Origin: Clostridia bacterium
Lineage (GTDB): Bacteria > Bacillota > Clostridia > Acetivibrionales > DSM-2933
Direction of reading: 5' to 3'
Assembly: GCA_026418275.1 (NCBI GenBank)
Contig: JAOABQ010000028.1
Span: 1 to 64,000 of the forward strand
DNA: 64,000 nucleotides
The position numbers and the translations under genes were made by a program. The notes under the pieces are model-generated. The model worked only from the letters and a program-made list of their open reading frames with translations. It ran no database searches and was not told where the DNA came from. Below are positions 1 to 64,000 of the stretch, piece after piece. The stretch's first letter is position 1. Each line of letters opens with the position of its first letter.

Positions 1-135
1 TGATTTAATAAAAGATAATGCCTCTCTTCCGTTAGATGCACTATCCGTTTTAAAACCTTCCTTTAACAGGTACTTGGCGGCTAAGCGGCTAATCTCCAAA
101 TCATCTTCGACTAAAAGGATATTTATATCGTCCAA
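1..135 (-). CDS. response regulator receiver domain protein (N-terminal part only)
   Basis: The reverse strand from 135 reads about 45 residues beginning MDDINILLVEDD, the first beta strand and acidic pair of a receiver (CheY-like) domain, then a helix ending near the window edge. The start is a TTG preceded by AGGGGGTG at a normal distance. The phospho-acceptor Asp and any output domain lie outside the window. The fold assignment is firm. Whether it is an OmpR-, NarL- or other-type regulator cannot be told. Confidence 0.8.
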   Translation of the reverse strand, partial: MDDINILLVEDDLEISRLAAKYLLKEGFKTDSASNGREALSFIKS

Positions 136-238
136 ATTAACACCCCCTATAAATGTAAATTGCATAATGATCAAGATATCCTTCATTATCTCAAATTTTT
201 GATAATTATGCCAATATTCATTCGAAATTTTTGTACAA

Positions 239-610
239 CAAGAAAAAGCTAACCTTGAAGTTTCACTTGCTAAGGTTCAAATGGATACTATTGAGCTTGA
301 TGAAAAAGAAGTCAAGTTTTTCTTTCATCGATTACAAAAAGGTAATATTGACGACGAACGCAGTCGAAAGGCTTTGATTGCTATTTTTATTAATGAAGTC
401 TATTTATATGACGATAAAGTACGAATAATATTCAATGCAAGTGACCGACCAATAATGATTGATTATGACTTGCTCAACGAGATTGAAAGACTTGAAAATG
501 GCGAAGATACAACAAGCGGGAGGTGTTCTTATATGAAAGATACCGCCCCGCCAAAAAGGGTTTCAGGATTTTGTCTTGAAGCTCTTTTGCTTTATATAAC
601 AAAGGGGTAA
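239..610 (+). pseudogene. C-terminal remnant of a large serine recombinase
   Basis: The frame is open from 206 to 610. From about 239 it reads like the end of a resolvase/invertase-family large serine recombinase: a short coiled-coil stretch, then a block containing FFFHRLQKGNIDD, RKALIAIFINEVYLYDDK and VRIIFN. Such proteins usually exceed 450 residues. Here the catalytic serine domain, recombinase domain and zinc ribbon are all missing, and a stop lies just upstream. It is probably the scar of an integrated element that has been lost. The residual ORF from ATG 281 (109 residues) is unlikely to be functional. Confidence 0.65.
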
Positions 611-644
611 CAAAACTTGAAGCTTTCTTTGCTACCCCCTAATC

Positions 645-1163
645 TTAGATTGACACTAGTTCATACTCCTTGAGAGTAAGTGACCAATAGCTTTCCATAT
701 CACCTAATGCTGCCGGATCTATTTCAAGAAAAATGTCCTTAACTTTTTTACCAAATTTCTTACATGCTTCATCATCGTTGATATTACCACATTCTTTCTG
801 TACGAAATCAAAAATGAAATCAAAAACGAGAAAATTCCGTACACTTGAATTAACAAGTGACAGCCCGGACTTAAGATGATTGGTTGTTTGTAAAAGCTCT
901 TGGCTTAGGCAATCTATATACAAATAATTTGTATCATCATGCATCATTTCAGCTATAGCAACGAGTGTTTTTCCTTTAATCTTTTCTTCCCTCAACTCAA
1001 AGTCTTTATAAAAATTAAAAACATATGAATTTATCGGTAGGCCAACTTCAGACATAAAAGAAATAGTTTCCTCTGATAAACAGTATTTTTTTAGTATTGT
1101 TTTGGAGTATTCAATCAAATTATAGTTCCAATGTTTTCTTATATTTTCATTTGTTACAATCAT
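645..1163 (-). CDS. SUKH-4-like immunity protein (putative)
   Basis: A 172-residue cytoplasmic protein with no signal or membrane segment, starting at ATG 1163 behind GAGAGG. The order of features resembles SUKH-family (SMI1/KNR4-related) immunity proteins: an early helix with ETISFMSEVGLP, a strand-rich middle (KTLVAIAEMMHDDTNYLYID), and a late helical part ending in WSLTLKEYE. SUKH proteins neutralise nuclease or other toxins of contact-dependent and contractile systems. No toxin gene lies beside it; the neighbours are a recombinase scar and a secreted hydrolase, so it may be an orphan immunity gene. The assignment rests on pattern recognition only. Confidence 0.45.
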   Translation of the reverse strand: MIVTNENIRKHWNYNLIEYSKTILKKYCLSEETISFMSEVGLPINSYVFNFYKDFELREEKIKGKTLVAIAEMMHDDTNYLYIDCLSQELLQTTNHLKSGLSLVNSSVRNFLVFDFIFDFVQKECGNINDDEACKKFGKKVKDIFLEIDPAALGDMESYWSLTLKEYELVSI

Positions 1164-1287
1164 ATCCGAGAACCTCTCTTATCATGAAGTTTTTTTGGTA
1201 TTTCTACTCTAACGCATTAATAATACGGCAATACCAGATTTTATTCGTTCTAAATTTACTAAGGTGGGAGAAATATAATGAATCGTT

Positions 1288-2580
1288 TTACACTGGAAAA
1301 TCAGTAATAAAAGGCAGTGTTTCAACCCATCCAATCTCTTTTGTAATATCTATTTTATATAAGTACAGATCAGCCCATTCTTTCGGCCATTCTTCTAATG
1401 CAGATGTTTCATGATGATCGTAAAAGATCATTTTAAATGACGAGGGGATCACTCTTTTCCGGTATAATTCAAAAAGCTCTTTTGAGTCAGTACCTCCAGC
1501 ATGGAAGAAAGCATCTTCCATCAAATGGACCTCCAGACCTCGCCTTGCCAACTGCAGTGCGGAATCAATCACCAAATCATTTTCATCAATTCCTGCCAAG
1601 GCAACCTGGTTATCATTTTTCTTTAGGCTGGTACATAGGTCATTTAAAGTCTTTTTAAAGGAATAAACTGCTTTAATAAATTGAACTTCCGAAGGAATAT
1701 AAAGCTCTTTTTTGAGGAATTCGATGCTGTCGTCATATATAAAATATGTGGGTATATTAAAAATATCCGCATATTGAGTAAGGTATCGAATCCTTGCCAT
1801 TTTAGCTTCCTTTTTGGGGTCATCCAGGGAGGCTAAAGATCCATCGTCTACATTCATGACCAAGTAAATCAATTTTGATGGATTAACATCCGGATTCCTT
1901 TCTAAAGGCCTAACTTGCTTTTCGGTTGACAAAGCATGTCCGTTTTCAAAGGCATTTACAGTATCTGAAGTTTTTACAATTTTTGCACCTATCATCTCCA
2001 TCCTGTTGAGTGCAGGTTGATTAAGGGTTGTACTTGTATAAACAGCATCACTTTGAACATAGACGTTGTATCCGTTTTTCACCAGTCCGGTAACCGATTG
2101 TAAGATGCACACATCCGTTTCAGCACCACAAATCAGAATATTCTTTGCGCCGGTATTTTTTATAGCAGTTAAGATTTCCGGTTTTTTTGTGATATCAAAG
2201 TAGGTTTTGATGAACTGATCACAATTTTGTTTTGGTATTTCCAGTTTTAAGTCTTCCGGCATATCGCCATCATCCTGGTTGCTTTTCTCAAAGGTGACAA
2301 TCGTACTCATCTTGTTTTTTGAAGCAAGCTTCATCAGAGATTTAATATTTTCCAGCTTCTTTTTCATATCCAGTCCGGGAACGCCGCCAAAAATAGACTC
2401 CGGATGACCTGGAATAAATACCTTTTGAACATCTATCACAAGCAGTATGGTATTTTGTGCATTAAGCCGATTCCCTCCGCTTTCACAATGGCCTTGAGCT
2501 TCTTTGGCATAATTGGATAGATACATCGAAAAAACCAGGGTTATTCCGATAATCAAGGATAATACACGCTTTGTTCGCAT
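1288..2580 (-). CDS. secreted protein with two isochorismatase-like domains, the second degenerate
   Basis: 430 residues starting at ATG 2580 after AAGGAGG. Residues 1-30 form a signal peptide. Residues 43-215 form a cysteine-hydrolase (isochorismatase-like) domain with the expected triad: Asp50 in LLVIDVQ, Lys125 in FIKTYFD, Cys158 in GAETDVC. Residues about 235-400 repeat the same fold (LIYLVMNVDDG, ALAGIDENDLVIDSA), but the Asp is replaced by Asn and the nucleophile Cys is gone. The first domain therefore probably hydrolyses a small amide or ester outside the membrane, and the second is likely structural. The substrate is unknown. It appears monocistronic, with a GC-rich leader upstream. 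Confidence 0.8.
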   Translation of the reverse strand: MRTKRVLSLIIGITLVFSMYLSNYAKEAQGHCESGGNRLNAQNTILLVIDVQKVFIPGHPESIFGGVPGLDMKKKLENIKSLMKLASKNKMSTIVTFEKSNQDDGDMPEDLKLEIPKQNCDQFIKTYFDITKKPEILTAIKNTGAKNILICGAETDVCILQSVTGLVKNGYNVYVQSDAVYTSTTLNQPALNRMEMIGAKIVKTSDTVNAFENGHALSTEKQVRPLERNPDVNPSKLIYLVMNVDDGSLASLDDPKKEAKMARIRYLTQYADIFNIPTYFIYDDSIEFLKKELYIPSEVQFIKAVYSFKKTLNDLCTSLKKNDNQVALAGIDENDLVIDSALQLARRGLEVHLMEDAFFHAGGTDSKELFELYRKRVIPSSFKMIFYDHHETSALEEWPKEWADLYLYKIDITKEIGWVETLPFITDFPV

Positions 2581-2589
2581 GATAACATA

Positions 2590-2681
2590 ACCTCCTTAAT
2601 ATTTAAGATTCCCTATATGCCGGCAAAAACGGGGTAAACTGGCTGCAGCCCGGGATAATTTCCCATGTCGCTTTTATTATA
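2590..2681 (-). promoter_or_regulatory. promoter and GC-rich 5' leader of the isochorismatase-like gene
   Basis: On the reverse strand a TATAAT (+ strand 2676-2681) is followed by a roughly 70-nt GC-rich tract and then the AAGGAGG of the gene starting at 2580. The tract contains GGGA-AATTA-TCCC and the 10-bp palindrome GGCTGCAGCC, so the leader is probably folded. It matches no riboswitch class I recognise. The -35 is weak. Confidence 0.35.
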
Positions 2682-2910
2682 GCATTTCTAACAAATTTAT
2701 TTTTGATATAAAATGTTATTTTTTCAAATATTATATAATATTTGAAAAATTCATGATGAAATAGGCTGCAAAGCCTAATATTACTTGTTTCAGGCCACTT
2801 GTACTAAATATACAATCATTAATAGGCATTTGAAAATGGCATTGACTTTTTGTGTAAATTATGGTAATAAAGTAATATGCTATATTCATTGTGCTAAAGA
2901 GGGGATCATA

Positions 2911-3672
2911 TTGGCAAACAGACAAATTGTGGAGATGGATGAAACAAAAATTGAAATGCTGTACAACCACTACTGGGACAGAATCAAAAATGAGGATAAT
3001 CTTATTAGTCAAAGACTGTCCTATTGCTATTTAGGCAATACCTTTTTATTTAGTGGACTGATTGCAAGTTTCGCAGTAGCATCCTCTCAAGACAATAATT
3101 TATTCTTATACTTTAAACTGGTGGTAGCATTTGTCGGATTGATATTTTCCCTAATTTGTGCGCTATTATATTATAGCAGCATCAATGCGATCAGCTTATG
3201 GCGGCACCATTTTAACAGCTTAGAGCAAAGGCTCTATACTCAAAAAACGGTACCAAACGAGGAAGCTTTTAATAACTTTCAGGAAGAGAATGCAAATAAT
3301 TTAAGAAGGCCAGCTTCTGTAAACTTGGAGGGGTATTTAACAAAAAATGTTTGGAAAAAGTACTTTCACGGGAAAGGAATCTTAAAGTACATTAACTGCG
3401 TAAATTATATTTGCATTTTTTTATTTGCATCCTTATGGATTATGTCTTTTATTTACCTTATAGACGTTAAAATCGGAGCTATATTCTTTGTTTCCATATC
3501 GGTATTTCTTGTCCTTTTGTCCACTATCATAGCTTTGAGGTTGAATACATTGAATGATAACGTGATGGATTCATTCGATCTACCGGACGAAACCGGGGAG
3601 GGATCCAGTTCCAACACATTAAACAGAAATGCAGGCCAGAGTAATTTTGAAGACATCAGTGGGTCATTTTAG
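2911..3672 (+). CDS. four-TM membrane protein of unknown function
   Basis: I chose TTG 2911 because AGAGGGG precedes it by six bases; the upstream ATGs lack such a site. The 253-residue product has a short cytoplasmic start (MDETKIEMLYNHYW), two hydrophobic helices at about residues 45-65 and 72-95, a charged central loop, two more helices at about 165-185 and 190-210, and a Ser/Asn-rich hydrophilic tail. Paired two-helix units with a helical loop resemble RipA- or SLATT-type membrane proteins, but I see no diagnostic motif. It is transcribed toward the sigma/anti-sigma operon and shares the terminator region between them. Confidence 0.6.
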   Translation: MANRQIVEMDETKIEMLYNHYWDRIKNEDNLISQRLSYCYLGNTFLFSGLIASFAVASSQDNNLFLYFKLVVAFVGLIFSLICALLYYSSINAISLWRHHFNSLEQRLYTQKTVPNEEAFNNFQEENANNLRRPASVNLEGYLTKNVWKKYFHGKGILKYINCVNYICIFLFASLWIMSFIYLIDVKIGAIFFVSISVFLVLLSTIIALRLNTLNDNVMDSFDLPDETGEGSSSNTLNRNAGQSNFEDISGSF

Positions 3673-3700
3673 CTGTGCTGCTTGGCAGTTCTATTATCGA

Positions 3701-3737
3701 AAATAAAAAAGAATTTTACGGAAACCGTAAAATTCTT
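3701..3737 (-). terminator. terminator of the sigma/anti-sigma operon
   Basis: A 13-bp perfect stem (AAGAATTTTACGG, loop AAA, 3709-3737) is followed on the minus strand by a T-rich run (TTTTTTATTTT). It lies between convergent genes, so it may also stop the plus-strand membrane protein gene. Confidence 0.8.
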
Positions 3738-3818
3738 GGAATGTAAAAGGATGATAGGCGTAAACAAGTATTTTAAATAATTCATTGAAGGTATAAAACT
3801 AATAGCAAGAATTATAAA

Positions 3819-4925
3819 CTACTTTGTGTCCTTGTTAGAATCTACATTATTAAGATTGGAAAACTCGCTGACATTCATATGCACCGGAAGGGCGCCGGAG
3901 TTGATAACGGCAACCAGCATCTTGAGATCCTCTTCGCCATTACCTGAAATTATAACTCTTCCGTCCGTAATTTTATCATTTGCTGTTGGGGCCATAAGAA
4001 GCTTACCGTCTAAAAAGAGTCCGATTCTTTTTCCTATGAGCCTGGATGTTGCTTCTTCAAACCGGGCGGAAGCTCCATCATTGAATTTTATTAAGATATC
4101 ACTCTTGTCTCCCTTCACCTTCAGCGAGGCCTCAACAATTTCAGAACTATTTACGATTATCTTTTCTGTGGGTAGATATACACCTTCAGAATCCACCTTG
4201 CTTTCATCGATTTCCTGAAGAGTAATTTTACCGTCAACAAAAATATAAGTAAGCTTATCATAGTTATCCTTCTTTATTTCCTTACTATTATCCAGATTAA
4301 CCTGTAGGTCCAAACTCCCCTTTTCAGCATCAACCGTAAATTCACAATCCGGGTAACCGATAGATTCAAAACGGTGAAGAAGGATAGATTTCACTTCGTT
4401 CAGCTGCTTTTCAGAGTACGGTTTATCCGGGGATACTAATTTGACCTTTAAGTAATTTGTTGAGTTTGTGTTAATCGTATGCACTTCTTGAGGGACACTT
4501 GTAGCATCACTCATAGGTGGTACGGTAGTTTCCAAGGCTGCAGCCGGCCCTGCAACCGAGGGATTTGAATCGCCGGAGAATTTTCCGCTGTACTGGCTAA
4601 TAAATATTGCCAATATGATTATGGCGGCTGCAGCAGAAGCAGTTTTAAGAACCGGCTTCAACCTATCTGCCCATCTAATAAAACTGAACAGTATTTTATT
4701 GTTATGATACCGATTCTTGTCAATCGATGTTAAAACCTTTTCTGATACATCAAAGTTTAGTTTTACATCGGTTTCACAGTGGTTTCCAATATGAACGAGA
4801 GAATGGTAGTAGACCTGACAATCTTTGCATTCTTCCAAATGCCGGCAAATTTTTTCCCGTTCATCGGTTGTAAATCCACCGTCATAATAGCTGTTGATAT
4901 CTTCCAGTGTATAATTGCATTTCAT
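3819..4925 (-). CDS. anti-sigma factor with zinc-finger N-terminus and SecD P1-head-like outer domain
   Basis: 368 residues starting at ATG 4925 with GAGGTG upstream. Residues 1-45 form a ZAS/zf-HC2 anti-sigma domain with H29-x3-C33-x2-C36. A single membrane helix lies at about residues 92-112. The extracytoplasmic part from about 150 to 350 closely follows the P1 head subdomain of SecD: ARFEEATSRLIGKR, then LFLDGKLLMAPTAND, ITDGRVIISGNG and INSGALPV, all in SecD order. The inner domain should bind the sigma factor encoded two genes upstream. The outer domain is the presumed sensor. A SecD-like sensor on an anti-sigma factor is unusual, and it suggests sensing of a secretion-related or surface ligand. 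Confidence 0.88.
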   Translation of the reverse strand: MKCNYTLEDINSYYDGGFTTDEREKICRHLEECKDCQVYYHSLVHIGNHCETDVKLNFDVSEKVLTSIDKNRYHNNKILFSFIRWADRLKPVLKTASAAAAIIILAIFISQYSGKFSGDSNPSVAGPAAALETTVPPMSDATSVPQEVHTINTNSTNYLKVKLVSPDKPYSEKQLNEVKSILLHRFESIGYPDCEFTVDAEKGSLDLQVNLDNSKEIKKDNYDKLTYIFVDGKITLQEIDESKVDSEGVYLPTEKIIVNSSEIVEASLKVKGDKSDILIKFNDGASARFEEATSRLIGKRIGLFLDGKLLMAPTANDKITDGRVIISGNGEEDLKMLVAVINSGALPVHMNVSEFSNLNNVDSNKDTK

Positions 4926-4927
4926 AG

Positions 4928-5134
4928 TTAAATCACCTCAAATTCAGAATGAATGGTTAAAAACTTTCTTGCACTTATTACTTTTTCCTTTGACGTTCTT
5001 ATTAAAAAAGAGGATGCTGCAATACGGCACCAGTAGCAGGATGTGATATACTCATCTGTACTCAAAGATTTTACTTTTAACATACCTTTGTTGCTGCAAT
5101 CCTTGAGTGCTTTTACGGTGTATTTACAGCTCAT
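4928..5134 (-). CDS. small Cys-containing protein between sigma and anti-sigma genes
   Basis: 68 residues. Its ATG overlaps the sigma-factor stop as ATGA, and its stop falls two bases before the anti-sigma ATG, so translation is coupled on both sides. It has cysteines at 3, 13, 33 and 36, the last two in a CYWC motif, and no signal peptide. The spacing could bind a metal or form a redox pair. I recognise no family. Its position argues for a role in the sigma/anti-sigma switch. Confidence 0.6.
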   Translation of the reverse strand: MSCKYTVKALKDCSNKGMLKVKSLSTDEYITSCYWCRIAASSFLIRTSKEKVISARKFLTIHSEFEVI

Positions 5135-5730
5135 AGGGCGTTACCTGCACTCATTTTTTTAAATCCCTCGCCAACCGTTTGTCTTGCCCTGCTGACCTTC
5201 ATTTTTGCATTTTCCGGAGAGACCCCGAGGACGCTAGCGATTTCAGCATATGAAAACCCTTGAACATGTCTTAGTATTAAAGCAATTCTTTGGTCTTCCT
5301 TAAGAGCATTAATGAGCCTTACAACCTGAAGATAGTTTTCTCTTGTTTCAAAGTTTGTTTCCAATGGGTTTTCATTGCTTGGAGAGGGGTGATCGGGAAC
5401 AACATCGTAATAGGTTATGGCACTTCTTTTCTTTCTTTTCCTGTAATAATCCTTAAAGGTGTTAACAGTAATCCGGTAAATCCAGGTAGAAAAGTTCCAG
5501 TTACTGTTATATTTGTAGAGATAGTTGTATACCCGAACGAATACATCCTGTAAAATTTCCTCTGAGTCTTCCCTTGAAGATGTCAGTTTCAGCAAAAAGT
5601 TATATAATCGTTCCTGATAGCTCTTCATAAGGGTAGAAAAAGCGTCTGTATTTCCCTGTAATATTTCTGCTGCTAATGCCTGGTCGCGGTCCAAAGTCTC
5701 ACGCTCCTCCAAATTGATATTATAATCCAT
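5131..5730 (-). CDS. ECF-type RNA polymerase sigma factor
   Basis: 199 residues. Region 2 spans about 20-95 (AFSTLMKSYQERLYNFLLKL, then EEILQDVFVRVYNYL and WIYRITVNTFKDYYRK). After a variable linker, region 4 spans about 130-190 (QRIALILRHVQGFSYAEIASVLG, KMKVSRAR). This is the group IV (ECF) layout, without region 3. It heads the three-gene minus-strand operon with the 68-residue protein and the anti-sigma factor. A GTTACC-type -35-like element lies upstream (+ strand 5776-5788, reverse orientation), but autoregulation is only inferred. Confidence 0.93.
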   Translation of the reverse strand: MDYNINLEERETLDRDQALAAEILQGNTDAFSTLMKSYQERLYNFLLKLTSSREDSEEILQDVFVRVYNYLYKYNSNWNFSTWIYRITVNTFKDYYRKRKKRSAITYYDVVPDHPSPSNENPLETNFETRENYLQVVRLINALKEDQRIALILRHVQGFSYAEIASVLGVSPENAKMKVSRARQTVGEGFKKMSAGNAL

Positions 5731-5820
5731 GGATTAACTTCAATCTACTAAATAATACATGGGTAAATGGAATAAGGTAACAGTTTTTAGAAAAGATTTT
5801 ATGATAAACAATATTTAGGC

Positions 5821-5848
5821 TTTGTGTTCCTTATAAAAGTGCTATAAT
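5821..5848 (+). promoter_or_regulatory. promoter-like sequence ahead of a non-coding interval
   Basis: TTTGTG, a 16-bp gap, then a perfect TATAAT at 5843-5848. No ORF follows before the terminator at 6002-6035, which suggests a short RNA. Confidence 0.4.
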
Positions 5849-5854
5849 TCTGTG

Positions 5855-6035
5855 TTGAAATGGGATGCATATAAATAGAACTATAGCCTGTGTATATATT
5901 AGGATATAAAAACGAACAAAATAATTGTAAAGTGAAGAAGAATTTTCTCCGATAATGTTTGTGTCAAGTTAAAATTGTATTCATACGAACTCCCCTATAT
6001 AGGACTGGCTCTTACCAAGCCGGTCCGTTTTTTTT
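5855..6035 (+). ncRNA. candidate small RNA or terminated leader
   Basis: The gene-free interval 5731-6185 contains a TATAAT promoter at 5843-5848 and a strong terminator at 6002-6035 on the same strand, with no ORF between. A transcript of about 180 nt is expected. It could be a free small RNA or an attenuated leader of the hydrolase gene starting at 6186. I could not match it to any riboswitch class. Confidence 0.3.
6002..6035 (+). terminator. intrinsic terminator
   Basis: GGACTGGCT pairs with AGCCGGTCC (one T-G wobble) around a short loop and is followed by eight T residues. It lies about 150 bp ahead of the hydrolase gene. Confidence 0.75.
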
Positions 6036-6146
6036 ATTTGCGGCATGATAGAGTGATGCAGAGTAACCTTTCATGCTTGGTGCGAAAAGGGTGGATATAC
6101 CTTTGCAATTATACCTTTCCTTATACTCATAGAGAATAATTTTTGC

Positions 6147-6152
6147 TATAAT
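6147..6152 (+). promoter_or_regulatory. -10 element of the hydrolase gene
   Basis: A TATAAT with extended TTTGC upstream, about 34 bp before ATG 6186. The -35 is poor, so confidence is modest. Confidence 0.4.
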
Positions 6153-6185
6153 ACCTATAAATGTGCTGAATAAAGGTTGGTATAT

Positions 6186-8537
6186 ATGGAATTGCAAATC
6201 ACAAGGCCTGTAATAGGGCATCAAAAGAAGAACATCAAATCTTTTTTTGAAGGTAGTATTGAATTTGTTCGTCTAGTTTGGAAGGGCGCTGCAGTGGGAG
6301 GCGTGATAGGGTGCCTTTTGTTTTTTGGTTATCTGGGAGCAGTAACACCCATGGGTCTTACCCCTCTTGCAGCATCCATAATTCTATGCGGAGCTGCTGC
6401 TGTAGTGATTATACTTGCAGGGGTCTTAGCCGTATTGATTTTTTTATTTCTGCGCCTTATTCTCTTAGGGGTGGGACGGTTATTAGGAAAAATGATGGGG
6501 GATGCGATACTTATTCCCTACCGGTATATTAAAAAAATTCCCCTTAGTGCAGTTGCTGTTTTTTCAGGGATTACAGTTGTTATTTGTATGGTGAATCTAA
6601 TCCTGTTTAACTATAAGATCATTTTATGCTTTATTTTACTGCAAGTCTTAACTGGAATAACCATCTCATATACTATAAGTCGAAAGCCCAAACGGTGGAT
6701 GCGTGTATTCTTGCCAAGTATTCCCTTGGCAATTCAGATTGTGGCGTTGGTCTGGTACTTTAGCCCGGAAATAGGGGAAAACACTTATATAAAACCACAA
6801 ATTCCAAAATCCAAGGCTGTGTTTGGTGTAATGAATCCGGGAGAAAGAGGAAAATATAAAATAAAGACTTTGCTTTACGGCAGTGGAACGGACAAAAACC
6901 GTAAGGAATACGGTGCTTTGGTGAATCTGAAAACTTATGCTGTAGATGTTTCCGGCATCATGACCGATAATGCATATAACGCGTCATACCCTATGTCCCA
7001 AAGAGTTCAACGCACGTTAAGAAAGTGGTTTTGGGGTTTTGATACCGCCCATTTTCCGCTTAACGGCCGGGTTTGGTACCCGGAAGGACAAGGCCCTTTT
7101 CCATTGGTTCTTATTGTACACGGAAACCATCCCATGGAAGAATTTTCAGATGCAGGCTATGGGTATTTAGGGGAACTTTTGGCAAGCCGCGGGTTTATTG
7201 CCGTTTCTGTTGATGAAAACTTTTTAAACGGGTCCTGGTCCGGTGATTTGCCTCAGCCAACCAATAGTACTTTGAGAGCTTGGATGCTGCTTAAGCATCT
7301 GGAGATTTGGAAAGAATGGAATCAGGATGCTGGAAATCCGTTTTACCAACAGATTGATATGGAAAATATTGCTCTGATCGGCCATTCCCGTGGGGGAGAG
7401 GCGGCGGCCATTGCTGCTTTATTTAATCAAAACCAAAGTTGGCCGGAACACTCCAAAGTCAAATTTGACGAACGCTTTTCCATCAGGGCAGTAGCGGCCA
7501 TTGCCCCCTCGGATACCTATAAACCGGGTGGATCGCCCTTTGTACTGACGGATACCAGTTATTTGGTGCTGCAAGGGAATTATGATGCTGATGTTTCGTG
7601 CTTTCAGGGATATAAAACCTATCAAAGGGTCCGTTTTTTCGGTAAGGGAGACTATTTTAAGGCTGCCGTATACATCCAACGCGCAAATCATGGCCAGTTC
7701 AATACTATATGGGGAAAATATGACGTACCGGGTCCCAAGGACAGGGTTTTGAATATAACGCCCCTTCTTTCAGGTGAGGAGCAGCGTGAAATTGCCAAGG
7801 TTTATCTATCTGCATTTCTGGAGACAACTCTCCACGGAAATAGGGAGTATACAGACGTTTTTAGAGCGTCACATGCAGTTTATGGGTGGCTGCCCCAAGA
7901 TATTTACGTTACCCAATACGAAGATGCAAGCTTTGAGACGATATGCGATTATGAGGAGGATTCTCTTAAGTCTACAGCCTCCATTTCCGGGGGAACGGTT
8001 GAAGGCCGGAACCTCAAGGAATGGAAAGAGGAAGAAATGTTTTTGCGCGATAAGGGTAAAACACCCCAAGGTAATAAAGCTGTTTTCCTAAGATGGGAAA
8101 ATAGTCATGCTTTAAAGGAGAAAGTGCCTGTATTTAGCATAAGCCTGCCAAGTATGGAAAAAGGACTCCTTAAGATGGATGATAAAACAAGCTTAACTTT
8201 CTCTGCCGCAAACGGCATTGATATGCCTGCTTTTACCGATTTGACCGTTGAGCTTACCGACAGAAACGGAAGTACAGCCTGTCTTCCTTTAAGCCGTTAT
8301 TCCCTTATACCGCCTTCTCTAAAAGCAAAACTTTCAAAATGGCAGTGGCTGGATGCACAAGATCCGGAACAACTTTTTGAAACAGTGTTTCAAAGCTTTG
8401 AAATTCCAGTAAAGGAATTTGTACGGGAAAATAATAAATTAAAGCTTAACGAAATATCCAAGATCTCCTTTAAGTTTGACAAAACCCCTTCCGGTGCAAT
8501 ATGGCTTGATAAAATAGGAATCCAAAGGGACAAGTAA
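6186..8537 (+). CDS. membrane-anchored alpha/beta hydrolase
   Basis: I took ATG 6186 (MELQITRP) rather than TTG 6177, which lies directly against the AAAGG ribosome site. The 783-residue product has about five hydrophobic helices within residues 35-195, then an alpha/beta hydrolase domain at about 270-540: LIVHGNHP (oxyanion side), the nucleophile elbow GHSRGG, and a catalytic-His candidate in RANHGQFN. The C-terminal 240 residues are beta-rich and hydrophilic. The catalytic domain resembles dienelactone-hydrolase/platelet-activating-factor-hydrolase-type esterases. The hydrolase domain probably faces outside. The substrate is unknown. Confidence 0.82.
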   Translation: MELQITRPVIGHQKKNIKSFFEGSIEFVRLVWKGAAVGGVIGCLLFFGYLGAVTPMGLTPLAASIILCGAAAVVIILAGVLAVLIFLFLRLILLGVGRLLGKMMGDAILIPYRYIKKIPLSAVAVFSGITVVICMVNLILFNYKIILCFILLQVLTGITISYTISRKPKRWMRVFLPSIPLAIQIVALVWYFSPEIGENTYIKPQIPKSKAVFGVMNPGERGKYKIKTLLYGSGTDKNRKEYGALVNLKTYAVDVSGIMTDNAYNASYPMSQRVQRTLRKWFWGFDTAHFPLNGRVWYPEGQGPFPLVLIVHGNHPMEEFSDAGYGYLGELLASRGFIAVSVDENFLNGSWSGDLPQPTNSTLRAWMLLKHLEIWKEWNQDAGNPFYQQIDMENIALIGHSRGGEAAAIAALFNQNQSWPEHSKVKFDERFSIRAVAAIAPSDTYKPGGSPFVLTDTSYLVLQGNYDADVSCFQGYKTYQRVRFFGKGDYFKAAVYIQRANHGQFNTIWGKYDVPGPKDRVLNITPLLSGEEQREIAKVYLSAFLETTLHGNREYTDVFRASHAVYGWLPQDIYVTQYEDASFETICDYEEDSLKSTASISGGTVEGRNLKEWKEEEMFLRDKGKTPQGNKAVFLRWENSHALKEKVPVFSISLPSMEKGLLKMDDKTSLTFSAANGIDMPAFTDLTVELTDRNGSTACLPLSRYSLIPPSLKAKLSKWQWLDAQDPEQLFETVFQSFEIPVKEFVRENNKLKLNEISKISFKFDKTPSGAIWLDKIGIQRDK

Positions 8538-8540
8538 AAA

Positions 8541-8570
8541 GGATCTTAGGATTTTTCCATCCTAAGATCC
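8541..8570 (-). terminator. hairpin between convergent genes
   Basis: A 12-bp perfect stem, GGATCTTAGGAT against ATCCTAAGATCC. On the minus strand it is followed by TTTTTAC, so it suits the stalk-protein gene ending at 8611; it probably also serves the hydrolase. Confidence 0.75.
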
Positions 8571-8610
8571 CTTTAAAGGAGAGTATGATAGGGAAAACTT
8601 TTTTAACATG

Positions 8611-9264
8611 TTACTCAAATGAATCGTAAATAGAAATAATGTTTAATTCCTTTGAATATGGATGCCAGTTAACCTTCCTGTCCATATTTTCACTTACAAA
8701 GCGCAGCGGTATCATGGTTCTTCCATTGATTGCCTTTGCAGGGACATCCAGCTTGATTTTGTTTCCACTTACAAAAGCTTCTGCAGAATCCAAGGTCAGA
8801 TTAATAACTTTTTCGTCCAAGGTAATTGTGATAAGCCGTTTACCCGGGTCCCAACCAACTGTTGCACCTAAGCTTTCTGCCAATGCCCGTACAGGAACCA
8901 TGGTTCTTCCATCTGCAATCAAGGGTTCTACATTGTCATATTTCCCGAAATCAATGGTGGCTCCGTCACAAAATACTTTAATTCCTTTTTCATTGTTTTT
9001 AGCCATTTGTTCTGCAGCCAATTTATAGTGTTCCTGGTTGGAAGGATCACTTTTTATTAAATCGAACACATCCTGAAGCGTAGCCGGTTTATTTGCATCT
9101 ACACTTGTATTATCCAATAATACCGAATCATCCAGTGAGGTAGAGTCTTCTTCAAACTCATTTGAAATGTCATTTCCGGTTTTAGCGGGTGCAGCAAAGG
9201 CCATTGAATGGATTAGAAGTAATAAAACGAATACTACACTAAAGATTTTAAAACACTTGAACAT
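8611..9264 (-). CDS. secreted stalk-domain (copper amine oxidase N-terminal type) protein
   Basis: 217 residues starting at ATG 9264 behind GGAAGGAG. The N-terminus is a signal peptide (hydrophobic to about residue 25, then AFAAPAK). Residues about 95-205 form the tandem copper-amine-oxidase-N beta unit with DGRTMVPVRALAESLGA, VGWDPGKRLITITL, NGRTMIPLRFVSENM and VNWHP. This domain is common on Clostridia and Bacilli surfaces and is not catalytic by itself. An acidic linker follows the signal peptide. It is one of three stalk proteins in the window. Confidence 0.88.
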   Translation of the reverse strand: MFKCFKIFSVVFVLLLLIHSMAFAAPAKTGNDISNEFEEDSTSLDDSVLLDNTSVDANKPATLQDVFDLIKSDPSNQEHYKLAAEQMAKNNEKGIKVFCDGATIDFGKYDNVEPLIADGRTMVPVRALAESLGATVGWDPGKRLITITLDEKVINLTLDSAEAFVSGNKIKLDVPAKAINGRTMIPLRFVSENMDRKVNWHPYSKELNIISIYDSFE

Positions 9265-9302
9265 GACCTGTCTCCTTCCAGAAAGGTACTGTGAATTTAA
9301 TT

Positions 9303-9325
9303 AAGGGAGGCGTTAAGCCTCCCTT
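9303..9325 (-). terminator. hairpin after the Thr/Pro-rich coiled-coil gene
   Basis: AAGGGAGGC and GCCTCCCTT form a 9-bp stem with a short loop immediately downstream of the gene ending at 9333. The T-run is better on the plus strand than on the minus strand, so termination may be weak. Confidence 0.5.
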
Positions 9326-9332
9326 TTTGTCT

Positions 9333-10301
9333 TTAGTTCAGACTTTTAAGAACCACTTCCACCTGTTTCTTGAGATCAAGGATCTCTTTTACTTTGTTGA
9401 TAATCTGCTGTTTGTAGCTTAAAATATTGTCCATATGCTGGTTTGCTTCTACCAGATTTGCTGCCTTGAGGGATTTGTGGAGCGCTTTCCATTCTGCAGC
9501 TTTTTTGGATTCAAGTTCTCTAATGCTTTTTTGTACTTCACACATTTTAGCTTGCAATTCTTTGATTTGTTTCTGAATACTTTCTATTTTATCCCAGAAG
9601 CCTTTATCTTCTTCCTTTGCTTTTTTAATACTTTCTTGCAAGGACTTGATCAGATCCTGTTTTGCTTTGATTTTATCGTTAATTGCCTGCAATTCTTCTT
9701 TCAAGTTATTATTTTGTTTGTCATTCTTTTTGTATTTTTTATGATAATACTTTTGGTTTAACTTTTTGCTAATGAGCCATTTTTTCTTATTGTATTGAAC
9801 AATTTCCATCTTTGCTTTTAATATCTGTTTTTCCAGCGCATTTATAACTTGAATGCTTTTTGATTTTGATTCCAGTTTCAAACCTTTTCTAAGGGTTTCA
9901 TTGATAATATTTTGTACTTTTATATCATTATATACCTTGCTAAGTTCTTCTCTTAAGCCCTTAAGCTGGGTATATTTTTGCTGGAGAGCTTTGTAAAGCG
10001 GATCATTCTTATCAATTTTTGGTGTTGCAGTAACAACAGGTGTAGGGGTAGGAGAAGATGTAGGCTGCAACGTAGGTGTTGGTGTGCTGGTAGGTGGCAC
10101 CAATGTAGGCGTACTTGTTGGAGATGGTGTAGGTGTATTGGTAGGAACCTGCGTTGGGGTATTTGTCGGAGTTACTGTAGGTGTAGCGGTTGGCGGAACG
10201 GATGTAGGAGTCGGCGTGCTTTCATCCGCGAAACTTGTGGATATTCCAATTGTCAGCGCCATTGTTAAAGCTAAAGTAAGAGTTAATAACAACTTTTTCA
10301 T
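9333..10301 (-). CDS. secreted Thr/Pro-repeat plus coiled-coil protein
   Basis: 322 residues starting at ATG 10301 after GAAAGGAAGG. Residues 1-25 form a signal peptide. Residues about 27-97 are nearly all Thr, Pro, Ser and Val in short TPTxxPT units, a flexible wall-spanning or O-glycosylated linker. From about 105 to the end the sequence is Lys/Glu/Gln-rich with heptads typical of a long coiled coil. There is no sorting motif or lipobox, so attachment is unknown. It lies between two stalk-domain genes on the same strand and is probably a structural surface protein. Confidence 0.75.
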
Positions 10302-10440
10302 AGTAAACCTTCCTTTCTAAACTTATGTATTGCTATTATTTTCTATATAAATAAGATAACCCTACTTTATGAAATGAAATTGGGAAGTTTGTAAACAGTT
10401 TGTAAACGTTTAGGAAAATGTCTTGTACTAAGCTAATAAC

Positions 10441-10482
10441 AAAACCCTCGGAAGGGAAATTTGAATTTCCTACCGGGGGTTT
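10441..10482 (-). terminator. terminator of the macroglobulin-like gene
   Basis: A long near-perfect hairpin (AAAACCC-CGG-AAGG-GAAATT against AATTTC-CT-CCG-GGGTTTT), flanked by A/T tracts on both sides, directly beyond the stop at 10496. Confidence 0.8.
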
Positions 10483-10495
10483 TGACATTCATAGA

Positions 10496-13400
10496 TTACC
10501 TGGATTTAATCACCACTGTTTTTTTGCCGGTATCCCAGTTGACGCCGGCTCCCAGGCTTTCTGAAATAAAGCGGGTGGGGACCACTGTCCTGTTGCCTAT
10601 AATGGAAGCAGGTACATCCAGGTTTTTTTGCTGCCCGTTCACTTTTGCAACTTTGCTGTTCACTGTGAGCTCTACTTTTTGACCGCCTTTTAATGCTGTA
10701 ATGGTTTTGGTCTTGGCATTCCATTTTACCTCTGCCCCCAGCACTTCAAATATGGACCGTAAGGGAACCAGTGTTCTGCCGCTCTTTACTACCGGCTGTA
10801 CATCGAAAATAACCGGTTTGCCGTCTACTTCCACTTTAACGCCTTTTGGATCAATAGGGGTTGAGATTTCTCCGCTGGAATCAATGGTGATAACCTCTGA
10901 CTTTGCAGTATTGATAACATCCTTGGAGGACTCGCTTTGAATGATGGTTCCCTGGGCGGTATAGGTTCCGGGGCTTACCACTCTGGCGTAATATTCAAAG
11001 ACCCTGTGATGGTCTTTCCAGTAAGGGCTGTTGTAAATATAGAATTTTACCTTTTGACCGTCGATATTCCGGTAATACCATCCGATATCGAAGAAGTTTT
11101 CTACCGGCTTCAGACCGGAAGGGAGGTAATCGGTAACCTTATAGCCTCCATCCAAAGCTTTGGGGCCGATATCCCATGTGAGACTTACCTTGATAATATC
11201 TCCCTGTTTTAAAGTGTTGGATACCAAAGGTTTGCCATCGATATGGAAGTATGCTCTTTTTACCGAGATATCCTTACTCAATTGATCAATACCGGCAACG
11301 TTTTCTTTATAAATTGAAACAGCGGATAATTCTCCTTCAACATTTTTGATAGCGAGGTCCTTTAGATTTTGAGAAGGTACTATTATGCTGTGGGTTTCAC
11401 CGTTTTTCAGCGTTACGGTTTTCTCCTTGCCGTTATAGGTATAAGTTAATTTTGCTTCGCTGCTGCCATATTTATTAATTTCTTGACTGATAAAGGCAAG
11501 CATTTCGCTGTGAATCAGGATATCTTTGGTATTATTTTTTACACAGTATTCATAGAGTCCGTTTTTCTGAGGCATGTTCAATTTGGATGCGAGAACGGCG
11601 GCCAGGGCTGTAGATTCTAAAATATCATCCTGATCTGCTCCGGTGTTTACCCTATAAAATGGCTTTTGTTCTTCGATTGCTGACAAAATGTGCTTTTCAA
11701 AAAGTTCCTCAGCTTTGGAGAGTTCACCCAGTTCGGCATAAGCAAGGGAAAGGATAATCCAATCCTTTATATTAAGGTTATCGACAGCAGTTGTTTTATG
11801 CAGTTCAAGGAGTACAGGCTCCTTCAGGGAAGCGAGACCATAGAGGGCTAAAGCGCGCTGATTTAATTCACCCTTTTCCAGTACTTTATTAAAATAGCCT
11901 TTTAGCCTGTATAGATCCACCTTGTCCTTAACCAGAGGGGTCAGTCCGGCAGATAAGTCCAGGTCACTTTCGGTATAAGGAAGGAGTGAGAGGCCTCCAT
12001 CATTTTTCTGGTAATATTGAGAAGAAAAATCCGAAGCAACAGGACTTAATACATAGTCCTTAAAATAACTGCGAATGAGATCGCCGGCCAATTGGCTCCC
12101 CACTTTCTGGTCAATTCTCTTACCGTCTGTATAATATAGTCTTAGAAGCTCTGAAAGGAAGATGCCTCTGCTCTTATCCTGGAAAATGATCCTTGTGTTC
12201 CCGCTTTTTCCTCCGGCAAGCTGGATTCCCGGTGCGAGTTTTTGGTACAAAGCGCGGTCGATCTGATAATAGGATTTTACTACATAAAGCGTATGTTTCA
12301 CCGCATCAGTATACTCGCCGTTTGTAGTTGCTTTGATCATTAGGTCGTAAATTCCTTCTGAAAGCCTCCACAAGGGGATGTTGATTCTTTCAAAAGCTTT
12401 TCCCACTGCGGATACTTTAAGTGCCGGGTTTTGCATGCTGGACACCTCAAACATTACCAAATCGTCTTCCTTAAGGCCATTTCCATAGGCATTTACGCCA
12501 ATTACCGGCTGGTCACCCTCAAGGTATGTGGTATTCATACTATAGTTGATGAAAAACGGAAGAGTTACGTTTAAAGCAACCTTATCACTGCCGGCATGTA
12601 AATCTTCGGAAATTGCTGAAAGGGTTATCCTCCAGGAGGTTACATTGTCAGGCAGCTTAAATTTAAGGGTATAAGTTCCGTCTTCAGCAGTCTGAACTGT
12701 CTCAAAATGTGCTGTATCACGGAAGTTTTCCCGGACAGTGTTATTGGATGAACCGGAACCTTCATCTGCTTTCTCCATGGAGGCAGGAACCGCTGTTAGG
12801 TATTCCCTGTCATCACCTGAAAACCTGCGGGATTGCTCAATACCGGAATATTCATGGGATGTTTCTGTAAAAATGACTCCGGAATAAACATTATTGTACA
12901 AGGCGGCAAGGGTATTAACGTTTTGATCCGAGAGCTTGAAAAACGCTTCATCTACAATACTTGCATTGACAAAGGCTTTTACAGGCTTCCCATTTTTGTC
13001 TTTTGCCCTGATGGTAACGACAGCTTCCTCGCCTGGCCTGTAGGAATCTTTATTCAGCTTTGCATGGAGAACTATGGACTTATCTTCTATCTTATAGTTC
13101 GCGTTAAATACATTCGGTTCCACGTAGTTTTTTCCGTCAAAATAAACAGCCCAGATGGCGGTATTGGGGGCGTCCTGTTCCTCAAACTTCCCTGAGAAAA
13201 CAGGGGCAGCGGATATACTAAAATCCCTGATACCGTTTTGTGTTTTAATAAAAAGGGTGTTTCCGGCCGGAACTGCTTCCTTTCCCTTTTTTAGGGTTAA
13301 GTTGATTTCTTCGCCGATTGAATAGTTTTCCTTTCCTCCATCCAGGAAATAGGTGTCTTGGTTAGGGTTATCCATATAATCAATACGTTCTCCAAGATAA

Positions 13401-15778
13401 ACGGAAAATTCCATATTTTTTCCTTGGGTGTCCTGGCATTTAAGCTCTGCAGTATAATAAGCATTTTTTACTTCAGGAGCATCGAAGTTGAAAACCGCTT
13501 TCCCATCTGCGCCTGCAACCATGCTTACTTCCTTAACAGGGGTTTTAACCAGATCATAAGTATATCTCTTATGGGTTACCTTATTGATAAAATCATAGTC
13601 TTCGCCAGCTTCCTTTTCTACCCAGGTATTCCTGTATATTGTGCCGGTTAATGTCTTACCTGCTGTAGGTTCACCCAGATAATCGCCCTGATCTTTTGCG
13701 GTGCCGTTATTGAGCCTGTCAAGGACGATCTTGTTTACCTCGGCACGAAGGGTACCCTCTTGATTTTTTATCTCGCCGGATAAATTCACATGAATATCAT
13801 TTATAAAAACTCTTAAAGTACTTGATTCCGATATTTCGCCGCTTTCAGGCAGAAGTGCGCGTACATTGAGGTTTACATATTTTTCTCCTTGGGTGCCGAT
13901 GGACGCTTTAGGGGTATATTTGATTTTTAAATTGCCTTTTACATCGGTGGTTCCCTGAGCATTAACATTGTTTTGACCGATGCTGTAATCACTAATAAAA
14001 TAGTTTGTTTTCAGGTTGGAAACCCCTGTGCCTTCAAAAAATAAGGCTTTGGCATTGAAGGTTACTTCCTCCCCGGCAAAAACTGCCTCTTTATCCTTGC
14101 TGATTTCTATTTTATACGAGGGTTTTGCATAATTTTCAATGCTGAGGTATGTGTTATCCAAGATGGATTCTCCATGTTTTACAGTTAGGACGTAACTGCC
14201 CGGTTCCAGCATAGGCAGCTTGAGTTTGGCTTCATAGAGCCCGCTCTTGACTTGCAGGTTTTGTGTTACTACAGGTGAATCGGAGCGGTAACCTTTATTA
14301 AGCTCCAATGTCAGTGCAGAAATATTTTCAGCAGTATACCTGTTTTTTACGAACCCCCATAGACTAACCGTGTCGTCGGGCTTATAAATATTACGGTCGG
14401 TAAATAGATATTTCCAGTATTGCTCTTTTTCCATATAACTGTTGTAGCCATATCGTATAATAGAGGAAACGCCTTCTTTGGTAGTGATTTTAAGAAGCTC
14501 TGCCTGTGCAGCTTTCCAGTCTGTGTTTTGACTGGCTTCTGGGGTATCGAAGGATGCGATTCCCTTTGAATCGGAAGTGTAAGTACTGCCGTTTTCCAAT
14601 GTAATTGAAGCACCTTCAAGGGGGGACTTTGTCTCCAGATTGTTTAACCAAAGAAGTGTTTTTGTAGTACTTTTCATTACATAAATTCCTGTGTTCGTAA
14701 CCTGCAGGAATGTCTGAAAACGAATATCGTCCCACATGCTGTCCAGTACATAGTATCCTATGGGCAAAGGGTTTGGAAGGCTGATATAGTAGCCCCTTGA
14801 ACGGCCATTTTCCTTTAAGCTGAAGGTCTGGTCAAATTCACCGACTTTGTTGAGGCCGTCAACGGATATGGTATTGCTGTCAAAACTTACGGATGCCCAC
14901 TCGGGAACCGCTGCCTTTTTCTTATAGGCACTGACAAACGTATTGAAATCATTGTATGAATAAATGCCGGTTTTTATGTTGATGGAATCTTCCTTTACAA
15001 GTTCGGTGTTTATATAGAAGTTTACCGGAACTACGGGTGCACTGTTGGGAGAGTAGTCAAAGAGCATTTTATTATAGGAAAAATATCCTTTCCACGTGTC
15101 TTTTTTTATGCTGCTGCTTTTTTCAGTTTCGAATGAAAAGACATAATCGGAGTCAATTCCCTGCTCAGCATTTTTGATCTTAATGCCTTTTTTAATTTTA
15201 ACGGTGTAGATTGTTCCTTCCTTGAGTGTTTTAGGAACAAAAACAGCCGCCTTTTTATGTTTCTCGAATCTTCCTTCAACCTGTGGTGTGATTTCGAAAA
15301 AGCTGTCTAAAGCCTCAAAGTCTTCATGGCTGAAATGTATTTCTATTCCGCTGTTTACCGGAACATTGTCCGTTTGATTTCCTGGTATCGTTCCTAGAAT
15401 TTTAAAACGGGCTCTGGTTTGAAAGGTCCATGTAGTCTCGTTGGCAACCTTAAGTTTCATAATGTAAATTTGGTTTTCCAGTAAGTTTCTTGCGGGTGTA
15501 ATCCGAAATACATCTTTTTGAGTTTCTTCGATTTTAGGAGAAGGCTCACCCTCAATAGAAAAGGCTTCGGATAATTGTTGGATAGAAACCCCGTCTTTTG
15601 CATATAACATAAAACTGCTGTCAGGGGCTACGCCGGTGGAATCGGAGTTTTCCGCAACGAGTTTGAATCCGTTCCGGTAGCCGTCTTCCTTTGAATCCGT
15701 CCCAACAGCGAAGGACGGTGTGAACAATGATAAACTCATCGCTATGACCAGCATCAAAGCGATCCACTTTTTAAACAT
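10496..15778 (-). CDS. secreted alpha-2-macroglobulin-like protein with C-terminal stalk domain, no thioester motif
   Basis: 1760 residues starting at ATG 15778 after GAGGAGG. The N-terminus is a signal peptide ending near TPSFA, then an Ig-like (big_5 type) region. Many macroglobulin beta domains follow (SLWGFVKNRYT, YVLTVKHGES, APSYKIEIS-like units), a bait-like Ser/Gly/Asn stretch near residue 1020, then the A2M core (TYTLKFKLPDNVTSWRITL). At about residue 1215-1220, where family members carry the GCxEQ thioester, this protein reads GKRIDQK, so the reactive Cys is absent. The last ~120 residues form a copper-amine-oxidase-N stalk domain (GRTLVPLRSIFEVLGA). The likely role is a surface protease trap or scaffold working without covalent capture. 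Confidence 0.85.
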   Translation of the reverse strand: MFKKWIALMLVIAMSLSLFTPSFAVGTDSKEDGYRNGFKLVAENSDSTGVAPDSSFMLYAKDGVSIQQLSEAFSIEGEPSPKIEETQKDVFRITPARNLLENQIYIMKLKVANETTWTFQTRARFKILGTIPGNQTDNVPVNSGIEIHFSHEDFEALDSFFEITPQVEGRFEKHKKAAVFVPKTLKEGTIYTVKIKKGIKIKNAEQGIDSDYVFSFETEKSSSIKKDTWKGYFSYNKMLFDYSPNSAPVVPVNFYINTELVKEDSINIKTGIYSYNDFNTFVSAYKKKAAVPEWASVSFDSNTISVDGLNKVGEFDQTFSLKENGRSRGYYISLPNPLPIGYYVLDSMWDDIRFQTFLQVTNTGIYVMKSTTKTLLWLNNLETKSPLEGASITLENGSTYTSDSKGIASFDTPEASQNTDWKAAQAELLKITTKEGVSSIIRYGYNSYMEKEQYWKYLFTDRNIYKPDDTVSLWGFVKNRYTAENISALTLELNKGYRSDSPVVTQNLQVKSGLYEAKLKLPMLEPGSYVLTVKHGESILDNTYLSIENYAKPSYKIEISKDKEAVFAGEEVTFNAKALFFEGTGVSNLKTNYFISDYSIGQNNVNAQGTTDVKGNLKIKYTPKASIGTQGEKYVNLNVRALLPESGEISESSTLRVFINDIHVNLSGEIKNQEGTLRAEVNKIVLDRLNNGTAKDQGDYLGEPTAGKTLTGTIYRNTWVEKEAGEDYDFINKVTHKRYTYDLVKTPVKEVSMVAGADGKAVFNFDAPEVKNAYYTAELKCQDTQGKNMEFSVYLGERIDYMDNPNQDTYFLDGGKENYSIGEEINLTLKKGKEAVPAGNTLFIKTQNGIRDFSISAAPVFSGKFEEQDAPNTAIWAVYFDGKNYVEPNVFNANYKIEDKSIVLHAKLNKDSYRPGEEAVVTIRAKDKNGKPVKAFVNASIVDEAFFKLSDQNVNTLAALYNNVYSGVIFTETSHEYSGIEQSRRFSGDDREYLTAVPASMEKADEGSGSSNNTVRENFRDTAHFETVQTAEDGTYTLKFKLPDNVTSWRITLSAISEDLHAGSDKVALNVTLPFFINYSMNTTYLEGDQPVIGVNAYGNGLKEDDLVMFEVSSMQNPALKVSAVGKAFERINIPLWRLSEGIYDLMIKATTNGEYTDAVKHTLYVVKSYYQIDRALYQKLAPGIQLAGGKSGNTRIIFQDKSRGIFLSELLRLYYTDGKRIDQKVGSQLAGDLIRSYFKDYVLSPVASDFSSQYYQKNDGGLSLLPYTESDLDLSAGLTPLVKDKVDLYRLKGYFNKVLEKGELNQRALALYGLASLKEPVLLELHKTTAVDNLNIKDWIILSLAYAELGELSKAEELFEKHILSAIEEQKPFYRVNTGADQDDILESTALAAVLASKLNMPQKNGLYEYCVKNNTKDILIHSEMLAFISQEINKYGSSEAKLTYTYNGKEKTVTLKNGETHSIIVPSQNLKDLAIKNVEGELSAVSIYKENVAGIDQLSKDISVKRAYFHIDGKPLVSNTLKQGDIIKVSLTWDIGPKALDGGYKVTDYLPSGLKPVENFFDIGWYYRNIDGQKVKFYIYNSPYWKDHHRVFEYYARVVSPGTYTAQGTIIQSESSKDVINTAKSEVITIDSSGEISTPIDPKGVKVEVDGKPVIFDVQPVVKSGRTLVPLRSIFEVLGAEVKWNAKTKTITALKGGQKVELTVNSKVAKVNGQQKNLDVPASIIGNRTVVPTRFISESLGAGVNWDTGKKTVVIKSR

Positions 15779-15963
15779 ACAAATTCCTCCTCTTTATCTT
15801 GCTTTATAGAATATTTACCCTTAACAAATGATGGGACAAACGCGACAGAATCATTACGTTGGTCTTCCCTACTTTGTATCGGAATAATATTTATTTGTTG
15901 TAATGGTTAAGACGGATAAAAAAGAAAAAAGTTCCTTATAATTATAATACCTTATGTGAGACA

Positions 15964-16001
15964 GGAAAAGAGCCCTTTCTATAGAATAAAAGGGCTTTTC
16001 C
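15964..16001. terminator. hairpin in the divergent intergenic region
   Basis: The 403-bp gap 15779-16181 separates divergent genes. It holds this stem (GGAAAAG..GCCCTTT against AAAGGGCTTTTCC) and the promoter at 16096-16124. It could be a terminator or a leader structure, because no gene ends next to it. I see nothing else in the gap. Confidence 0.4.
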
Positions 16002-16095
16002 AAAGTGAATGGATAAAATATATGAAATCTACATGGCAATACTATTGTATGCGGATAAATTTTATTTTGTGCAGCTAAATTTAAAGGAAAACAGA

Positions 16096-16124
16096 ATGAC
16101 CTTTTAGGATCAATGGTGTATAAT
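16096..16124 (+). promoter_or_regulatory. promoter of the RDD-family gene
   Basis: ATGACC, 17 bp, then a perfect TATAAT at 16119-16124, about 58 bp upstream of the chosen start at 16182. An upstream in-frame ATG at 16113 overlaps this element and is therefore unlikely to be the start. Confidence 0.45.
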
Positions 16125-16181
16125 AGTTATTCGGGTGCAGCTATTTGCACTGCCAATATATTGTTAGGTAAGAGGTGTGAA

Positions 16182-16787
16182 ATGGAAGATATTAAATATG
16201 ATTCGGATCCGGAGAATAGGGACTTAAGAAACGGTCTGCCGGATACCGAAAATGTTCCTCAAATCCGGCCCTGGGTAAGATATTTTGCCAGATCGATTGA
16301 TTTATCGCTGTTTAGCCTGGCAGTAGGTTTCGGAATAGGATTTTTTTATCCCGATCTTGTTGAAGGCTCGGTGATGAAGCAGCGGATGGTTCAATTTGTT
16401 ATGCTGTTCGGATGGTTCTTTGTAGAAGCTTTTTTGTTTTTTACCTGGGGAACGACTTTGGGGAAATGGCTTTTGAGAACTCACGTATATAATGCACAAG
16501 GGAAAAAGCTCGGATATACAGAGGCTTTAAACCGCGGGCTTATGATTTGGTTTAGAGGACTTGGTGTCGGATTCCTTTCATTTATTACCACTATTATTGC
16601 ATACTTTACCCTTACCAACCGGGGGACTACAAGTTGGGACCGGGATGGGGGATATATTGTTGTACATAAAAAGATCGGTGCTTTGAGAATCGCTTTGGTA
16701 GTGTTGTATTACTTTCTTTTATTGGGATATATTTTCTTGACACTTCTTGCTTCTGTTCCCATCGATCAGCTGCAGCGTTTTGAATAA
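16182..16787 (+). CDS. RDD family membrane protein
   Basis: ATG 16182 follows AAGAGGTG; the upstream ATG 16113 falls in the promoter. The 201-residue product opens with an acidic tail, then the RDD signature (PWVRYFARSIDLSLF) running into the first helix at about residues 45-62. A second helix lies near 75-95, then GTTLGKWLLRTHVYNAQGKK, a third near 125-145 and a fourth at about 170-195. RDD proteins are small integral membrane proteins, some acting as ion exchangers or unknown transporters. It appears monocistronic with its own terminator. Confidence 0.88.
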   Translation: MEDIKYDSDPENRDLRNGLPDTENVPQIRPWVRYFARSIDLSLFSLAVGFGIGFFYPDLVEGSVMKQRMVQFVMLFGWFFVEAFLFFTWGTTLGKWLLRTHVYNAQGKKLGYTEALNRGLMIWFRGLGVGFLSFITTIIAYFTLTNRGTTSWDRDGGYIVVHKKIGALRIALVVLYYFLLLGYIFLTLLASVPIDQLQRFE

Positions 16788-16802
16788 AATATGGGTATAT
16801 AT

Positions 16803-16836
16803 GAAAAGAGGCCAATGATGCGGCTTCTTTTTTTAC
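16803..16836 (+). terminator. intrinsic terminator after RDD gene
   Basis: AAGAGGCC and GGCTTCTT pair around an eight-base loop and run into TTTTTTT. Confidence 0.7.
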
Positions 16837-16937
16837 GGACAGGAAAGCATTGGAATAAGCCTAAATGTATGATATAGTAGTGTTATTATCTGAAACGGGA
16901 AATTTAAATTTGAAATCTATGGGTATAAGGTGTCTTA

Positions 16938-17759
16938 ATGAAACGGTTAAAACTAAAAAGAATATCAATCGGAATCATTAGTTTAGGGTTCATTTTATTT
17001 ATATATGCTTTTATTGAGCCTTATTGGATTCAGGTAAAAAAAATTGAGATTGCGGACAGTTCTGTTCCCCGTTCTTTTAAAGGTACAAAAATTGTATTTG
17101 TAACGGATATTCACCACTCTAAAGTATATCCCAGAAGTAGGGTAAAGGCACTGGTTCAAAAAATCAACGGTTTAAAGCCGGATATTATGCTTCTTGGCGG
17201 GGATTATGTAAATAAGAGCATATCCTATATAGAGCCATGTTTTGAAGAGTTAAAGGAATTGAAGGCTCCTATGGGTAAGTACGGGGTGATGGGGAATCAT
17301 GACCATTGGGAAAGCAAGGAGCTAACACTGCTTAATATGGAGAAAGCAGGAATCAAAAGTCTGGATAATGACTCCCTATGGCTTTATAAAAACGGGGAGA
17401 AAATAAAAATCGGTGGTGTGGGGGACTACTGGGAGGATAAGCAAATCATTGAGAATACGATTCATGATGTTGGAGAAAATGACTTTGCGATTTTACTTTC
17501 CCATAATCCTGATTATGTAGAAAAGATCAAAACAAATAAAATAGATTTGGTTCTAAGCGGCCATACACACGGGGGCCAGGTGACCCTGTTCGGACTGTGG
17601 GCGCCTTTTGTACCTTCGCAATACGGGCAAAAATACCGGGAAGGACTTATCAGGAATGAATATACCCAAGTTTTGGTATCTCATGGAATCGGGAATGTAG
17701 GATACTATCCGGTGAGATTTTTTGCGCGGCCGCAAATTCATGTGATTGAGCTAAAATAA
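16938..17759 (+). CDS. membrane-anchored metallophosphoesterase (YkuE/YaeI type)
   Basis: 273 residues starting at ATG 16938 after AAGGTG. A basic N-terminus and one membrane helix (about 10-28) precede a calcineurin-like phosphoesterase domain with all five metal motifs in order: VTDIHHS (Asp, His), GGDYVN, GNHDHW, LSHNPD and LSGHTHGGQ. Relatives hydrolyse phosphodiester or pyrophosphate lipids such as UDP-diacylglucosamine. In a Gram-positive host the substrate is unknown but probably membrane-associated. It begins a plus-strand run with the flavoprotein (15-bp gap) and the zinc-ribbon gene. Confidence 0.9.
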   Translation: MKRLKLKRISIGIISLGFILFIYAFIEPYWIQVKKIEIADSSVPRSFKGTKIVFVTDIHHSKVYPRSRVKALVQKINGLKPDIMLLGGDYVNKSISYIEPCFEELKELKAPMGKYGVMGNHDHWESKELTLLNMEKAGIKSLDNDSLWLYKNGEKIKIGGVGDYWEDKQIIENTIHDVGENDFAILLSHNPDYVEKIKTNKIDLVLSGHTHGGQVTLFGLWAPFVPSQYGQKYREGLIRNEYTQVLVSHGIGNVGYYPVRFFARPQIHVIELK

Positions 17760-17774
17760 AAATAGGTGATCGTT

Positions 17775-18854
17775 ATGTATGATATAGCTATTATTGGAGG
17801 AGGGCCTGCGGGTTCTACATTAGCCAGGCTCATTGGAAAAAAGTATAAAGTGTTGCTTCTGGAAAAGAGATCGTTTAGCACGGAAAGTCCTTTTCCCAGT
17901 CAAAAGTGCTGCGGTGGGCTTATTGATCCGGATGCACAAAAGATGCTGGCGAAGTTCGGCTTAGGTATTCCCAAGTCGGTTTTGCTGAGTCCCCAGTTGT
18001 TTGCAGTCCGGACCATTGATATGGACAATGCCATAGAGAAGTATTTTCAAAGGCACTATATCAATGTGGACAGGGAGGAGTTCGACAAATGGCTGGTATC
18101 CATCATACCGCCCGGAGTAGACCGGGTGGAAAGGGCTGTTTTTAAGACCTTTTATGAAGAGAACGGGGGTATTCGGTTAAAATATCATGTTGACGGCAGG
18201 GAATATACGGAAAAAGCCAGATTAATCGTTGGTGCCGACGGTGCATTGTCAAAAGTAAGAAAGCAAGCTTTTAAAGATTTACCCTCTCCCAAACTATACA
18301 TTTCCATCCAGGAATGGTTTGAGTTAAAGGAAAACCTGAACTTTTACGGAGCAATCTTTGACAGTGAGGTTACAGACTTTTATTCTTGGACCATACCCAA
18401 GGAAAACTATCTCATCCTGGGCACTGCTGTAAAACCTGGAAAAGATGCATATAAAAAATTTAGTTTGTTAAAGGACAAGCTGACTCAATACGGGTATAAC
18501 CTTGAGCCCTATGTTAAAAGGAATGGTGCCTACTTAAGACGTCCGGTGAAAAACAGTCAGGTATTGATTGGAAATGACAAAATTGCTTTAGTCGGTGAAG
18601 CGGGAGGTTTTATCAGTCCCAGTTCGGCAGAGGGGTTAAGCTATGCGTTTAGAAGTGCTCTTGCACTGGCGAAAGCACTTGAAAAGGGGATTGAAGGTTT
18701 TAACCCTCAGTATGCAAAAAACGTGACTTCCCTTATGCGGGATATACGGATAAAGAATTTAAAATCCCCGGCCATGTATAACCCTCACCTTCGTAAGTTT
18801 ATTTTGAAAACAGGGATTATGACCATTGATTTGGAGAAATTGTATTTGGATTAG
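17775..18854 (+). CDS. FAD-dependent oxidoreductase of the geranylgeranyl-reductase/CbrA type
   Basis: I chose ATG 17775 because the in-frame GTG at 17766 lies within the TAGGTGA ribosome site. The 359-residue product starts with the Rossmann FAD motif IIGGGPAGSTLARLIG (residues 5-20). It then has a CCGG motif near residue 42, as in CbrA/GGR-like flavoproteins, the second FAD motif VGADGALSKVR at about 158-168, and LVGEAGGFISPSSAEGLSYA near 275-295. Family members reduce isoprenoid or polyunsaturated lipid chains. The exact substrate is unknown. It lies in a likely operon with the phosphoesterase upstream. Confidence 0.85.
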   Translation: MYDIAIIGGGPAGSTLARLIGKKYKVLLLEKRSFSTESPFPSQKCCGGLIDPDAQKMLAKFGLGIPKSVLLSPQLFAVRTIDMDNAIEKYFQRHYINVDREEFDKWLVSIIPPGVDRVERAVFKTFYEENGGIRLKYHVDGREYTEKARLIVGADGALSKVRKQAFKDLPSPKLYISIQEWFELKENLNFYGAIFDSEVTDFYSWTIPKENYLILGTAVKPGKDAYKKFSLLKDKLTQYGYNLEPYVKRNGAYLRRPVKNSQVLIGNDKIALVGEAGGFISPSSAEGLSYAFRSALALAKALEKGIEGFNPQYAKNVTSLMRDIRIKNLKSPAMYNPHLRKFILKTGIMTIDLEKLYLD

Positions 18855-18901
18855 ACATATAAAAAGAAATCAATCAAAAATAAGTTGAAAGGGGAAAGAG
18901 T

Positions 18902-19237
18902 ATGTTTGTTATTTTTGGATGGGGGAGAAGAACTACGAAGGATTATGGGCCTACACTGCCCATGCGGTGTGGAAATTGCAACAATAATGTATATTCCCGG
19001 CTGATTCATGTAAGAACATGGTTTACATTATTTTTCATACCGGTTATTCCTTATGAATCGAAGCATTATTTGCTCTGTGATGTTTGTACGAGAGGGTTTG
19101 AGCTGCACGGGGCGGATGTTGAAAGGTTTAAGGAGATGAACCGCATTACTTCCGTTTATCTAAGCGGGGGAATGTCCGAGGATGAGTACAGAAGGTATGT
19201 AGATGGATCAAGATTGCTGGAAAGTTCACGATATTAG
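18902..19237 (+). CDS. zinc-ribbon protein (zinc_ribbon_15 type)
   Basis: 111 residues starting at ATG 18902 after AAAGGGGAAAG. It has a hydrophobic start (FVIFGWG), a CGNC pair, the characteristic RTWFTLFFIPVIPY segment, and a second pair CDVC. The two CxxC pairs should hold one zinc. The aromatic/hydrophobic stretch may sit on or in the membrane. The C-terminus is acidic with SEDEYRRY-like features. The family has no established function. It is the last intact gene of the run before a remnant ORF and a terminator. Confidence 0.85.
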   Translation: MFVIFGWGRRTTKDYGPTLPMRCGNCNNNVYSRLIHVRTWFTLFFIPVIPYESKHYLLCDVCTRGFELHGADVERFKEMNRITSVYLSGGMSEDEYRRYVDGSRLLESSRY

Positions 19238-19239
19238 AG

Positions 19240-19312
19240 ATTTTTACACAACAAATTTTTAGTTTTTCAAAGTGTTAAAGGTACACTTCTTCTGTTTGTG
19301 CCCCGTTTATTT
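19240..19312 (+). repeat. dispersed repeat, copy A (3'-truncated)
   Basis: It begins TTTTTACACAACAAATTTTT, continues GTTTTTCAAAGTGTTAAAGGTACACTTC and TCTGTTTGTGCC, and is clearly related to copies at 23653-23760 and (reverse) 46565-46670. It diverges after GTGCC, so the second inverted repeat is missing. Confidence 0.7.
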
Positions 19313-19314
19313 AG

Positions 19315-19464
19315 TTTTTTATTCTGCCAATCATATTCGCGGTTACTTGTTTTTTTATTGTAGTATTTTGTATCAAAGGCATCAGAGTATTTAACTTTTA
19401 CATTGCAAGAAATGATCCGTATGACCGGATTACTCCCGGGGTTTCGGAAGAGGAAGCGTTATAA
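19315..19464 (+). pseudogene. C-terminal remnant of a membrane protein gene
   Basis: A 49-residue open frame without a usable start. It has a single strong membrane helix (ILPIIFAVTCFFIVVFCI) followed by a charged tail (RNDPYDRITPGVSEEEAL). It begins three bases after the end of repeat copy A and right after an in-frame TAG. The codon pattern and protein-like tail indicate a real gene whose 5' part was lost or replaced by the repeat. It lies in the same direction as the zinc-ribbon gene and is closed by the terminator at 19502-19546. Confidence 0.5.
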
Positions 19465-19501
19465 GTATATAGCAAGGATAAACTCCAATTATTATGAATG
19501 T

Positions 19502-19546
19502 ATCCCCAGAATAGATAAAAATTTGGTAATGTTTTGGGGATTTTTT
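19502..19546 (+). terminator. intrinsic terminator ending the 16.9-19.5 kb run
   Basis: ATCCCCAGAA and TTTTGGGGAT pair (one G-T), followed by six T. It separates the phosphoesterase/flavoprotein run from the AAA-PspA region. Confidence 0.7.
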
Positions 19547-19792
19547 GTGGAAAAAAACGTAATGCGTATTATAATAATATAAGCAATACATTTATTATAG
19601 GTTATTTATATATACTTATAATGAGTTCAAACACTTCGATGCAATCCATATTTTCCACTTATTCATTTGTAATTGTCGTTATTTACACTATATTCCAAAT
19701 AATATATTATTTTATTACAGAATTAAAGTATACTAAGGAAATTATCAGTTAGCATGACGTTAATGTAGAGAAGTCTTACCGGGGATAGTGAT

Positions 19793-19821
19793 TTGCACAA
19801 CATACTATTCCGTGGTAGAAT
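19793..19821 (+). promoter_or_regulatory. promoter of the AAA-ATPase gene
   Basis: TTGCAC, a 17-bp spacer, then TAGAAT at 19816-19821. The rest of the gap 19547-19792 is AT-rich with nothing else recognisable. Confidence 0.45.
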
Positions 19822-19825
19822 ACTC

Positions 19826-19975
19826 TTGTGTTTTATTTATGATGATAGATTATTTGAGGATGCACCTCAGGATGCGTTAAAAGCTTACAGAATATTTATA
19901 AATAAAGCTAATGACAATGGTGAGGATATACATTTCCTACAAAAGGAGGTAAAGGCTATAACATTAGCCAAATAA
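19826..19975 (+). other. short open frame in frame with, and just upstream of, the AAA gene
   Basis: An open frame with protein-like composition (DRLFEDAPQDALKAYRIF, NGEDIHFLQKEV) ends at TAA 19973-19975. This is three bases before, and in the same frame as, the AAA start at 19979. The only clear upstream start (TTG 19793) lies in the promoter; a TTG at 19826 is possible but has no ribosome site. It may be a translated leader peptide coupled to the ATPase, or an N-terminal extension cut off by the stop. Low confidence as a gene. Confidence 0.3.
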
Positions 19976-19978
19976 AAA

Positions 19979-21616
19979 ATGTGGTATCATGAGTTTTTAA
20001 ATAAATATAAAGCAGGAATTTCCCATGAGTTTTTGTTAAACTTCAATGTGCGTGATCTGGTAGACAATTGCAGGTATATCGACCGGTTTTTATATGAAGA
20101 ATTCATAAAGCAAAGAAACTTTGGAATTGTGGCCTTTTATGATATTTCAACAGGGCTCACATTCCTTGAACCGGGAATGGAAAAAGAGTTTAACATGATT
20201 ACCAACAATAAGGCAGCCGAATTGGTTTATTCTCTCCCGTCCAAAATTTTTCCCTATATCGATATGGCTTTAAAAAATACGAAAACCATATTGTTTATAA
20301 ACCATATCGAAAAGATTATCCCTTCCGGGGATATCGGAAGCATGTCCATTGAAGAGCGCATGGCCCTCATATGGCTTAGTGAATGGTCCATCAGCCCCAA
20401 GATTTCGACTGTTGGAAGCACCATCATTATGATGACGGACAATATCGCCGATGTGAGCCGTGAAATTTTAAAATCATCCTATAAGGTGGAGCCTATCTTG
20501 GTGGAGCTTCCGGGTGAACAGGAACGGAAAACGTATATTGAGCATCTTTTGAAGGATAATAAAGTAAGGATGGATCTCACAACCGATGAGTTCGCAAAGC
20601 TTTCATCCGGGCTCAGCAAAAAGTCAATCAAGGATATCAAGCTGAAGGCGGAAGCGGAAGAGGTTCCCATCAGCTTTGAATTCATTAAGGAGAAGAAACA
20701 TTCCGTACTGAAGAAGGAATACGGTGATGTTTTGGAGTTTATATATCCTGAAATCGGGTTTGAGGATATTGGGGGAATGGATAAGGCAAAAAACTATCTA
20801 CTTAAGAATATTGTCGAGCCTATAAAAAAGAACGACTTGAGAAGAGTTCCAATGGGAATACTTTTATGTGGGCCCTCCGGGACGGGTAAGACCCTTTTGG
20901 TGAATGCACTGGCAAAATCCAGCGGATTTAATTGTGTAAAGATTGATATGTCAAGAATATTGGGTCAATATGTAGGTGAGAGTGAAAAGAATTTTAAAAA
21001 ATGTTTGTTGGGAGCACAGTCCCAGCAGCCGGTGATTGTGTTTGTAGACGAGATTGATACCACTTTCAGGAGAGGCGACAGCGGCGATCACGGAGTCAGC
21101 CGGAATATATTTAGTGAATTTTTACAGTTTGCAAGTAATACAAATAATAGAGGAAAGGTTATTTTTATCGCGGCGACCAACCGACCCGATTTATTGGATG
21201 CAGCCCTTAAGAGGGCAGGGCGGTTTGACAAAAAAATACCGATTTTAATGCCGGAAGAAAAGGAACGGGCAGAAATCTTCAGAATTATTATTGAAAAGTA
21301 TAAATTTACTACCGATATCACTGATTTTATGCCTTTTGCACAGACCGCAGAAAATTATACGGGAGCAGAAATCGAAACTGTTGTGAGAAAGGCGTATGAA
21401 ATTGCATGTGAAAGGGAACTGCCCGAAAGCATGATAACTTCTGATGTGCTTAACCAGGCGATAGGGAAATGCAGACCAAGCACAAAGCAGATAGAGTTTA
21501 TGACTATGCTGGCGGTCAATGAGTGTGATGATAAGGATTTGCTTCCGGATCAATATAAGGACTTGATTGATGACAGAGAACGGTTGGAGGAACTGCTTCA
21601 AGAGCAGCTTCTTTAA
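19979..21616 (+). CDS. Cdc48-like AAA ATPase, partner of PspA
   Basis: 545 residues. Residues 1-230 have an AAA-like layout without a Walker A (FLLNFNVRD, TILFINHIEKI, IIMMTDNIADV), so this is a degenerate first module. Residues about 240-490 form an active AAA module: IGFEDIGGMD entry, Walker A GPSGTGKT, Walker B VIVFVDEID, sensor IAATNRPD and arginine fingers ALKRAGRFD. An acidic C-terminus follows. The only nearby start, ATG 19979, lacks a close ribosome site; AAAGGAGGT lies about 28 bases upstream. PspA and a membrane coiled-coil gene follow. The probable role is remodelling of PspA/ESCRT-III-like assemblies at the membrane. Confidence 0.9.
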   Translation: MWYHEFLNKYKAGISHEFLLNFNVRDLVDNCRYIDRFLYEEFIKQRNFGIVAFYDISTGLTFLEPGMEKEFNMITNNKAAELVYSLPSKIFPYIDMALKNTKTILFINHIEKIIPSGDIGSMSIEERMALIWLSEWSISPKISTVGSTIIMMTDNIADVSREILKSSYKVEPILVELPGEQERKTYIEHLLKDNKVRMDLTTDEFAKLSSGLSKKSIKDIKLKAEAEEVPISFEFIKEKKHSVLKKEYGDVLEFIYPEIGFEDIGGMDKAKNYLLKNIVEPIKKNDLRRVPMGILLCGPSGTGKTLLVNALAKSSGFNCVKIDMSRILGQYVGESEKNFKKCLLGAQSQQPVIVFVDEIDTTFRRGDSGDHGVSRNIFSEFLQFASNTNNRGKVIFIAATNRPDLLDAALKRAGRFDKKIPILMPEEKERAEIFRIIIEKYKFTTDITDFMPFAQTAENYTGAEIETVVRKAYEIACERELPESMITSDVLNQAIGKCRPSTKQIEFMTMLAVNECDDKDLLPDQYKDLIDDRERLEELLQEQLL

Positions 21617-21664
21617 CAAAATGAGGGTTTACAAGGAAGATGATTTATTATAAATTATTCTTAT

Positions 21665-21693
21665 AAGACAAAAGGAGTTATTTTACGTATAAT
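21665..21693 (+). promoter_or_regulatory. promoter of pspA
   Basis: AAGACA, 17 bp, then a perfect TATAAT at 21688-21693. It lies in the 185-bp gap between the ATPase and pspA, so pspA may also be transcribed separately. Confidence 0.45.
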
Positions 21694-21801
21694 AGTTTGA
21701 ATATGCAAATTGCAATACTTAAGCAGCAGTTTTACAAATTAAAAGAAGTAAAACGGTAAAGTTTTAAAAATATAGCAGATCATGATGAGGGAGGCAATTT
21801 T

Positions 21802-22530
21802 ATGGGTTTTTTTAACAGGCTTGGTTCTTTAATGAGAGGTTTTTTCGGGTTATTTATAGGGGGACTGGAGGATCGGAATCCGGAAGCTTTATTTGAAGAT
21901 ATAAAAATTCAAATCGAAAAGGCAAGAAAAGAAGCAGAGCATCAGATTATTGAAATTCAGACCAATGCTGAGCTTATCAAGATAGAAATGAAGAATGCGG
22001 AAAAGAACTTAAATGCCATCAAGGCGAGGGTTGAAGCTGCTCAAAGGCAAGGTGCCAGGGATATCTTAATTGAGCTTTTAATGCAGGAGGAAGAATATCA
22101 GACTGTATACGATACACATAAGGCTACGTATGACAGTGCAATGGCAGAGGTAGCGAAGATTCGTGAAGACTATAAAATATTTGAATCTGAAATGAGTGCG
22201 AAGCTGAACGAATTGAAGACACTGAAATCCCAGGCAAAGATGGCTATGCTGAGGGAAAATATCAATTCGGTAAACGCAAAATACACTTCTAAAAACAACC
22301 GGGTAGGCGCTCTGAACGATACCATGGACAGAGCAAGGGAGATTGTAAATAAGAAAACCGCCCGGGCCAACGCGATTGAATCCTTAAATGACAACAATAT
22401 GGAAATGAAGCTTAAACGGTTGGATATGAATTCAGCCAGAGACAGGGCCCGTGCGAGAGCAGAAGCAATGCTTGCGGGAGAACAGGGCTTTGAAGTCAAG
22501 GAAAAAATTGAAAATAAGACTTCCATCTAG
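21802..22530 (+). CDS. pspA: PspA/IM30 (Vipp1) family membrane-maintenance protein
   Basis: 242 residues starting at ATG 21802 behind GAGGGAGG. An amphipathic N-terminal helix (FFNRLGSLMRGFFGLF) is followed by an almost entirely helical, coiled-coil body with the usual PspA features: a NPEALFEDIKIQIEKAR segment near 30-48, then long Glu/Lys/Arg/Gln helices to about 225. There is no signal peptide. Family members form ESCRT-III-like polymers on stressed membranes. Length matches Gram-positive PspA/LiaH. The neighbouring AAA ATPase and membrane coiled-coil protein are probably functional partners. Confidence 0.93.
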   Translation: MGFFNRLGSLMRGFFGLFIGGLEDRNPEALFEDIKIQIEKARKEAEHQIIEIQTNAELIKIEMKNAEKNLNAIKARVEAAQRQGARDILIELLMQEEEYQTVYDTHKATYDSAMAEVAKIREDYKIFESEMSAKLNELKTLKSQAKMAMLRENINSVNAKYTSKNNRVGALNDTMDRAREIVNKKTARANAIESLNDNNMEMKLKRLDMNSARDRARARAEAMLAGEQGFEVKEKIENKTSI

Positions 22531-22585
22531 TCTAAAATAAGAATGATTACTTTTTAAACTGGAATATGTTGATGTAGGAGTTGCT

Positions 22586-23365
22586 ATGAAGTTAAAAATG
22601 ATTGTCAGCGCACTATTAAATTTAAGAAATATCCTTTTATTTTTCCTGGGATTATTTGCTGCAGGTCCTGTTGCAAATCTTCATCCACCGGAATTGGTTT
22701 TGTTTGCTGCTCTTTCCATATACCTTACCGGAGCTATACAGTCCCTTTCCAGCAAGAAGTTTCACGAGAATTTTAACCGCAAACAAAAGATCAAGCAGAT
22801 CAGGGAGCTTAACAATAACTGCTTGAAGCTTACTCATGAAGCGAAAAAATATGTAAACGCGGCTTATTACCAAAAACTTCAAAAGGTTATTCAGGATAAA
22901 AATGAAATTTTAAGTTCATTTTTTAAAGGGGAGAGAAATTATCTTAAAGAGCGAGTCGTTGAGCAGACTTTAAACCTGGTTGGAGCTTATGTGAAGCTGC
23001 TCACAAATTTTTGTATGCGCAGTAAGGAGCTTAGTAATATGGATGTGACCATGGTTACTGAAAGAATCAACACGAACACAAGAAAGCTCAGTTTTGTAAA
23101 AGATCCTTTAGCGGCGGAAGATTTACAGAAAATTGTGGATATGGATCAAAGGATTATTCAAAGACTTAAAGAAGAGCGGACGGACCTGGAAAGAATCGAT
23201 ATGAAGCTTGATTATATGGCAAGTACGGTCAATATGTTTAAACACCAGATATTATCCAGCATTGAAACCCAGGATATGCTGGAGACACTGGAGACTGCTG
23301 TCAATGAGGCAACCGCACTGGATAATGTACTTGGTGAAAGGCGAAGAAATAGAATCAATGCATAA
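22586..23365 (+). CDS. membrane-anchored coiled-coil protein of the PspA module
   Basis: 259 residues starting at ATG 22586 after GTAGGAG, 55 bp after pspA. Two hydrophobic segments (about 12-30 and 36-55, LLFFLGLFAAGPVANL and LVLFAALSIYLTGAI) form a hairpin anchor. The remainder is a cytoplasmic helical domain with heptad-like charge (KQIRELNNNCLKLTHEAKK, DLERIDMKLDYMAS). I recognise no named family. Its order after the ATPase and PspA, and the terminator right behind it, mark it as the third member of the module, perhaps the membrane receptor for PspA. Confidence 0.7.
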   Translation: MKLKMIVSALLNLRNILLFFLGLFAAGPVANLHPPELVLFAALSIYLTGAIQSLSSKKFHENFNRKQKIKQIRELNNNCLKLTHEAKKYVNAAYYQKLQKVIQDKNEILSSFFKGERNYLKERVVEQTLNLVGAYVKLLTNFCMRSKELSNMDVTMVTERINTNTRKLSFVKDPLAAEDLQKIVDMDQRIIQRLKEERTDLERIDMKLDYMASTVNMFKHQILSSIETQDMLETLETAVNEATALDNVLGERRRNRINA

Positions 23366-23380
23366 AAGGCCCAAAGAGTT

Positions 23381-23418
23381 AAAGCTGCTGGTGATTTTTA
23401 TCATTCAGCAGTTTTTTT
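23381..23418 (+). terminator. terminator of the AAA-PspA module
   Basis: GCTGCTG-GTGAT pairs with ATCA-T-CAGCAG and is followed by seven T. Confidence 0.75.
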
Positions 23419-23652
23419 ATGGGGTTTATCAAGAAAATAAACACGTATATAAATAAAGGAAATTTTAGTTTTTTGTCGAATCTTATTTAAATAGGTAAAC
23501 CAATTCAGAAATTTCTTAACCACTTGTGCTCCTAAATAGAGCGTAGAAGAACAAACCTTTTTTATAGAAGCTGCAATAAATCTAAAAAATTTATTGTAAG
23601 CATAACAGCACAACTTCTACTTGCTCCGCAAATGGTTGATCATTATCGCATT

Positions 23653-23760
23653 CTAGTGCTTTTTAACACAACAAATTTTAAAGTTTCAATGTGTTAAAAA
23701 TGCACTTCCTCTGCTTGTGCCTCGCATACGCTAGAAAAGAATTACGTTACGAGGCACTTT
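23653..23760 (+). repeat. dispersed repeat, copy B (complete)
   Basis: It lies in the gene-free stretch 23366-23937. It starts CTAGTGCTTTTTAACACAAC and ends ACGTTACGAGGCAC. It has two inverted repeats: TTTTTAACACA with TGTGTTAAAAA, and GTGCCTCG with CGAGGCAC. Copy C at 46565-46670 is the reverse-oriented relative. Apart from this repeat and the terminator at 23381-23418, the stretch shows nothing recognisable. Confidence 0.75.
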
Positions 23761-23937
23761 AGATAACCAACTGTAAAAGCGATTTTTCCAGCTTGAAAGT
23801 AACGCAATCCACAGGTATTTTGCTTACTTGAAAATGACTCATTTTATTTGGGGTTATCTTTATAGAGATTGGATTTTTCAAAGTGCAATTCCAGCAGTTG
23901 TTAGCGATTATATTTCGGATAAAAGTGGGGTCTTATT

Positions 23938-25527
23938 ATGCAGCGAGATGTTATATTCTCATCTGAACATGTTATTATAACCAAAATGGCAGACGGGTTT
24001 TATATTGAGTCCTTTAAGGCAGGCATGACAGTAGATCAGTTCAACAAGCTGATGACACAGCATCCGGAAATAAAAATCAGCAGCTTTATGGCTATTAAAA
24101 ATGCATTGCTTTTTCCACCCAAACCACCTACAAAGTTCGGGGATGTAAAAGAAAGGGTCTCTATAGAAATTTCTGGAGATGAGTTAAAAGCATATGTAAC
24201 CTTATGTGTAATGGAGTATGAATTTATTGGGGATGCAAAAGTTGCACTGATTAAAGAGGTTTTAAGGAAGCTGGGGGAGTGCGGAGTTGTTTTCGGTGTA
24301 AAACAAGATGTGCTGTTAAATCATTTATGCAATAATAAACAGCTTTTGATTGCCGAAGGGATTCCACCGGAAAATGGAGAAGACTCCAAAGTCAGGATGT
24401 ATGAATTGAAGGATCCTAAGCCTGAGGTAAAGGAAGATGGGAATGTAGATCACTACGAGCTAAACTTAATTAACCGGGTAAATGAAGGGGATTGGCTGGG
24501 AGAAAGAACGGATCCTACGCCGGGAACTCCCGGGAAATCTGTAAAGGGTAACCCAATCGTTCCTCTTCCGGGAAAGAAATACCCGCTGGTGTATGATAAA
24601 AACACTGTTAAGGAAGTGGTTGGAGAGGGTATTACCACTTTGTATGCCGCCATTCACGGGGCTGTTCATTACAGTGGAGATAAAATTGGAGTATCCAACC
24701 ATCTTGAAATAACAGGAAATATCGATTTTAAGACAGGAAATGTGGATTTTGACGGATATTTAACCGTAAAAGGATCTGTTGAGGATAGCTTTTCTGTTGT
24801 TGCGGATAAAGACATTGAGATTCTTGGAGTTTATGGTGTAGGCAGTGTCCGTGAAATCGTCAGTAGAGAAGGACGGGTATATATTAAAGGCGGAATTGCC
24901 GGTAAAAATAAAGCAGTTGTGAAATCAAGAAAAGACATCTATACGAAATTTGTATCCGATGCAACCATCATTTGTGAAGGGAGTGTACACATAGGGTTTT
25001 ACTGTTTAAACAGCAATATTCAAGCAAAGGAAGTAATCCTTGAATCCCCCAAGGGGCAGATCATTGGGGGGAAAATTGAGGCCGAAATAAAGGTCATTTC
25101 ATCCATCTTTGGTTCGGCAAGCGAAAAACGGACGCATATTATTGTGAAGGGATTTGACCGGGAGGTTTTAAAAGAACGGCTGGAAAAGCTTATTACCAAG
25201 ATTGAACATGTCAAGGGTGACTTGACAAGGTGTAAGCAGGAGATCTCCATTTACTCAAATACCAATAGCTTGACAAGAGAACAGCATAACGCATATGAAC
25301 GTTTGAAGGAAAGATTTTATGAGGTGAAAGACGATTTGAAATCGTTGGAAGATGATAGGAAGTCCCTTGTCAGTTATTTAAGGACAAAAGGAGAAGGTGA
25401 AGTTTCAATTTTAAAAAAAGCATATCCCAATACTTTGATAGAGATTAAGAAAAACGTAAAAGAAATAGACAAGGTTGTAATTGGTCTAAGCTACTATGTC
25501 CAGGATAGTGAAATGAAAGAATTATAA
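23938..25527 (+). CDS. FapA family protein (DUF342)
   Basis: 529 residues starting at ATG 23938 with GTGGGG upstream. The N-terminal 170 residues form a mixed domain. A Gly-rich segment (PGTPGKSVKGNPI) leads into a right-handed beta-helix-like core at about 240-400, with repeated Ile/Val-Gly units (VDFDGYLTVKGSV, EILGVYGVGSV, GRVYIKGGIAG) that define the DUF342/FapA family. The final 120 residues form a charged coiled coil (EVLKERLEKLITKIEHVK). FapA-type proteins act as polymerising scaffolds or in flagellar and polar organisation in some bacteria. It is followed at 20 bp by a GAF-repeat gene, probably an operon. Confidence 0.87.
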   Translation: MQRDVIFSSEHVIITKMADGFYIESFKAGMTVDQFNKLMTQHPEIKISSFMAIKNALLFPPKPPTKFGDVKERVSIEISGDELKAYVTLCVMEYEFIGDAKVALIKEVLRKLGECGVVFGVKQDVLLNHLCNNKQLLIAEGIPPENGEDSKVRMYELKDPKPEVKEDGNVDHYELNLINRVNEGDWLGERTDPTPGTPGKSVKGNPIVPLPGKKYPLVYDKNTVKEVVGEGITTLYAAIHGAVHYSGDKIGVSNHLEITGNIDFKTGNVDFDGYLTVKGSVEDSFSVVADKDIEILGVYGVGSVREIVSREGRVYIKGGIAGKNKAVVKSRKDIYTKFVSDATIICEGSVHIGFYCLNSNIQAKEVILESPKGQIIGGKIEAEIKVISSIFGSASEKRTHIIVKGFDREVLKERLEKLITKIEHVKGDLTRCKQEISIYSNTNSLTREQHNAYERLKERFYEVKDDLKSLEDDRKSLVSYLRTKGEGEVSILKKAYPNTLIEIKKNVKEIDKVVIGLSYYVQDSEMKEL

Positions 25528-25546
25528 TCTCACGGGAGGACGGTAT

Positions 25547-27478
25547 ATGGAATATAATTCAATTTTGAAACGGATTGAAGAACAGAAGAAGGAAGAAAAT
25601 CTTTCTACAAAGTTATTCCGGTACACAGGATTAATACAAGCCATTGAGTTCTTTTCACAGAAGCTCAACCTTGACCAAATTATTGAGGCTTCATTCGATT
25701 TTGTAAATGAATTGCTTACCCTTGAAAAATCGGCAATCTTTACGTTGAATCACAATAATTATATCCTTAAAAAGGTAAAAGGCTATGTAGATACCGAGAT
25801 TACGCTTGTGAAGAACACTCAGGAAATCCAGAATATTGCCGTATTTCACGGGACCTTGCTGTACGAAAGAGAAAGCATGGAGAAATACTTTGAAAGTGCG
25901 GTCCTGGATGCCTTTACAGTTACGGCAATTATTCCGTTGATTATTGAAAACAGCCTGTTTGGCTTTATATTTATATCCAGTAAAGCTGCTGGAGAAATAA
26001 ATAGTGACGATTACATCATTTCGGAAGCACTTATGAAGCTTTTTAACAACGCACTTGAAAACTATAAACGTTTCGAGGACTTGCAAAAGGCCAATAGGGA
26101 ATTAGATGAAAAGATTTTCAATCTCTTCGCAATCAACCAATCCTCCAAAGCGCTTCTAAGCGAACTAAGTCTGGATGTTCTTTATAATCTTTCCATTGAC
26201 GTGTTTTCCGAACTAACCCAAAGCTCCTCAACGGGATTTGTGCTCTTTGATGATAAAGTCGATAAATATGTATTGAAGGCATTTAAAGATATTCATTACA
26301 GTGAACCGGACTCGCTTTTTGGGCTTACTTCCAATAAAGGGGCACGGGTGGACACGAATAAACTTATTGTGGATGTGACAAATGAAGGAGATATACTGTA
26401 TTTCAATAACCTATTCATTGAAGGGATTGAAAAGCTGAACTCTTTAAATGCGAAGTATGTTGTGATGCTGATTAAAGGAGGAAAAATTCTGGGATTTGTT
26501 ACATTGGGACAATCTGTAACAGGGAGCAGCTATAAAAAAAGCATCTTTGAATTAATTGAAAGTTTGGCTTCCGCAACATTTATAGCTCTTTCCAATGCAC
26601 AGCTTTTTAAACAGGTAAATGAGCAAAAGAAAATCATCCAGTCAAAGCTTGAAAAGCTGGTTTCACTCAACAAACTTATGAGGAATATCAATAGTTCGCT
26701 CAAACTGGAAACCCTCCTTGATTTAACTTTAAAGACCTTGGAAATCTCCTTTGATGTAGAAAAGGCGCTAATTGCTTTGTATGATAAAGAAAAGGATTCT
26801 TTTAACATTACAAATACAATTAATTTCAGCACCAAGAAAAGAGATATCAAGCCCAATGAAAACTGGAAAAAGGTTTTCGAAGGAGATACCTTGTTTGAAA
26901 CAAAAGGGGAAAGCGTACAAAAATATTTTAGCAGTACTTTGTTAAATGATGTGGGAACAAGTCAAGGGATGCTTATATTTCCCATTTGTATTGATAGGGT
27001 GGACGTTGAAATGCTTGGGGTGATTATTGTATTTAAATATTATAAACTGCCTATTGGTGATGAAGAAAGCATCCTCACACTGGAGACCATTTCAGGACAT
27101 ATTGCACCTGTTGTCGGAAATTTATACACCATAGAAGAGCAAAAGAGGTTCCTATTGCCCAATTACATTGAACTGTTTAAAAGGGACTTAAAGAATGACA
27201 TCAAGGAAGCACAGGAGCTATCTCTGGATCTTCAAGTTATACAGATTAGCGATGAGCGTAAGTGCATCTTTAAAGGAAGTTCCATTGTGGATAAGCTGGG
27301 AAGTAATTTTAAGAGAGTTTACCCTTTCTCCAATAACCATATATTCATTGTGATCAATGATAATAAGGACTATGAAAAAGAGATCCGGAAAGCAGCGGGC
27401 CTAAAAGAGGTTATAGTCCGAAGGTTGGTTTTAAATCAGGATTTCCATAACTACCAGGAATTTTTTAAGCTGTTTTAG
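25547..27478 (+). CDS. multi-GAF domain protein without output domain
   Basis: 643 residues starting at ATG 25547 after GGGAGG. Three GAF-like units can be traced: about 35-175 (LDQIIEASFDFVNELLTLEKSAIF), about 200-350 (LSLDVLYNLSIDVFSEL) and about 385-530 (LETLLDLTLKTLEISFDVEKALI), separated by helical linkers. The last ~110 residues are a small alpha/beta domain of unknown type. No kinase, GGDEF, EAL, phosphatase or DNA-binding motif is present and there is no membrane segment. It is a soluble sensor that probably passes its signal by protein contact, perhaps to the FapA protein encoded just upstream. Confidence 0.75.
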   Translation: MEYNSILKRIEEQKKEENLSTKLFRYTGLIQAIEFFSQKLNLDQIIEASFDFVNELLTLEKSAIFTLNHNNYILKKVKGYVDTEITLVKNTQEIQNIAVFHGTLLYERESMEKYFESAVLDAFTVTAIIPLIIENSLFGFIFISSKAAGEINSDDYIISEALMKLFNNALENYKRFEDLQKANRELDEKIFNLFAINQSSKALLSELSLDVLYNLSIDVFSELTQSSSTGFVLFDDKVDKYVLKAFKDIHYSEPDSLFGLTSNKGARVDTNKLIVDVTNEGDILYFNNLFIEGIEKLNSLNAKYVVMLIKGGKILGFVTLGQSVTGSSYKKSIFELIESLASATFIALSNAQLFKQVNEQKKIIQSKLEKLVSLNKLMRNINSSLKLETLLDLTLKTLEISFDVEKALIALYDKEKDSFNITNTINFSTKKRDIKPNENWKKVFEGDTLFETKGESVQKYFSSTLLNDVGTSQGMLIFPICIDRVDVEMLGVIIVFKYYKLPIGDEESILTLETISGHIAPVVGNLYTIEEQKRFLLPNYIELFKRDLKNDIKEAQELSLDLQVIQISDERKCIFKGSSIVDKLGSNFKRVYPFSNNHIFIVINDNKDYEKEIRKAAGLKEVIVRRLVLNQDFHNYQEFFKLF

Positions 27479-27587
27479 CAGGGGAAGGCACATAGAACAT
27501 AGAATCAAGAGAATTTTAGACGGTAATTAAAAAAAGAATTCTGATGTGTTGAATCTATATACTTTGTTGGAAATATTATGTTAGGTA

Positions 27588-27629
27588 AAGCGGTTAATAC
27601 CTTATCCGGTTGACAGGCATTAACCGCTT
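27588..27629. terminator. hairpin between convergent genes
   Basis: AAGCGGTTAATACC and GGCATTAACCGCTT form a 14-bp stem with one mismatch between the GAF gene and the VgrG gene. There is no T-run on either side, so termination is uncertain. Confidence 0.45.
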
Positions 27630-27726
27630 AAAGACAACATCGGCGAAGTATTCTTATAGAATCACAATAGAAAGAATATATCTGTAAATTTTCAAAATAA
27701 ATCCAATTATGATATGAAGCATTTTT

Positions 27727-29145
27727 TTAATTTGTTTTTACTTGTTTGCCTTGGATATCTATTGTTCCATCCATTTCTAATTTGCTCTCCTTGCATTTTA
27801 ATCCGATGCCGCTTTCTGCTGAGATCTGGACTGTTTTTCCGGATTCCATAATAATATTCCTGTCCGCTATAATCCGGACATCTTTTTTACTGTATATCTC
27901 AATTCCCTTGTCCTCAATAAGCCGTATCAAGATCTCATCATCTTTGCCTGTAATGACAATCTCGTTTTTATCAAACATGATTTCTTTTCCAAATCTTGTC
28001 CTGAAAATCTTTTTATCCGGGTCAGTAATAAAGTCCCCTCCCACGGATCTTCTTCTGATTGAGTTTATTACAACGCCATCCTCTTCCTTGTTTGTCGGAA
28101 AGTAAAGCTTCACAGAGTCATTTAATTCGGGCATGCAGTACCAGCCTGTGTTTCCTTCCGCGGAATATGCTGTAGAATACGGAAACCAATAAGCCGCCGC
28201 CTTTTGCTGCTGCTCGTCGATGTCAAGGTGCAGTCTTACTTGATCCTCCTTGATGTCAATTACCTTTCCCTCAATGGATGCACCCAGGACTTGCTGGTGC
28301 ATAATCCGGTTCTGGCTAAGTCCTTTTTCTGGCGCAAGCATGTACTCATGCTTTAAAATTCCTCCAATAATTGCAGCTGTAGATTTTTTTACATATAGTT
28401 TTTTATTTTGAAAATTTACTGAATCTCCTATATTAAAAATCTCATCTGCTTCTATGGTATAATATACAAAGTCATTTTCTTCGATGCCCTCGTTAAAGTT
28501 TTCAGAAGAGCGCCTAAACCATTCAATTTCTTTGTTGACACTAAAATTGTAATTCTCGAGATCTCCTCTTTCACTTCCTGTTGGCTTTCCAAACCAGAAC
28601 TTGGTTGTATCCGAAAGTGCATCCGGTATGAGTCCGGCATTAAAATGAGAAGCCATTCTTTTTAGAAATTCCCAATCTGTTTCGTCATACTGGACGATAA
28701 ACTTTTCCAATTTCTTTTCCTTAGCTATTTCATCGATAAAATCTGATCGGGGGTATTGGTGAATCACTTCACCGATAAGCATAGTATAGAGCATATCCTT
28801 ATTCTGAAACGAACGCTTTTTAAGTTTTAAATCCATATCAAAAGTGCAGGATAACGCTTCCAACTCCAGATAATAAATATCCCGCACAGATTTTACATCA
28901 ATATTGGTAACGATTCCTTTAAACAGAACAGTGCTGACCGAGCCTTCTTTTGTATGGCACACTTCAACCAAGGTATGGGACTGTGTCATTTTAACGTATT
29001 TATCCTTCTCTCCTTCAGGAACCATGGCTTTAAGCCTGATTCGTGCATGCTCATTGATCTCTTTTGTGATTTTTAATTCAACAGGACGGATATTGTATGG
29101 CAATACTTTAATATCGTGGCCTGCTATAATATTTGAACTCGACAT
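27727..29145 (-). CDS. VgrG/Pvc8-like spike protein 1
   Basis: 472 residues starting at ATG 29145 after AAGGGGGG. The N-terminal ~260 residues follow the gp27-like hub (LKITKEINEHARIRLKAMVPEG, SFQNKDMLYTMLIGEV, QYDETDWEFLKRMASHFNAGL). Residues about 285-370 form the gp5 OB-fold (EGKVIDIKEDQVRLHLDID, WFPYSTAYS, GWYCMPELND). The end is a repetitive beta needle (KKDVRIIADRNIIMESG, KLEMDGTIDI). It is the last gene of the minus-strand injection cargo operon. It has no extra C-terminal effector domain, so toxins are probably carried separately. Confidence 0.88.
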   Translation of the reverse strand: MSSSNIIAGHDIKVLPYNIRPVELKITKEINEHARIRLKAMVPEGEKDKYVKMTQSHTLVEVCHTKEGSVSTVLFKGIVTNIDVKSVRDIYYLELEALSCTFDMDLKLKKRSFQNKDMLYTMLIGEVIHQYPRSDFIDEIAKEKKLEKFIVQYDETDWEFLKRMASHFNAGLIPDALSDTTKFWFGKPTGSERGDLENYNFSVNKEIEWFRRSSENFNEGIEENDFVYYTIEADEIFNIGDSVNFQNKKLYVKKSTAAIIGGILKHEYMLAPEKGLSQNRIMHQQVLGASIEGKVIDIKEDQVRLHLDIDEQQQKAAAYWFPYSTAYSAEGNTGWYCMPELNDSVKLYFPTNKEEDGVVINSIRRRSVGGDFITDPDKKIFRTRFGKEIMFDKNEIVITGKDDEILIRLIEDKGIEIYSKKDVRIIADRNIIMESGKTVQISAESGIGLKCKESKLEMDGTIDIQGKQVKTN

Positions 29146-29186
29146 GGGATCCCCCCCTTAATGAACATTGTATAATGAGAACTTGA

Positions 29187-29657
29187 CTATTTATCTTCCG
29201 CCATTGCCTCAATAAATGATTTGAGTGATGGTGCCAGATAGCCTACATGTTCCTCCGGATCTTCACCGAAATCATAATCATGCTCCCAAAAATAGATAAC
29301 CCCTTCTTCATCCTTATTCAAGCTGAAACAATAAAGATTACCCCCAGGATCATCCGCAAACGGGATCAGCCAATCGGGAAGAATTTTGTCTGCTGTTCTT
29401 AGCATGTCAAGGATGTCTTCCAGAATTTCAGAATCCATAGTCTTTCTGTGTTTGATCGGAATAAAACGCTGTATTATGTACTTATATCCCTCATCAATAA
29501 ATACATACATTTCAGGTTCACCGCCATTATAAGTCAGATAATGATCCCTGATATCTTGAGGAAATGTGAAACCATACTTTTTTTCAATTTCTAAGAGATC
29601 TTCATCACTTATGCTTTTACTTAAGCTTTTAAAATGATTGTTATAGGATATATTCAT
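29187..29657 (-). CDS. SMI1/KNR4 (SUKH-1) family immunity protein
   Basis: 156 residues starting at ATG 29657 behind GGAGGG. It has the SUKH-1 signature: an opening helix (SDEDLLEIEKKYGFTFP), then DIRDHYLTYNGGEPE, a strand-rich centre (KILPDWLIPFADDPGGNLYCFSL with GVIYFWEHD), and an acidic terminal helix (LKSFIEAMAE). SUKH proteins are the commonest immunity proteins for nuclease toxins. It begins five bases after the HNH-type toxin gene, the classic toxin-then-immunity order. Confidence 0.88.
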   Translation of the reverse strand: MNISYNNHFKSLSKSISDEDLLEIEKKYGFTFPQDIRDHYLTYNGGEPEMYVFIDEGYKYIIQRFIPIKHRKTMDSEILEDILDMLRTADKILPDWLIPFADDPGGNLYCFSLNKDEEGVIYFWEHDYDFGEDPEEHVGYLAPSLKSFIEAMAEDK

Positions 29658-29662
29658 AAGGG

Positions 29663-30172
29663 TTACCCTCCCGATTCATTTTTTTGCTTCAAAGGATTCT
29701 TTTTCTTAGGCGGGTTGTAAATTTTCTCGCCATGATGATCATCATATTGGCCGCAAGAACCTTTATGGGGCTTAGTAGCCTCATGTGCTTTTCTTTTGAC
29801 AAGTTGCAGCGTACACTTGCCAGTTACGGGATCATAATCATCCACATGGTGCCAGGTATAATCACTGTCGGGTGATTTCGCACCTGCGTCCGGAAAACCG
29901 GCTTCCAAATTTGCTGCTTTAAAGTCTCCATCCCTGCTTCCGGTCATTACAATGACAACAATATTTTTTTGTCCTTCTCCAACCGGATATAAATAGGATG
30001 TATCTTTAAAATCCGGTCCTCCGTTTTCAGTTGTGCCAATCCCGTCAAAGCCTTTTTCAGCTGCACGCTCTGCCGGTGTTAAATGCTTTTTTTGAGCGTT
30101 TTCAATCTCATTAATCTTTGGAATTGCCGCTCTTTTTTCCGGCGGCTCAAACCTTCCCTTGCTGTAATCCAT
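29663..30172 (-). CDS. HNH/WHH-type nuclease toxin domain protein
   Basis: I chose ATG 30172, which overlaps the VgrG stop as TGATG, with GAGGTG upstream; a GTG at 30181 is also in frame. The product is 169 residues without a signal peptide. The C-terminal ~70 residues carry TWHHVDDYDPVTGKCTLQLV, then KAHEATKPHKGSCGQY, the DNase pattern of HNH/Endo VII-type toxins (WHH, a TGxxxLV strand, His in an HxGSxxxY segment). The N-terminal half, with AERAAEKGFDGIGTTENGG, resembles toxin linkers. Translational coupling to the spike gene and an adjacent SUKH immunity gene indicate a cargo nuclease loaded on VgrG. Confidence 0.8.
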   Translation of the reverse strand: MDYSKGRFEPPEKRAAIPKINEIENAQKKHLTPAERAAEKGFDGIGTTENGGPDFKDTSYLYPVGEGQKNIVVIVMTGSRDGDFKAANLEAGFPDAGAKSPDSDYTWHHVDDYDPVTGKCTLQLVKRKAHEATKPHKGSCGQYDDHHGEKIYNPPKKKNPLKQKNESGG

Positions 30173-31611
30173 CACCGGCACCTCACTTTAACCGTTGTCC
30201 CCAAAAAATGCGTTGTTCCATCCATAACGATAGAACTTTCCTTGCAAACCATCTTCATCTCTTCCTGAGCAGTGATGCTGATTTTATCGGATTTCACGAT
30301 CAAATCCACATCGGACTTTATTTGTATATCCTTATCGCTTAAAACTTCAACACCCTTTTCCTCGTCCAGCCGGATGAATACCTTCTCGTCCTTTGCAGAG
30401 AAAACAAGTTCCTTTTCCGAAAACATCTCTTCTTTTTTATGTTTGGTTCTAAAGTATTTAATATCCGGATTATTGATTTTGTCCCCGCCTACAGACTTTC
30501 TTCTCAATGAGCGGATGATAAATCCTTCTTCTTCTTTACAGGATGGAAAATAAAGCTTTACATGGTCATTAAGCTCGGGCATGCAATACCCGCCTGTATT
30601 TCCTTCGGAAGTATGGTCGGTGTAGTAGGGAAACCAATAAGCTTCTTCCTTTTCCTGTTTTTCGTCAATCTCAAGATGGACACGTACCAAGTCTTCTTTG
30701 ATATCGATAACCTTCCCTTCCACCGATGCCTTGAACATCCTTGGATTGGGAAGGGGAGCAAAATCCAATTCATTTCCAAAGGTTAAAGTATATAGATGTC
30801 TTAAAACACTATCTTTTATAAAGGTCAGGGCTTGAACTACTGTCAGATTTTTATCCTGATAAGTTAACCGGTCTCCTATGTTCAAAAGACGGCTTGTTTC
30901 AACTTCGTAATACATACTGAAAGAGACTTGTTTCATTTGGTTTTGACGGGAGCGTATCCATTCAACGGTGTTTTTCCCCACGTTATAGTGATACTCCTCC
31001 AGCTTTCCTTTATGTTCTCCCGCCGGCATTCCAAACCAAAACCTCGGTTTGTCCCGGGAAGAATCGGGTACCAGCCCGGCATTGAAGCGGTAAGCCATTC
31101 TTTTTAAAAATTCCCAGTCAGTTTCATTGTACTGAATAATGAAATTTTCAATGTTTTTCCCACCCGAAACGGTATCGATAGAATCCGGGTCAGAATAGTC
31201 CTGAAGTACTTTCTTTATAAGGTCTTCATACAGCATGTCTTTGTTTTGGAAAGATCTTTTTTTAAGAAGTATATCCATTTCAAGGGTGCAGGATGCACCT
31301 TCAATTTCCAAGAAATAGACGCCTTGAACAGCTTTGATTCCTATCCGGGTAACAACTCCTATAAAAAGATGCGTACCTTTGGATTGGTTGTCTACCTGCT
31401 TGACTTCAAGGATATCTTTTTTTGATGAACTTTTTATGTAACTGTCTTTCTTTCCTTCCGGGATTATTCCGGTAAGATATATTCTTGCATGATCATTGAC
31501 TCTTTTTACGATTTTTAATTCACGCAAGCTTACGAGTTCATAGGGTGACAGTATTTCTAAATTACCATAAGACAGAGTTGACAATTTGCTTTTCGGTTCA
31601 TTGCCTGTCAT
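30172..31611 (-). CDS. VgrG/Pvc8-like spike protein 2
   Basis: ATG 31611 follows GGAGGTGAG at seven bases; the frame extends upstream to 31644, but that start lacks a site. The 479-residue product has the same gp27-like hub (SFQNKDMLYEDLIKKVL, QYNETDWEFLKRMAYRFNAGL), OB-fold (EGKVIDIKEDLVRVHLEID, GGYCMPELNDHVKLYF) and beta needle (IQIKSDVDLIVKSDK) as the spike encoded at 27727-29145. The needle end differs. The shared residues mark a gene duplication. The downstream toxin gene is coupled to this copy. Confidence 0.88.
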   Translation of the reverse strand: MTGNEPKSKLSTLSYGNLEILSPYELVSLRELKIVKRVNDHARIYLTGIIPEGKKDSYIKSSSKKDILEVKQVDNQSKGTHLFIGVVTRIGIKAVQGVYFLEIEGASCTLEMDILLKKRSFQNKDMLYEDLIKKVLQDYSDPDSIDTVSGGKNIENFIIQYNETDWEFLKRMAYRFNAGLVPDSSRDKPRFWFGMPAGEHKGKLEEYHYNVGKNTVEWIRSRQNQMKQVSFSMYYEVETSRLLNIGDRLTYQDKNLTVVQALTFIKDSVLRHLYTLTFGNELDFAPLPNPRMFKASVEGKVIDIKEDLVRVHLEIDEKQEKEEAYWFPYYTDHTSEGNTGGYCMPELNDHVKLYFPSCKEEEGFIIRSLRRKSVGGDKINNPDIKYFRTKHKKEEMFSEKELVFSAKDEKVFIRLDEEKGVEVLSDKDIQIKSDVDLIVKSDKISITAQEEMKMVCKESSIVMDGTTHFLGTTVKVRCR

Positions 31612-31651
31612 TAACTCACCTCCATTTTCCAAAAATCGATTCAATCTAAGT

Positions 31652-32026
31652 CTACTCTTGCCCGTCTTTTGTGATTTCTATCACGCCGCACCACATACAG
31701 GTGGTAGTTGATGAATTCAGCATTGCCGGAAAGTTTTCAATTAAAAAGTCATTTTTCCCGTTAATCCATGGCATCACAGTGGCAGGAATGCAGGGCATTT
31801 TCTTGAGTACACCTTTGTTCGCGGCAGTGGCGGCAGCCACGGTTGGATTGGCAAGACTGCTGCACATACCGAAAGGAAGTATATTTTGATTCGGTTTAAA
31901 ATCCATAATATTTCCCTGCGGTTTGTTTTTTATATAGGTTTCATGTGTGGCAGGAATTTTGAATTGGCTTTCCTTATCTCCGAAACTGCACTTTAATGTT
32001 GCGCCTTGAACTACATAACTGCTCAT
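31652..32026 (-). CDS. PAAR-like protein (DUF4280)
   Basis: 124 residues starting at ATG 32026 behind GAGGAGG. It has the DUF4280 pattern: YVVQGATLKCSFGDK at the start, NIMDFKPNQNILPFGMCSSLANPT, a PCIPATVMPWING segment, and CMWCGVIEI at the end, with cysteines in the conserved places. DUF4280 proteins are PAAR-like and cap the spike tip of contractile injection systems, often carrying effectors. It lies between the Imm11-like gene and the VgrG gene in the same operon, as expected for a spike-tip protein. Confidence 0.85.
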   Translation of the reverse strand: MSSYVVQGATLKCSFGDKESQFKIPATHETYIKNKPQGNIMDFKPNQNILPFGMCSSLANPTVAAATAANKGVLKKMPCIPATVMPWINGKNDFLIENFPAMLNSSTTTCMWCGVIEITKDGQE

Positions 32027-32055
32027 TTTATATCCTCCTCCTCAAACTGTTCGAT

Positions 32056-32592
32056 TTAATCAGCACCTTCCCACCTTGTTTCTACCTTTCTTAGGGCGAT
32101 ACCGAAAAAATCTCTTCTTAATATACTTTCAGCGACATCCTGATCAATAATGATTAAATCCTCTAAAACTCCTTCTACCATGAACACATGGAAAAATGCG
32201 ATCTTAGCTTTATTGATAACAAGTTTTTTCAAAGTACGGTCTTTATGGAACACACTTTCAGATGACAAGCATTCCCTTCTTGTGGGAACCGTGAGCCAGT
32301 ACAGATCCTGTCTCATCCTTTTTGCGTCCGTCAGAACGACCGGCTTGAAAAGCGTGTCCCCTTGATACATTTCAATCACTTCTTTTAAATGATCGGAAAC
32401 CAGCGGTACAGGCCTTTCGATGAAATCAATGTATTCGATTTCGGCCCTTTCCTTGATTTTTGCGACAACCGGAGTGCCGATCTCCAAAGCATCTGCATTT
32501 TTCACCGAATTTCTGCCTAAAGAATTTGAAATCCCTAAAGGCTCTGGAAAGTCCAATATTCTTGCGTCTTGAGAAAGAATATAATAGTCCAT
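32056..32592 (-). CDS. Imm11/DUF1629-like protein
   Basis: 178 residues starting at ATG 32592 behind AAAGGGG. It lacks signal or membrane segments. Mid-protein features include VSDHLKEVIEMYQGDTLFKPVVL and a strand LYWLTVPTRRECLSSES, with a closing helix/strand DVAESILRRDFFGIALRKVE. This order matches the Imm11 (DUF1629, MXAN_0049-type) family found beside cargo proteins. It may be immunity for the amidase encoded just upstream, or a carrier adaptor for the PAAR-like tip. The family assignment is tentative. Confidence 0.5.
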   Translation of the reverse strand: MDYYILSQDARILDFPEPLGISNSLGRNSVKNADALEIGTPVVAKIKERAEIEYIDFIERPVPLVSDHLKEVIEMYQGDTLFKPVVLTDAKRMRQDLYWLTVPTRRECLSSESVFHKDRTLKKLVINKAKIAFFHVFMVEGVLEDLIIIDQDVAESILRRDFFGIALRKVETRWEGAD

Positions 32593-32625
32593 ATTGATCC
32601 CCTTTGAGTAATTAACATTGATCTC

Positions 32626-34083
32626 CTATTTCAGGCTGTAACCGTCTGTGAGCGTATCCTTTTCCTTCGACTCAGCCAGATTGATTAATTGATGCCGAAC
32701 CAGTATGGGATAGGCATTATCTCCTGGACACTGCCTGCTTGAGTCAAAATCCCTGTGACCGCCTGCTTTGTCAATCCAATAATTACAATCCACCACTCTA
32801 ACCAATTGTTTGAGACTGAGCATTTGTTGGGTGGTTGGACTGGTTAGCTCGTCGTCAACCAGATTTCTAAAAAAGCCTTTGTCCTGAAAATTCCCCATCA
32901 TGGAGATACCGATCTTTCCTGTATTTGCACCTGCAACATGACAGCCTTTTATGTGAATTTCTCTTCCTTCATAAATCGTGCCGCTGCCATTGATCACAAA
33001 ATGGTATCCTAAATCCGACCATTTTCTTTCTTCCTGGTGAAATGTCTGTAAGGCTTTGATACCTTCGCTTTGTGACCGGTCTGTAGAGTGAAAGGCAATG
33101 GTATCGTAGTAATCCTTGGGATCCTTATCAATGATTACATAATCGTCGATACCTTTGCCGGTATTTATTGGATTTGGCTTCCAACGTGCTCTTGTAACGT
33201 AATGACTTAAATCACTGCGTTCCCAAAGGATTAATTTTTCCAGACCCTTGCTTTCATATCCGAGGCTATTTGCCAAAGCGGTAACAATGGCGAGGCAGTC
33301 AAAACGGTTAATATTTCTTTTAACTTTATATAGATCCTTTAAGAACTGGGAGCAATTGAACGTATTGCCTTTAACATAGGAAGCCTTGTCGCCTACAACA
33401 TAGAAAAAATGATTTTGATCAAGCAAATTCCATAGGTTTCTTTTTATCGCGTTGAAAGCATTGTTTAAATCTTTCTGTCCGCTTGCCCATGAACAGGCGA
33501 GTTCCAGCACATCGGCCCAAGGCTTTTTAAGCTCTTCTTTCAAATTCCAGGGAGATTTGGGGATATCCAGTACGACATAAATGACATGGGAGGTAGAAGG
33601 TAATTTTTGCCACTCTTTACCATCTATAGAGAACTCCCAATTCCAAGTTGCTTTTTCTTTTGTAATTCCTCTGCCGGCTATTTTTTGCTGCTCCAGTTTG
33701 ATTATATTTTCCTGGTTGAGGGTAATGGTTTGTTCTTTTATCCCTCCAAGGATTCCTCCGCCCCCGGCCCGGATTTTAACACTGCGAAGCTTCTTTTTGC
33801 ATTCAAAAAACACTTTTATGGTAATGGTTTTGCCTTCAATATTCTTTATTGAATAAGCGGCAGGATAATTGGGGGTACTTGCTTTTTGAAGGGCTGCGTC
33901 CTTTCCGCCCAAATCCTTGGCACTACCTTCACTTTGCCATTCAGGGACTTCCACCTTATTGCCGTAATTCATTCTTATGTCTAGAGCATCTTCACTGCAC
34001 TGCCCCTTTTTATGGTTAAACTTTATATATTTCATCTTAACAATCTCTGCGCCTTTGGCACCTGTTTCTGACTTTACTGCCAT
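32626..34083 (-). CDS. injection-system cargo: transglutaminase-like plus N-acetylmuramoyl-L-alanine amidase fusion
   Basis: 485 residues starting at ATG 34083 behind GGGAGGG. There is no signal peptide. Residues 1-180 are beta-rich. Residues about 190-325 read like a transglutaminase/papain-like fold: CSWASGQKD, YVVGDKASYV, Cys263 in FDCLAIVTALANSLGYE, His294 in LSHYV, and a later Asp in YVIIDKD. Residues 325-470 form a PGRP-type amidase with Zn ligands His332, His443 and Cys452 (GGHRDFDSSRQCPGD), Tyr360 and His382. Amidase_2 enzymes cut the MurNAc-L-Ala bond of peptidoglycan. Lacking a secretion signal, it is probably delivered by the spike complex encoded downstream. Confidence 0.82.
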   Translation of the reverse strand: MAVKSETGAKGAEIVKMKYIKFNHKKGQCSEDALDIRMNYGNKVEVPEWQSEGSAKDLGGKDAALQKASTPNYPAAYSIKNIEGKTITIKVFFECKKKLRSVKIRAGGGGILGGIKEQTITLNQENIIKLEQQKIAGRGITKEKATWNWEFSIDGKEWQKLPSTSHVIYVVLDIPKSPWNLKEELKKPWADVLELACSWASGQKDLNNAFNAIKRNLWNLLDQNHFFYVVGDKASYVKGNTFNCSQFLKDLYKVKRNINRFDCLAIVTALANSLGYESKGLEKLILWERSDLSHYVTRARWKPNPINTGKGIDDYVIIDKDPKDYYDTIAFHSTDRSQSEGIKALQTFHQEERKWSDLGYHFVINGSGTIYEGREIHIKGCHVAGANTGKIGISMMGNFQDKGFFRNLVDDELTSPTTQQMLSLKQLVRVVDCNYWIDKAGGHRDFDSSRQCPGDNAYPILVRHQLINLAESKEKDTLTDGYSLK

Positions 34084-34220
34084 ACTTCTTCCCTCCCCCG
34101 TACTTGTAAAATCGCCCCACGTTATATCCTTTTATATGACCTCAGCAGCAGCGGATCTTATAGTGAATTACGTAAACAGTTCACCCTTCATTGGGATGGC
34201 AAATGATTTTTCAATGGCCA

Positions 34221-35189
34221 TCACGGCTCAATGATTATGCCCGTTTGCTGCTGCTCATCCAAATGCGCAGAAGAATAGGCATCTTTTGAGAAAACAGCCC
34301 CGTTTAAAACGGCACCTTTAAAGTTAGTATGGTTTAAAACTACATTTCTGAATATTGCAGAAGTCAAGTCTGAACACTGAAAATCCGTATTTTCAAGATT
34401 TGCATTTTCAAATACAACACCTTTTAAGAGACACCTTTTCATACTGCTGCCGGATAGGTTGCTCCTGCTAAAATCTGCATACCTTAGATCTAGCGCATCA
34501 TAGTCTCCTTTTGACAAATCCAGGCCTCTTAGCACTTCGTTTTCATATCCGTATTCACTTTTCATTTCCAACCAATTCCGGACTTCCCTGGAATCCTTCT
34601 CCCTATCATCAATCACATACACCACATCATACTTACCTTTATATTCTCCTACCCGGATGCTAAACACACTTTCCCGTCTCACTTCCAAAAACTCAGGTGC
34701 TTTAACAGCCTCCGGCATTGCGTACCTGGCAATTTCCACAATATACTCATTGTATTTCGTTAATTCTCTTAACATAATCCGTTCTATATCCGGTTGTATA
34801 ATTTTGTTTATGTACAACTTTCTTTTCTCTGTCAGCTCACTGATAAAATTATCCAGGAATCTAAAACACCAGGTTACGTCATAGAGAATTCTACACTCTG
34901 ATGTATCGTGGAACCAATATTTGTTGTATGCTTCTGCCCTATACACGTAATTTTTCTCCAGCATGTCTGTTCTAAGCATGGAAAAGTTAATATGGCCGAT
35001 CTCACCTTTTTCTCCTGCATGCTGCATGTCTTTTATCTTAAGGCACATTTCCTTGAAGCATTCAACGAAGTGTAAAGCCAGCTGTCCCTTATTTTTTTCA
35101 TAATACGCTTTCAACTCGTTATATTTTTCATTTCCAATATTTTTTACATATTGTTCATTAAAATGTTCCAATGCAGTTTCTCTATTCAT
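34221..35189 (-). CDS. pentapeptide-repeat protein heading the injection operon
   Basis: 322 residues starting at ATG 35189 with TGAGGAAAT upstream. The first ~220 residues are mostly helical and charged (NKYWFHDTSECRILYDV, KYNEYIVEIARYAMPEAVK). Residues about 225-305 carry pentapeptide repeats (DALDLRYADFSRSNLSG, FENANLENTDFQCSDLT, NHTNFKGAVLNGAVF), which form a quadrilateral beta-helix. Such proteins occur in contractile injection and toxin gene clusters, but their exact job is not known. It is the first gene of the operon and precedes the amidase gene by 137 bp. Confidence 0.85.
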   Translation of the reverse strand: MNRETALEHFNEQYVKNIGNEKYNELKAYYEKNKGQLALHFVECFKEMCLKIKDMQHAGEKGEIGHINFSMLRTDMLEKNYVYRAEAYNKYWFHDTSECRILYDVTWCFRFLDNFISELTEKRKLYINKIIQPDIERIMLRELTKYNEYIVEIARYAMPEAVKAPEFLEVRRESVFSIRVGEYKGKYDVVYVIDDREKDSREVRNWLEMKSEYGYENEVLRGLDLSKGDYDALDLRYADFSRSNLSGSSMKRCLLKGVVFENANLENTDFQCSDLTSAIFRNVVLNHTNFKGAVLNGAVFSKDAYSSAHLDEQQQTGIIIEP

Positions 35190-35235
35190 ATTTCCTCACC
35201 ACAACCAGCCTTGGATTTATTTACCACATACAAAC

Positions 35236-35241
35236 ATTATA
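35236..35241 (-). promoter_or_regulatory. -10 element of the injection operon
   Basis: TATAAT on the minus strand, about 47 bp upstream of ATG 35189. It sits within a run of ATATC repeats, and the -35 is unclear. The interval 35190-35498 shows no gene. Confidence 0.35.
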
Positions 35242-35498
35242 TCATATCATATCATTTATAATTGTATATATTTCGTTTTTCAAAATAAATAAAATTGAAT
35301 TGATAATACTTATTTGTAATATAAAAAGTAATCCGTTGAATGAATCAAAATGGGGTGAAAAACACTTTAGCTAAGAAGCATAGCTGCTTTATCGTGTTGG
35401 AATTTAAGAAAAAAGCGTGCTGCGAACGGAAAGGATATGAAAAACATTCTACATAGGTTGTAGTTGTGCTTTTTTAGAGGCTTTGCTGCACATATACT

Positions 35499-36371
35499 TT
35501 ACATGTTTTGTGCTTTATAAATGATATTTGCAAAATCTTCAACGGTTAGCACATACTGAACAAGGTCCTTTTCCTCAAGCCCTTTTGTTATATCAAGAGT
35601 ATAATGGTAAACCTCTTCGCTGTTTTTTAAAGAGTTTTGGGGATTTTCCGTTTTGGTTTCCTTAATTTGGGAATTAGACACATACCGGCCATCCTTGAAA
35701 AAGACAACCTTTTTATCTTGTTTGTTATTAATAAAGGTTGTTAAAACCATATTTTTTATTTTTAAAGGGCTTTGACCTTTATGATGATTCCGGATAAATA
35801 AATCGGCTTGTCCCTTCAATACCGAATTTGGACTGATAAGAAGTTCCATTCGCCGATTTAACTCGCTTAGAAAGGGCAATTCCAAAAGAGATTCGTTTTT
35901 TTCAATTTTATTGTTTTCTAACCGTATTTTAATTTCATAGTCTTCCCTGTAAGGTAAATTCAGTACTTTGGTAAAATCAGGCCCTTTTTGGCCGTCTAAA
36001 GGCACCTGAGTCCATGTAGAAGGCGGGTTTCCAGTCTTTCCTCTATATAAGAGAAATAGCTTTGCACCTTTTTCGCTTTCACGGGTGGTAAAATGAATGG
36101 ATACCTTCGCAGTTTTCAAGTCCTTGTCTACCTTGATCAAATGGTACTGTGCCTTGGTGACCCACTTTTGTTTTTCATTAAGAGAGTCTATTTTTTCATA
36201 GAGATCATTTAATTTATTATTGGCAGCATGAAGGGTGTCTGTGAGTGCATTTACTTGAGTTAATGCGTTTTTTTGTGCTGCTTGCAGCTGAATCATTTTA
36301 AATAAAATAAAGAAATTCAAAAGCAGTGACCCTAATAAAGCGGCCCATATTACTTTTTTCCGGTTTGACAT
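35499..36371 (-). CDS. membrane-anchored coiled-coil protein of unknown function
   Basis: 290 residues starting at ATG 36371 after GGGAGACC. One N-terminal membrane helix (VIWAALLGSLLLNFFILF, about residues 8-25) leads into a coiled coil at about 28-70 (ALTDTLHAANNKLNDLYEKI), then an extracytoplasmic beta-rich domain to residue 285. I recognise no motif or family. It follows the injection operon in the same orientation and divergent from the YhaO-like gene, with its own upstream region. Confidence 0.6.
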   Translation of the reverse strand: MSNRKKVIWAALLGSLLLNFFILFKMIQLQAAQKNALTQVNALTDTLHAANNKLNDLYEKIDSLNEKQKWVTKAQYHLIKVDKDLKTAKVSIHFTTRESEKGAKLFLLYRGKTGNPPSTWTQVPLDGQKGPDFTKVLNLPYREDYEIKIRLENNKIEKNESLLELPFLSELNRRMELLISPNSVLKGQADLFIRNHHKGQSPLKIKNMVLTTFINNKQDKKVVFFKDGRYVSNSQIKETKTENPQNSLKNSEEVYHYTLDITKGLEEKDLVQYVLTVEDFANIIYKAQNM

Positions 36372-36584
36372 ATTCGGTCTCCCTTATATTAAAAACACGA
36401 CAGATGTTTTAGCACGGCATGAAAGCTTTGCCGTTAGTATATGGATACTCCTCCCATGTGCTAGTATAAACGAGATGGGGGATAAAATCAATGCAGATCA
36501 TTATCCTTTTCCATATAGCTTTATTTCACCAAAAAATGCTATAATGGGATTAGTTTTTATCTTTTCTTTGGAAAGGTGGCAGGC

Positions 36585-37730
36585 ATGGGCAGGGTTAAGT
36601 TTCTGCATTGTTCGGATATTCATATGGATATGCCATTTACTTCTCTTGGCGCGGTAGAGGGAAGACCTGCCTTAAGACGGCAGGATCTGAAAGAAACTTT
36701 TCAAAGGATTATTAGGACTGCCGAGGAGGAACAGGTTGATTTTTTGCTGATTTGCGGGGACCTTTATGAGCATGAATACACTAAAAAGTCTACTATTCAA
36801 TTTATCAATGACCGGTTCAAGGAAATTAGCCCAATAAGAGTCATTATCGTACCCGGCAACCATGACCCTTATATTATCAACTCGTTTTATCAAAGATTTG
36901 AATGGAATCAAAATGTTTATATTTTATCAGACTATCGTTCTTTTATATATTTTGAGGATGTAAATACCTGTTTTTACGGTGCAGGGTTTAATAGCTTCAA
37001 TGGAAATAGCGCCAGCATCGGATATATTGAAAATGTAGATACCTCCAGGATCAATATTTTATTAATGCATGGAACCTTGGATATGAACTTCAATAAAAAA
37101 AAGTATAACCCTGTTACCAGCAGCCAGCTTGCTTCCTTGGGAATGGACTACATTGCTCTTGGACATTTTCATAAAAGGGTGGAGCGTTCAAATGGAAATG
37201 TGTGGATTTACAATCCGGGAAGCCCTGAGCCCCTTGGTTTTGATGAACCTGGCGACCATGGTGTTTTTCTCGGAACCATTACAAAGGCTCTGCGGGGTGA
37301 AGCAACCCTTGATATCCGGTTTGATGTGATGAATAAAAGATATTATAAAGCTTTTGAATTATATGTTGATCAATGTACAAACGATGAGCAGGTATTGGAA
37401 ATGTTATACCAAGCTCTAAAAGATGTGGATAGGCAGAAAGGGATTTTAAAGGTCACTTTGAAAGGGTTCCTTGACAGGGAATACAAACTGGATGCTGAGC
37501 AGTTACAAAGGATACTTAACGAGCGTTTTTTCTTCGTCAGATTGGAGGATGAAACGGTACCGGATTATGATTTTGACCAAATTAAAAATGAGCCGGGGCT
37601 TAGGGGAATTTTCACCCGGAAAATGTTTAGCTTAATAGAGAATACTTTGGATGAGGATGAAAAAAGAAAACTCCAAAGGGCTCTTTATTTTGGTCTGGAA
37701 GCTTTAGAACAAGGGAAAATCAGTATTTGA
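36585..37730 (+). CDS. SbcD/YhaO-like DNA repair phosphoesterase
   Basis: I took ATG 36585 (MGRVKFLHCSDIHMD), six bases after GGAAAGGTGG. The 381-residue product has the metal motifs of Mre11/SbcD nucleases: CSDIHMD, ICGDLYEH, GNHDPY, LLMHGTLD, LGHFHKRV and NPGSPEP. The ~150-residue C-terminal extension matches the YhaO type. It is followed seven bases later by a YhaN-like ATPase, so the pair resembles the SbcCD/YhaON nuclease system that processes DNA ends. Confidence 0.88.
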   Translation: MGRVKFLHCSDIHMDMPFTSLGAVEGRPALRRQDLKETFQRIIRTAEEEQVDFLLICGDLYEHEYTKKSTIQFINDRFKEISPIRVIIVPGNHDPYIINSFYQRFEWNQNVYILSDYRSFIYFEDVNTCFYGAGFNSFNGNSASIGYIENVDTSRINILLMHGTLDMNFNKKKYNPVTSSQLASLGMDYIALGHFHKRVERSNGNVWIYNPGSPEPLGFDEPGDHGVFLGTITKALRGEATLDIRFDVMNKRYYKAFELYVDQCTNDEQVLEMLYQALKDVDRQKGILKVTLKGFLDREYKLDAEQLQRILNERFFFVRLEDETVPDYDFDQIKNEPGLRGIFTRKMFSLIENTLDEDEKRKLQRALYFGLEALEQGKISI

Positions 37731-37737
37731 GGGATTT

Positions 37738-40350
37738 ATGCAAATAATAAAACTTGAAATCAATGGTTTCGGAAAAATAAATCATTTTTTAATACAACTG
37801 CAAAATGGGATGAATATTGTTTATGGGTGCAACGAATCGGGAAAGACGACAGTTCAAAGTTTTATTAAGGCAATGCTTTTTGGTTTGAAGGGAAAGTATG
37901 TTAATGATACTAAAATTTTAGAGTTAAAAAAATATAAGCCTTGGACTGGAAGTTCCTTTTCAGGCAGTATGGAATACAGGATGGATAATGGGGATTGCTA
38001 CAGAATAGAGCGGGACTTTGAGTCCAATGAAGTTCGCGTATTGGATGCTTTTTTCAAAGACGTTACAAACTCATTTGAGGTAACTAAGCAAAATGGCGTA
38101 TTATTTGCTCAAAAGCATTTGGGGGTCAATGGCATTTGTTTTGATCAGACTGTTTTTATACGGCAGGTTGGCTCCAGGATTGACCGGGATGGCCGGCGGG
38201 AGCTTTTAAACCGGATTGTGAATATTAGCCAAACAGGCTTGGAGGAGATCTCATATAAACGTGCAGAAGCTGCTTTGAGGGATGCTTTAAAAAACCATGT
38301 AGGCACCAATAAAACATCAACCCGTCCTCTGGATAAAATTATGAGCCGGCTTCAAGAACTTGATCTGGAAAAAAAGCGCCTTTGTGAAATAAGAAATGCT
38401 TATCTTGAAATTGAAGTCAAACTGGGTGAAGCGATAAGGCTTCAGGAGCAGTATGAAACCCTGAGGGCTGTAACCCAGATGGAGAAGGAATTAATAAAAA
38501 TTGTTGGGGCGATTGAAGTTTGTAAGAAAAAAAGAAAGCAATTGGAACAGATTGTAGAGAATGTCCGTGATTTGGAAGATGAAATCGGCGACAACCGTCT
38601 AAAATGGAACGGTTATCAATTCCAAAAGGAACATACTCACCTTGGTGGGGGGATATCCGAGGATGAAGTGGATGACATTAGCCGTAAGTATTATAAGTTC
38701 GTAGATTTAAAAAGTGAGAATGAGCGTCTTCAGCATAAAATTTCCAATGTAAAAGGGGAGATGGAAGCATTGGCATCCGATTTTCCCAAGTATAAAGCCT
38801 TTGGAACCCCTGAGCATGAGGTGGAAATCAAGGTCCGGATATTAAAAAATGACTTGGAATTCCTAAGGGAGCAATATAATAAGTTGGACATAAGCAGCCT
38901 GGACCGGGAATTTTTATGGAGTAGAAAAAAGAACAAACGGCTTATTTTTGCTTTAGGTGCTTTGTGGCTTTTGTTTCTTTTGCTTATATCAAGCGGCTTG
39001 ATTTATGCCGGTTATTTTCTTTATGTTTCTACTTTGGTTCTACCGCTTATAGGTTGGATTGCCTTTTGCAAGGTAAAAGCGGGGCGGGAACTGGTAGGAC
39101 TGGCAAGACAGAAGGATGAAATGAAAGTATCATTAAAAAAGATGGATGAGGAAATGCGTCAAAAGGGTGAGCTGATAAAAAACCTGATGGAACAAATAGG
39201 AGCAGACAATATGGAAGACTTTTTAAGGATCAAGGCTTCCTATGATGGAAAGAGTAAACGTTTTATGGCTTTAAACAATGAACTGAACCTTTTGGAGAGC
39301 CTTTTAATATCCAATTCACAGCAGGGGGCGGCTTTAAAAAATCAGGTCTTTGAAAGGCTGCTTGAAGCAGGAATTATTGATATTTGTGAGGAAGTTGAGG
39401 AGCAGCATATAAAAAAGTTGAAGGAGACAATAAAAAAGATTAGGGACGCTGAGGTTGAAGAAAACTTTACATCCGCAAGAATAAAGGATTTAATGGAAAG
39501 ATTACAGGACTTTCTGACCAGGGCATCTGCCCTGTGTTCGAAGGAAATAGCCCAATCATCTGAGATCATGCTGCAAGTGAGTAATTTAGAGCGGGAGGAG
39601 AAAGAACTGACGGGTATCTTGGAGGCAGCTTTTCGTCCATATCGTAGGATGTGTACTGACTACAGCATAGAGCCTATTGAACTCGCAGAGATTCAAGACG
39701 AAAAGCTTGAAAAAAGTATTCATGAAAAATGGGATAGTGTACAAAATACATTAAATGAACTTCGTTTAAAAAGAACCGAATATGAAACGCTGCTTAAAAG
39801 TGCAGCACTTGAACAGGATGAGCTTCAAAGGCTGGAAGAGGAATTCCAGACTTTGACCGCTGAAAAAAGGAGACTTAAGGAACTTCAGTCTTCCATTACC
39901 CTTGCACTGGAGGTTTTGACCCAGTCAAGTCAGGAACTGCAGGAAAATTATATACCGGCACTAAACGGCAAAATAAGCAATATCATTGCAATGGTCACAA
40001 AGGGAAAGTACAGGGACCTTAGGGCCGATCATGAATTGCTTTTGAAGATGATATCTCCCGAGACAGGAAATGTATTGCCTGAGTATGCTTTAAGTGACGG
40101 CGCAGTGGAGCAGATATATCTAGCCCTTAGGATAGGGGCTTTGGAGCTTATTTCTATGAATGGGGAGAGTCTGCCCCTCATCATGGATGAAGTCTTTGCC
40201 CATTACGATGATGTAAGAACAGCAGAAACAATCAAATTGCTAAACGATCTTTTTAATAAAAAACAAGTGATACTGTTTACATGCAAGGAAAGAGAAGTTG
40301 AGCTGGCACATGAAGTGTGCAAAGGAAAACTGAACTTGATAGAATTATAA
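37738..40350 (+). CDS. SbcC/YhaN-like SMC-type ATPase
   Basis: 870 residues starting at ATG 37738. Walker A GCNESGKTT (residues 30-38) sits at the N-terminus, as in Rad50/SbcC. Long coiled coils run from about 200 to 780. Two adjacent hydrophobic helices at about 398-445 (LIFALGALWLLFLLLI) interrupt them, a feature of the membrane-anchored YhaN group. The C-terminal ABC half carries the signature YALSDGAVEQIYLALRIG and Walker B LPLIMDEVFAHYDD. It is co-transcribed with the nuclease encoded upstream and should form a heteromeric ATP-driven nuclease. Confidence 0.9.
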   Translation: MQIIKLEINGFGKINHFLIQLQNGMNIVYGCNESGKTTVQSFIKAMLFGLKGKYVNDTKILELKKYKPWTGSSFSGSMEYRMDNGDCYRIERDFESNEVRVLDAFFKDVTNSFEVTKQNGVLFAQKHLGVNGICFDQTVFIRQVGSRIDRDGRRELLNRIVNISQTGLEEISYKRAEAALRDALKNHVGTNKTSTRPLDKIMSRLQELDLEKKRLCEIRNAYLEIEVKLGEAIRLQEQYETLRAVTQMEKELIKIVGAIEVCKKKRKQLEQIVENVRDLEDEIGDNRLKWNGYQFQKEHTHLGGGISEDEVDDISRKYYKFVDLKSENERLQHKISNVKGEMEALASDFPKYKAFGTPEHEVEIKVRILKNDLEFLREQYNKLDISSLDREFLWSRKKNKRLIFALGALWLLFLLLISSGLIYAGYFLYVSTLVLPLIGWIAFCKVKAGRELVGLARQKDEMKVSLKKMDEEMRQKGELIKNLMEQIGADNMEDFLRIKASYDGKSKRFMALNNELNLLESLLISNSQQGAALKNQVFERLLEAGIIDICEEVEEQHIKKLKETIKKIRDAEVEENFTSARIKDLMERLQDFLTRASALCSKEIAQSSEIMLQVSNLEREEKELTGILEAAFRPYRRMCTDYSIEPIELAEIQDEKLEKSIHEKWDSVQNTLNELRLKRTEYETLLKSAALEQDELQRLEEEFQTLTAEKRRLKELQSSITLALEVLTQSSQELQENYIPALNGKISNIIAMVTKGKYRDLRADHELLLKMISPETGNVLPEYALSDGAVEQIYLALRIGALELISMNGESLPLIMDEVFAHYDDVRTAETIKLLNDLFNKKQVILFTCKEREVELAHEVCKGKLNLIEL

Positions 40351-40399
40351 ATCCCTCATGGTTGTAGAAGGGATATGTTGAGATAGGTGGTGTACAGCT

Positions 40400-41335
40400 T
40401 TGAAAAAAAATATAATCCATAGAATCTTCCCGTTTGTTCTTTTGATCTTTATTATCACCGGATGCGGCGGGGAAAGTAAAAATGGTATTCCTGCACAAAA
40501 GCAAATGGATGAGAAAAATACAATTTACCTTGGTGATGGGGTTGTCAATGAGACGGTTGTAGATGTGTATAAGAACATGGACATCCAATCCGAGAGACTG
40601 ACACAGGCGGTTTTTAACCAGCCGGTGACAATTTTGGAGAGTAAAGGGCAGTGGACAAAAGTTAAGGTGTTTGATGGTTGTGAAGGGTGGATAAAATCAA
40701 AGTACATAGACAGCGACTGTTCCAGCCTGAATCCTGAAGGGGCCAGGTATAAAATTGTTGTAACCAATAAAAAATTGAAAGTGACATCGGGGCGAAGCGG
40801 AGGACTTACTTTGATAGAGGTAGTGCTCGGTACGGAGTTTTACGCAAAAGGCATTAGTGAAGAGGCTTATGAGGTTTCTCTTCCGGGAAATCAAACGGGA
40901 TGGGTTAGCAAAAACGGCACTATACAAATGCCGGTTGATGCGTCTATACCTAAAACAGCAGCCATCGATTTTGTAACAACAGCAGATAAGTTTAAGGGGA
41001 CAACCTATCTTTTGGGCGGAGTTAGTTCCTATGGAATCGATTGCTCAGGCCTTACTTATATTTGTGCGAAAATCAACGGCATACAATTGCCCAGGCTAAC
41101 GGGGCAGCAGTTTAAAAGCGGTAAAACAATTTCAAACAATCTTGTGGAAGTTAAATCGGGAGATCTGCTCTTTTTTAGTACAAACGAAGACCGGAAGGAT
41201 GTTTCTCATGTGGGTATATACGTGGGAGATGAAAATTTTATTCATGCAAGTAAAGCAAAAGGCAGGGTGCAGCTTGGCTCTCTGAAGGACCGTTATTATG
41301 AGAGAAGGCTGGTAGGCATAAAACGGATTTTCTGA
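40400..41335 (+). CDS. SH3-domain NlpC/P60 lipoprotein (endopeptidase)
   Basis: The start is TTG 40400 (AGGTGG upstream). The 311-residue product has a lipobox ITGC around residue 22, two SH3-like regions at about 45-115 and 118-180, then the C40 domain with catalytic Cys in YGIDCSGLTY, His in DVSHVGIYVG and a second His in FIHASKAKG. Such enzymes cut peptide bonds in peptidoglycan stems. It is probably anchored on the outer face of the membrane. It lies close to the YhaN gene, but a functional link is not evident. Confidence 0.9.
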   Translation: MKKNIIHRIFPFVLLIFIITGCGGESKNGIPAQKQMDEKNTIYLGDGVVNETVVDVYKNMDIQSERLTQAVFNQPVTILESKGQWTKVKVFDGCEGWIKSKYIDSDCSSLNPEGARYKIVVTNKKLKVTSGRSGGLTLIEVVLGTEFYAKGISEEAYEVSLPGNQTGWVSKNGTIQMPVDASIPKTAAIDFVTTADKFKGTTYLLGGVSSYGIDCSGLTYICAKINGIQLPRLTGQQFKSGKTISNNLVEVKSGDLLFFSTNEDRKDVSHVGIYVGDENFIHASKAKGRVQLGSLKDRYYERRLVGIKRIF

Positions 41336-41524
41336 CGGATACAAGCGAATCTGGGGTCAAACACGTGAAAATCCGATAACAATCAAAAAGTAGATAGATC
41401 GTGATAATAATTTCATAGGATTAAATTGAATTTTTACCATATTCAATCATGGAAATTGAAGTGCGATGCAAAACTTTACCGCATTCAATATGATAAAGCT
41501 GAATAATCTTTATTTGCCGTAGTA

Positions 41525-42637
41525 CTAAGGATTTATGAGCTTTTCCAAAAGGTCAACAGTATCACTGCTGGAGTTGGGTTTGGCAAGAAATTTCGTGATT
41601 TCCTTCATATGCCTAACTCTTAATGGATTATCCACAACCTGGGAAAGAATATTCTCCATATCTTCGTTTTCCAATATTCTGGCAGCAGCCCCAATATTAA
41701 TAAGGAAATGTGCGTTTCTCTCTTCCTGTCCGGGCAAAGGAGAGATAATGAAAATGGGAAGTTCCTTCACCAAGGACTCTGTTATGGTCATGCCTCCCGG
41801 TTTGGTAATGATAAAGTCCGAAATTTCCATTAAATCGGCAACCCGGTTGGTATAACTTAAGATTCTTACTTTTTTATTGGTGTTGATGCAGCTTTTTTCC
41901 AAATACCTTTTTAGCTTTACGTTTTTTCCGGTAATGGCGATGACTTGCAAATCTTTTTTGCAGTTGATAAGGGAGGAAAAGGTGTCCTTTATTTCCCCAA
42001 AACCAAGACTCCCGCCCATGATTAAAAACGTGAGCTTTTCATCCAGCCGCAATTCCTTTAGGATTTCTTTCCGGTCTTTCTTTTGTAAGAAACCGCTGGC
42101 AACAGGTATCCCAATGGGATGAATAATTTTTTCAGGGATCCCTCTCTTGACCATCTGCAGTTTCATATACTCATGAGCAACTACATAGGCATCGGTATAG
42201 TCATGGAACCAAAACGGGTGGGTGACAAAGTCGGTCAAAATGGCTACAGTGGGTATATCGACTTTGTTTTTTCTTTTCAAGTTGGAAATCATTTGTAATG
42301 GGAAAAAATGTGTACATACAATGATGGACGGTTTAAACTCGTTAATGAGTGTTTTTATTCTGTATGAAAGCAGTTTATTTACCGTCTTGCTGAAATCATT
42401 TAGATTGTCTCCCGTTTCGGACATGTTGTATAGCATACCGTAAATTTGAGGTGTTGTTTTGAGTGAATTCAGGTAACTTCCGATAATGAGCTTGTCAACT
42501 ATAGGGTTAATATACTTAAATGTATCTACAATGAGCGTTCTAGAATTTGGATACCTTTTATCAACGACTTCCTTGATTGCTTCTGCAGCTTTTACATGGC
42601 CTCCGCCTGCCGATACTGATAAAAATAAAACGTCCAT
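41525..42637 (-). CDS. MGDG-synthase/UgtP-type glycosyltransferase
   Basis: 370 residues starting at ATG 42637 behind AGGGGTAAG. The N-terminus has LFLSVSAGGGHVKAA, the family's Gly-rich acceptor loop, then helices (TPQIYGMLYNMSE). The C-terminal donor domain has LTFLIMGGSLGFGEIK and the sugar-nucleotide signature ITKPGGMTITESL, with ISPLPGQEERNA. This is a GT28-type enzyme. Relatives move glucose or galactose to diacylglycerol, or GlcNAc to lipid II-type acceptors. The acceptor here is probably diacylglycerol. It looks monocistronic. Confidence 0.88.
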   Translation of the reverse strand: MDVLFLSVSAGGGHVKAAEAIKEVVDKRYPNSRTLIVDTFKYINPIVDKLIIGSYLNSLKTTPQIYGMLYNMSETGDNLNDFSKTVNKLLSYRIKTLINEFKPSIIVCTHFFPLQMISNLKRKNKVDIPTVAILTDFVTHPFWFHDYTDAYVVAHEYMKLQMVKRGIPEKIIHPIGIPVASGFLQKKDRKEILKELRLDEKLTFLIMGGSLGFGEIKDTFSSLINCKKDLQVIAITGKNVKLKRYLEKSCINTNKKVRILSYTNRVADLMEISDFIITKPGGMTITESLVKELPIFIISPLPGQEERNAHFLINIGAAARILENEDMENILSQVVDNPLRVRHMKEITKFLAKPNSSSDTVDLLEKLINP

Positions 42638-42814
42638 TTTCTTACCCCTATAAGTATTTTAGTATGTTGAACCTGCTACGCAATAACTATTATTTCCGGT
42701 ATTCTGGATTATATTAAAAACTAGTATCTGGTAATATTATAATGTATTTAGCTTGTTAAAGCAATAAGAGAAATATTTGGGCAAATAAAGGAAAGATGCT
42801 GCTGTATGATATTG

Positions 42815-42844
42815 TAAAGGCCGGAAAGATTCTTCCGGCCTTTA
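42815..42844 (-). terminator. terminator of the stalk-domain gene
   Basis: TAAAGGCCGGAA pairs with TTCCGGCCTTTA around a six-base loop, just beyond the stop at 42857. Confidence 0.7.
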
Positions 42845-42856
42845 CACATCCATATC

Positions 42857-44428
42857 CTAATATTGAATGGAAATACTCTTATCCGAACCGTTCCATTCTA
42901 CTTTATAACCGAGATTTTCAATTACATACCGTAGTGGAACCATGGTTCTGCCGTTGATAATTCTGGGGGGAGCTTCGATGGGCTTACTTTTGCCGTTTAT
43001 TTTCGTACTCTGTTTTCCAATCCAAAGTTCAATGGTTTTTGATTGCAGTGTGATGGTAACCTTCTTTTGTGAACCCTCCCAGGCTACATTTCCACCCAAT
43101 GCTTCAATGAGTGAGCGTATGGGGAGAAAGGTTTTACTGTCTGCAATTACCGGTGTTGAGTTTTCAAAATCAATATCCTGGTAGTATCCATTGATACGCA
43201 TCATGGGGTCATTGATTTTCAACATGATGGAGTTTTGGCCTTTTTGCCGGGGATATACCGTTGTTTGTGTATCCTGTTTTCCTGTAGAATCCTTCACTTT
43301 TAGGGTGATGGTATAATTTTTACCGGGTAGAAAAGCAAATTCTACATTAGATTGGGATAAGTACCTGTTGAAATAGATACTATCTTCATCTAATGTGGTT
43401 TCCAGGTCGGTAATTTCCTTGCCCTTTTCCATATGAGTAACTTTCCAGCTCAATTCATTTACATTTCCATTGGGATCGTTGATTTGTCCGCGTATAATGG
43501 AGGTTTCCGGTTCGATACTAAATCCCGTAATGGACGGTGCCACATCCGGGATGTCTTTTACCGGTATTTTACTTTTTATGTATAGGGCAATAATCCATTC
43601 TCCGTCTTTCACAGCCTTATTGTAGAGGCCGATAAGCGTATTCAAATCTGCGTTTTTCATTGATTTTTCAACGTTATCAAAATATTTTTTACTTTGCTTT
43701 AAATAGTCGGCGAAATCAGGTATATCATCCGTCCATGAATTATAGGTGAAACTCAAATTATAGGTTGGTTCAAAGTTGGATTTTTCAAAGACAAGTTTAT
43801 TTCCTTCAAACCTAAAAAAATAGGGAGTGAGTTCTTTAATCTGATAAGGCTTTATGTTTCCAAGCTCAAAGGATACTTTAGCATGCCCAATCGGGTCTTT
43901 CCAACCCTTACCGGTGGTTAGAACGTAGCCCAGAAAAACGTATCCCATGGAATTTAGAGAATAATTAATTTCATAAGTATTCTTAATCTGGATGGTTTGC
44001 CCTTCATCAAAATGAACATTGAAGGTGTACCAGGATGTGTAGAAATCCGTATCGGGAACGATAGATTTTGCACCCTTTTCTTCCTTTACGGCGATTGGTT
44101 TTCCGTTTATGTAAGCTTTAAAATTAACAGCCTCCAGTTCTTCATCCGTTGTTGTATCACTAGTGCTTTTAAAGCCTTTGGGAAAGCCCATTAAAACATC
44201 TTTTGCCTTACCGGAATTTTTGAAAGTAAAGTTGCATTCTACTTTATGATCCTGGACTTTAACGATGATATCTTCGGATTCCATGGAAACATCCGCATCG
44301 TTCATTGGATATACCCCGTCGGGAGTTCTCCCCATGGCAGAATCATCTGCATAGCCGATGATACTTCCAAGGCAGAGAAAAACCCCTAATGAGAGAATGA
44401 TAAAAAGTAATTTAAACGTTTTTGACAT
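42857..44428 (-). CDS. secreted protein with DUF4424-like region and stalk domain
   Basis: 523 residues starting at ATG 44428 behind AGGAGG. The signal peptide runs to about residue 27 (IIGYADD). Residues 30-240 resemble DUF4424 extracellular domains (DADVSMESEDIIVKV, ECNFTFKNSGKAKDV, LGYVLTTGKGWK). A helical and Ig-like linker follows. The last ~120 residues form a copper-amine-oxidase-N stalk domain (DSKTFLPIRSLIEALGG, INGRTMVPLRYVIENLG, VEWNG). It is probably displayed on the surface. The ligand is unknown. Confidence 0.85.
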   Translation of the reverse strand: MSKTFKLLFIILSLGVFLCLGSIIGYADDSAMGRTPDGVYPMNDADVSMESEDIIVKVQDHKVECNFTFKNSGKAKDVLMGFPKGFKSTSDTTTDEELEAVNFKAYINGKPIAVKEEKGAKSIVPDTDFYTSWYTFNVHFDEGQTIQIKNTYEINYSLNSMGYVFLGYVLTTGKGWKDPIGHAKVSFELGNIKPYQIKELTPYFFRFEGNKLVFEKSNFEPTYNLSFTYNSWTDDIPDFADYLKQSKKYFDNVEKSMKNADLNTLIGLYNKAVKDGEWIIALYIKSKIPVKDIPDVAPSITGFSIEPETSIIRGQINDPNGNVNELSWKVTHMEKGKEITDLETTLDEDSIYFNRYLSQSNVEFAFLPGKNYTITLKVKDSTGKQDTQTTVYPRQKGQNSIMLKINDPMMRINGYYQDIDFENSTPVIADSKTFLPIRSLIEALGGNVAWEGSQKKVTITLQSKTIELWIGKQSTKINGKSKPIEAPPRIINGRTMVPLRYVIENLGYKVEWNGSDKSISIQY

Positions 44429-44522
44429 GGTTGGCCTCCTATCTTTATGATTACTTCAAATTTAGCAATGTTTGGGTATAAAGTCAAGAGTTGTAAGCAG
44501 TAAAGGGGGAATGAAGCAATAA

Positions 44523-44566
44523 AAAAAGTAAGCGGTCATGGTTTAAACCATGACCGCTTACTTTTT
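44523..44566 (-). terminator. terminator after the mbl-like gene
   Basis: A 44-bp perfect palindrome (AAAAAGTAAGCGGTCATGGTTT and its complement) with A/T tracts on both sides. It follows the stop at 44591 and probably terminates both directions. Confidence 0.8.
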
Positions 44567-44590
44567 ATGTTAGTGGAAAATTAGAATGAA

Positions 44591-45625
44591 TTAACGTTTG
44601 GATATTCTGTTTTCAGCCATATCGCTTTGTTCGATGGCTTCAATATTATCAAGGGCTTTACCGGTACCTAATGCAACACAGGAAATGGCATCATCCGCAA
44701 TAATAACATTAATCCCTGTTTTTTCTTGAAGAAGTTTGTCCAACCCGTAAATCAGGCTGCCGCCGCCCGTCATTACAATCCCGCGGTCACTGATGTCTGC
44801 CGCCAGTTCGGGAGGCGTTCTTTCAAGTACCGAGTGCACTGCTTCAACAACGCTTGATATGGGTTCTTCCAGTGCTTCCATAATTTCAGTGGATGTAACA
44901 GTGATTGTTTTTGGAAGACCGGATATTAAGTTCCTTCCCCGGATATCCATGGTAACTTCCTGTACTCTTGGGTAAACCGTTCCGATGTTTATTTTCAATT
45001 CTTCTGCAGTGCGTTCGCCGATCATGATATTGTGTTTTTTACGCATATACCGTACAATTGCTTCATCAAACTTGTCCCCTGCGATCTTAATGGAAGCACT
45101 GACAACAGTACCACCCAGAGAGATGACAGCTATGTCGGTAGTTCCGCCGCCCATATCGACTACCATGCTTCCGCAAGCTTTTGCAATGTCAATACCTGCG
45201 CCGATTGCAGCAGCGATGGGCTCCTCAATAAGATAGGTTTTTCTGGCACCTGCCTGCATGGCAGCTTCTCTAACAGCCCTTTTTTCCACCTCGGTTACGC
45301 CGCTGGGGACGCAAACCATGATTCTAGGCTTAAAAAGCTTAAATGCCCTGTTTCCACATACTTTATTAATAAAGTATTTTAACATCCTTTCGGTTATATC
45401 ATAATCGGATATAACACCTTCTCTTAGCGGCCTGATTGCTACGATATTTCCGGGTGTTCTGCCGAGCATCCGGCGTGCTTCTTCCCCTACCGCCAAAAGC
45501 TTATTTGAATTCTTATCTATAGCTACAACGGAAGGCTCTCTCAAGACAATCCCTTTACCTTTTATATAAACAAGGACAGTAGCCGTGCCAAGGTCTATAC
45601 CTATATCCTGCCCAAAACCAAACAA
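44591..45625 (-). CDS. mbl: MreB/Mbl rod-shape actin homolog
   Basis: I chose TTG 45625, preceded by AAGGA at nine bases; this gives the family's usual start MFGFGQDIGIDLGTA. The 344-residue product carries the actin-ATPase motifs: phosphate-1 DIGIDLGTATV, phosphate-2 VVDMGGGTTDIAVI and the adenosine motif IVMTGGGSLIYGLD. It forms membrane-bound filaments directing cell-wall synthesis. Its position beside spoIIID, as for Bacillus mbl, favours Mbl rather than MreB. Here a long 1.08-kb gap separates the two. Confidence 0.93.
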   Translation of the reverse strand: MFGFGQDIGIDLGTATVLVYIKGKGIVLREPSVVAIDKNSNKLLAVGEEARRMLGRTPGNIVAIRPLREGVISDYDITERMLKYFINKVCGNRAFKLFKPRIMVCVPSGVTEVEKRAVREAAMQAGARKTYLIEEPIAAAIGAGIDIAKACGSMVVDMGGGTTDIAVISLGGTVVSASIKIAGDKFDEAIVRYMRKKHNIMIGERTAEELKINIGTVYPRVQEVTMDIRGRNLISGLPKTITVTSTEIMEALEEPISSVVEAVHSVLERTPPELAADISDRGIVMTGGGSLIYGLDKLLQEKTGINVIIADDAISCVALGTGKALDNIEAIEQSDMAENRISKR

Positions 45626-46709
45626 AACGCATCTTCCTTTCAATTAACTTTATAGTAGATATTTAATTTATTTCGTACCGGTCATAAACGGATTCAATTG
45701 ATAAAAAGGTGTGTTGATTTAATTCAAATTTCATTGGTTCACAATAACCAATTTGTGTTATTGCATTATTCTATATGCCGCACTAAAAATTTACACTGTG
45801 CCAGCAGACATCCAATATCTTTAGAAGCTGCGAAAGCAAAATGCAACTATTTTGCATAGAGTGTATCGTGACAGTTACAAATAATTTAAAGCAAAAAGGT
45901 TGAATTCCTTACAATAATTAAATTATCAAAGTTTTGTTAACTTTAAGTAAAGAAAAACTTCATAATTTATATTATCATATTATTATAAGAATGCAATATT
46001 TTTGTAGGTTAAAGTCAAAAAAGGATGTTTTTCTTTGTAAAAAGGCATATGAATCTACGGATATTGAATATGCCCTTTATATTTAATATCCGTGAAGAGC
46101 CGAAAGGAAAGATAAAAATGGGGATAATAATCACCCTATTTAATCATCCCCATCATATATATTTGAAAATCTCTATCTGATCCCAATGGATGACGAATAC
46201 CGCACCCGCTGTTTCAAAAGTATACTTCCCACAGAAAGATTTAAGATTGGCGAAGTGGTTTAATAATAAGAAATAATAGAGAATAGGTCAATCCTTATAA
46301 GATTATCTAGGGGTGTAGTGAGGGCTAAAACGTATTTAACGTATATCCCATTGTTCTCTCTTTATACTATTTGCATTCAAAATTGCAGTATCCATCCATC
46401 AAACAGCAATTGCAAATACTTTTGAGAGATGCTTCAAACTGCTTTTAACACAAATCGGTTTAAAATGGTAAAGGATGGTTCACTATATAAGTAGTCCAAT
46501 CATTTTTAGCAGTTGTGGAAGGAAAAACGGTTAAACAAATATGGACTTTTTCTTTGCATCCGTAGTACCTTGTAACGCAATTCTTTTCTAGGGTATGCGA
46601 GGCACAAACAGATGAAGTGCATTTTTAACTCTTTGAAAAACTAGAAATATGTTGTGTTAAAAAGCACTAGTAAGCAAATACAATGAAAATCTGTATCAGT
46701 TAAAGGCAA
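45626..46709. other. 1.08-kb gene-free region between mbl and spoIIID
   Basis: No ORF above about 60 codons. It holds two imperfect hairpins at 46057-46093 (ACGGATATT with AATATCCGT) and 46118-46153 (ATGGGGAT with ATCCCCAT), plus repeat copy C at 46565-46670. It is AT-rich elsewhere. The region is unusually long between two genes expected to be close. Confidence 0.6.
46565..46670 (-). repeat. dispersed repeat, copy C (reverse orientation)
   Basis: The reverse strand matches copy B over about 105 bp: CTAGTGCTTTTTAACACAAC at one end, TGCACTTC, CTGTTTGTGCCTCGCATACC in the middle, and CTAGAAAAGAATTGCGTTAC near the other. Both inverted repeats are retained in weaker form. In the second, a C-to-T change opposite G (GGTAC for GGCAC) would keep pairing in RNA. 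Confidence 0.75.
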
Positions 46710-46973
46710 CTAGCTTACTTTGGCCGAATTTCCATGATATTTTGATTTTGTAGCCTGACCTCCCCTTATATGCCTTTCTGCCTTATTTTCCTCCAGTATG
46801 ATTCTAACTTCATTAGCCAACCCAGGGCTAATATTTACAAGCCTCTCGGTCACATCTTTATGTACGGTACTTTTTGATATACCGAATTTTTTCGCAGCTA
46901 CCCTCACTGTGGCTTTTTTATCAATAATATACTTAGCCAGTTCAACTGCTCTTTCTTCCATATAACTTTTCAA
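46710..46973 (-). CDS. spoIIID: stage III sporulation DNA-binding regulator SpoIIID
   Basis: 87 residues starting at TTG 46973, eight bases after GAGGGGGC. The helix-turn-helix (ATVRVAAKKFGISKSTVHKDV) and the basic C-terminus that widens DNA contact match SpoIIID in length and order. SpoIIID activates and represses mother-cell genes under SigE, so this gene marks the organism as a spore former. mbl lies downstream across a long gap. Confidence 0.94.
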   Translation of the reverse strand: MKSYMEERAVELAKYIIDKKATVRVAAKKFGISKSTVHKDVTERLVNISPGLANEVRIILEENKAERHIRGGQATKSKYHGNSAKVS

Positions 46974-47248
46974 TTATATGCCCCCTCATTCTTTATTGGT
47001 CCTTATTTTGATAAGCTCACAGAGTTATTGTTTTAATGCTTCTGTGTGCATTAAAGCAAGGAATAATTAGCTAAAGTATATATATGAGTTGTGAAAGGGT
47101 CTTATGATAAAAAACAAGGGCAGATTCATAAAAATATGACAGCAGCTAAATTTTTAATATTTTTAAATTAAAAGGAGCAAAATAAAGACGGTAGAAAATG
47201 CAGTATAAATTCCGGTATTTATAAAAATAATGTATAGAGGGAGGATTT

Positions 47249-47458
47249 ATGGAGTCAACAACTTTTAATGTTCCTTCAATATCTTGCAGTACATGCTCAG
47301 GCAAGATACAAAGTGGGATAAAGGAAATGAACGGAATAGAAAATGTCTCTGTAGATTTAAAGACCCAGATGGTAACAGTGGAATATAATCCGGATAATGT
47401 TTCAGCCCAGGATATACGCAAAAAAATTTCTACCTTGGGCTATGAAGTGATCCAGTAA
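47249..47458 (+). CDS. heavy-metal-associated (CopZ-like) protein
   Basis: 69 residues starting at ATG 47249 behind GGGAGG. An HMA ferredoxin-like fold with the metal-binding motif CSTC (residues 13-16, within SISCSTCSGKI), then VSVDLKTQMVTVEYNP. It resembles copper chaperones, but the typical MxCxxC Met is Ile-Ser here (SISCSTC), so specificity is uncertain. No ATPase or CsoR gene is nearby. Confidence 0.85.
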   Translation: MESTTFNVPSISCSTCSGKIQSGIKEMNGIENVSVDLKTQMVTVEYNPDNVSAQDIRKKISTLGYEVIQ

Positions 47459-47564
47459 TAGCCGTTTGCATTAAATGAGGCAGTGTTACATCAATCAAGC
47501 CGCAGGAGTAAATGCATTTGAGATAGTTGCGTTTCTTTATATGCAAATGAAGCATGAAACATGT

Positions 47565-47614
47565 AAGAAGACATAAAGGGGAATCCGAAAATCGATTCCC
47601 CTTTATGTCTTCTT
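47565..47614. terminator. bidirectional terminator between HMA and DUF1638 genes
   Basis: A perfect 21-bp stem (starts AAGAAGACATAAAGGGG) with an eight-base loop between convergent genes. Confidence 0.8.
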
Positions 47615-47621
47615 AATATAT

Positions 47622-48365
47622 TTATTCGTATTGAATAATATCTTCTTTAAAGCTGGCGAACACTTTTTTTTCAGGAGGTACAACAAGCACTTCCTTTTCA
47701 TCGAATTCCCCGTTTAAAATTCTTTGTAAGAATTCCGGATATCCTTCAATTTGGGAATAATCCCAGCCAAAATATTGGGCACTTTTTAAAGCAAATTCCC
47801 TGTAAAATTTTAAATTATCCAAACAGTTCCAGTAAATAAGGGAGGCATACTTGTATTCCTTGAGCCAGTTTTGTTCGGCTTCCATAAGGTACTGGGCATT
47901 GTCTTCACCGTATTTTACAAGGTAATTGCTGCTTAGCCTATTATACCATTCCTCACAGGGTGGGTTCCCGCGCTCGATCCAACCTGCGGAATACCAGTAT
48001 GTACCCGGATTTTTGTTAAAAAAGTAGTTATAACGATCTTTTGAACCCAAAAGAAGGGTAATACAGTCATGGGCCCGGGGGATTACCAGAGGAATTTTAC
48101 TGCTTTTGATCCCGGCAATGCCATTGCTGCAAAGACCGTATCCGATGAGAATATAATCATACCCGGGATTCTCATTTACGTCACACCTTTTAGAATATTT
48201 TTCTGCTTTTTCAATTTCCTCCTGAATCATATCCTTTAATTTATGAGGGGTCATGTGAAGACCCTGATTGAGGAACGTTATATCAATTAAGCAGGTTGAT
48301 TTGCTTGCCAGATAAGAAATTTCCCGGCTCATAATACTGCAAGCGATTAGTTTTAGTTTCAACAT
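47622..48365 (-). CDS. DUF1638 domain protein
   Basis: I chose ATG 48365 (MLKLKLIACSI), six bases after AAGGTG; the in-frame GTG three codons earlier overlaps the site. 247 residues. It has the DUF1638 series: IACSIMSREI, DITFLNQGLHMTPHKL, YILIGYGLCSNGIAGIK, VIPRAHDCITLLLGS and GTYWYSAGW. The conserved Cys and His suggest metal or cofactor binding. The family occurs with corrinoid and methyltransferase proteins but is uncharacterised; no such partners are seen here. Confidence 0.85.
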   Translation of the reverse strand: MLKLKLIACSIMSREISYLASKSTCLIDITFLNQGLHMTPHKLKDMIQEEIEKAEKYSKRCDVNENPGYDYILIGYGLCSNGIAGIKSSKIPLVIPRAHDCITLLLGSKDRYNYFFNKNPGTYWYSAGWIERGNPPCEEWYNRLSSNYLVKYGEDNAQYLMEAEQNWLKEYKYASLIYWNCLDNLKFYREFALKSAQYFGWDYSQIEGYPEFLQRILNGEFDEKEVLVVPPEKKVFASFKEDIIQYE

Positions 48366-48456
48366 TTTTATCACCTTAGATCACATTATAACATAAATCA
48401 TGGATTTAATCCGGGATCTTGTGTTAAAATAACATAGGTTTAGGGAGGAATGTTTG

Positions 48457-49422
48457 ATGCAGATTGGAAATTTTACCCTGGAAAATAATATATTTTTGGC
48501 ACCTATGGCAGGAATTACCGATATGCCTTTTCGTATTTTGTGTAAGGAACAGGGGTGCGGGTTTGTTTATACCGAGATGGTGAGTGCCAAAGGGATGCAC
48601 TATAAGAGCGAGAAAAGCTTTAAGCTAACAGAAATCGATGAAGGTGAAAAGCCGGTAGGTGTTCAGATATTCGGCTCTGATCCGGATATTATGGCAGGGA
48701 TTGCCCAGGTTCTCAATCAATCGGATGCCAGTATTATTGATATCAATATGGGCTGCCCTACGCCCAAAATTACAAAAAACGGTGAAGGCAGCGCACTGAT
48801 GCTAAAGCCTGCATTGGCAGGAGATATTGTAAAGGCAGTGTCGCAGGCATCCAATAAACCTGTAACGGTAAAAATCCGGAAGGGTTGGGATGATACGAAG
48901 GTGAATGCGGTTGAGATTGCAAAGATTGCTGAAGATAACGGTGCTAAAGCAATTACAGTTCACGGAAGAACCCGTGAACAGTTTTACAGCGGACATGCGG
49001 ACTGGGAAATTATAAAAAAGGTAAAGGAGGCTGTTTCGGTACCTGTAATCGGAAACGGAGATGTAACAAAGCCTGAGGATGCAGAACGTATGCTGTTGGA
49101 AACAAAATGCGATGCAGTGATGATTGGAAGAGGTGCTCAAGGAGATCCATGGATTTTTAACCGGGTTTTAACGTATCTAAGGACGGGTGAGGTTATGGAT
49201 GAACCTACAGGAGCGGAAAAAATAAAAATGATTCTCCGGCATATGGACATGATTGTTTCACTGAAAGGTGAGCATTTGGGAATCTGTGAAATGAGAAAAC
49301 ACATTGCATGGTATATTAAAGGAATGAAAAATTCCACCGGTATAAAAGAAAAAGTCTTTAGGATCAGCAACAAGGATGAAATGGTAAACGTTCTTTGCGC
49401 CTATATAGAAAGTCTAGGATAA
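48457..49422 (+). CDS. dusB: tRNA-dihydrouridine synthase DusB
   Basis: ATG 48457 lies eight bases after GGGAGG. 321 residues with a TIM-barrel FMN site: FLAPMAGITDMPFR, NMGCPTPKITKNGEG with the active-site Cys, VTVKIRKGWDD, ITVHGRTREQFY, VIGNGDV and MIGRGAQGDPW. The C-terminal helical tRNA-binding domain ends with MRKHIAWYIKGM. It reduces uridine to dihydrouridine in tRNA using NADPH/FMN. Length and motif spacing fit DusB-type enzymes of Firmicutes. Confidence 0.95.
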   Translation: MQIGNFTLENNIFLAPMAGITDMPFRILCKEQGCGFVYTEMVSAKGMHYKSEKSFKLTEIDEGEKPVGVQIFGSDPDIMAGIAQVLNQSDASIIDINMGCPTPKITKNGEGSALMLKPALAGDIVKAVSQASNKPVTVKIRKGWDDTKVNAVEIAKIAEDNGAKAITVHGRTREQFYSGHADWEIIKKVKEAVSVPVIGNGDVTKPEDAERMLLETKCDAVMIGRGAQGDPWIFNRVLTYLRTGEVMDEPTGAEKIKMILRHMDMIVSLKGEHLGICEMRKHIAWYIKGMKNSTGIKEKVFRISNKDEMVNVLCAYIESLG

Positions 49423-49526
49423 AGGCGGCAAAGTGTAAAACATATTAGATTCAGAATGATGCAGTGCCCGGTTTGATTGGGTTTTTCAGAGTTTAAAATT
49501 AATTCTGTGAGTTTAGTATCTTTAAG

Positions 49527-50288
49527 TTATTCCACTGAAATTTTCATTACAGAAATTTGTATGGCCTCCGCAATGGATTTGGAAGCTTTTTCTCTAAATT
49601 CTTCCGAGGCTAACAGCAAACGGTCATTGCTGTTTGAAAGAAAGCCTAGTTCAAGTACGAGGGAGGGCATTTTCGCATACCTCAAAACAGCCAGATTGGG
49701 CCTTTCAATAATTCCGTGGCCAAAGATGTTTAAAGATTTTTCCAGATGGTTTTGGATGGTCAATGCAAACTCCTTCTCAGTTAAAAAGCCTGAAGCAAGC
49801 GTTTCAGACGGATAATAAAGTGTCATGATCCCACTTGCAAAGGGGTTGGTCATTGAATTGTTGTGGATACTGACAAATAAAGCGGCATTCATCTGATTTG
49901 CCGTATTGATCCTTTCTTTTAGTTCCAGAAAGCGGTCATCACTTCTGGTAATATAAGTCGGAATGTTTAAAGCCTTCAAAGTATTTTGAACTCTTAAAGA
50001 AATATCCAGCACAATATCTTTTTCTTGAAGGCTACCAAATAGGGCACCCGGGTCCTTTCCGCCGTGGCCCGGGTCTATTACTACCAGTTTTGGCCCTACA
50101 AAGGGAACCGCTTCAGGAACTTTATAATTGGTGGACTTGACATTCCTTATAGTTTGAGCGGTTTTAGAGCTTAAGGAATGAGATTGACCATCGGAGAAAG
50201 AACCTAGGGTTTCCAGGGTGAAAAAGTTTGAAAATATGGTTAAAATAAATGTAAAAACAAAAGCGATAAAAAGGTATTTCCTTATCAT
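49527..50288 (-). CDS. N-acetylmuramoyl-L-alanine amidase (Amidase_3)
   Basis: 253 residues starting at ATG 50288 behind GAGGGG. One N-terminal membrane or signal segment (KYLFIAFVFTFILTIF), then the Zn amidase domain with VVIDPGHGGKDPGA (His and context), LQEKDIVLDI (Glu), FVSIHNNSM (His) and LVLELGFLSNSND (catalytic Glu). It is similar in size to sporulation amidase CwlD and may act in spore cortex or cell separation. It is distinct from the PGRP-type amidase of the injection operon. The 311-bp region upstream (50289-50599) is AT-rich with nothing recognised. Confidence 0.88.
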   Translation of the reverse strand: MIRKYLFIAFVFTFILTIFSNFFTLETLGSFSDGQSHSLSSKTAQTIRNVKSTNYKVPEAVPFVGPKLVVIDPGHGGKDPGALFGSLQEKDIVLDISLRVQNTLKALNIPTYITRSDDRFLELKERINTANQMNAALFVSIHNNSMTNPFASGIMTLYYPSETLASGFLTEKEFALTIQNHLEKSLNIFGHGIIERPNLAVLRYAKMPSLVLELGFLSNSNDRLLLASEEFREKASKSIAEAIQISVMKISVE

Positions 50289-50599
50289 TTGGTAATCCCC
50301 TCTGTAACGGATAAAATTAGCGAATTCAAGAACGTAAAATGAATTTATTGAAAAGATAACTTATTTTAAAATTATAATATAAAAATGTAAAAATTTCAGC
50401 AGGAAATTGATTTGGTAATTTTACTTTAAATAGTAGTATTGAAATTATTTAACTAACGTGGGGATGCCATAATTTACTTGCTATGAGAACACTTCAATTT
50501 GTTGGCTGTAATAATATAAGTATTGATTTTACTAACTGCGGGTGATAAGATATTAAACGGGGAAAAATATCTTTGGGTTGAGATTAAGGAGTAGATTGC

Positions 50600-51709
50600 A
50601 TGATAAGATTACCTTTTTTTAACAATAATAATACTCTGGTCAGTATAGATATCGGATTTAGAAATATAAAAGTAGTCGAAGTAAGAGTTGAAAAAAACAA
50701 GGAGATTTTTATTAAGAATTTTGGCATTGCTTCTACGCCTAGAGACTGTATTAAAAATGGAGCTATAAAAGATGTTCCCAGGGTAACTAAGGAAATCAAA
50801 AAAGTTATTATAGATAACCACATAAAAGCAAAAAATGCAAAAATTGTTATGTCAGGTACCAATATTATTTCTCGTATATTTATGGTAGATATGGTTCCGG
50901 GGGAGAGCCTGGACAATCTTATTAACCAGACGGTTGCACAAAACATGCCTATTAATACCGAAGAACATAGAATCGATTATAAAATCTTGCAGGAATTTAA
51001 CGAGGGAAACAGTACCAAGTTAAAGATTTTTGTGACTGCTGTATCCAAAAATATTATTAAAAGCTATATCGATATTCTGCTCCAATTGGGTTTAAAGCCT
51101 ATATCGGTGGATATTCCAGCAAATAGTACAGCGAAATTCTTTAATAGGGAAATCAAAGTAAATGAAAGCGAGTCCTGGTATAAAAAGCAAAAATATGGAA
51201 AGTTGAATCAGGATGCATATGCAGTACTGGATTTTGGATCGGAAACTACCATCGTTAATATTTTAAAGGATAGGGTCTTGGAGTTTAACAAGGTTATTCT
51301 AATCGGAAGCAGTAATTTGGAAGTTGCAATTACCAAGGTAATTGATAAAAAGCTGGATGAATGTGAACGGCTAAAAAAGATGTACGGAATGGTACTTCCT
51401 GAAACCAATGTCAGTGAGGATCAGGAGAAAATATACCATACGATTAAGGATATTATAGACAAGGTATTAAAACAAATTCACCAATGTTTTGATTTTTACG
51501 AAAAGCGGTGCTATGGTTCCAAGGTTGGAAAAATTTACGTAATCGGTGGAGGTTCCTTGTTAAAGGGGCTCCGGGAATACCTGGAAGAATCGCTGGAGAT
51601 TCCCGTTTATCCTGTAGGACTTTTAAGTATTGACGGGGTAAAAATCCATGATGAACTGGATAAGGAAAAACTTAACTTTCTGATAAATTCTGTAGGTATT
51701 ACATTATAA
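50600..51709 (+). CDS. PilM-like actin-fold protein
   Basis: 369 residues starting at ATG 50600, nine bases after AAGGAG. It has the actin-ATPase layout of PilM: phosphate-1 VSIDIGFRNIKVVEV, DFGSETTIVNIL as phosphate-2, and adenosine motif IYVIGGGSLLKGLREYLEE near the end. It couples type IV pilus assembly at the inner membrane in pilin systems. No pilNOPQ, pilin or pilB genes lie alongside, so here it is an orphan or belongs to a distant locus. The start and frame are clear. Confidence 0.85.
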   Translation: MIRLPFFNNNNTLVSIDIGFRNIKVVEVRVEKNKEIFIKNFGIASTPRDCIKNGAIKDVPRVTKEIKKVIIDNHIKAKNAKIVMSGTNIISRIFMVDMVPGESLDNLINQTVAQNMPINTEEHRIDYKILQEFNEGNSTKLKIFVTAVSKNIIKSYIDILLQLGLKPISVDIPANSTAKFFNREIKVNESESWYKKQKYGKLNQDAYAVLDFGSETTIVNILKDRVLEFNKVILIGSSNLEVAITKVIDKKLDECERLKKMYGMVLPETNVSEDQEKIYHTIKDIIDKVLKQIHQCFDFYEKRCYGSKVGKIYVIGGGSLLKGLREYLEESLEIPVYPVGLLSIDGVKIHDELDKEKLNFLINSVGITL

Positions 51710-51720
51710 AAGAGTTAAAA

Positions 51721-51757
51721 AAGCTTTCTACCGCTTCTCTAATGGGGTAGGAAGCTT
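51721..51757 (+). terminator. terminator after pilM-like gene
   Basis: AAGCTTTCTACC and GGTAGGAAGCTT form a stem just after the stop, followed by a weak T-rich tail. Confidence 0.55.
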
Positions 51758-51942
51758 ATATTATTTTATGGGAAAATTATTTATTGAGTAATGTTTTTAA
51801 TTGGGTTATATGTGTGGTATCTATATATAGCACACCATATCTTACATTGTGAGTGTTTCATGTCCCGGATTTTACTTGTACCCTACTTTGTTATTCATAA
51901 TACCATTCATATTTTAATGAGCTTGAAGGAGGTAAGAACTAT

Positions 51943-52449
51943 ATGCATGATATATCAAAGGACCATATCCAAAGTTTCTATGGAAAGCCGCCCAGTGCTT
52001 CTACGGTAGAAATGACAGAACTTGTCTTACCCAATGACACGAATCTCCTAGGCAACCTGCTTGGAGGGAGGCTCATGCATTGGATTGACATTGCCGGAGC
52101 AATGGCCGCTTCCAGGCATTCACACAAAATTGTTGCAACAGTAGCATTGGATAGTCTTGATTTCAGACACCCTGCCAGAATGGGTGAACTGGTTATTCTA
52201 AAGGCAAAATTAACTTGGGCGGGAAGAACCTCGATGGAAGTAACTGTAAATGTATATGCGGAAAATATCAAGTCGGGAAATGTTATCCTTACCAATAAGG
52301 CATTTATAACCTTTGTTGCCTTGGATGATGAGGGAAAGCCTACACCTGTACCGCCCCTTGTTCCTGAGAACGAAGAAGAAATGAAAGACTTTAAGGAGGC
52401 GGAGTTAAGGAGAGAGGAAAGGCTAAAGAGAAGACACAGAGAAGTATAA
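51943..52449 (+). CDS. acyl-CoA thioesterase (hotdog fold)
   Basis: 168 residues starting at ATG 51943 behind AAGGAGG. Hotdog motifs include NLLGNLLGGRLMHWID (Asp in the catalytic helix), ASRHSHK, VALDSLDFRHPARMGELV and a TSMEVTVNVYAEN strand. The C-terminus is a charged helical tail. It resembles YciA/YkhA-type broad acyl-CoA hydrolases, which control free CoA and acyl-CoA pools. It appears monocistronic. Confidence 0.88.
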   Translation: MHDISKDHIQSFYGKPPSASTVEMTELVLPNDTNLLGNLLGGRLMHWIDIAGAMAASRHSHKIVATVALDSLDFRHPARMGELVILKAKLTWAGRTSMEVTVNVYAENIKSGNVILTNKAFITFVALDDEGKPTPVPPLVPENEEEMKDFKEAELRREERLKRRHREV

Positions 52450-52456
52450 TATAAAT

Positions 52457-52486
52457 AAAAACCTGCTTTAAGGGAAGCAGGTTTTT
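52457..52486. terminator. bidirectional terminator
   Basis: AAAAACCTGCTT and AAGCAGGTTTTT pair around a six-base loop between the thioesterase and yesN-like genes. Confidence 0.8.
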
Positions 52487-52489
52487 TGT

Positions 52490-54088
52490 TTAACCTTTTT
52501 GGTTCTTTTTAAAATCAATGAGCGTCATTCCCGTAATCTTTTTAAAAAGCTTGCTGAAATACTTGGGATCGGTATAACCTACTTTTTCACTTATTTTATC
52601 GATGTTGAGATTTGTTTTAAGTAATAGGTCCTTTGCTTTTTCGATCCGGAGCATGGTTTTATAATCAATAAAGCTCATTCCTATTTCCTTTTTAAAAAGC
52701 TCGCTGAAATAGGTGGGATGTAGGTACACATACTTGGAGATCTGTTCTAAATTGATATTTTCGTGACAGTTTTGTTCAATAAACTTTTTAGCAGTTTCAA
52801 CAGGGTTGGTTTGATCAATAGGGGTGTTCCTTTGGCAGTAATCACAAAGCTGTTGTATAAGCTCTTTAATAAGGCACCCCAGATCTTCCAGCGATTTAGT
52901 GTCTTTAATATGCTCGTAAGTAGAGGAATTTGCAGTTTTAAATTCGAATTTCTCCATAGGGATGTTCTGACCTAAACGGCTTATAACTGATTGGGTAAGC
53001 TTCCATAGGTATTCTTTGATATAATCGGGTTTTATGTTTTTATGCTGTGAAAACCAACCGAGTATATGATCTAAGTAGGAAGATGCCAAAGGGCAATCAA
53101 AGAGCTTGATGCTAAGTACAAGTTGATCCTGTATTTCAGTGGGCAAGTTAATCTCCAAGCTGTAGGGCAAACTTTTTGCATCATAAAAAAACAGTTTCTC
53201 CGGTGTTGGCCAAAAACACATTTTAAGTGCTTCCAATGCTTCGTTGTAGAGGTCGGGAAGTCTTACAATCTGCTGCACTGATGAACTGGAACCCATGAAA
53301 AATCCGAGTTTAAATCGTTTATAACAAATTTTATTGTAGAGGTCAAGGGCTTTTGGGATTTGGCTAAATAGAGTGTTTTGGGCATGATTAATGAGTACAA
53401 CCAGTTCAAAGGTTTTTGATGTATTTAAAAATACAACTCCTCCCAGATAGCGTTTCATAACCCTTACAGCAAGAACTTTGCAGTAATTCATAACGGATGA
53501 ATTCTTCACTATGGATTTGTTTTCGGGGTGAAGGATGCAAACCGTAAAATAGGGCAAATTGAAATGGATATCATATTTGCTTAAGTTTGCTTTAATATAA
53601 TCTACTGTAAAGGTATTTGGAAGGATTAACTGGTTAAGAAACCTTTCAAAGATAATATGGGAAGTTTCCTTATACTGCTTTTTTATGTATTCAAATTCTT
53701 CGGACTGCTTTCTTTCACTCAGAATGCTGGTTTTTATTTTGGAAAGCACATTTGTGAGTTCATTTTCGTCTACCGGTTTTAAAATATAATCAGTGACACC
53801 AAAGTTCATGGCTGTCTTTGCATATTCAAAATCACTGTAACCGCTTATGATAATAATTTTGATTTGAGGCAGGGCCGAGTGGAGCTTTTCGATTAATTCA
53901 AGCCCGTTGAGTCCGGGCATTTTTATGTCTGTAATAAGAATATCCGGTTTATGCTGCTGGCATAACTCGAATGCTTCAATGCCATTGGTCGCTTCGCAAG
54001 CTAATGATAACCCCAATTGTTCAAAAGGGATTGTGCTTACAATTGTCTTTCTGACCCATTTTTCGTCATCTGCTACGATCAGCTTCAT
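52490..54088 (-). CDS. YesN-type response regulator with AraC output
   Basis: 532 residues; its start overlaps the sensor kinase stop by four bases. The receiver domain at residues 1-120 has KLIVADDEKWVRK, the phospho-acceptor Asp in DILITDIKMPGLNG, and TDYILKPVDENEL. A long linker (about 130-420) precedes the AraC/XylS pair of helix-turn-helices at about 430-530 (EQISKYVYLHPTYFSELFKKE, VGYTDPKYFSKLFKKI). Such regulators normally control polysaccharide-uptake ABC transporter genes. No such transporter lies in this window. Confidence 0.92.
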   Translation of the reverse strand: MKLIVADDEKWVRKTIVSTIPFEQLGLSLACEATNGIEAFELCQQHKPDILITDIKMPGLNGLELIEKLHSALPQIKIIIISGYSDFEYAKTAMNFGVTDYILKPVDENELTNVLSKIKTSILSERKQSEEFEYIKKQYKETSHIIFERFLNQLILPNTFTVDYIKANLSKYDIHFNLPYFTVCILHPENKSIVKNSSVMNYCKVLAVRVMKRYLGGVVFLNTSKTFELVVLINHAQNTLFSQIPKALDLYNKICYKRFKLGFFMGSSSSVQQIVRLPDLYNEALEALKMCFWPTPEKLFFYDAKSLPYSLEINLPTEIQDQLVLSIKLFDCPLASSYLDHILGWFSQHKNIKPDYIKEYLWKLTQSVISRLGQNIPMEKFEFKTANSSTYEHIKDTKSLEDLGCLIKELIQQLCDYCQRNTPIDQTNPVETAKKFIEQNCHENINLEQISKYVYLHPTYFSELFKKEIGMSFIDYKTMLRIEKAKDLLLKTNLNIDKISEKVGYTDPKYFSKLFKKITGMTLIDFKKNQKG

Positions 54089-55911
54089 GTGTATTCATTT
54101 CCCCCTTCTTCGATTGCCGGAAAAACGATTTCTACGGTTGCACCGATTTGCGATTCTCTAAATTTTAATCCGTATTGCTCGCCGAAATATAGCTTTATAC
54201 GGGAGTTAACATTTTGAATTCCAATTCCCATGCCTGTACTGCCGTTTTGCTCTTTTTTTAGTGTCAATCCCTTAGAAAGGGCATCATTGAGTTCTTTAAC
54301 CCGATCCGGCGGTATACCGTCACCGTCATCCGACACCTCTATAATAACCACGCCTCCCAAGTTCATGACGCCGATCTTTATTTTCCCCTTACCGAGTTTC
54401 ATTTCCAGTCCATGTTTTATACAGTTTTCAACAATAGGCTGCAGTGTTAATTTTAAAATTTTATAATCATAAACTTTTTCCGGAATATTGTAAATAACCT
54501 CAAATTTATCGTCATGGCGGAAATTTTGGATGGTTATATAGTTTTCCAGGTTATCGATCTCTTCCCGCAAGGTAACCAAAACATTTTCACTGATACTGTA
54601 TCTGAAGAAGAGAGATAAGCACTTGGACATTTGGGCAATTTCAGGTATTTTGTGATAAAGTGCAGCACCCCGGATGGATTCCAGGGTATTATATAAAAAG
54701 TGGGGGTTGATCTTACTCTGCAGGGAACTCAGTTCTGCTTCCTTCTGTTTGAGTTTGGTAAAATACACCTTGCTGATAAGATTATCTATATTTGAGATCC
54801 CCACTGCATCTTCTCCGGCTGAGGAAACCTCTGAGCCGGATTTTATAATAAAGTCCCCCTTTTCATAATGGGAAATTACAGTTGTAAGCTTATTGATGGG
54901 CCTTAGTAAAATGGACGAAACAGCGATAAAAAATATTAACAGAGAAAGTAAAAAAATACACGCAGGAAGAAGCAGCATATTTTTTGAAGTCATTACCCTC
55001 AGCAGCAAATCCCATGATGAAACAATATTAATTACTTTCCAGGGAATCTCTATAGCGGTATCAAAGCTTAAATGACTGTCCTTACCCTCAAAATCTATTT
55101 TTGAAAACCCTGACTTTTTCCCTGCAATGGCTCCGATAATGTCCTCATCCAAACGGACGGTCAATGATTCGTCTATTTCCCGGTATACAATTTTACTATC
55201 TTCATTGATAATAAAAAGCTTATTTTCGGGATTATCAAAACTTCTGCCGAGTTCAATCATTTTTTTAAAATTTTTATATTTAAAATCGACCAATAAAACG
55301 CCTCGTTTATCCTTAACAGGAACATCTATGGCTACAGAGAATACATATTCGGACCGGCCTCCCTCATAAATCCTGTTTTCCGTTCCAATAATCCTGACCT
55401 GACCCGGTTTATTTATGATTTGGTTATACCAGGTGTTATACCAGGTAGATATATGGTATTGGGCAGGGTCGGATCCGAATCTGAGGACCTGTTCGAACTG
55501 ATTGTCGTATAGCAGGTAAATGCCTTCAATGCCAACGTTTTGAGTGACTGCTGTCCGGGTTAAAGCTTCATGGACCGCTAAACGTTTATTATATAACGAG
55601 TAATCTGAAATGGAGTTTTGGGAACACAAGAGTTGAAGATGTTCTTGGAACTTTCTATCATCTGCAATGAGCTTTACATAAGATTTCATATTCTCAATAG
55701 TATTGTTTAAGTTGGTAATAACCTGCTTGTTATCTGCAGTAATTGTGGTGTGGATACTGTTCTTATATGTGATGTAGCTGTAAATAAAAAACGGGAGAAT
55801 GACAAGAAATATAAAGGAAACAAAAAATTTAGCCCGCAGATTAATGTAAAGTTTACTGCTTCCGGATGACTTTGATGAACTTTTCTTTTTCAGGAAATTT
55901 TTAAATATCAT
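54085..55911 (-). CDS. YesM-type sensor histidine kinase
   Basis: I chose ATG 55911 (MIFKNFLKKK), six bases after GGGTG; an ATG at 55944 has no site. The 608-residue product has membrane helices at about residues 25-50 and 280-310, a long extracellular sensor domain between them, then a HAMP-like region. The kinase part carries NPHFLYNTLESIR (phospho-His) and the ATP site VENCIKHG, VSDDGDGIPPDR, GSTGMGIGIQN. It is co-transcribed with the AraC-type regulator encoded at 52490-54088. The signal is probably a sugar or binding-protein complex. Confidence 0.92.
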   Translation of the reverse strand: MIFKNFLKKKSSSKSSGSSKLYINLRAKFFVSFIFLVILPFFIYSYITYKNSIHTTITADNKQVITNLNNTIENMKSYVKLIADDRKFQEHLQLLCSQNSISDYSLYNKRLAVHEALTRTAVTQNVGIEGIYLLYDNQFEQVLRFGSDPAQYHISTWYNTWYNQIINKPGQVRIIGTENRIYEGGRSEYVFSVAIDVPVKDKRGVLLVDFKYKNFKKMIELGRSFDNPENKLFIINEDSKIVYREIDESLTVRLDEDIIGAIAGKKSGFSKIDFEGKDSHLSFDTAIEIPWKVINIVSSWDLLLRVMTSKNMLLLPACIFLLSLLIFFIAVSSILLRPINKLTTVISHYEKGDFIIKSGSEVSSAGEDAVGISNIDNLISKVYFTKLKQKEAELSSLQSKINPHFLYNTLESIRGAALYHKIPEIAQMSKCLSLFFRYSISENVLVTLREEIDNLENYITIQNFRHDDKFEVIYNIPEKVYDYKILKLTLQPIVENCIKHGLEMKLGKGKIKIGVMNLGGVVIIEVSDDGDGIPPDRVKELNDALSKGLTLKKEQNGSTGMGIGIQNVNSRIKLYFGEQYGLKFRESQIGATVEIVFPAIEEGGNEYT

Positions 55912-56284
55912 TTTTTCACCCAAGAGTACTGCGTTATGATACATAAGATTATTTTAACTTACTAAATTCATTGTATAGAATTTTTTAGCAAAATGCAATT
56001 GGAGAATATATAATAAAAGCTTTTGGACACTTCTTAAAGCGTGTTTTTTTATATATGAGCTGAGGTAATCATTTTATATAGGGAATATAACCACCCGAAA
56101 AAAAGACACCTTTTTTATGAAAAAAGTCTACTTCATCCGGACCATTAAAGGTGTTAGTATGGAATTAGTTAAAAATTATTTTTCCAGTAATGATAATTGA
56201 TCGAAGCTGCAAAGGTTCGGTCCTGGCAAATACCACTGTCTAGAAATGTCTGCCGGTGTAAATTTGAAAGGATGTGAATGGTAA

Positions 56285-56935
56285 ATGAAACCTATTAAAA
56301 TTCTTATAGCGGATGCACAAAGCATATTAAGAGAAGGGCTAAAAAGCATATTGGACTATGAGGAGGATATGAAGGTTGTAGCAACTGCTGAAAATGGCGT
56401 ACAGGTGTATGACAGAACAGTCACTTTCAGTCCGAATGTAATTTTAATAGATATCATGGTACTTCAGATGAATGGTCTGGAAACAATTCATGCAATAAAA
56501 AGAGATTATCCCAATACAGTCATTCTTGTATTAACAAATAATGATGAAGAGGAGAACATTATTAATGCACTTTACCTTGGTGCAACGGGATATTTATTGA
56601 AGGATATCAGCCGCTCAAGGCTAATTCAGGCAATAAGGGAGGCGGCAACGGGAGATTTTATTCTTCCATCGAACATTGCTTTAAAACTTGCCGGCAAACT
56701 TTTTCGGCTATCTGAAGGGGAGAGAAAGCAGGAACAATTAAGCATGCTTGGATTGTCGGACAGGGAAAAGGAAATTGCATATATGGTTGCCGAGGGATAT
56801 ACCAATAGACAGATTGCCTCCTCCTTATATATTTCAAACGGAACGGTGAAAAATTATATTAGTGCCATTTACAGCAAGGTTGGGACCAGTGACCGGTTAA
56901 AAGCAGCGAGTTATTTAAAGGAATTTGTAGTATAA
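56285..56935 (+). CDS. NarL/LuxR-type response regulator
   Basis: 216 residues starting at ATG 56285 behind AAAGGATG. The receiver starts KPIKILIADAQ. The second acidic residue of the usual pair is Ala11, while Asp10 and the phospho-acceptor Asp56 (ILIDIMV) remain, and the Lys near 106 (YLLKD) is kept. The LuxR helix-turn-helix is intact (LSDREKEIAYMVAEGYTNRQIAS, ISNGTVKNYISAIYSK). It could pair with the HisKA_3 kinase encoded at 60965-62689. The 373-bp gap upstream shows nothing recognised. Confidence 0.9.
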   Translation: MKPIKILIADAQSILREGLKSILDYEEDMKVVATAENGVQVYDRTVTFSPNVILIDIMVLQMNGLETIHAIKRDYPNTVILVLTNNDEEENIINALYLGATGYLLKDISRSRLIQAIREAATGDFILPSNIALKLAGKLFRLSEGERKQEQLSMLGLSDREKEIAYMVAEGYTNRQIASSLYISNGTVKNYISAIYSKVGTSDRLKAASYLKEFVV

Positions 56936-57081
56936 ATAATCGAAGTTTTAATTAAAGTTTTGTGAGCAAAATATCTGTTGTAAGCGGTAGTTTGGAAGCT
57001 GGAAAAATGCACTTTAAAGCTTTCAGATCTATGGCATAGGGGAGTATCATTAAAAATAATAAAAATGGTTAAGTTATGATG

Positions 57082-57109
57082 ACAGGAAGGTAGGGGCATA
57101 CCTTCCTGT
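57082..57109 (+). terminator. terminator after narL-like gene
   Basis: ACAGGAAGGTA pairs with TACCTTCCTGT around a six-base loop, followed by TCGTTCTTT. Confidence 0.7.
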
Positions 57110-57215
57110 TCGTTCTTTAAACCTGTTTCCATTAAATATAGTGTCTTTCCAAATAAACATTTATCATATATAATTTAATGTATGGGTCATATTTCGTCCT
57201 GCTAGGAGAAGTTAT

Positions 57216-58148
57216 ATGTTTAAAAAGAAGATATTAGTGATTGATGATACGGAACTTATGTTGAAGTTAATCGGAAATATCCTTCGTGAAGCGGGATACG
57301 AAGTTGTTACTGCTTCAAATGGCATTGAGGGAATACAAATGGTCAGGGAAGAAAAACCTGATCTGGTTTTGCTGGATGTTATCATGCCCATAATGGACGG
57401 GTTTGAAGTATGCAAAAACCTCAGGGAGGATGAAAGTAACAACTTGATGCCGATTATCATCCTTACTGCGCAGGATAATGAAGATGATAAATTAACAGGT
57501 CTTGAGCTGGGTGCTGATGATTATATCATTAAACCCTTTAATCATAGGGAGCTTTTGAGCAGAGTCCGCAATACTTTAAAGAGAATAGACCGGAACCGGT
57601 GGGCAAATCCCCTTACGGGACTGCCGGGAAATATAGAAATACAAACTGAAATCAATAGCAGAATTGCCAAGAAGGAAATGTTTGCAGTAGTATATGCAGA
57701 TTTGGATAATTTTAAAGCATACAATGATGTATACGGCTTTTCCAGTGGAGACCGGGCAATTAAGCTTACTGCCGATATTCTCTCGGATAATGTGCACAGT
57801 TATGCCAGTCCGGGTGATTTTTTGGGCCATGTTGGAGGGGATGATTTCGTTATTGTAATGTCCACTTCGCGTGTAGATGCCTTATGTGAGGGAATTATAA
57901 AGGATTTTGACAAAAAGATTTTGGATCTATACTCGCTGGAGGATAAGGAGAAAGGGTATATTACGACAACCAACAGGCAGGGGGAAGTGATGCAATACCC
58001 GATCATGTCCATATCCATAGCAGTTGTATCTAATGAGAGACGGGTCCTTTTAAGTCACCTGCAGGTTGCCGAGATTGCTGCTGAAGTAAAAAAAATAGCC
58101 AAGTCCAAGACAGGAAGTGTTTATTTTAAAGATAGAAGAAGTTTGTAA
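57216..58148 (+). CDS. response regulator with GGDEF (diguanylate cyclase-type) domain
   Basis: 310 residues starting at ATG 57216 after TAGGAG. The receiver has LVIDDTELMLK, LVLLDVIMPIMDGFE (phospho-Asp) and DYIIKPFNHREL. The GGDEF domain begins NPLTGLPGN near residue 130 and carries VYADLDNFKAYND and a GGDDF signature near 210 rather than GGDEF, within HVGGDDFVIV. Many active cyclases have Asp in place of Glu here, so activity is possible. The next two genes, a membrane protein and a HEAT-repeat protein, are close (14 and 0 bp), so the operon may link c-di-GMP signalling to them. Confidence 0.92.
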   Translation: MFKKKILVIDDTELMLKLIGNILREAGYEVVTASNGIEGIQMVREEKPDLVLLDVIMPIMDGFEVCKNLREDESNNLMPIIILTAQDNEDDKLTGLELGADDYIIKPFNHRELLSRVRNTLKRIDRNRWANPLTGLPGNIEIQTEINSRIAKKEMFAVVYADLDNFKAYNDVYGFSSGDRAIKLTADILSDNVHSYASPGDFLGHVGGDDFVIVMSTSRVDALCEGIIKDFDKKILDLYSLEDKEKGYITTTNRQGEVMQYPIMSISIAVVSNERRVLLSHLQVAEIAAEVKKIAKSKTGSVYFKDRRSL

Positions 58149-58162
58149 ACAAAGGAGAAATT

Positions 58163-58687
58163 ATGAAGAATTACCTAAGAAGTTCTTTAAAAGTGACATT
58201 AAGCTACTTAACCAGTCTTGTTTTTTTTGTTGTATTATTGCCTGCACTGTTTTTTATAGCGAAAAAGTTTTGGGCGGACTGGGATAAATCATTGGAAATT
58301 ATACATTACTATTCATTTTTTGTCTTTATAGCAGCATTCTATATTGTTTATGAAAACATCCGGCAGATGTGTGAAATTGAAAAGGGCGTTAGTAAAGATA
58401 TCTACCCCTTAAAGGGCCTTGTTTACGGTATTCTTGGATTTCTACCGTATATTCTTGTCATCGGTTTGATTTACTATTTGCCTATGGGGAGTGGAGCTGA
58501 CCGGATCAAGCATGTGGCAATCAATACCATACTGGGACCACTTTACTTTATTGTACGACTTGGAAAAGAATCGTTGATCTCCTATATTGCCGCTTCGGTG
58601 GTAATACCCTTCACTGCTGCATTAGGCTATATGGCGGGGTATTATGATTTCAAAGTTGCAAAACTTTTGAAAGGGGGCTCCCAATAA
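58163..58687 (+). CDS. four-TM membrane protein
   Basis: 174 residues starting at ATG 58163 behind AAAGGAG. Hydrophobic helices lie at about 10-35, 45-65, 83-105 and 135-160; the loops are short and basic. I know no family. It lies between the GGDEF regulator (14 bp upstream) and the HEAT-repeat gene, whose ATG directly follows its TAA, so the three genes are almost certainly co-transcribed. Confidence 0.7.
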   Translation: MKNYLRSSLKVTLSYLTSLVFFVVLLPALFFIAKKFWADWDKSLEIIHYYSFFVFIAAFYIVYENIRQMCEIEKGVSKDIYPLKGLVYGILGFLPYILVIGLIYYLPMGSGADRIKHVAINTILGPLYFIVRLGKESLISYIAASVVIPFTAALGYMAGYYDFKVAKLLKGGSQ

Positions 58688-59542
58688 ATGGAGAACAAGA
58701 TAAAGGCTTTATTTGAAAGCTATAATTTGACGATTGAAGAAAACTTTAACAAAGCTTTAGAGGCAGGCATATTGAAGGAAGAAAGCATGGCTGGAAATGC
58801 ATTTTTAAAGCCAAACCCGGAGGCTGTAGAACAATGGTCAAAATCCGCTTTGAAGGAATTGGACGGGTTGACTCCCGATGAGTTTATAAAGAGCTTAGGA
58901 TTTGAAGAACTTATAGAAGTATTTAAGACCGGTTCTATCATTTCCGACTGGGATTTGCCCGATATACTTTTGGACAGGCTTAAAGGGTTTGGGGAGCGGA
59001 CAGTCGACTTGTTTATAAACCTCTCAAAAGAAAGATCAACAGATGATGGTCAGGACTTATTTTGCGTTCCGCAAATGGCTATTCAGACATTGGGCAACTG
59101 GAAAATTGAAAAGGCAGTAGGCCCTTTGATTGAGATCATATGTATGAGCGAGGAAGCAGAAGATCTATTAGCCGAAGAGGCTGTGAATGCATTGGCCCAA
59201 ATAGGTAAGCCGGCAGTCCAACCGTTAATTTCCGCTTTAGAGACATCAGAGCTTGTAGAAGACGTTCAAGAATACTTGATGGAAGCTTTAGTGCGGATTG
59301 GAAGAATGGAGAAACAGGACTCTATTTACAGGTGCCTTAAAAATACTTTTTTAAAGATGGACAATAAAGTGGTAGGTGCCGAGTACTTGGCAGACTATAA
59401 CGACCAGCGGGCCATTACTTTTTTAAGGGGATATATTGAGAAAAACATGCAGAATATGGATAAGGAAACCATTCAATATATACTGCTTGTGATCAAAAGA
59501 ATGGGCGGCATTATTGATGACCTTCTTCCAAGTATATACTAA
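58688..59542 (+). CDS. HEAT-repeat protein
   Basis: 284 residues; its ATG abuts the upstream stop (TAAATG). After a helical N-terminus, HEAT-like units run from about 130 to 280 (MAIQTLGNWKIEKAVGPLIEII, EAVNALAQIGKPAVQPLISAL, YLMEALVRIG). Such alpha solenoids bind other proteins. In this operon it may be the soluble partner of the membrane protein encoded upstream or of the GGDEF regulator. Confidence 0.8.
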   Translation: MENKIKALFESYNLTIEENFNKALEAGILKEESMAGNAFLKPNPEAVEQWSKSALKELDGLTPDEFIKSLGFEELIEVFKTGSIISDWDLPDILLDRLKGFGERTVDLFINLSKERSTDDGQDLFCVPQMAIQTLGNWKIEKAVGPLIEIICMSEEAEDLLAEEAVNALAQIGKPAVQPLISALETSELVEDVQEYLMEALVRIGRMEKQDSIYRCLKNTFLKMDNKVVGAEYLADYNDQRAITFLRGYIEKNMQNMDKETIQYILLVIKRMGGIIDDLLPSIY

Positions 59543-59574
59543 ATTTAAAGTTGAATATAAGAAAAATTTATAAC

Positions 59575-59607
59575 AAAAAGAGATACTTATAAAGGGTATC
59601 TCTTTTT
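59575..59607. terminator. bidirectional terminator
   Basis: AAAAAGAGATAC pairs with GTATCTCTTTTT around a nine-base loop between convergent genes. Confidence 0.8.
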
Positions 59608-59666
59608 ACTGTGCTGTGTGTGGACTGCTGCCAAAGATCGGAATGCAAGTGACTCCATACTTTAAG

Positions 59667-60626
59667 TCAGCAAACCCGGTTTCTTTTTTCCCCTTTTAGA
59701 AATGCATCAATATTCTGTTGAACCTCTTCTATAAGTGTTTTTCTAGCCTCCAGGCCTGCCCAGGCAATATGTGGCGTAATAAAGAGTTTATGACTGTTTT
59801 TAATTCCAAGAAGCGGATTATTTACCTTGACAGGTTCGCTTTCCAATACATCTAAAGCGGCTCCGGCGATTACGTTTTCATCTAAAGCCTTAGCCAGGCC
59901 TTCCTCATTCACGATCCCGCCTCTGCCCAAATTTAATAGAATGGCATGAGACTTCATATTTTTTAATGCTTCATAAGTGATTAAGTTTTTTGTTTGGGTA
60001 TTTAACGGAGCGTGAATGGATATTATATCCGATTCCTTAAGAAGTTCATCAAGGGCTGCCCGTTTGTAGTCGGGATTGTTATTTTTTCCGGAAGTAGAGT
60101 AGTATACAACATTGCTTCCAAAGGATTTTGCTATACCTGCAACAGTCCGGCCGATTTCACCTAAGCCTATAATACCCCAGGTTTTATTACGAATCTCCCA
60201 AAAGGGTTTATCCAGGTGGGTAAAAATATCACTTTTTGCGTATTCTCCGGATTTAACATGCCGGTCATAATAGGAAAGGCTTTCAATCAGATAAAAAAGC
60301 ATAGCAAATGTGTGCTGGGCAACGCTGTGGGTTGAGTATCCGGCCACATTGGTTACCGCGATATTTTTGGACTTGGTATATTCCAAATCCACGTTGTTTG
60401 TACCGGTAGCTGTAATACAGATCAGTTTTATATCGGGGGCAAATTCCAAGTTGGATTGGTTTAATACTACCTTGTTGGTAATGATGATATCCTGACTCTT
60501 TATTCTATCCACTACTTCATCAGGATTTGTAGTCTGGTAGATTGTTACTTGTCCCAGTTTTTCAAATAAGGATAGATCAATATCAGGCCCCAATGTTTTT
60601 GCATCTAAAATACAAAGCTTATGCAT
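59667..60626 (-). CDS. D-2-hydroxyacid dehydrogenase
   Basis: 319 residues starting at ATG 60626. The NAD-binding GLGEIGRTVAGIAKS sits near residue 155, and catalytic residues occur as Arg in NLGRGGIVNEEGL, Glu in DVLESEPV and His in TPHIAWAGLEA. The N-terminal domain has ITNKVVLNQ and ITATGTNNVD. It resembles glycerate/hydroxypyruvate or related 2-hydroxyacid dehydrogenases of the D-isomer family. The exact substrate cannot be read from sequence. The 338-bp region upstream holds only the terminator of the kinase gene. Confidence 0.88.
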   Translation of the reverse strand: MHKLCILDAKTLGPDIDLSLFEKLGQVTIYQTTNPDEVVDRIKSQDIIITNKVVLNQSNLEFAPDIKLICITATGTNNVDLEYTKSKNIAVTNVAGYSTHSVAQHTFAMLFYLIESLSYYDRHVKSGEYAKSDIFTHLDKPFWEIRNKTWGIIGLGEIGRTVAGIAKSFGSNVVYYSTSGKNNNPDYKRAALDELLKESDIISIHAPLNTQTKNLITYEALKNMKSHAILLNLGRGGIVNEEGLAKALDENVIAGAALDVLESEPVKVNNPLLGIKNSHKLFITPHIAWAGLEARKTLIEEVQQNIDAFLKGEKRNRVC

Positions 60627-60904
60627 TTTATCACGTCCATTCTTTCATAATAAATTCTATTTTGTGAGACACCTTGTTCATATAGATTAACGAACTGCAA
60701 AAGTAAAAATTCAATTTCTGAAAGACTGTATAGACCAGGTATTTCATCTCACGAACTTTACAATGTTTATACTTCGCAAGCTATAGTATGCAGTTTTTAA
60801 TGCTTTACTATTAAGCCTATTATATATAAAGCTTGGCCAAAGCTTCAAGTATCATTTTATTGATTGAGTAAATTTGTTTTGTTTGAGGCGGGATATTAAG
60901 AGTA

Positions 60905-60939
60905 AAGCCCGAAAGGGATTTTGAACCGCCCTCGGGCTT
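60905..60939 (-). terminator. terminator after the GAF histidine kinase
   Basis: AAGCCCGA and TCGGGCTT form a stem; on the minus strand a T-rich tail follows. It lies just beyond the stop at 60965. Confidence 0.6.
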
Positions 60940-60964
60940 ATTGAACGTACTTGTATATTCAGTG

Positions 60965-62689
60965 TCACTTATCAGGGTTGTTATGCGATAGGGGAACTCG
61001 GATCATAAGACTTGTCCCGTTTCCGGGAGAAGACTTTATCTCCAAACTTCCTTTAATAATTTCTATCCTTTCCCGGATTCCTTCAAGTCCAAAGCCGCCA
61101 TCTAATTTGTGTGGTTTTTTAACCGCCAGTTCTGAAGTGTCGAAGCCTTTGCCGTCATCAGAAATAATCAGTGTAAGGCTGGTATCTGCTGCGGCAAAGT
61201 CTACCAGGACATTTTGTGCGGCGGCATGCTTGTAAATGTTCGAAAGCGCTTCCTGGACAATTCTATAGATGGTAGATGACATATAGTATTCAATGAGTGA
61301 ATCGTTTCCGGAAACTACGAATTTTACCTTCAAACCGGTATTGTTCTCGTAAATGCTAAAATGGTTTTCGAGGGCTTTCATGAGGCCGTCTTCCAGATAA
61401 GAGGGCTTTAAGTCATAAATGATGGTTCTGATTTCCTTTGCGGCAGCGCGTATATTGGTATTGAGCTCATCGATCCCGGCAAGTGTTTTTGCTGTATCGC
61501 CGATTTGCATGAATTTCTTCAGCAGCTCTACTTTCAAAGAAAGGTTTACAACTGACTGGGCAGGTCCATCGTGAATTTCTCTGGCGATTCTTTTGCGCTC
61601 TTCTTCATGGGCTTTTAAAATCTGCCTGCTCAAAAAGTCCAGTTGACTATTTTGTTCTTTATAGTTTTCCAAAAGATTTTGCATATCTCTGTACAAAATG
61701 GTGTTCTCAAGTGCCACAGCAGCTTGGCCGGCAAGGGAATTCATAATAAGCTCATCCGTATAGGTATAAGGGACAACCTGATCATTTAGATCCTTACTTG
61801 AAAAGTCCAGTTTAGCCTCTTTATGCTTCTTTTTATTAATTAACTGGATTACACCCATCACATTGTTTTCGTGATCTTTCATCGGAATGGACAGGATGGA
61901 TTTGGTAATATACCCTGTTTGGGAATCAAACCGGCTGTCATGATGGTAATCTAAAGTAGTAGGAAGATGGTAGGCATCATCAATTCTGACCGGTTTTCCG
62001 GTAATGACCGTATGACCCGATATGCTTTCCCGGGTAATGGGAGAGGTTGAAGCTTGCAAGCTTACCTCGATGCTGCTGTTTTTGGAAATCACAAAGCTCA
62101 AAAGTTTATTCCGGTATGCGCTGTTTTTAATGGAAGACCACCTGCCGTTTTCACTGTCAATGACAAGATAGATGGTTGCAGCATCAGAGGATGTCATATT
62201 CATGCTGCTGCTTACGATCATCTCTAAAAGCTTGACCCGGTCTTTTTCCAAGGTAAGGGATTTACCGATTTCGTAGAATTCTCTAACTTCATTTTGCAGG
62301 AGTGAGACTCGGTTTTTAGCCGATATTTCATTGTTCAACCGATTAAAAAAGAATCCCTCATTGAAGGAATTTGTATTGATAAAGTCGAATATATCATTAT
62401 ATTTATCCAGATATGGAATGTTTTCATGGTAAAAGGAAATAAGGATAAGGCTGTGGCCATTCAAGGTTTCTTGCAATTGTTTTGATACCTCATCTAAAAC
62501 GCTAAACTCAACGAACACAATGAGAAGGTATTTTGCATTGCAATAGGGCAAATATTTTTGGTGGAACTCTTCCGGAACATAAGGTCCCTTAAGAATTTCC
62601 GGAGAGCCCATATATTTATTTAATGTCTCATAAAACTTGCCATAATGATTTGATGTGTTTTGAACTACCAATACTTTTTCAATAAGCAT
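60965..62689 (-). CDS. soluble GAF sensor histidine kinase (HisKA_3)
   Basis: 574 residues starting at ATG 62689 behind GCGAGGTG. No membrane helix. An N-terminal ~140-residue region resembles an atypical receiver or sensor fold. A GAF domain lies at about 150-320 (LLEMIVSSSMNMTSSDAATIYLV, GVIQLINKKKHKE). The HisKA_3 dimer helix has EERKRIAREIHDGPAQSVVNL, and the ATP domain ISDDGKGFD and GFGLEGIRERI. It is the NarL-partner class of kinase and could phosphorylate the regulator encoded at 56285. Confidence 0.92.
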   Translation of the reverse strand: MLIEKVLVVQNTSNHYGKFYETLNKYMGSPEILKGPYVPEEFHQKYLPYCNAKYLLIVFVEFSVLDEVSKQLQETLNGHSLILISFYHENIPYLDKYNDIFDFINTNSFNEGFFFNRLNNEISAKNRVSLLQNEVREFYEIGKSLTLEKDRVKLLEMIVSSSMNMTSSDAATIYLVIDSENGRWSSIKNSAYRNKLLSFVISKNSSIEVSLQASTSPITRESISGHTVITGKPVRIDDAYHLPTTLDYHHDSRFDSQTGYITKSILSIPMKDHENNVMGVIQLINKKKHKEAKLDFSSKDLNDQVVPYTYTDELIMNSLAGQAAVALENTILYRDMQNLLENYKEQNSQLDFLSRQILKAHEEERKRIAREIHDGPAQSVVNLSLKVELLKKFMQIGDTAKTLAGIDELNTNIRAAAKEIRTIIYDLKPSYLEDGLMKALENHFSIYENNTGLKVKFVVSGNDSLIEYYMSSTIYRIVQEALSNIYKHAAAQNVLVDFAAADTSLTLIISDDGKGFDTSELAVKKPHKLDGGFGLEGIRERIEIIKGSLEIKSSPGNGTSLMIRVPLSHNNPDK

Positions 62690-62933
62690 TCAATTACACC
62701 TCGCGGATCGCTAAAAAAATTGTTACTGCTTTGGAATGTAAACATTGGGTCCAAATCTACCGGCGAGCATCATAAGCATTTTTCCTTAAGAAGAGCAATC
62801 ACATTTTTAATGCAGACTGTAAAACAAATCCAATTAAATAACCTTGAAAAGTTTTAATGCTTTTTCGAATAACTATATATAGTATACATCAGATTTGAAT
62901 TTGTTTCAAATATGAGAATGAAGGATGATTTAG

Positions 62934-64000
62934 ATGATTTGTTTTAATTGTGGGGTTAAACTAGCGGGTAACGAGTATAAAGAGTGCCAGGTATGTGGTG
63001 TGAAGCTTGCAGGGGTCTGTACTTCCTGTCAGCATCCCAATCCGAGGATGGGAAAATTTTGTTTTTACTGCGGCTCCAAATTGACTGTCGCCGAAGAAAG
63101 TTCGGTTCAAAATTTTGATACCCTGTCTGAAGCGAGGAGAAAGGTTGCGGTGATTTTTGCGGATGTTTCCGGATTTACTGCCCTTTCTGAAAAAATGGAT
63201 CCGGAAGAAGTCCGGGAAATTATTAACGAATGTTTTCATTATATTACCAAACCCGTATATGAACTGGAGGGTACCATTGATAAATATATGGGAGATTGCG
63301 TAATGATTTTATTTGGTGCCAAGTACGCCCACAGTGACGATGCCAAGAGGGCTGTAATTTGTGCAATAAGGATGCTTGAACTTGTCCGGGAGTTTTCGGA
63401 GGAGCGGCTTTCTAAAAAAGGATATTCCCTAACCCTGTCTATCGGAATAAATTATGGACTTGTTGTTACCGGAAGCGTAGGCAACTATTTTGACCGGGAT
63501 TATACGGTCATGGGGGACATTGTAAATACCGCTCAAAGGCTCCAGTCCAATGCACAAAAAGGAACCATCCTGGTTTCCGAATCGGTTTTTTTTGAGACAA
63601 ACGATCTCATCCATTATTCGGATGCCCGGGAAATTGCGGTAAAAAACAAGGAAAAGCCGGTCAGATGTTATTCACCGGTTCATTTAGGATATGAGTATTC
63701 TTTTGAAAAAAATATGCTTTTCGTGGAAAGGGATGAAGAAATTTTAAATCTTCATTCAGCCTATAATCACGCTATGAACACAGGGGCCCGGTATCTTACG
63801 GTTACCGGGGAGGCTGGGATCGGAAAAACCCGGCTGTTAAAGGAATTTTTTTTAAAACTGGATAACGGTATAAAAAAAGTATGGGTAGATTTGGGGCCTG
63901 TATCCCAAAACAGGGCCTATTATATGATTTCCAATATCTTAATGGGGATTATGAATATTAATATGGAGGATGGCAAAAGGGTAAAACAAAACCGGCTGCT
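62934..64000 (+). CDS. double zinc-ribbon class III nucleotidyl cyclase/P-loop protein (5' part)
   Basis: The frame is open from ATG 62934 (AAGGATG upstream) to the window end, giving about 355 residues of a longer protein. Eight cysteines in four CxxC pairs (residues 3/6, 18/21, 29/32, 43/46) form two zinc ribbons. A class III cyclase domain follows from about 65: FADVSGFT and KYMGDCVMILFG (metal Asps), VMGDIVNTAQRL (Asn/Arg of the transition-state pair). A P-loop GEAGIGKTRLL appears at about 285. This is the layout of multi-domain adenylate/guanylate cyclases with AAA/TPR parts. The catalytic residues look intact; the product (cAMP or cGMP) is uncertain. Confidence 0.9.
   Translation, partial: MICFNCGVKLAGNEYKECQVCGVKLAGVCTSCQHPNPRMGKFCFYCGSKLTVAEESSVQNFDTLSEARRKVAVIFADVSGFTALSEKMDPEEVREIINECFHYITKPVYELEGTIDKYMGDCVMILFGAKYAHSDDAKRAVICAIRMLELVREFSEERLSKKGYSLTLSIGINYGLVVTGSVGNYFDRDYTVMGDIVNTAQRLQSNAQKGTILVSESVFFETNDLIHYSDAREIAVKNKEKPVRCYSPVHLGYEYSFEKNMLFVERDEEILNLHSAYNHAMNTGARYLTVTGEAGIGKTRLLKEFFLKLDNGIKKVWVDLGPVSQNRAYYMISNILMGIMNINMEDGKRVKQNRL

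Follow-up and report, generated by a model that had tools for sequence, protein, structure and literature searches.

Systems in which an ESCRT polymer is combined with its ATPase have been described as confined to archaea and eukaryotes (PMC10936438), and the existence of a Vps4-like ATPase for bacterial ESCRT-III proteins has been stated to be an open question in the field (PMC8281802). The closest described case is a pairing of PspA with an AAA ATPase, which has already been published as a prediction together with the analogy to Vps4 (2024, mSystems, PMC11237479). According to the available text of that paper, the system (example PspA AEY64321.1) consists of the same gene pair with the same ATPase architecture as described below, and it is likewise proposed to act in ATP-dependent membrane remodeling comparable to Snf7-Vps4. 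As far as the main text of that paper goes, it contains neither a PspA tail nor an obligate third gene, co-occurrence of unlinked genes or their joint absence (PMC11237479). All of these are described here, and the PspA tail that tracks the ATPase is our main new result.

The operon analyzed in this study is located in a 64,000-nucleotide stretch of a Clostridia bacterium genome (the window) and comprises the following features:

19979-21616, plus strand: AAA ATPase gene (545 aa), Cdc48-like with two modules, D1 (about aa 1-255) and D2 (about aa 256-520)
20870-20893, plus strand: Walker A of D2, GPSGTGKT (aa 298-305), in invariant alignment columns
20966-20977, plus strand: pore loop 1 of D2, QYVG (aa 330-333), with the aromatic threading residue, invariant
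21032-21052, plus strand: Walker B of D2, VIVFVDE (aa 352-358; VDE at 356-358), in invariant alignment columns
21802-22530, plus strand: gene for a PspA-like protein of the ESCRT-III superfamily (242 aa), profile match
22486-22506, plus strand: PspA tail motif GFEVKEK (aa 229-235), the proposed ATPase handle
22586-23365, plus strand: TM3 gene, encoding a two-helix membrane anchor and then a helical domain of about 200 aa, predicted cytoplasmic
22601-22750, plus strand: TM3 membrane hairpin (aa 6-55) by hydropathy, with predicted helices at 13-29 and 35-55
23381-23418, plus strand: intrinsic terminator with hairpin and T run at the operon end (folding: -16.7 kcal/mol, z=-5.3)

The first-pass annotation had placed an AAA protein, PspA and an anchored helical protein in front of a closing terminator, and this layout holds with exact coordinates. 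The strong terminator was found by folding and was overlooked in the promoter/terminator scan because its stem is bulged. The AAA and PspA genes are separated by 185 nt, a gap which may contain a second promoter. The promoter scan yielded 20 promoters compared to 16 expected, which is chance level, and therefore no promoter is claimed. A scan of viral contigs revealed no relative, and a phage origin was rejected. Nothing specific on expression of the operon in Clostridium thermocellum or Ruminiclostridium was found in the literature searched. The organism that encodes AEY64321.1 is presumably a Ruminiclostridium relative and belongs to the same clade as the operon described here.

Strong matches to AAA, PspA and TM3 are present in the identical 19 of 291 genomes of the class, and therefore the association of the three genes goes beyond chance, as expected for the single module that had been suggested from the window. 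At the order level AAA and PspA occur together in 52 of 58 genomes and are both missing in four; the two exceptions are an AAA gene running off the contig end and a genome with a tail-less PspA (G703). The gene order AAA, PspA, TM3 is kept in 41 of the 44 named loci; one of the other three ends at a contig edge, and two metagenome-assembled genomes (G002, G057) carry the AAA gene elsewhere. A distant Symbiobacterium-like lineage (G628, G659, G660) has AAA and PspA about 15-28 nt apart in an operon without TM3, and its PspA is 34-36% identical. Distant homologues of the ATPase (39% identity; G623, G347) come from genomes that lack this PspA, which means that PspA is no necessary companion of the ATPase family. 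Weak matches to the N-terminal module (25% identity; G196, G016) turned out to be other large AAA proteins without an adjoining PspA and were discarded.

Other PspA/Vipp1 proteins function without an ATPase of this kind. For the operon described here we assume an ATP-driven system for the turnover of PspA polymers, in which AAA takes PspA by its tail and TM3 acts as a tether, and we assign this reading a probability of roughly 0.6. PspA would coat or tubulate the cell membrane on its inner side, and the AAA protein would assemble into a Cdc48-like hexamer of two tiers, in which a dead D1 ring serves as scaffold and the D2 ring, with its aromatic threading pore, does the work. This hexamer would capture the C-terminal tail GFEVKEK and thread the PspA subunit, so that the polymer is stripped or remodeled as Vps4 does with ESCRT-III, and in the clostridial clade TM3 may tether the system to the membrane or position it there. 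Working in the manner of Vps4, the ATPase would most likely take hold of the tail and extract PspA subunits from the polymer. The first-pass annotation had proposed a bacterial analogue of the Vps4-ESCRT-III pair; co-occurrence and tail make this well supported as a functional analogy, whereas the ATPase itself is Cdc48-like and not of the Vps4 family.

Using Pfam profiles, D2 was matched to PF00004 with E=3.7e-40. This module is complete: its Walker A and Walker B motifs, sensor, arginine finger and YVG pore loop do not vary in the family alignment, with N401 and R412/R415 among the invariant residues, and the aromatic residue of pore loop 1 is Y or W in the distant ATPase homologues too. D1 reads NVRDLVDNCR at the P-loop position and INH at the DE position of Walker B, and thus lacks Walker A as well as the Walker B glutamate, which leaves the protein with one catalytically complete AAA module. 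In Foldseek, an AlphaFold model of the protein (mean pLDDT 76) could be aligned over some 550 columns with the tandem AAA modules (D1-D2) of p97/Cdc48, Rix7 and NVL at E-values of about 1e-23 and TM scores of 0.5-0.6, and because of this predicted match we consider D1 a real, degenerate AAA module. Motif columns and fold model therefore agree with the initial description of a two-module protein with Walker A missing in the first module and a complete second one. D1 starts at the N-terminus and no double-psi barrel substrate domain precedes it. Searches against Pfam revealed no MIT domain at E<=1, no Vps4_C match and no protease domain, and membership in the Vps4 family was ruled out by domain composition (two AAA modules, no MIT, no Vps4_C).

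It is conceivable that PspA is instead an adaptor or inhibitor holding the Cdc48-like ATPase at a stressed membrane, with other membrane proteins being extracted or unfolded by the ATPase and the tail serving as a binding tag. This is in line with E. coli PspA, in which the N-terminal coiled coil and the C-terminal part both take part in binding the AAA+ protein PspF (PMC6003685). The ATPase need not be limited to PspA as a client, since its distant homologues occur without this PspA, and the tail data described below fit as well. Nevertheless, we regard such a regulatory role of PspA as unlikely: no domain for DNA binding or sigma-54 interaction was matched in the ATPase above the Pfam cut-off, and a strictly conserved aromatic pore loop in combination with a short flexible C-terminal tail suits a threading handle better.

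The PspA protein matches PF04012 over profile positions 2-215 of 220 with E=3.6e-7 and 30.4 bits, just below the curated cut-off of 33.9 bits, and its best PDB profile matches are Vipp1/PspA with marginal E-values of 0.007-0.027 over residues 1-216. By these profiles the product of 21802-22530 is a divergent member of the PspA/IM30 (ESCRT-III superfamily) proteins, and the original assignment as PspA can be kept with this qualification, the match being full-length. The N-terminus is conserved in the sequence alignment (MGxFxRxxxxxRGFF), and the protein is the sole PspA of its genome.

A conserved tail, GFEV[KR]E[KR], is present in 48 of 48 distinct intact ATPase-linked PspA proteins, with codons that vary synonymously, and is tripled in two loci (L142/L207). 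In the distant lineage it reads GRVVKE[KR], with the core G..VKE[KR] retained. A DNA-level search of the 5.8 Mb genome found no further GFEVKEK and no other gene bearing the tail. It is missing in the eight next-closest PspA copies (32-41% identical), all from genomes without the ATPase, and in G703, the only genome in the order that has PspA but not the ATPase, in which the PspA body is intact, the tail is cut off exactly and TM3 is missing as well. The presence of the motif, which had been looked for as a docking site, thus tracks the ATPase. The trees fit a single gain as well as one to three concordant losses, and ATPase-linked PspA as one clade gave an AU p of 0.08; the correlation of tail and ATPase rests on few independent events.

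These few events, together with the inheritance of the tail along with the whole operon, would also fit a tail that is required for another purpose, for instance to set the geometry of the polymer or to bind the membrane or TM3, and that matches the ATPase through shared ancestry. We consider this improbable, as the core G..VKE[KR] is kept where the operon has the ATPase but not TM3, and the exact cut in G703 left the PspA body intact while ATPase and TM3 are gone. A threading-type D2 with an aromatic pore loop and a short terminal tag resembling a degron would be expected as well if the ATPase handed PspA to a protease for regulated degradation instead of polymer recycling. This seems very improbable, since the ATPase lacks a protease domain in Pfam searches, its variable C-terminus has, by reading, no HbYX-type proteasome docking motif, and the conserved gene set includes no protease gene among the named families examined. 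That the genes are mere neighbors, for which the 185 nt gap would permit separate transcription, is practically negligible in view of strict co-occurrence, a gene order kept across many families, co-occurrence when unlinked and joint absence.

In the PspA-turnover system assumed here, the role of TM3 as a membrane receptor is a guess. Its hydrophobic stretches (residues 6-24 and 37-55, hydropathy) have basic flanks, and the approximately 200 aa beyond the anchor are predicted to be all-helical, so that hydropathy and helix prediction agree with the two-helix anchor and long helical domain first noted. Within the clostridial clade the protein is an obligate partner, and none of the ATPase-less genomes tested contains it; the operon of the distant lineage does not include it, and in three of the four ATPase-bearing genomes of this lineage no TM3 was found. 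Pfam searches with 22 members gave no credible match, and TM3 was not assigned to a named family such as XpaC. A relationship to PspA/Snf7 was not supported, with an hhalign probability of 0.1% against the PspA family, shallow alignments leaving some room. Foldseek returned nothing below E 0.01, the matches being unspecific helical bundles and BAR domains. The best PDB profile match, to a helical segment of DnaI (E=1e-4), was judged to be coiled-coil similarity.

Restriction of the tail to ATPase-bearing genomes suggests a bacterial counterpart of the ESCRT-III/Vps4 membrane-remodeling pair. We think it somewhat better than an even chance that bacteria independently arrived at the pairing of an ESCRT-III protein and its dedicated unfoldase, which would be derived from Cdc48, contain a dead scaffold ring, recognize a purpose-made C-terminal handle of PspA and recycle this protein. 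If this is true, ATPase-driven ESCRT logic extends beyond archaea and eukaryotes. A seven-residue tail that tracks the ATPase makes the question accessible to a simple test in harmless cellulose-degrading clostridia, with two proteins in purified form and a single deletion.

Compared to known systems, the operon ATPase shares the D1-D2 tandem fold with Cdc48/p97, Rix7 and NVL over its full length, and these are also its best PDB sequence matches, but it lacks their N-terminal substrate-recruiting domain and, in D1, Walker A and the Walker B glutamate. In E. coli PspA is also found beside an AAA+ protein, PspF, and we count the contact of its C-terminal part with PspF as a precedent (PMC6003685); PspF is a sigma-54 transcription activator, whereas the operon ATPase is a Cdc48-like tandem in which no DNA-binding domain was found. 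The available text of PMC11237479 also describes "Snf7 homologs with a TM segment" in operons with PBPB-OmpA proteins (OGG56892.1), which like TM3 are TM-anchored helical proteins accompanied by PspA and AAA; correspondingly, two of three lone TM3 paralogues adjoin a solute-binding/OmpA (NMT1-OmpA) protein. In contrast to these homologs, TM3 shows no PspA-family homology by profile comparison and no confident fold match. The ESCRT-III/Vps4 systems of eukaryotes and the archaeal Cdv system differ in using Snf7/CdvB instead of PspA as polymer, the operon ATPase is two-module and Cdc48-like with a dead D1 and no MIT or Vps4_C found, and the PspA tail is, by reading, unlike the MIT-interacting motifs MIM1/MIM2 of ESCRT-III. 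However, in both cases a polymer of the same superfamily stands beside an AAA unfoldase, and in both the C-terminal tail of the polymer protein is the presumed handle for the ATPase.

The first-pass annotation had described an AAA ATPase, a PspA and a third protein with a two-helix membrane anchor and a helical domain (TM3), closed by a terminator. Our analysis recovered the genes at the same positions and the terminator behind them:

19979-21616, AAA ATPase gene
21802-22530, PspA gene
22586-23365, TM3 gene
23381-23418, terminator 3' of TM3, hairpin and T run (folding energy -16.7 kcal/mol, z -5.3)

The window PspA is the only PspA_IM30 match in the 5.8 Mb genome (G000) and the ATPase is present in one full-length copy, as the remaining ATPase matches span the second AAA module only. 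A short open stretch at 19840-19975 (LFEDAPQDALKAYRIFINKANDNGEDIHFLQKEVKAITLAK, read by eye), which ends just 5' of the ATPase gene, looks like a gene remnant.

In a survey of 291 genomes sampled evenly across the class, TM3 was present in 19, and these were also the genomes with strong matches to the N-module of the ATPase and with the close PspA family, which bears out the proposed co-occurrence of the three families. Eight copies of more distant PspA, which share 32-41% identity with the window PspA in a trimmed alignment, occur in seven other genomes, in which neither ATPase nor TM3 was found. A wider scan with one genome per species (84,980 species) led to 44 named loci from Acetivibrio, Ruminiclostridium, Pseudobacteroides, Herbivorax, Anaerobacterium and uncultured clostridia. 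The order AAA>PspA>TM3 is present in 41 of them, one stops at a contig edge, and in two MAGs (G002, G057) the ATPase is located away from PspA-TM3. Within the order, 52 of 58 genomes contain both ATPase and PspA and four contain neither; in G701 the ATPase gene hits a contig end and G703 has PspA only. The partnership of the operon genes is obligatory.

Regarding the surroundings, the operon is followed (23938-27478) by genes for a FapA-type (DUF342) and a tandem-GAF protein. As both recur downstream among the 44 named loci (FapA in 17, the GAF gene in 10 of those), they may be extended operon partners. In Ruminiclostridium and some relatives, a gene for a GNAT-type acetyltransferase of ~160 aa (family by eye) is inserted between PspA and TM3 (L038, L039, L031, L120, L126, L134, L127). 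In the single-contig chromosomes (contig C1) of G025, G136, G201, G222, G278 and G674, about 25-45 kb separate the operon from the beginning of the record, a position that may be close to the replication origin; it is not universal (G673, G679 and G669 differ). Several of the distant ATPase-less PspA genes have acpS-like or mscL-like neighbours (by eye). In G703 and in several families, the neighbour of tail-less PspA without ATPase is an acpS-like gene (L103, L104, L105, L106, L107, L203; by eye), and this arrangement is a second conserved PspA neighbourhood.

The window PspA matches the PspA profile over its full length, slightly below the curated cut-off, and its nearest solved structures are Vipp1/PspA with marginal E-values; judged from its sequence, it is a divergent PspA. 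The family shares a conserved N-terminal MGxFxRxxxxxRGFF and a short C-terminal tail. The tail motif G-F-E-V-[KR]-E-[KR] was present near the C-terminus of all 48 distinct intact PspA examined from ATPase-bearing clostridia (GFEVKEK 46, GFEVKER 1, GFEVRER 1), and its DNA pattern occurs once in G000. The motif is kept while the codons of glycine, valine and the other residues vary freely at synonymous sites, which shows that the tail peptide is under selection. The residues that flank the motif vary. One species has three tandem tail copies (L142/L207). The PspA of Acetivibrio straminisolvens JCM 21531 (L131:7008-7732, also L205) is split into two overlapping frames with the tail retained, which is either a draft error or a broken gene.

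The tail is absent from all 8 PspA without ATPase in the class genomes. In G703, inside the order, the PspA body is intact (50.9% identity), ends with ...RAREKAENMLELN just before the tail and has an acpS-like neighbour; neither ATPase nor TM3 was found in this genome. In a second lineage, one family of another class (G628, G659, G660), an ATPase homologue (39-41% identity) is located ~15-28 nt upstream of a PspA that is 34-36% identical to the window PspA, and the aligned tail reads GRVVKE[KR]; TM3 was not found in these three genomes. In a fourth genome (G657), the ATPase and the first part of PspA lie at a contig end, and a distant TM3-like gene adjoins an OmpA-type protein elsewhere. A PspA tree built without the tail columns grouped the tail-less clade with the ATPase-linked PspA of clostridia (97/95); on this tree, tail and ATPase would have been lost jointly. 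When more rows were included, the alternative that tail and ATPase are confined to one clade was not rejected (AU p=0.08). In either case, tail and ATPase change together, and independent events are few (one to three). The search for a PspA tail motif, as suggested in the first-pass annotation, thus yielded a conserved tail co-segregating with the ATPase, which may dock there.

ATPase homologues at 39% identity were also found in G623 and G347, in apparently mobile-element surroundings and in genomes without this PspA; therefore, the ATPase family either predates the PspA link or lost it elsewhere. Distant dead-D1 ATPases without PspA (L169:8961-10685, L170:7404-9203) lie amid genes of the kind found in integrative elements (ArdC-like and HTH genes, for example; by eye) and are another use of the family.

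TM3 is hydrophobic at residues 6-24 and again at 37-55, and the body of the protein is mostly helical, in agreement with the anchor and helical domain described before. As positive charge flanks the hairpin on both sides, both ends would be cytoplasmic by the positive-inside rule. The structure model is confident (pLDDT 85); no convincing structural match to it was found and relatedness to PspA was not detectable. Lone TM3 paralogues in G112 and G180 immediately follow a fusion of an NMT1-type solute-binding protein with an OmpA domain, which hints at a coupling of the family to the cell envelope; a third (G159) lies behind an M50-type peptidase. Lone paralogues or relatives directly behind NMT1 solute-binding/OmpA proteins are located at L049:5484-7925, L046:9004-11451 and L211:9857-11564 (the last partner judged by eye), and fit an association theme in PMC11237479. 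TM3 would most plausibly serve as a membrane tether specific to its lineage.

The ATPase had been described as a two-module AAA protein whose first module (D1) lacks Walker A and whose second (D2) is complete, and this holds in detail. The Pfam AAA match covers residues 294-421 (E=3.7e-40), and all catalytic features of D2 are invariant among 19 aligned orthologues with 64-79% identity (GPSGTGKT, pore loop QYVG, VDE, N401 and the R412/R415 region). In D1, NVRDLVDNCR occupies the P-loop position and INH the Walker B position, and distant homologues likewise lack the P-loop and catalytic glutamate.

In the simplest reading, the tail would be a handle gripped by the ATPase, which would thread PspA through the D2 pore and thereby take apart or re-shape the membrane-bound PspA polymer. 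The intact D2, the dead D1, the obligatory partnership and the co-segregation of tail and ATPase are observed; binding, threading, disassembly and membrane repair as the purpose are suggested by sequence, structure models and comparative genomics. The central idea is already in print as a prediction: Ravi et al. 2024 (PMC11237479) report that bacterial PspA co-occurs with a two-AAA+-domain protein with an inactive N-terminal copy and suggest an ATP-dependent remodelling of membranes, which they compare with Snf7-Vps4. Operons that combine PspA with TM-bearing Snf7-like proteins, AAA+ and PBPB-OmpA proteins are mentioned there as well. The ATPase question is still listed as open in PMC8281802 and PMC10936438. 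Our own contribution comprises the tail motif, which tracks the ATPase, the obligate presence of a third gene, unlinked co-occurrence, joint absence and the D1-D2 assignment; part of this may be contained in the supplement of PMC11237479.

Compared with known systems, the AlphaFold model of the ATPase (mean pLDDT 76, pTM 0.53) resembles the D1-D2 tandem of p97, Cdc48, Rix7 and NVL over nearly its whole length, and Cdc48-like proteins also rank first in sequence-profile comparison, but an N domain was not matched in the window ATPase (Pfam, E<=1). Vps4 carries MIT and Vps4 C-terminal domains, whereas neither was matched here at the same threshold, and membership of the Vps4 family is ruled out. 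Based on these domain, structure and profile results, the ATPase is a Cdc48-like tandem with a dead D1.
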